This document shows positions 1-13,954 of a DNA stretch of 13,954 nucleotides, in pieces (position 1 is the stretch's first letter; the number at the start of each line of letters is the position of its first letter). The translations under genes and the position numbers were made by a program. Source of the DNA: Nitrospira sp. (GTDB taxonomy: Bacteria; Nitrospirota; Nitrospiria; Nitrospirales; Nitrospiraceae); the NCBI GenBank assembly GCA_015904075.1, contig JABMDH010000073.1, positions 2,231 to 16,184 on the forward strand, read 5' to 3'. A model generated the notes under the pieces. That model was given only the letters and a program-made list of their open reading frames with translations, was not told the origin of the DNA and did no database searches.

Positions 1-590
1 GCCGCCATCTTGTCCCGATTCCCCATCCCGTAGCCGACGGCACAGACACGGATGCCGGCATTGTGGCCGCCGTTGATGTCGTTGGTGCTGTCCCCCACCA
101 GGACAGCCTGATCTTTCGAGATATTCAACTGTTCCATGACATGCAGCAACATGCCCGGTTCCGGCTTGAGCCCGAACCCGTTGTCGCCGCCGACGAGATA
201 CGTGAAATGCTGTGCGCCTAACCCGTTCAAGATGACACGCGTATATTCGATCGACTTGTTGGTGGCGACGGCCTTCTGTTTATACGCGAAATGGCGCAGC
301 ATCGGTTCAATGCCGTGGAAAAAGGTCGTCCGATCCAGACAATGGGCGAGGTAATGGCCGCGGAAAACCTTGAGGGCATCTTCGAAGCTGGTTCGGCCCT
401 CCTCCCCCACTGCGAGACGCAACAACTTCTTCACGCCATCGCCGACAAAACCGAAAATCTCTTCCAACGGGCGTTCCGGCAAACCCAACTCGGCCAAGGT
501 CAAATTCACGGACTTTGCGATATCCCACTTGGACTCGATCAGTGTGCCGTCAAGATCGAAGATGAGCAACTGTACGGACGTCTTCCCCAT
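1..590 (-). CDS. gph: HAD hydrolase, phosphoglycolate phosphatase-like (3' end outside window)
   Basis: Reading the minus strand from ATG 588-590 gives an open frame of 196 codons to the window edge. It carries HAD motif I (LLIFDLDGTLIES, residues 8-20, nucleophile D12 and acid D14), a helical cap region (residues ~20-90), motif III lysine in GLKPEPG, and motif IV VGDSTND near residue 175. This is the layout of the Gph/PGP group, which hydrolyses 2-phosphoglycolate to glycolate in the cytosol; family members are about 215-230 residues, so only the last ~20-30 are missing. The start codon follows the TAA of the upstream exported-protein gene directly (TAAATG), so the two are probably one transcript and translationally coupled. 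HAD substrate specificity cannot be read from motifs alone; another small phosphomonoester is possible. Confidence 0.85.
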   Translation of the reverse strand, partial: MGKTSVQLLIFDLDGTLIESKWDIAKSVNLTLAELGLPERPLEEIFGFVGDGVKKLLRLAVGEEGRTSFEDALKVFRGHYLAHCLDRTTFFHGIEPMLRHFAYKQKAVATNKSIEYTRVILNGLGAQHFTYLVGGDNGFGLKPEPGMLLHVMEQLNISKDQAVLVGDSTNDINGGHNAGIRVCAVGYGMGNRDKMA

Positions 591-1220
591 TTATTTCGCC
601 TTTCGCAAGGAACCCTCAAGCGCCGTCAGGATGCCGCGCTGCGCCGCATCCTGCTCACGGAGCGCAGCTTCGCGCGCAAAGTTCACCATCCGCGGCACTC
701 CGATATGAGGCGGAATCACCGGCTCGACGATACGCCAGTTGTTTCGCACAGCCTTCACATGGAACCGCACTTCTTCCGTCTTCTCCTCAGGCACGAAAAC
801 CGCGGACTTGAAATTGACCGACCCCCGCACCCGAAAGGTGACAGGGATGATGATGTCCAGATTGTCGATGATGGTCCACTGCCGGTAATCCTCCGGCACA
901 ATAGCCTCCTGAATCACCACGACCTGGTCCCACGACGGCTCTTCTTTCCAATCGACATACGGCGCGAGCACGTCGAATCCCATAGCCTCCAGACGGGCGC
1001 CTTTCTGATCCAAGCGCACGTACCGCTTGACGATCTCGGCGGGAGAGCGTTTCAGCGAGCCGCTCTGGGTGAAGCCGGTCTGGGCTTGCCCAATACCGGC
1101 CGTCGCAATCAGGCCGAGGATGACACACACCCCAACGGCATAGCCCGCGAACCTGACGATTGAATTGGTCACATTCCGGCGGGCCGGACCGATATCATGG
1201 GCAAGGCGTAAACTTCGCAC
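591..1220 (-). CDS. Exported/membrane-anchored protein of unknown function
   Basis: 209 codons from GTG 1218-1220. A basic N-terminal stretch is followed by a hydrophobic segment (about residues 21-46) ending AGIGQAQ, which looks like a signal peptide with an AxA-type cleavage site; the rest, about 160 residues, is hydrophilic with alternating beta-like stretches (VVVIQEAIV, LDIIIPVTFRVRG, VRFHVKAV). I recognise no catalytic motif and no family. The start is uncertain: neither GTG 1218-1220 nor the in-frame GTG 1170-1172 (codon 17) has a strong Shine-Dalgarno, and the latter gives a more usual signal-peptide length. The stop TAA touches the ATG of the HAD phosphatase gene, implying co-transcription. 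Likely periplasmic; no link to phosphoglycolate metabolism is evident. Confidence 0.7.
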   Translation of the reverse strand: MRSLRLAHDIGPARRNVTNSIVRFAGYAVGVCVILGLIATAGIGQAQTGFTQSGSLKRSPAEIVKRYVRLDQKGARLEAMGFDVLAPYVDWKEEPSWDQVVVIQEAIVPEDYRQWTIIDNLDIIIPVTFRVRGSVNFKSAVFVPEEKTEEVRFHVKAVRNNWRIVEPVIPPHIGVPRMVNFAREAALREQDAAQRGILTALEGSLRKAK

Positions 1221-1796
1221 GGTGGATAACCCTTTGTTCTCTCTCGTTCAATACGGGAATCTCGGAATGGCCGTATGAAGTGTGTCGCACAGTCGACGGC
1301 GAGTGTCAGCCGAGTCGACGCGTATTCTAGCAAACAGCCACAGAGACATCCAGGCAAGCTTGCGAACTAGCCTGCATGATTCATGAACGCTTCTGCTGCA
1401 ATCGCTGATCCGCTGCTGCGACAAGCTTTCAGTCGACGGGCTCGCCCCTCGGTCCTTCGACGTACTGCACGCGTACGACTCAATACCTCCGGGCTCCGGG
1501 CTCCGCGCGCCGCTCTCGCCACGCGGCTCCTCGATTTCGCGACCACCCGCCATCAATATTACAGGCATACAGATCTCTGTCTATCTGCCACCGGGACACG
1601 CAGGATAGCCACACAGGTGTGTCATCTTTGTGTGCGGGTGAGGCTCACCTGACTAAGCGTTTTAACAGAATTGCAGGCTGCAATGACTGCACAAGAGGCG
1701 AAGATTGCCTGGGGGTCGTCGGAGGCAGGAACGGTCGTTGTGAATACATCGAGGGAGAAGGAAGTCTGCAGAGGAACGGCTGACAATGCCGTCTGC
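1221..1796. other. Gene-free stretch between two minus-strand genes
   Basis: About 576 bp. The open frames here (for example 1248-1568 minus and 1383-1652 plus) have low-complexity Arg/Ser/Pro-rich products without ribosome binding sites and look random. Visible small structures are a 7-bp tandem duplication of CTCCGGG (1487-1505), a GGTGA-GGC-TCACC hairpin near 1638-1651, and the palindrome TTGCAG-G-CTGCAA at 1671-1683. None has a U-tract or other context that would make it a convincing terminator. The promoter of the exported-protein gene should lie near the left end of this stretch, but I cannot point to it. Confidence 0.5.
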
Positions 1797-2021
1797 TTAC
1801 ACGGCTTTCTTCCGTAAGAGCTGCTTCTTCAGACTGGGAGAAGGCTTCCGCCGTTCTTTCTTCTGCTCCAGTACATAGACGCCATCTCTCCATCGAGCCT
1901 GGACCTTGATCTGGTGAGCTTTGCAGATACTGTGCGTCTCACGAAAGTCTTCCAGCGGCGCCTTTTCCCCGATCAATCCGATGTCCCCTTCTCGGCGGCA
2001 CCAGGAACAGATGATTCTCAT
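1797..2021 (-). CDS. Small CxxC (zinc-ribbon-like) protein
   Basis: 74 codons from ATG 2019-2021. An AAGGAG ribosome binding site lies at 2035-2040 (13 nt spacing, slightly long), which favours this ATG over the upstream in-frame start at 2075. The product begins MRIICSWC with a CxxC at residues 5-8 and has a single further Cys in HSICKAH (residues ~31-37), then a strongly basic tail (EQKKERRKP...KKQLLRKK). C-C-C/H spacing suggests a small metal-binding knuckle, and the basic tail suggests nucleic-acid or phosphate contact; both are inference. I recall short proteins of this pattern (CSWC ... E..THGIC..H) as common and unassigned in Nitrospira-like genomes. It lies divergent from hemL, separated by about 240 bp. 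Confidence 0.65.
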   Translation of the reverse strand: MRIICSWCRREGDIGLIGEKAPLEDFRETHSICKAHQIKVQARWRDGVYVLEQKKERRKPSPSLKKQLLRKKAV

Positions 2022-2158
2022 GGCTGACTTGTATCTCCTTGGAGCTTGTCTGGTAAAAGCAAAAATCGCGCCCAAATGAAAATCGCGTGGCGACAGAGAA
2101 CACCTTTGGAAACTGCGGGTTCTGAGACACCGTCCAGACAGTGAGGACAGAGAGACAT
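2018..2158 (-). CDS. Possible 46-aa CxxC micro-ORF upstream of the zinc-ribbon-like gene
   Basis: ATG 2156-2158 opens a 46-codon frame starting MSLCPHC with one more Cys (VLCRHA). Its TGA (2018-2020) overlaps the ATG of the following gene in an ATGA arrangement, which would couple the two. Against it: no Shine-Dalgarno before its ATG, the second half carries no recognisable pattern, and the frame crosses the ribosome binding site of the next gene. It may be a chance ORF. Confidence 0.22.
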   Translation of the reverse strand: MSLCPHCLDGVSEPAVSKGVLCRHAIFIWARFLLLPDKLQGDTSQP

Positions 2159-2264
2159 CTCATGACAGTTTTTTGGCATCAGGTTGGGCAGATGTGAGCA
2201 ACATCGGTTCAGAGCGGGTTTCTTGACCGGTTCTCCTCCTGCGTGATAGGGTGCGCCCCCGGTG

Positions 2265-3548
2265 ATGAAAACAACTCGGTCTGCCAAACTCTTCAGCGAA
2301 GCCCAACAGCTTATTCCCGGCGGTGTGAACAGCCCGGTGCGCGCCTTCCGATCGGTCGGAGGCCAGCCGCGGTTTATTCAACGAGCCAAGGGGTCTCGTC
2401 TCTACGACGTGGACCGAAACGTCTATATCGACTACGTGCTGTCCTGGGGCCCTATGATCCTCGGGCATGCCGCGCCTTCGGTCGTCAACGCCATCAAGAA
2501 AGCAGCGGGTAACGGCACCAGCTACGGCGCCCCGACAGAATTGGAAGTTGCGCTTGCGAAAGAGATTCGCGCAGCCTACCCCTCCATGGAAAAGATCCGC
2601 CTGGTCAGCTCCGGAACCGAAGCGGTCATGAGCGCAATTCGCGTGGCGCGTGGCTTCACCAAACGCGACGGCATTCTCAAATTCGAGGGCTGCTACCATG
2701 GCCACAGCGACTATCTCCTGGCCAAGGCCGGGTCAGGCTTGGCTACACTGGGAATTCCGGATTCACCCGGCGTCCCGGCTGATTTTGCAAAACATACCCT
2801 GACTGCCCCGTATAACGACATTCGCACAGTCCAACAGCTCATCAAAGAACACCGACACACCCTCGCCTGTGTCATCCTTGAACCGATCGTCGGCAACATG
2901 GGCGTGGTGCCTCCGGCGCCGGACTTTCTCGCTGCACTCCGTCGGCTGACAGCCGAGAATGATATCTTGTTGATTTTCGATGAAGTCATCTCAGGGTTTC
3001 GCGTGAATTACGGAGGAGCGCAAGCGCTCTATGGCATCAAGCCGGACCTCACGGTACTGGGCAAAATCATCGGCGGGGGATTACCCGTCGGCGCCTACGG
3101 CGGACGACAAGAGATTATGGATCTCATCGCGCCGGTTGGACCGGTCTACCAAGCCGGCACGTTATCGGGAAATCCGCTGGCCGTGACTGCGGGGCTGGCA
3201 ACACTCAAACAATTGCGGACAAAAGGACTCTACAAGAAACTGGACGCCTCTTCAGCTGCCTTGGCTAAAGGGATCGGCGAGGCTGCCAAGAAAGCGAGCA
3301 TCCCGCTCACACAAACCCGCGTGGGATCGATGCTGACCTCGTTCTTCACGCCTGGCCCTGTTGTGGATTGGAATACTGCCAAGCAATCCGACACAAAGCG
3401 GTACGGTCAGTTCTTTCATCACATGCTGGAACAAGGCGTCTATCTCGCTCCGTCCCAGTTCGAAGCCGCCTTCCTCTCCACCGCCCACATCGCGCAAGAT
3501 ATTGAAAAAACCATCCGCGCCGCGCACGTTGCGTTCAAAGCACTCTAA
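2265..3548 (+). CDS. hemL: Glutamate-1-semialdehyde 2,1-aminomutase
   Basis: 427 codons from ATG 2265-2267 (a GTG lies directly before it at 2262-2264; the ATG is preferred). PLP-dependent class III aminotransferase-fold enzyme that converts glutamate-1-semialdehyde to 5-aminolevulinate, the second step of the C5 route to haem, sirohaem and chlorophyll-type tetrapyrroles, in the cytosol as a dimer. Seen in the sequence: N-terminal [11 protein letters not shown], phosphate-binding [16 protein letters not shown] (~115-130), GCYHGHSD (~142-149), FDEVISGFR (~238-246) and the Schiff-base lysine K267 in [16 protein letters not shown]. Length matches the family (~425-430) and nothing is missing. Upstream there is a TTGACC at 2223-2228 that could be a -35, but the -10 is poor. 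It stands alone, not in an obvious hem operon. Confidence 0.97.
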
Positions 3549-3567
3549 GGACCATCGCTCGTCGTTC

Positions 3568-3583
3568 GTATCTCGTGAGATAC
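3568..3583. repeat. Copy of the TCGTATCTCG-type intergenic repeat, palindromic form
   Basis: GTATCTC-GT-GAGATAC is a 7-bp inverted repeat with a 2-nt spacer, 20 bp after the hemL stop. It is preceded by GTCGTTC, the same string that precedes the repeat core at 4024-4038 and that appears in permuted order at 10187-10210, so these are members of one short repeat family. Confidence 0.55.
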
Positions 3584-3660
3584 AGAATAGACCTATCTAG
3601 ATACAGCACCACCAGCCATGTGAACCACATGCGCCTGGCAAGCCGCTCAAAATGAGTTTA

Positions 3661-3720
3661 TTGCGAGGCCGCAACGCGCGAAACCCCGAATCGTACGTCG
3701 TATCAGTACGTTAAGGGGTT
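3661..3720. terminator. Hairpins between convergent genes (possible bidirectional terminator)
   Basis: Between the ends of hemL (plus) and the small minus-strand gene lie two inverted repeats: TTGCG-AGGC-CGCAA (3661-3674), and a longer hairpin in which AACCCC (3682-3687) pairs with GGGGTT (3715-3720) and, inside a 4x4 internal loop, CGTAC (3692-3696) pairs with GTACG (3706-3710). Position between converging transcripts fits termination on both strands, but neither side has a proper U-tract, so it may work poorly or be something else. Confidence 0.4.
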
Positions 3721-3765
3721 GAGTGACGTGAGAGCAACGCAATGGACCGTTTTCAGCGGACGACG

Positions 3766-3996
3766 CTATTCGTCGTCCTCGTCATCCGCATCCATCGCCT
3801 CCTGCCGCTTCTGTTCTTCCATCGCGTTATGCAGCAGCATGCGGATAAACATCGAATAGAGCGAACCTTTTTCCAAGGTTCCACCGGGAGGAATAGCGAT
3901 TCTCCCCTCCTTAATCATGCGATCCATCCAGGCTTTCTGATCAGGGGCGATCAATACAGGAATCTCGACCAACCCCACCCGTCCCATCATATCCAT
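3766..3996 (-). CDS. Small acidic-tailed protein of unknown function
   Basis: 76 codons from ATG 3994-3996 with a good ribosome binding site GGAGG (4005-4009, 8 nt spacing). The product has a hydrophobic start (MDMMGRVGLVEIPVLI), a helical middle (APDQKAWMDRMIKEGRIAIPPGG, then GSLYSMFIRMLLHNAMEEQKRQEAM) and a very acidic C-terminus (DADDEDDE). No domain is recognised. The Shine-Dalgarno and the biased composition support a real gene. It converges on hemL and its start is flanked by the repeat cluster at 4009-4099, so its promoter must lie in or beyond those repeats. Confidence 0.6.
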   Translation of the reverse strand: MDMMGRVGLVEIPVLIAPDQKAWMDRMIKEGRIAIPPGGTLEKGSLYSMFIRMLLHNAMEEQKRQEAMDADDEDDE

Positions 3997-4008
3997 GTCG
4001 TCATCCTC

Positions 4009-4099
4009 CGTGAAGCGTGAAGCGTCGTTCGTATCTCGCTAGAAAGAACTATCTGAGTTCATCGTGAACGAGATCCGCTTCACGAGCAACGAGATACGA
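4009..4099. repeat. Inverted cluster of TCGTATCTCG / CGTGAAGCG repeats
   Basis: Left arm: CGTGAAGCG at 4009-4017, GTGAAGCG again at 4017-4024, then TCGTATCTCG at 4029-4038. Right arm, reverse complement: CGCTTCACG at 4076-4084 and CGAGATACGA at 4090-4099. The order of the two words is preserved when read inward on each strand, so the unit is about 30 bp and present twice in opposite orientation around a ~35-bp centre. This is a REP/MITE-like foldback arrangement between a minus-strand and a plus-strand gene. Confidence 0.6.
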
Positions 4100-4175
4100 G
4101 CTCCATTGCAGCACGCCATTTTCCTCATTGTCAACCAACCTGATTGTGGCACGGCCTATGCTGACACCAGTGGCC

Positions 4176-4769
4176 ATGAACACCTCACGAATGGCCATCA
4201 TCGCGCTACTGCTCGTCGCCTTCGCCGGAGCCGGTCCGCTGGAGCCTTGGGCACAAGCTGAGCGCCTATCAAAATCCAATCTTGAATCGACCCTGCAACC
4301 TCAATGCGATCTCTGCTGGTATCCGTCGCCGGAGGAGCCCGACTCAAATCGCCTGCCGACCTATAAACAGCAACGTCCCAGGCGTCCGCCGGACAGCCGC
4401 CCTCAACGGTTTCCCAAAGGCCGGTACAAACTGGGACCCAAGCAGAAACCGTCGCGGCTGTCCACGCTCCGAACGCAATCGCTCCGAAACACCAGACTAC
4501 TCAGCACCCTACAAATCTCCGCCATCGATGGGGACACCATTCGTGCCGGGCCAGCCCGCATCAGGCTCCGCGGCATCGACACGCCGGAGTTAAGCGAGCC
4601 GGAAGGCCAGGCAGCCAAGCAACGGCTGGCCGAACTGCTCCGTAACGGCATCGTGCGCATCGTCCCGCGAGGCCGCGATGTCTACGGCCGCCTCATCGCC
4701 GATGTCTTCGTGGAAGGGCAGAATGTGGCGGAGAGGCTGGAGAGTGAAGGATTTGCGAAAACGAAATGA
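4176..4769 (+). CDS. Exported thermonuclease (staphylococcal nuclease family)
   Basis: 197 codons from ATG 4176-4178, chosen because it directly precedes a signal peptide (RMAIIALLLVAFAGAG); the open frame extends to a TTG at 4128. After a ~70-residue Pro/Arg/Lys-rich linker (with CDLC at ~44-47) comes an SNase fold from ~residue 112 to the end: ISAIDGDTI (D120, equivalent of SNase D21), RLRGIDTPE (R130, D135, E138, equivalents of R35, D40, E43) and DVYGR (R172, equivalent of R87). All calcium-binding and catalytic positions are therefore present, so an active Ca2+-dependent phosphodiesterase acting on DNA/RNA in the periplasm or outside is expected. The domain is short at its C-terminus compared with SNase itself, as in many bacterial homologues. 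No strong Shine-Dalgarno is seen. Confidence 0.85.
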   Translation: MNTSRMAIIALLLVAFAGAGPLEPWAQAERLSKSNLESTLQPQCDLCWYPSPEEPDSNRLPTYKQQRPRRPPDSRPQRFPKGRYKLGPKQKPSRLSTLRTQSLRNTRLLSTLQISAIDGDTIRAGPARIRLRGIDTPELSEPEGQAAKQRLAELLRNGIVRIVPRGRDVYGRLIADVFVEGQNVAERLESEGFAKTK

Positions 4770-4793
4770 TTACCAGGTTGACTCCTCAAAACC

Positions 4794-4822
4794 TTGCCTC
4801 ATGATACGAATTTTCGTATAGT
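4794..4822 (+). promoter_or_regulatory. Promoter with embedded operator palindrome for the XRE gene
   Basis: -35 TTGCCT (4794-4799), 17-nt spacer, -10 TATAGT (4817-4822). The perfect inverted repeat ATACGAA-TT-TTCGTAT (4804-4810/4813-4819) fills the spacer and overlaps the -10, the standard position for autorepression by an XRE/HigA-type antitoxin. The gene start is 26 bp downstream of the -10. Confidence 0.55.
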
Positions 4823-4847
4823 TCCACACGGACCCTTGAGAGGCATC

Positions 4848-5140
4848 ATGAAGAAAGTTCGCGCAGGCATCATACGTGGAAACAGCAATGTGTTTCTCGA
4901 TCTCGGCTTCCCCCCACATGAGGCAGCTGTGCTGCTGTTACGTTGTGATATTGCCGAGGCATTACGAAAGTGGACGGCCGTGAGGGACTGACCCAGGCAC
5001 AAGCAGCCAAGCGCCTCAGTGTCGTGCAACCACGCATCTCCGAGATCGCACGCAACAAGGTAGACAAACTCTCGCTCGACTATCTGGTCGGCCTCTGCGC
5101 AAAAGCCGGCGTCTCGGTTACCGTGAAATTGGCCGCGTGA
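4848..5140 (+). pseudogene. XRE/HigA-type antitoxin regulator, frameshifted
   Basis: ATG 4848-4850, preceded by GAGAGG at 4838-4843, opens a frame with the N-terminal hallmark of one HTH_37-like XRE subfamily: RGNSNVFLDLGFPPHEA, then LRCDIAEALRKW. This frame stops at 4989-4991, but the expected helix-turn-helix continues in the -1 frame: GLTQAQAAKRLSVVQPRIS, then DKLSLDYLVGLCAKAGVSVTVKL, ending TGA 5138-5140. One inserted base near 4970-4975 would restore a ~97-residue protein of normal family length. Such proteins are usually the antitoxin of a RelE/HigB-like pair, yet no toxin ORF precedes or follows it. The DNA-binding half is severed from the start codon, so the gene is probably dead, unless the indel is a base-calling error; no classical slippery heptamer is present. 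Confidence 0.7.
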
Positions 5141-5442
5141 TATGGTGGTTCGTAAATATTCTTCAAGGGTATGGAAAGAAATGCGAGGTGGTCCCGCTTC
5201 GACTAGACAAAGGCCAAACCGAACCGGTTATGTCTCGCATGAAGGAAGGTGCCATCGCAGTCACCCTCGATCCGAATGTCGCCTCGGTCTTTAGCTCTTC
5301 CAATGCAGTGAGCACATTCCTAAGATCCGTCATCGCGACGATGTCCAAGCTGGATCGTAAACGAGAGAAAGCTATCCGACAGTTCCATTCTAGTCTTTCC
5401 CCCTCATCGCCGCGCAGAAGAATCGAGAGTGGAAGAACGTAG
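5137..5442 (+). CDS. Small protein of unknown function following the XRE gene
   Basis: 101 codons from GTG 5137-5139, whose GTGA overlaps the XRE stop; a better start may be ATG 5230-5232 (70 codons, MSRMKEG...). The segment AIAVTLDPNVASVFSSSNAVSTFLRSVI resembles the 'I.LDpdVa..F.ss.aVN.aLR.l' pattern of short bacterial proteins often found beside mobile genes; that recollection is from memory and their function is not known to me. The remainder is basic and Ser-rich. No membrane segment or catalytic motif. Confidence 0.45.
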   Translation: MIWWFVNILQGYGKKCEVVPLRLDKGQTEPVMSRMKEGAIAVTLDPNVASVFSSSNAVSTFLRSVIATMSKLDRKREKAIRQFHSSLSPSSPRRRIESGRT

Positions 5443-5567
5443 GCCGTGAAAACACTGGGCTGGCGTGTTGCATAGCCACGCTCACGGAGAATACTGGCGA
5501 GAGTGAGCATTGACAAGTGATTGAGCAGGCGCAAGAATTACGCGCCGACTTGCAGATTGTCGGAGCA

Positions 5568-5576
5568 TGCTATAAC
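5568..5576 (+). promoter_or_regulatory. Extended -10 promoter of the restriction-modification operon
   Basis: TGCTATAAC (TG at 5568-5569, hexamer TATAAC at 5571-5576) is an extended -10 element 36 bp before the endonuclease ATG. A TTGCAG at 5550-5555 is a possible -35, but the 15-nt spacer is short, so recognition would rest mainly on the extended -10. Confidence 0.4.
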
Positions 5577-5612
5577 AGTAAGCACGCTCAATAGGTAGAC
5601 CCCAGTTAGCTG

Positions 5613-6460
5613 ATGACTAATCTCAACTCATATAGGGATTTTACAGAGCGCCTGAAGCTCCTCGTTAATAAGCACCCGATGCTTATCACGACGACCCTGA
5701 GCAATATCTTCACCATGCGCTTAATCGGCAACAAGACTCATGGCGATCTGGCTGAAATTGCTATTGCCGAATTCATAAACCAGTACATGTATGATTTCCG
5801 CTCAGTTCATGTCGGCAAGGACCTTTATCGTGCTAAGTCGCAAGAAGAGGACATCAAGATCATCAACGAAATTACCAAAGCGGAGTTCCCAGTGAGCCTC
5901 AAGGCGTATGGAATGGCCCACTTCAGCTTTCCACAGACAAGACTTCATCAATGTTCCCACGGCTGCAGAAGGTGGGCAAGGAAGTTACCGGCGCCAACAA
6001 ACTGAAGGCAATCTTTGCCGACCCTGCCTTTTCGGCATTCACTACAATCAATGTTCTCCCGCTTATCTACGACGAGAAGGCTCAGCGGTGCAACATCCTG
6101 GTATTCGACAGCAATCGTGCTCGCACTGCTACTGCTCGTATTACACTCGAATCTGCTGGCCGTGGCAGAAAACACCCTGTCTATCGCTTCTATGATACCG
6201 ATGGTGACTACATATGCGAGGGCCGATACGGAGACGCGGCAGCAAACGCTCTTCAGCGCGGACTTTGGACTCACACCAAGAATGGACTGAAGTACTTCGA
6301 TAGCATCACGGGCGGATGGATCGACTACTCTCACAACAAGATACTTGTGGCTCTTTTCTCGCACGCGCTCGTGTCATCTGAGGCAGGCCATGCTTCTGCG
6401 CTAGACAAGGTGAAAGAAGATATCGAATTGCTCAAGAGACGGTCAGGGCTTATGAAATGA
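5613..6460 (+). pseudogene. Type II restriction endonuclease, frameshifted
   Basis: The gene precedes and overlaps (ATGA) a DNA methyltransferase, the typical type II arrangement. Segment one (5613 to ~5911) reads MTNLNSYRDFTERL..., HGDLAEIAIAEFI (~43-55), VHVGKDLYRAK, EEDIKII (~78-84), FPVSLKAYG (92-100). It then runs out of frame; the -1 frame continues GPLQLSTDKTSSMFPRLQKVG and stays open to TGA 6458-6460. One base missing at about 5911-5913 (GGAATGG where GGNAATGG is expected) explains this; the repaired protein would be ~282 residues. Helix acid E48, acidic E79/D80 and the SLK lysine K97 could form a PD-(D/E)xK-like site (inference). The short open product lacks the C-terminal two thirds and should be inactive. 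Recognition sequence unknown. Confidence 0.7.
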
Positions 6461-7591
6461 CAGGGCAACTCGGACTTTTCAAGGATGTAGTTTGTGATGT
6501 GCCCGCAACAGAGGGCATTAAATACGCTGGTTCAAAACTGAAATTGCTCCCCGCCATTCTTGATCTAGTGCAGAAGACCGGGGCTAAGACGGTACTAGAC
6601 GGATTTTCCGGTACGACTCGGGTATCCCAAGCTCTCGCAAAACGTGGCTATTCCGTAACTTGTAATGACATCGCGGCATGGTCTGAGGTGTTCGGAACCT
6701 GCTACCTGCTAAACAAAAAGCGACAGAATGAATATCGTGAACTGATTGACCATCTCAACGCAGTTCCCGCAGTAGATGGCTGGTTCACGGAGCATTACGG
6801 GGGGGGACCAGAACGACGGATGTTCAGTACAGAGAGACGGTTTCAAAAAGCCCTGGCAAAGGCACAATACTCGAAAGCTAGATGGCATTCGCGATGAGAT
6901 TGAACGCTTGGCCCTCGGCAAAGTAGACAAAGCCGTGGCGCTTACGAGCCTTATCCTTGCTCTGGATCGCGTTGACAGTACGCTCGGACACTTTGTCTCA
7001 TATCTTAACGATTGGTCTCCGAGATCCTATAACCAACTGCATCTCACTACCCCCAATCTGTCAGTGTATGAGGCGGATCACCAAGTGTGTCGCAGAAACG
7101 TCTTCGACTTGGTCGGTGACATATCAGCGGATCTTGCCTATTTCGATCCGCCCTACGGATCTAATAACGAAAAGATGCCACCTTCGCGGGTGCGCTACGC
7201 TTCCTACTATCACCTATGGACCAGCGTATGCCTCTATGACAAGCCAGAGCTGTTCGGAAAGGTAAATCGCCGCAAGGACACATCCGACACCGTTGCCGCA
7301 TCCGTGTTCGAGGAGTTTCGCAAGAACGCTGAAGGCCGCTTCATGGCTGTCCAAGCAATTGAGCGACTTCTTAGCGCCACAAGGGCGCGGTGGGTGATCC
7401 TGTCCTACAGTTCGGGTGGGCGAGCCACGGCGGATGAGCTCAACCAAGTAGTGAGCTGCAATGGTTACCTACGGGAGGTCATTGAGCTAGACTACAAGAA
7501 GAACGTCATGGCCGGCATGAGATGGACTAACGAGTGGCTGCGAGATGCCGAAGAGCCCAACAAGGAATTCCTGTTCCTCATTGAGAGATAG
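6457..7591 (+). pseudogene. D12-class N6-adenine DNA methyltransferase, frameshifted at an 8-G run
   Basis: Cognate modification enzyme of the R-M pair; its ATG overlaps the endonuclease stop. Frame one (6457-6897) contains motif X KYAGSKLKL (~22-30), motif I VLDGFSGTTRVSQAL (46-60, SAM binding) and NDIAAWSEVFG. After HYGG the reading shifts: the rest lies in the +1 frame through to TAG 7589-7591, with GDQNDG, VQRDGF, KKPWQRHNTRKLDGIRDEI, and motif IV AYFDPPYG (D230 of the repaired protein) followed by RYASYYHLWT. The break falls in GGGGGGGG at 6799-6806; seven G would give one 377-residue enzyme of alpha-class order X-I-TRD-IV. As it stands SAM-binding and catalytic halves are separated. Either a phase-OFF allele, decay, or a homopolymer error. 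Confidence 0.8.
6799..6806 (+). repeat. Homopolymer of eight G inside the methyltransferase gene
   Basis: The tract lies between the motif I half and the target-recognition/catalytic half. In-frame reading needs 7 G (or 7 plus multiples of 3); 8 G shifts the frame. Poly-G tracts of this kind mutate by slipped-strand mispairing in phase-variable R-M systems of other bacteria. Confidence 0.85.
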
Positions 7592-7936
7592 GCAACCCCT
7601 TAACTGGTTGCGTCTGCCGCTCCTTATGAGGGGATGCGTGAAAACCATGAGGTCGTTGCTTGACTTGACACCTCGCACAACCGAGGCACCTGCCAAACGC
7701 CTTCCCCGACTGGCTTGAGTCCCTGAACAATGGACCCTGGAACATTTGTTTGTCACCAACACGTAGGATCTGCACAGATATCGTACTCCGCATCAATCGT
7801 CGCGGATATTTCAGGGTGGTGCTGAGGACATCCACGCACATATCTGCATTCGCACTGCGGCTGTTTGACCTGATTTCGGAGACCATGCTACGGTCCCGCC
7901 CTCTCTATTGAACGCGTAACTGAGGCAAGAGCGCCT
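7592..7936. other. Gene-free stretch between R-M operon and RNase gene
   Basis: About 345 bp. Directly after the methyltransferase stop, GCAACC (7592-7597) pairs with GGTTGC (7606-7611) over an 8-nt loop, a possible terminator stem lacking a U-tract. CCTCG-CACAAC-CGAGG follows near 7671-7686. An open frame on the minus strand (7578-7886) has a CLGCARC string but no start context and I do not accept it. A weak promoter for the RNase gene may end this stretch. Confidence 0.4.
7865..7894 (+). promoter_or_regulatory. Possible promoter of the RNase-inhibitor pair
   Basis: -35-like TTGACC (7865-7870), 18-nt spacer, and TGCTACGGT (TG at 7886-7887, hexamer 7889-7894) as an extended but poor -10. It lies about 43 bp before the TTG start of the RNase gene. 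Confidence 0.25.
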
Positions 7937-8371
7937 TTGCCTACCCCTCGACGACTTCGGGCCCCTGTAGCTCCGTTTATATTTTTGCTCTTCTTGTGCT
8001 GCGCAATCGGCATGGCAGGGGTTCCTTCTGCCATTGCAGCACACCTCGGCGAGAGCCCCTCTCTCGAAACCACGCTCAGCCCCCCGGCAAAGGCAGACGA
8101 TAATACACCGGCCATAACACCTCCGCAGAAAGCCAGAGACCTCCTCACGCTACTGCAGGAACGTAGAGGCGTGCCTCTTCCAGGCTACGTCGGGGGGCGC
8201 GACTTTCAGAACCGGGAACGGCGCTTACCACGAGGCCGCTATCGGGAGTATGATGTAAATCCAAAATTGCGAGGCCGCTCGCGCGATGCCGAGCGGATTG
8301 TGATTGAGCAGCGGACTGGAAAAGCCTATTACACGGGGGATCATTACCGGACGTTTCTTCCCCTCAACTGA
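7937..8371 (+). CDS. Secreted guanyl-specific ribonuclease (barnase / RNase Sa family)
   Basis: 144 codons from TTG 7937-7939; the start is supported by a GAGG at 7922-7925 and because it places a signal peptide (basic RRLR, hydrophobic ~11-30, cleavage near AIAA 32-35) at the N-terminus. A Pro-rich spacer leads to the N1/T1-type RNase domain (~65-143): LPGYVGGRDFQNRE, YREYDV, DAERIVIE, YYTGDHYRTF. Residues equivalent to the RNase Sa catalytic set are all present: E104 (Sa E54), R116 and R120 (R65, R69), H136 (H85). It should cleave RNA 3' of guanosine after export. A barstar-type inhibitor gene starts 25 bp after the stop, as expected for a toxin the cell must survive. Role may be nutrient scavenging or interbacterial toxicity; no delivery domain is attached. 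Confidence 0.9.
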   Translation: MPTPRRLRAPVAPFIFLLFLCCAIGMAGVPSAIAAHLGESPSLETTLSPPAKADDNTPAITPPQKARDLLTLLQERRGVPLPGYVGGRDFQNRERRLPRGRYREYDVNPKLRGRSRDAERIVIEQRTGKAYYTGDHYRTFLPLN

Positions 8372-8396
8372 TTTCAACATTGCGCTGAGCCCGCAT

Positions 8397-8957
8397 ATGG
8401 CCACAAAACAGACCGTACAGACCCATCTTCAACACGCCACCGCCCCCTGGTTATCCCTCCTTGTCACACCTTCAGGGGCAACCGTCACATCCCTGGTCAA
8501 ACCGCCGACGGGATATGCGCTCCGGATCGTTCACGGAAAGAACTGCACCACGCCGACGGGCGTCTTCGAGGAGTTTGCCCGCGCCCTCGAATTTCCCGAC
8601 TACTTTGGACACAATTGGGACGCGCTGGAAGAATGCCTGGCCGATTTGGGATGGCTTCCCGCAAAGGGCTACGTCGTACTCATTACCGAAGCACAATCCG
8701 TCATTCTCGGCGATGACGAGGGATACGAAATCCTGCTGGAGATCCTCAACAACGCGGGTGAGGCCTGGAGCAAGGGGCAAACGGCTGATGAACGGCGCGC
8801 GCCGTTCCACGTGTTCTTTGTGGTTTCTGAGCAGAACAAGTCGAAGCGGAAACATTGGGGACTCAAGGAACTCCCGTCACTCGATCGAAAGACACCGAGT
8901 CCAAAACGGAGCACGACACGTTCGGTCAAACCATCAACACGAAGGAAAACCTCATGA
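8397..8957 (+). CDS. Barstar-family ribonuclease inhibitor
   Basis: 186 codons from ATG 8397-8399 (open frame from 8304 overlaps the RNase gene and is unlikely to be used). Barstar domain spans about residues 45-140: RIVHGKNC, FEEFARALEFPDYFGHNWDALEECLADL, then GYVVLITEAQ and the C-terminal FHVFFVV strand. The FPxYFGxNWDALxECLxDL segment is the family signature; in barstar the acidic residues of this helix (D39 especially) plug the RNase active site. No signal peptide, so it acts in the cytosol on RNase that has not been exported. A basic Ser/Thr/Lys/Arg-rich tail of ~40 residues (KSKRKHWGLKELP ... STRRKTS) and an N-terminal ~40-residue extension are not part of barstar proper. The stop overlaps the next ATG (ATGA). 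Confidence 0.92.
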   Translation: MATKQTVQTHLQHATAPWLSLLVTPSGATVTSLVKPPTGYALRIVHGKNCTTPTGVFEEFARALEFPDYFGHNWDALEECLADLGWLPAKGYVVLITEAQSVILGDDEGYEILLEILNNAGEAWSKGQTADERRAPFHVFFVVSEQNKSKRKHWGLKELPSLDRKTPSPKRSTTRSVKPSTRRKTS

Positions 8958-9034
8958 GTCTCTTTGATCAGCTAGGCCAAGCAGCTGGTGGAATGATGGG
9001 TGGCAGCGGGAAATATAAAACGGGGACATTCTGA
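8954..9034 (+). pseudogene. DUF937/YidB-like gene, truncated by a foldback element
   Basis: ATG 8954-8956 overlaps the barstar stop. The first residues, MSLFDQLGQAAGGMMGGSGKYK, match the Gly/Met-rich N-terminus of DUF937 (YidB-like) proteins, which normally run to 120-150 residues. After ~23 codons the sequence enters the inverted-repeat element at 9020 and the frame ends at TGA 9032-9034 within it. No downstream part of the gene is found past the element, so the 3' portion was deleted, not only interrupted. Confidence 0.55.
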
Positions 9035-9075
9035 ATTTCGCCGCGGGAAGCGGGTACTTTTCAGAATGTCCCCGT
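9020..9075. mobile_element. 56-bp foldback element (REP/MITE-like)
   Basis: Perfect 16-bp inverted repeats: ACGGGGACATTCTGAA at 9020-9035 and its reverse complement at 9060-9075, around a 24-nt centre with an inner stem CCGC (9041-9044)/GCGG (9050-9053). I know GGGGACATTCT-type ends from elements mobilised by REP-associated tyrosine (Y1, IS200-like) transposases; no transposase is encoded here, so this is a remnant or non-autonomous copy. It sits between the truncated DUF937-like gene and the 3' end of the protoglobin gene, where the hairpin could also stop transcripts from both sides. Confidence 0.6.
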
Positions 9076-9093
9076 GAATCGGGTCACGCGCGG

Positions 9094-9693
9094 CTAGAAG
9101 TCGCCAGTTTTCACATAGGGATGGCTCCAGAGTGTGAGCTGGAGCAAGCAGGATTTCACCCACGCATTGTACATCTTGTCGACATCCTCGGCCTTGTGCC
9201 CCTTCTTAGCAAGAAACGGCTTCAAGGTGAACGTCACCGGGAAAATGAGCGCGAACAAATCGCGAAACGGGACGATGGCCGCCGCGGCGGCAGCGCCGTC
9301 GGTCTGATTCTTCTTGGAACGATGGTGGCGGAGGCCGATCTCGTGCTGATAGTCGAGCCACTTCTGATCGTACTCGGCTTTGGCCGTGTCGAGAATCCAC
9401 TGACCGAAACGCTTGCGCACTCCGCCCAGATAGTCACCCAACGGCTTGCCATCGCTCTTGCCGAGGAATGACGCGAGCAGCTGCGGCTGAGAACCAACGA
9501 ACCCGTACCAGACGTCGAGAATCGCTTCGACCTGATCCTTCACCACGTCGTGCGACTGACGCAAAGCCTTGATGTCTTCGTCGCCGAACAACGCACTGTT
9601 CTTCATCAACTCAAATTCGGCGAGCGTCACAGGAGACTTCGCCACAGCAGGAGTCCCTGCCGTATATCCGGGGATGTTTGCACTTCCACTCAT
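9094..9693 (-). CDS. Protoglobin-family haem protein
   Basis: 199 codons from ATG 9691-9693 with AAAGGAA 7 nt upstream (9701-9707). Single protoglobin domain without a signalling partner: helices around LKNSALFGDEDIKALRQSHDV, ILDVWYGFVGSQPQLLASF (distal side W62/Y63), FGQWILDTAKAEYDQKWLDYQHEIGLRHH with the proximal haem ligand most likely H117, and a C-terminal FPVTFTLKPFLAKKGH...WVKSCLLQLTLWS. Length agrees with archaeal and bacterial protoglobins (~190-200). Family members bind O2, CO and NO; the physiological task, perhaps NO or O2 handling, is not shown by the sequence. Cytosolic. It lies 95 bp downstream of the thioesterase gene on the same strand and seems to have its own promoter. Confidence 0.88.
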   Translation of the reverse strand: MSGSANIPGYTAGTPAVAKSPVTLAEFELMKNSALFGDEDIKALRQSHDVVKDQVEAILDVWYGFVGSQPQLLASFLGKSDGKPLGDYLGGVRKRFGQWILDTAKAEYDQKWLDYQHEIGLRHHRSKKNQTDGAAAAAAIVPFRDLFALIFPVTFTLKPFLAKKGHKAEDVDKMYNAWVKSCLLQLTLWSHPYVKTGDF

Positions 9694-9764
9694 AAGCTGA
9701 TTCCTTTCCGATTGTTGTTGAACCGCACCGCTGCATCACGGTGTACTGACTCTCACGCACCGAT

Positions 9765-9792
9765 GTTATGGAGCGCATGAGGCATCTGTCAA
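9765..9792 (-). promoter_or_regulatory. Promoter for the protoglobin gene
   Basis: Read on the minus strand: consensus -35 TTGACA at 9792-9787, 16-nt spacer, -10 CATAAC at 9770-9765. The -35 overlaps the stop codon of the thioesterase gene, and the protoglobin ATG lies about 70 bp downstream, leaving room for a leader. Confidence 0.4.
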
Positions 9793-10187
9793 GAAGGCTG
9801 TGGAGGAGATTGCAGTGCGGCAACCATCGTCTTGTCCAGGCGCTTCACCTTGCCGTTGCCGTCCGTTACAGCGAGCCTGGCCGATCCTTCCACCACCACG
9901 CGCCTGCTGACTTTTTCCGTGACTACATGCGCGAAGGTCACTGACGCGGCTGTCATGTCGGAGAGCACCGTCTCGATGACCAGCGTCTCGCCATAGCGGG
10001 CAGGCGACCGATAATCCGCTTCCGCATGCACGACGACGAAGACCGTTCCCTCATTCATAAGCCCCGCCACCGACAGGCCCCGCTCTTCGAGATACCGTGT
10101 TCGCGCCCGCTCAAAGTATTTCAAGTAATTGGCGTAATAGACGACACCCCCGCAGTCGGTGTCTTCGTAGTAGATGCGGACTTCCAT
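9789..10187 (-). CDS. ybgC: YbgC-type acyl-CoA thioesterase (hotdog fold)
   Basis: 132 codons from ATG 10185-10187. The frame is open to 10223, but residues before this ATG (ESHTLHERRDT) are encoded by an intergenic repeat, and homologues begin at about this point. The signature VRIYYEDTDCGGVVYYANYLKYFERAR (residues 3-29) is the 4HBT/YbgC active-site segment; the acid in DTDxxGVVYYANY is the catalytic Asp. Cytosolic thioesterases of this group hydrolyse short-chain or aromatic acyl-CoAs and in some bacteria act with the Tol-Pal system; no tol genes are adjacent here. Length is normal. The gene starts within the repeat at 10187-10210, which leaves only GAGAT as a weak Shine-Dalgarno, and it is head-to-head with the truncated methyltransferase. 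Confidence 0.88.
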   Translation of the reverse strand: MEVRIYYEDTDCGGVVYYANYLKYFERARTRYLEERGLSVAGLMNEGTVFVVVHAEADYRSPARYGETLVIETVLSDMTAASVTFAHVVTEKVSRRVVVEGSARLAVTDGNGKVKRLDKTMVAALQSPPQPS

Positions 10188-10210
10188 CGTATCTCGTCGT
10201 TCGTGAAGCG
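10187..10210. repeat. Third copy of the TCGTATCTCG / CGTGAAGCG repeat, at a gene junction
   Basis: TCGTATCTCG (10187-10196), TCGTTCGTGAAGCG (10197-10210). The same two words occur at 4009-4038 in the opposite order and, in part, at 3560-3583. Here the repeat touches the thioesterase ATG on one side and the broken 5' end of the methyltransferase on the other. Confidence 0.6.
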
Positions 10211-11026
10211 TATGGCTCTCCACCCGGCAAAAAGGATTTTCTCAAAGCCAAGTCGGATTTTGTACATGAAATGGTGCGTTGGGGTGGGTTAGACAAGCTT
10301 CCTTCCGGCACGACGGTGTTAGATGTGGGCTGCGGCATCGGCGGCAGCAGTCGCATGGTGGCGCGGGAGTATGGCCTTGCGGTCACCGGAATCACCCTCA
10401 GTCCTCAGCAAGTCCGACGTGCTCAAGAATTGACCGCGCCGGAGGTCAATGCCCGCTTTCAGGTCGATGATGCGCTGGCCCTGTCGTTCCCCGATGCCAG
10501 TTTTGATGTGGTCTGGTCGGTCGAGGCAGGACCGCACATGCCGGATAAGGCACAATTTGCTCGAGAGCTCATGCGCGTGCTGAAACCGGGTGGAATTCTG
10601 GTTGTTGCCGATTGGAATCAGCGGGACGATCGCCAGATTCCACTCAATTGGTGGGAACAGCCGGTGATGAGGCAACTGCTGGATCAGTGGGCTCATCCGG
10701 CATTCTCTAGCATTGAAGAGTTTTCAGAATTGCTGGAGGCAACGGGACTGGTGGCGGGTACGGTCACCACAGCGGATTGGACTGCCGAAACCTTGCCTTC
10801 ATGGCTCGATTCCATCTGGCAGGGAATTGTCCGTCCAGCGGGGATTGTCCGGTTCGGCGTGAGCGGGTTGATTAAATCATTACGAGAAGTGCCCACGATT
10901 CTGTTAATGCGTCTGGCATTCGGGGCAGGGCTGTGTCGCTTCGGCATGTTTCGGGCCGTGCATGCCGATGTCCCTACGAGTGAGCGGTTGTCTGCGCAGA
11001 TGGATGACAGGCTAGTACGATCATAA
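10211..11026 (+). CDS. SAM-dependent methyltransferase, tocopherol O-methyltransferase-like, 5'-truncated
   Basis: Homologous reading begins at YGSPPGKKDFLKAKSDFVHEM (from 10211) and runs to TAA 11024-11026. It contains motif I VLDVGCGIGGSSRMVAREYG, then DDALALSFPDASFDVVWSVEAGPHMPDK, and RELMRVLKPGGILVVADW: the UbiE/gamma-tocopherol-methyltransferase type that methylates aromatic rings of prenylated quinones or chromanols. Relatives carry an N-terminal segment with FYD... and HHGYY before YG.PPG; that segment is missing, and upstream lies the repeat and the antisense thioesterase gene. No good start codon exists at the junction; the first usable in-frame ATG is 10271-10273, giving 251 residues with the SAM-binding core intact but without the substrate-side N-terminus. 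An ATG at 10097 is in frame but would encode antisense of ybgC. Probably non-functional or altered. Confidence 0.72.
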   Translation, partial: YGSPPGKKDFLKAKSDFVHEMVRWGGLDKLPSGTTVLDVGCGIGGSSRMVAREYGLAVTGITLSPQQVRRAQELTAPEVNARFQVDDALALSFPDASFDVVWSVEAGPHMPDKAQFARELMRVLKPGGILVVADWNQRDDRQIPLNWWEQPVMRQLLDQWAHPAFSSIEEFSELLEATGLVAGTVTTADWTAETLPSWLDSIWQGIVRPAGIVRFGVSGLIKSLREVPTILLMRLAFGAGLCRFGMFRAVHADVPTSERLSAQMDDRLVRS

Positions 11027-11053
11027 ACATGGAGACGCAGTGAGGAGAGATCT

Positions 11054-11530
11054 ATGAGCCTCTACGACATCGACCTTGTCACGATCGACGGTACGCCGCA
11101 GAAGATGGATGTCTACCGCGGCAAGACGCTGCTCATCGTGAATGTCGCGAGCCAGTGCGGCTACACACCACAGTATGAGGGACTCCAGGCGCTCTACGGA
11201 AAATTCAAAGATCGGAATTTCGTGGTGCTCGGGTTTCCCTGTAACCAGTTCGGACAGCAGGAGCCGGGCGGAGAAGCAGAGATTGAGCAGTTCTGCACCA
11301 GCAAATTCAGTGTCACCTTTCCGATGTTCGCCAAGATCGACGTAAACGGCACGAATGCCCACCCGCTCTACCAATATCTGAAATCAGAGAAGCCCGGGAT
11401 TCTCGGTACCGAGGCGATTAAATGGAACTTCACCAAGTTCCTCGTCGGTTCCGACGGCACGGTCCTGAAACGCTATGCGCCGGGCGATAAGCCGGAGATG
11501 ATCGAGGCCGACCTGGCCACGAAGCTCTAG
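11054..11530 (+). CDS. gpx: Glutathione peroxidase family, probable thioredoxin-dependent 2-Cys type
   Basis: 158 codons from ATG 11054-11056 with GAGGAGAG at 11042-11049. Thioredoxin-fold peroxidase reducing H2O2 and organic hydroperoxides in the cytosol. Catalytic residues are in place: peroxidatic C35 (NVASQCGYTPQY), Q69 (FPCNQFGQQEPG), W124 and N125 (KWNFTKFLV). C81 in EQFCTSKFSVTFP lies where plant and yeast GPx enzymes carry their resolving cysteine, so disulphide exchange with thioredoxin, not glutathione, is the likely reductant (inference from the family). Monomer-type length, without the oligomerisation loop of mammalian GPX1. It follows the methyltransferase by 27 bp and may be co-transcribed with it. 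Confidence 0.95.
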   Translation: MSLYDIDLVTIDGTPQKMDVYRGKTLLIVNVASQCGYTPQYEGLQALYGKFKDRNFVVLGFPCNQFGQQEPGGEAEIEQFCTSKFSVTFPMFAKIDVNGTNAHPLYQYLKSEKPGILGTEAIKWNFTKFLVGSDGTVLKRYAPGDKPEMIEADLATKL

Positions 11531-11734
11531 ACGACCGCGAAATCTCTGCGCGGGGGAGCGTACGTGGGCGGCTGGGAGCGTCGAGAAGCGAAGTCTTTAC
11601 CTGCTCGGAAATTCAGAATATTCCCGTTTATCTTCCTAATGTGCAACAGAATTCATAGCCGCCAATTCAATCAATGGTCCCTTGTATCTCTCGGCATACG
11701 GCATAATACTGCCGCGCATCACGCATTGGGGCCT

Positions 11735-12817
<1,083 letters not shown>

Positions 12818-12858
12818 CTCGCAAGACAGTTGCTGACACTGACGTTCTGGATGGTATA

Positions 12859-13854
12859 TCAGGACGACTTTCTAGATCTGGGTAACGTTAGAATGCTGGA
12901 CTTTCTGAACTCATCGCTGGGGAATACCCGGCCGGTTAACATTGTGTCGAAGATGTGATCGAATACCACGCCGGGCGTCCCCTTGGTTTTACCGGATCGA
13001 AAATAGGAATGCCCTTTGGGCGGGTCGTAAATGGTATTCACCTCATCGCAATCAATGGCGTACACGTTCTTGGGCGTCCGCTCCATATCCTCGGGGCCGG
13101 AATGGCCGAGACGGCGTGAGGCTTCCGCGTTCTTCAGGTTCGAAACTTTGCTCGCCCGCAATGCCAAGTCGTCGGATGCGTAATAGACCACCACATTTCG
13201 TGATGCATGGCTGATCAATTCGCCCGGTTCGCCCTTATGCAGCGATTCATTCAAAATGTCGGCCGCTACGAGAAAAGTGTTCCTGAATAACAGCGGCAAT
13301 CCGTTCGGTTGATCGTATTTCTGCCAATTGCTTAGTGTTTGTCGCAGGACGCGATTGCCCATGGAATGAGCCAGTACGTTGATTCGTTTCAGGCAAGGGT
13401 CGTCTTCGGGATTGAGCTCAGCGGAGCTTCTCCACTCCATGAATTTCTGGAGCATTCGGGCAAACGCGAAGGCACTTTGATCTGCCGACTTTTGATCGTC
13501 CCAGTAGTCTTTCACAATGCCGAGATCGTTGTCGCAGGGCCAGATGATCGGAATCACCAAGACCTCGCCCTCCTTTTGCTTGTTGCAAAGGGACTGGAAT
13601 TCCTGGGCGTTTTCGAAGACCTGTTCCGGAAGATTGGAGAAGCCGTGAATATAGATCAGGACTTGCCGGGAGTTGGATTCCTTAATGGCGGACAGCAGCC
13701 GTTTACTTCCGATTTCTTCGTGCACATCTTTTTTGATGCGGCGACAACAGAAAAAGCCTCGGCTTGAGGCGTTATTCTCAAGATCAAATACAAAGTTGGT
13801 GTTGAGTGCAGGCTCGGTGTTTTTCTTCGGCTGGCGGCTTGTGATAAAGAGCAT
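12859..13854 (-). CDS. Alpha/beta hydrolase (DUF900-like)
   Basis: 331 codons from ATG 13852-13854. N-terminus MLFITSRQPK, then strand-turn VLIYIHGFSN (oxyanion HGF, ~70-72), IPIIWPCDND (~101-110), the nucleophile elbow LAHSMGNRV (S164), a DUF900-like NTFLVAADI (D199 or D228/D229 as candidate acid) and PPKGHSYF (H282) as catalytic His. Members are esterase/lipase-fold enzymes of unknown substrate. No signal peptide. The start codon is only 18 bp from the stop of an IS30 transposase gene, so the natural promoter and ribosome binding site were displaced and expression would depend on the IS; no Shine-Dalgarno is visible. At its other end it finishes 20 bp from the proposed IS110 right end. The C-terminal LTLPRSRKSS may be native or a junction product. 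Confidence 0.8.
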   Translation of the reverse strand: MLFITSRQPKKNTEPALNTNFVFDLENNASSRGFFCCRRIKKDVHEEIGSKRLLSAIKESNSRQVLIYIHGFSNLPEQVFENAQEFQSLCNKQKEGEVLVIPIIWPCDNDLGIVKDYWDDQKSADQSAFAFARMLQKFMEWRSSAELNPEDDPCLKRINVLAHSMGNRVLRQTLSNWQKYDQPNGLPLLFRNTFLVAADILNESLHKGEPGELISHASRNVVVYYASDDLALRASKVSNLKNAEASRRLGHSGPEDMERTPKNVYAIDCDEVNTIYDPPKGHSYFRSGKTKGTPGVVFDHIFDTMLTGRVFPSDEFRKSSILTLPRSRKSS

Positions 13855-13872
13855 GAGTGTGCATTCAAGATC

Positions 13873-13954
13873 CTAGCGCAACAGTTGGTGAAAAGCATGC
13901 GCCGGGCTGTGCCAGTTCAGCACTTTCCGCGGTCGATCGTTGAGCATCGCCTGT
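13873..13954 (-). CDS. IS30-family transposase, C-terminal end (rest outside window)
   Basis: The minus-strand frame ending TAG 13873-13875 encodes QAMLNDRPRKVLNWHSPAHA followed by FHQLLR. NxRPRKxLxWxxPAxxF is the conserved C-terminus of IS30 transposases (DDE type). The gene enters from the right edge. Its 3' non-coding end and terminal repeat must lie within the ~18 bp between 13855 and 13872 or extend into the hydrolase gene start. Confidence 0.8.
   Translation of the reverse strand, partial: QAMLNDRPRKVLNWHSPAHAFHQLLR

Follow-up and report, generated by a model that had tools for sequence, protein, structure and literature searches.

The Type IIG methyltransferases of Campylobacter and the modH methyltransferases of Helicobacter are switched by poly-G tracts. 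In a study on Campylobacter, seven or more Gs were used as the cut-off for such tracts, at least eight were reported to mediate switching, and the commonest lengths were 9–10 (PMC6321876). Two other kinds of system come close to the locus described here, namely Type II restriction-modification (R-M) systems with a D12-class methyltransferase (PF02086) and solitary methyltransferases whose restriction enzyme has been lost. The window, i.e. the whole stretch of 13,954 nucleotides that was analysed, carries a restriction endonuclease gene (R) followed by a methyltransferase gene (M), and both are frame-broken. The locus is probably an acquired Type II R-M cassette that lies next to a regulator gene on a Nitrospira-like chromosome and is being lost, restriction first.

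M (6457–7591, plus strand) encodes a Type II D12-class N6-adenine DNA methyltransferase in two pieces (6457–6897 and 6776–7591). According to the list of open reading frames, it starts at 6457 and meets a stop in frame one at 6897, and the remainder is open in another frame up to 7591. Eight Gs are located exactly at 6799–6806 on the plus strand, within Tyr-Gly-Gly codons. The first piece covers profile positions 1–82 of PF02086 (MethyltransfD12) and the second positions 89–191, which places the change of frame at the conserved Gly-Gly between 82 and 89. In an alignment of 18 M relatives with both pieces, the hand-over likewise falls at the Tyr-Gly-Gly encoded by the G run. This run is thus the site of the frame break. 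With 46.5 and 30.1 bits against a gathering cut-off of 22, both pieces belong to the D12 family (the M relative P0001 scores 75.7 bits), and the PADLOC model MTase_II PDLC03342 matches them at 8.4e-47 and 2.1e-116. The first frame contains the VLDGFSGTTRVSQ stretch, which we take to be motif I-like. The codons of the DPPY motif at 7145–7156 (plus strand) lie exclusively in the downstream frame. DPPY and the SAM-binding part are thus separated, and no single open frame in M holds both. Inspection of the open reading frames did not reveal any further stop or frame break inside M besides the one at the G run. On these points the preliminary description of the locus was accurate: it had placed the split of an adenine DNA methyltransferase gene, belonging to an R-M system, precisely at the eight Gs, with the SAM-binding stretch in frame one and DPPY in the other frame.

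The proteins related to M are of uniform size, 112 of the 120 listed (6,874 found) having 360–400 residues, most of them 377. Among the matches listed, the best full-length relative is 92% identical, and these matches include neither a full-length protein closer than that nor a near-identical M with an open frame or another length. P0001, P0002, P0003 and P0005, which come from metagenome contigs, are 83–92% identical over the query piece. A protein of 227 residues (P0004) is 100% identical to the window M. It starts at the TTG at 6908 and is encoded on a separately listed contig of 1,850 bases, which suggests that this contig also carries a frame-broken M, although this contig and the window may have been assembled from one set of reads.

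The G run is the sole homopolymer of at least seven bases in the window. Nevertheless, a G or C run of at least eight bases occurred in 22.5% of 200 windows simulated with a first-order Markov model, and five related genomes contain 60, 24, 56, 58 and 61 overlapping matches to the eight-G pattern on both strands. In one of them (G148, 58 matches), 19 of 21 tracts of at least eight Gs lie within stop-free frames of at least 150 codons. This sample comprises 20 regions chosen nearly in positional order, and some of the frames may not be genes. G runs of this length thus appear to be tolerated in G148, without an evident switch signal in the lineage. There is nothing unusual about the G run by itself. 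It does coincide with the frame break of M, as expected of the place where a single-base slip is likeliest.

Phasevarions are recognized by a simple repeat in the coding region and by conservation of this repeat with variable length among orthologs. The former is present, as eight Gs lie at the frame junction of M. The latter was seen in 0 of 99 readable M relatives: at the Gly-Gly site none of these DNA loci, which are at most 75% identical to M, has a G run of seven or more. The longest run at this site is two Gs in 82 loci, three in 7, five in 7 and six in 3. All 99 lie in frames of at least 250 codons. They are those with a readable W..YGG motif among 104 loci, the unread ones being L022, L084, L102, L103 and L104, the last of which is a hemL locus. 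M relatives of 80–92% identity are known as proteins only, so that the count of G runs applies to relatives of up to 75% identity.

Directly upstream of M lies R (5613–6460, plus strand), a Type II restriction endonuclease gene whose two pieces (5613–6005 and 5951–6460) match the PADLOC model REase_II PDLC03568 at 2.6e-52 and 5.1e-70. Its stop overlaps the start of M (ATGA at 6457–6460), and as R adjoins M, the two form the gene pair of a Type II R-M system. The open frame expected for R in such a system is absent owing to a one-base break at about 5912/5913. This break follows KAYG and lies outside any homopolymer, at a point where the relatives continue in one frame, as judged by alignment with 12 full-length relatives and from the sequences of 27 loci. 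R relatives have 270–290 residues in 104 of the 120 cases listed, and the best full-length one listed is 95% identical. A fragment of 162 residues (P0121) from a contig of 16,184 bases is 99% identical to the R of the window. Both P0004 and P0121 are pieces, as expected if their contigs share the breaks of the window; the contig of P0121, too, may go back to the reads behind the window. Seven other R relatives (P0128, P0140, P0142, P0145, P0169, P0171 and P0232) are short proteins of 167–171 residues that begin at the same internal Met, six with MFPRL and one with MSPRL. This suggests that R is frame-broken upstream of that Met in other environmental sequences as well. Searches for solved structures gave no relative of either M or R from which the recognition site could be named, and the predicted model of the R relative P0122 is poor (mean pLDDT 49.8). 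A search of NCBIfam gave no match above the cut-offs.

The state of both genes was compared across 103 loci (L001–L103). M is intact in 101 of them, a figure biased towards intact M because the loci were collected through M; of the two others, L098 has a match that extends as far as its locus does, and L103 is too remote a relative. An R match is found in 40 loci, always on the same strand as M and almost touching it in L029, L030, L037, L067 and L079; the other 63 have none. Among the 29 loci that could be evaluated, R is open in 22 and broken beside an intact M in 7. This set leaves out L094–L097 and L099–L101 (30–32% identity), L032 and L038 (cut by a contig end) as well as L037 and L043, which lie near a contig end with only the rear of R aligned; counting the latter two as broken gives 9 of 31. 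The open cases comprise 19 found by a script rule plus L034, L064 and L075, in which 248–253 residues align without a stop. The broken ones show a truncation plus frame break (L016), a stop (L031), frame breaks (L045, L067 and L077) and insertions (L046 and L074), though some may be errors, as the relatives are mostly draft metagenome bins. In L046 (about 1084–2245) and L074 (about 1260–2465), R is interrupted by about 1.2 kb encoding what by eye is a transposase-like protein, and the adjoining M is intact. Loss of restriction with retention of methylation thus recurs among these relatives, and the window appears to be one step beyond it.

A third frame break affects the next gene upstream of R (4848–5140, plus strand), which encodes a helix-turn-helix regulator or antitoxin-like protein of the HTH_37 type. 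This break at about 4975 is not in a homopolymer either. It was judged against one relative, L138 (L126 is the same genome), where the ortholog is open at 1902–2249 and matches HTH_37 at 2.1e-16. The region between the regulator and R (5137–5612) contains an open reading frame for 101 residues without a Pfam or PADLOC match, and positions 5496–5598 show a 71% DNA match to 2829–2932 of L131, which is the SNase locus in a different relative. Eight further window genes, for HAD, g591, hemL, SNase, RNase, barstar, protoglobin and thioesterase, each give one uninterrupted match to L137 or L138, so that the three one-base breaks are clustered in three adjacent genes. In this comparison the whole query was covered, except for the thioesterase (residues 13–144); the protoglobin gene is complete in L138 and partial in L137. 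Four genes at 10097–13854 have no ortholog in L137 or L138 and stand outside the comparison. An open IS110-type transposase gene encoding 314 residues (PF01548, PF02371) is located at 11873–12817.

The chromosomal setting appears to be Nitrospira-like. For hemL, the highest identity in a set of 295 genomes from the phylum of a Nitrospirales genome is 89%. L137, from the same genus as the best hemL genome, matches the window in pieces with 85–97% DNA identity over 1–4767 and 7894–9501 and has other genes, including an RHH/PIN-type pair, in place of 4768–7893. At 5142–6784 of L137, the place of the R-M genes is taken by this toxin-antitoxin-like RHH/PIN pair and a DUF1398 gene, which marks the interval as a site of gene exchange. 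Beside the insertion, at 7937–8957, a ribonuclease gene (PF00545) precedes a gene for a barstar-type inhibitor (PF01337); this barnase-barstar-like pair is conserved in L137. The close relative L138 lacks the stretch that carries the cassette (5157–7640, plus strand): positions 5156 and 7641 of the window match its positions 2265 and 2269. On the right, this match is limited to 91 bases (7641–7731, 86%), beyond which L138 also lacks 7732–9007. The G+C content is 0.49–0.54 in windows over the R-M cassette, compared with 0.550–0.614 in windows clear of it. Lying in a variable interval, the cassette is accessory.

P0001 was found in 0 of 79 genomes of the G168 genus (E≤1e-60) and P0122 in 0 of 175 genomes of the G168 family (E≤1e-30), both weak negative results, as neither set includes a known carrier. 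Among the proteins obtained in the searches, P0029 and P0124 do have source names that mention Nitrospira sp. An origin of the R-M genes from a phage or plasmid was rejected, since M has only distant matches (below 60%) in phages (11 records) and plasmids (91 records). R relatives were not found in phages and plasmids, and a blastn search with M gave no match in plasmids. Viral contigs contain 23 M relatives, the best with 73% identity, and no exact match to a 21-base stretch beside the G run. In the window there is no RNA family or tRNA that would mark an integration site, and the repeat search of 4700–8000 yielded no more than two short direct and two imperfect inverted repeats.

Apart from the breaks, M and R keep their conserved residues. 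M departs from its relatives at 1 of 173 columns conserved in at least 95% (median 1 and maximum 7 in 112 relatives), and R at 1 of 152 covered columns of the same conservation (median 1 and maximum 8 in 104 relatives). Because conserved residues show no excess of change, the breaks must be recent unless some of them are not real; an old pseudogene was rejected for the same reason. Any decay must be very recent, given the preserved residues and the lack of any further break in M. Preserved columns would be expected just as well of a phase variant in the OFF state or of an error in the sequence.

Recent loss of an acquired cassette accounts for these observations best. In support of this, R is split at a site that is not a homopolymer, the regulator is split relative to its open ortholog in L138, and the breaks are clustered. 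The stretch is missing in L138 and replaced in L137, its G+C content is lower, and readable relatives do not share the G run. In 7 of the 29 relatives that could be evaluated, M is intact and R beside it is broken, and P0004 is itself a piece. A cassette of R then M, with the ATGA overlap, would have been acquired horizontally and inserted beside the regulator gene. R would have been inactivated first by a one-base indel, so that protective methylation was no longer needed. M might then have drifted until a single-base slip became established where slipping is likeliest, in the G run of the Gly-Gly-Asp codons. The expected product is an N-terminal piece of 146 residues, comprising the SAM-binding part without DPPY, and we infer from it and from the split in R that neither methylation nor restriction takes place. 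If this is true, the window offers a snapshot from the life of a mobile R-M cassette, with insertion beside a regulator, recent breakage of R and subsequent breakage of M.

A possible, though less likely, explanation is an error of sequencing or assembly. The length of the run would then be miscalled and M intact in the organism, and the breaks in R and the regulator might be errors too. Long G runs are error-prone, and the conserved residues of M and R are otherwise preserved, as an error would leave them. However, two of the three breaks are outside homopolymers. Moreover, eight genes with orthologs are unbroken, and the probability that three breaks fall by chance within 2,276 of 7,462 coding bases is about 0.03. 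P0004, too, is no more than a downstream piece, which argues against an error unless its contig was built from the same reads.

The preliminary description regarded the eight Gs as a candidate phase-variable R-M switch. Reversible slipping of the run would turn M ON and OFF, and with R dead, M would be a solitary, phasevarion-like epigenetic switch. The position of the Gs at the exact frame junction, the good preservation of M and a dead R are all compatible with this model, which we nevertheless consider improbable. The run is not kept in the readable relatives of at most 75% identity, 82 of 99 having two Gs, and in G148 19 of 21 tracts of at least eight Gs lie in open frames. Eight Gs would suffice for switching in Campylobacter and are short relative to the commonest lengths there, and the listed matches contain no alternate-length or open close version of M. 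As to additional disabling mutations, which the preliminary description had linked to simple decay, M itself is free of them and its partner R is broken, at a non-repeat site, as is the regulator. Given the non-conserved run and the broken neighbours, phase variation was rejected as the main reading and counts as a rival. It is doubtful that a Nitrospira-like bacterium here possesses a solitary phase-variable adenine methyltransferase, with restriction lost and methylation switched by the G run. One literature search gave, judging by titles, no report of a phase-variable methyltransferase in Nitrospira, and if the model were correct, it would add a phasevarion-type switch to a lineage for which that search found none. 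If the loss of an acquired cassette is the right reading, the locus also shows that a G run at a frame break, taken alone, does not establish phase variation; one should first check whether the run is conserved and in what state the partner genes are.

Production of full-length M from the eight-G gene through transcriptional or ribosomal slippage, for which the homopolymer at the junction and the preserved downstream residues would be suitable, is highly improbable, because no readable relative needs slippage (all 99 loci being open over at least 250 codons), a forward change of frame would be required whereas the backward slip is the common kind, and R, without a run at its break, could not be rescued in this way.

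Compared with known systems, the locus resembles Type II R-M systems with a D12-class methyltransferase, sharing the same two families and the order R then M. Among the relatives, 101 of 103 loci (collected through M) have an intact M and 22 of the 29 evaluated an open R, whereas in the window both are frame-broken. With the poly-G phase-variable methyltransferases, i.e. Campylobacter Type IIG and Helicobacter modH, it has in common that a single-base change in a G run puts M out of frame. In contrast to these systems, readable relatives do not share the run, its length is near the lower limit of those that switch, the partner genes are broken at non-repeat sites, and length variants do not occur among the matches listed. 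Finally, the locus is similar to solitary methyltransferases that persist after loss of the restriction enzyme in that R is broken, as in 7 of the 29 relatives evaluated, and it differs from them in that M is broken as well.
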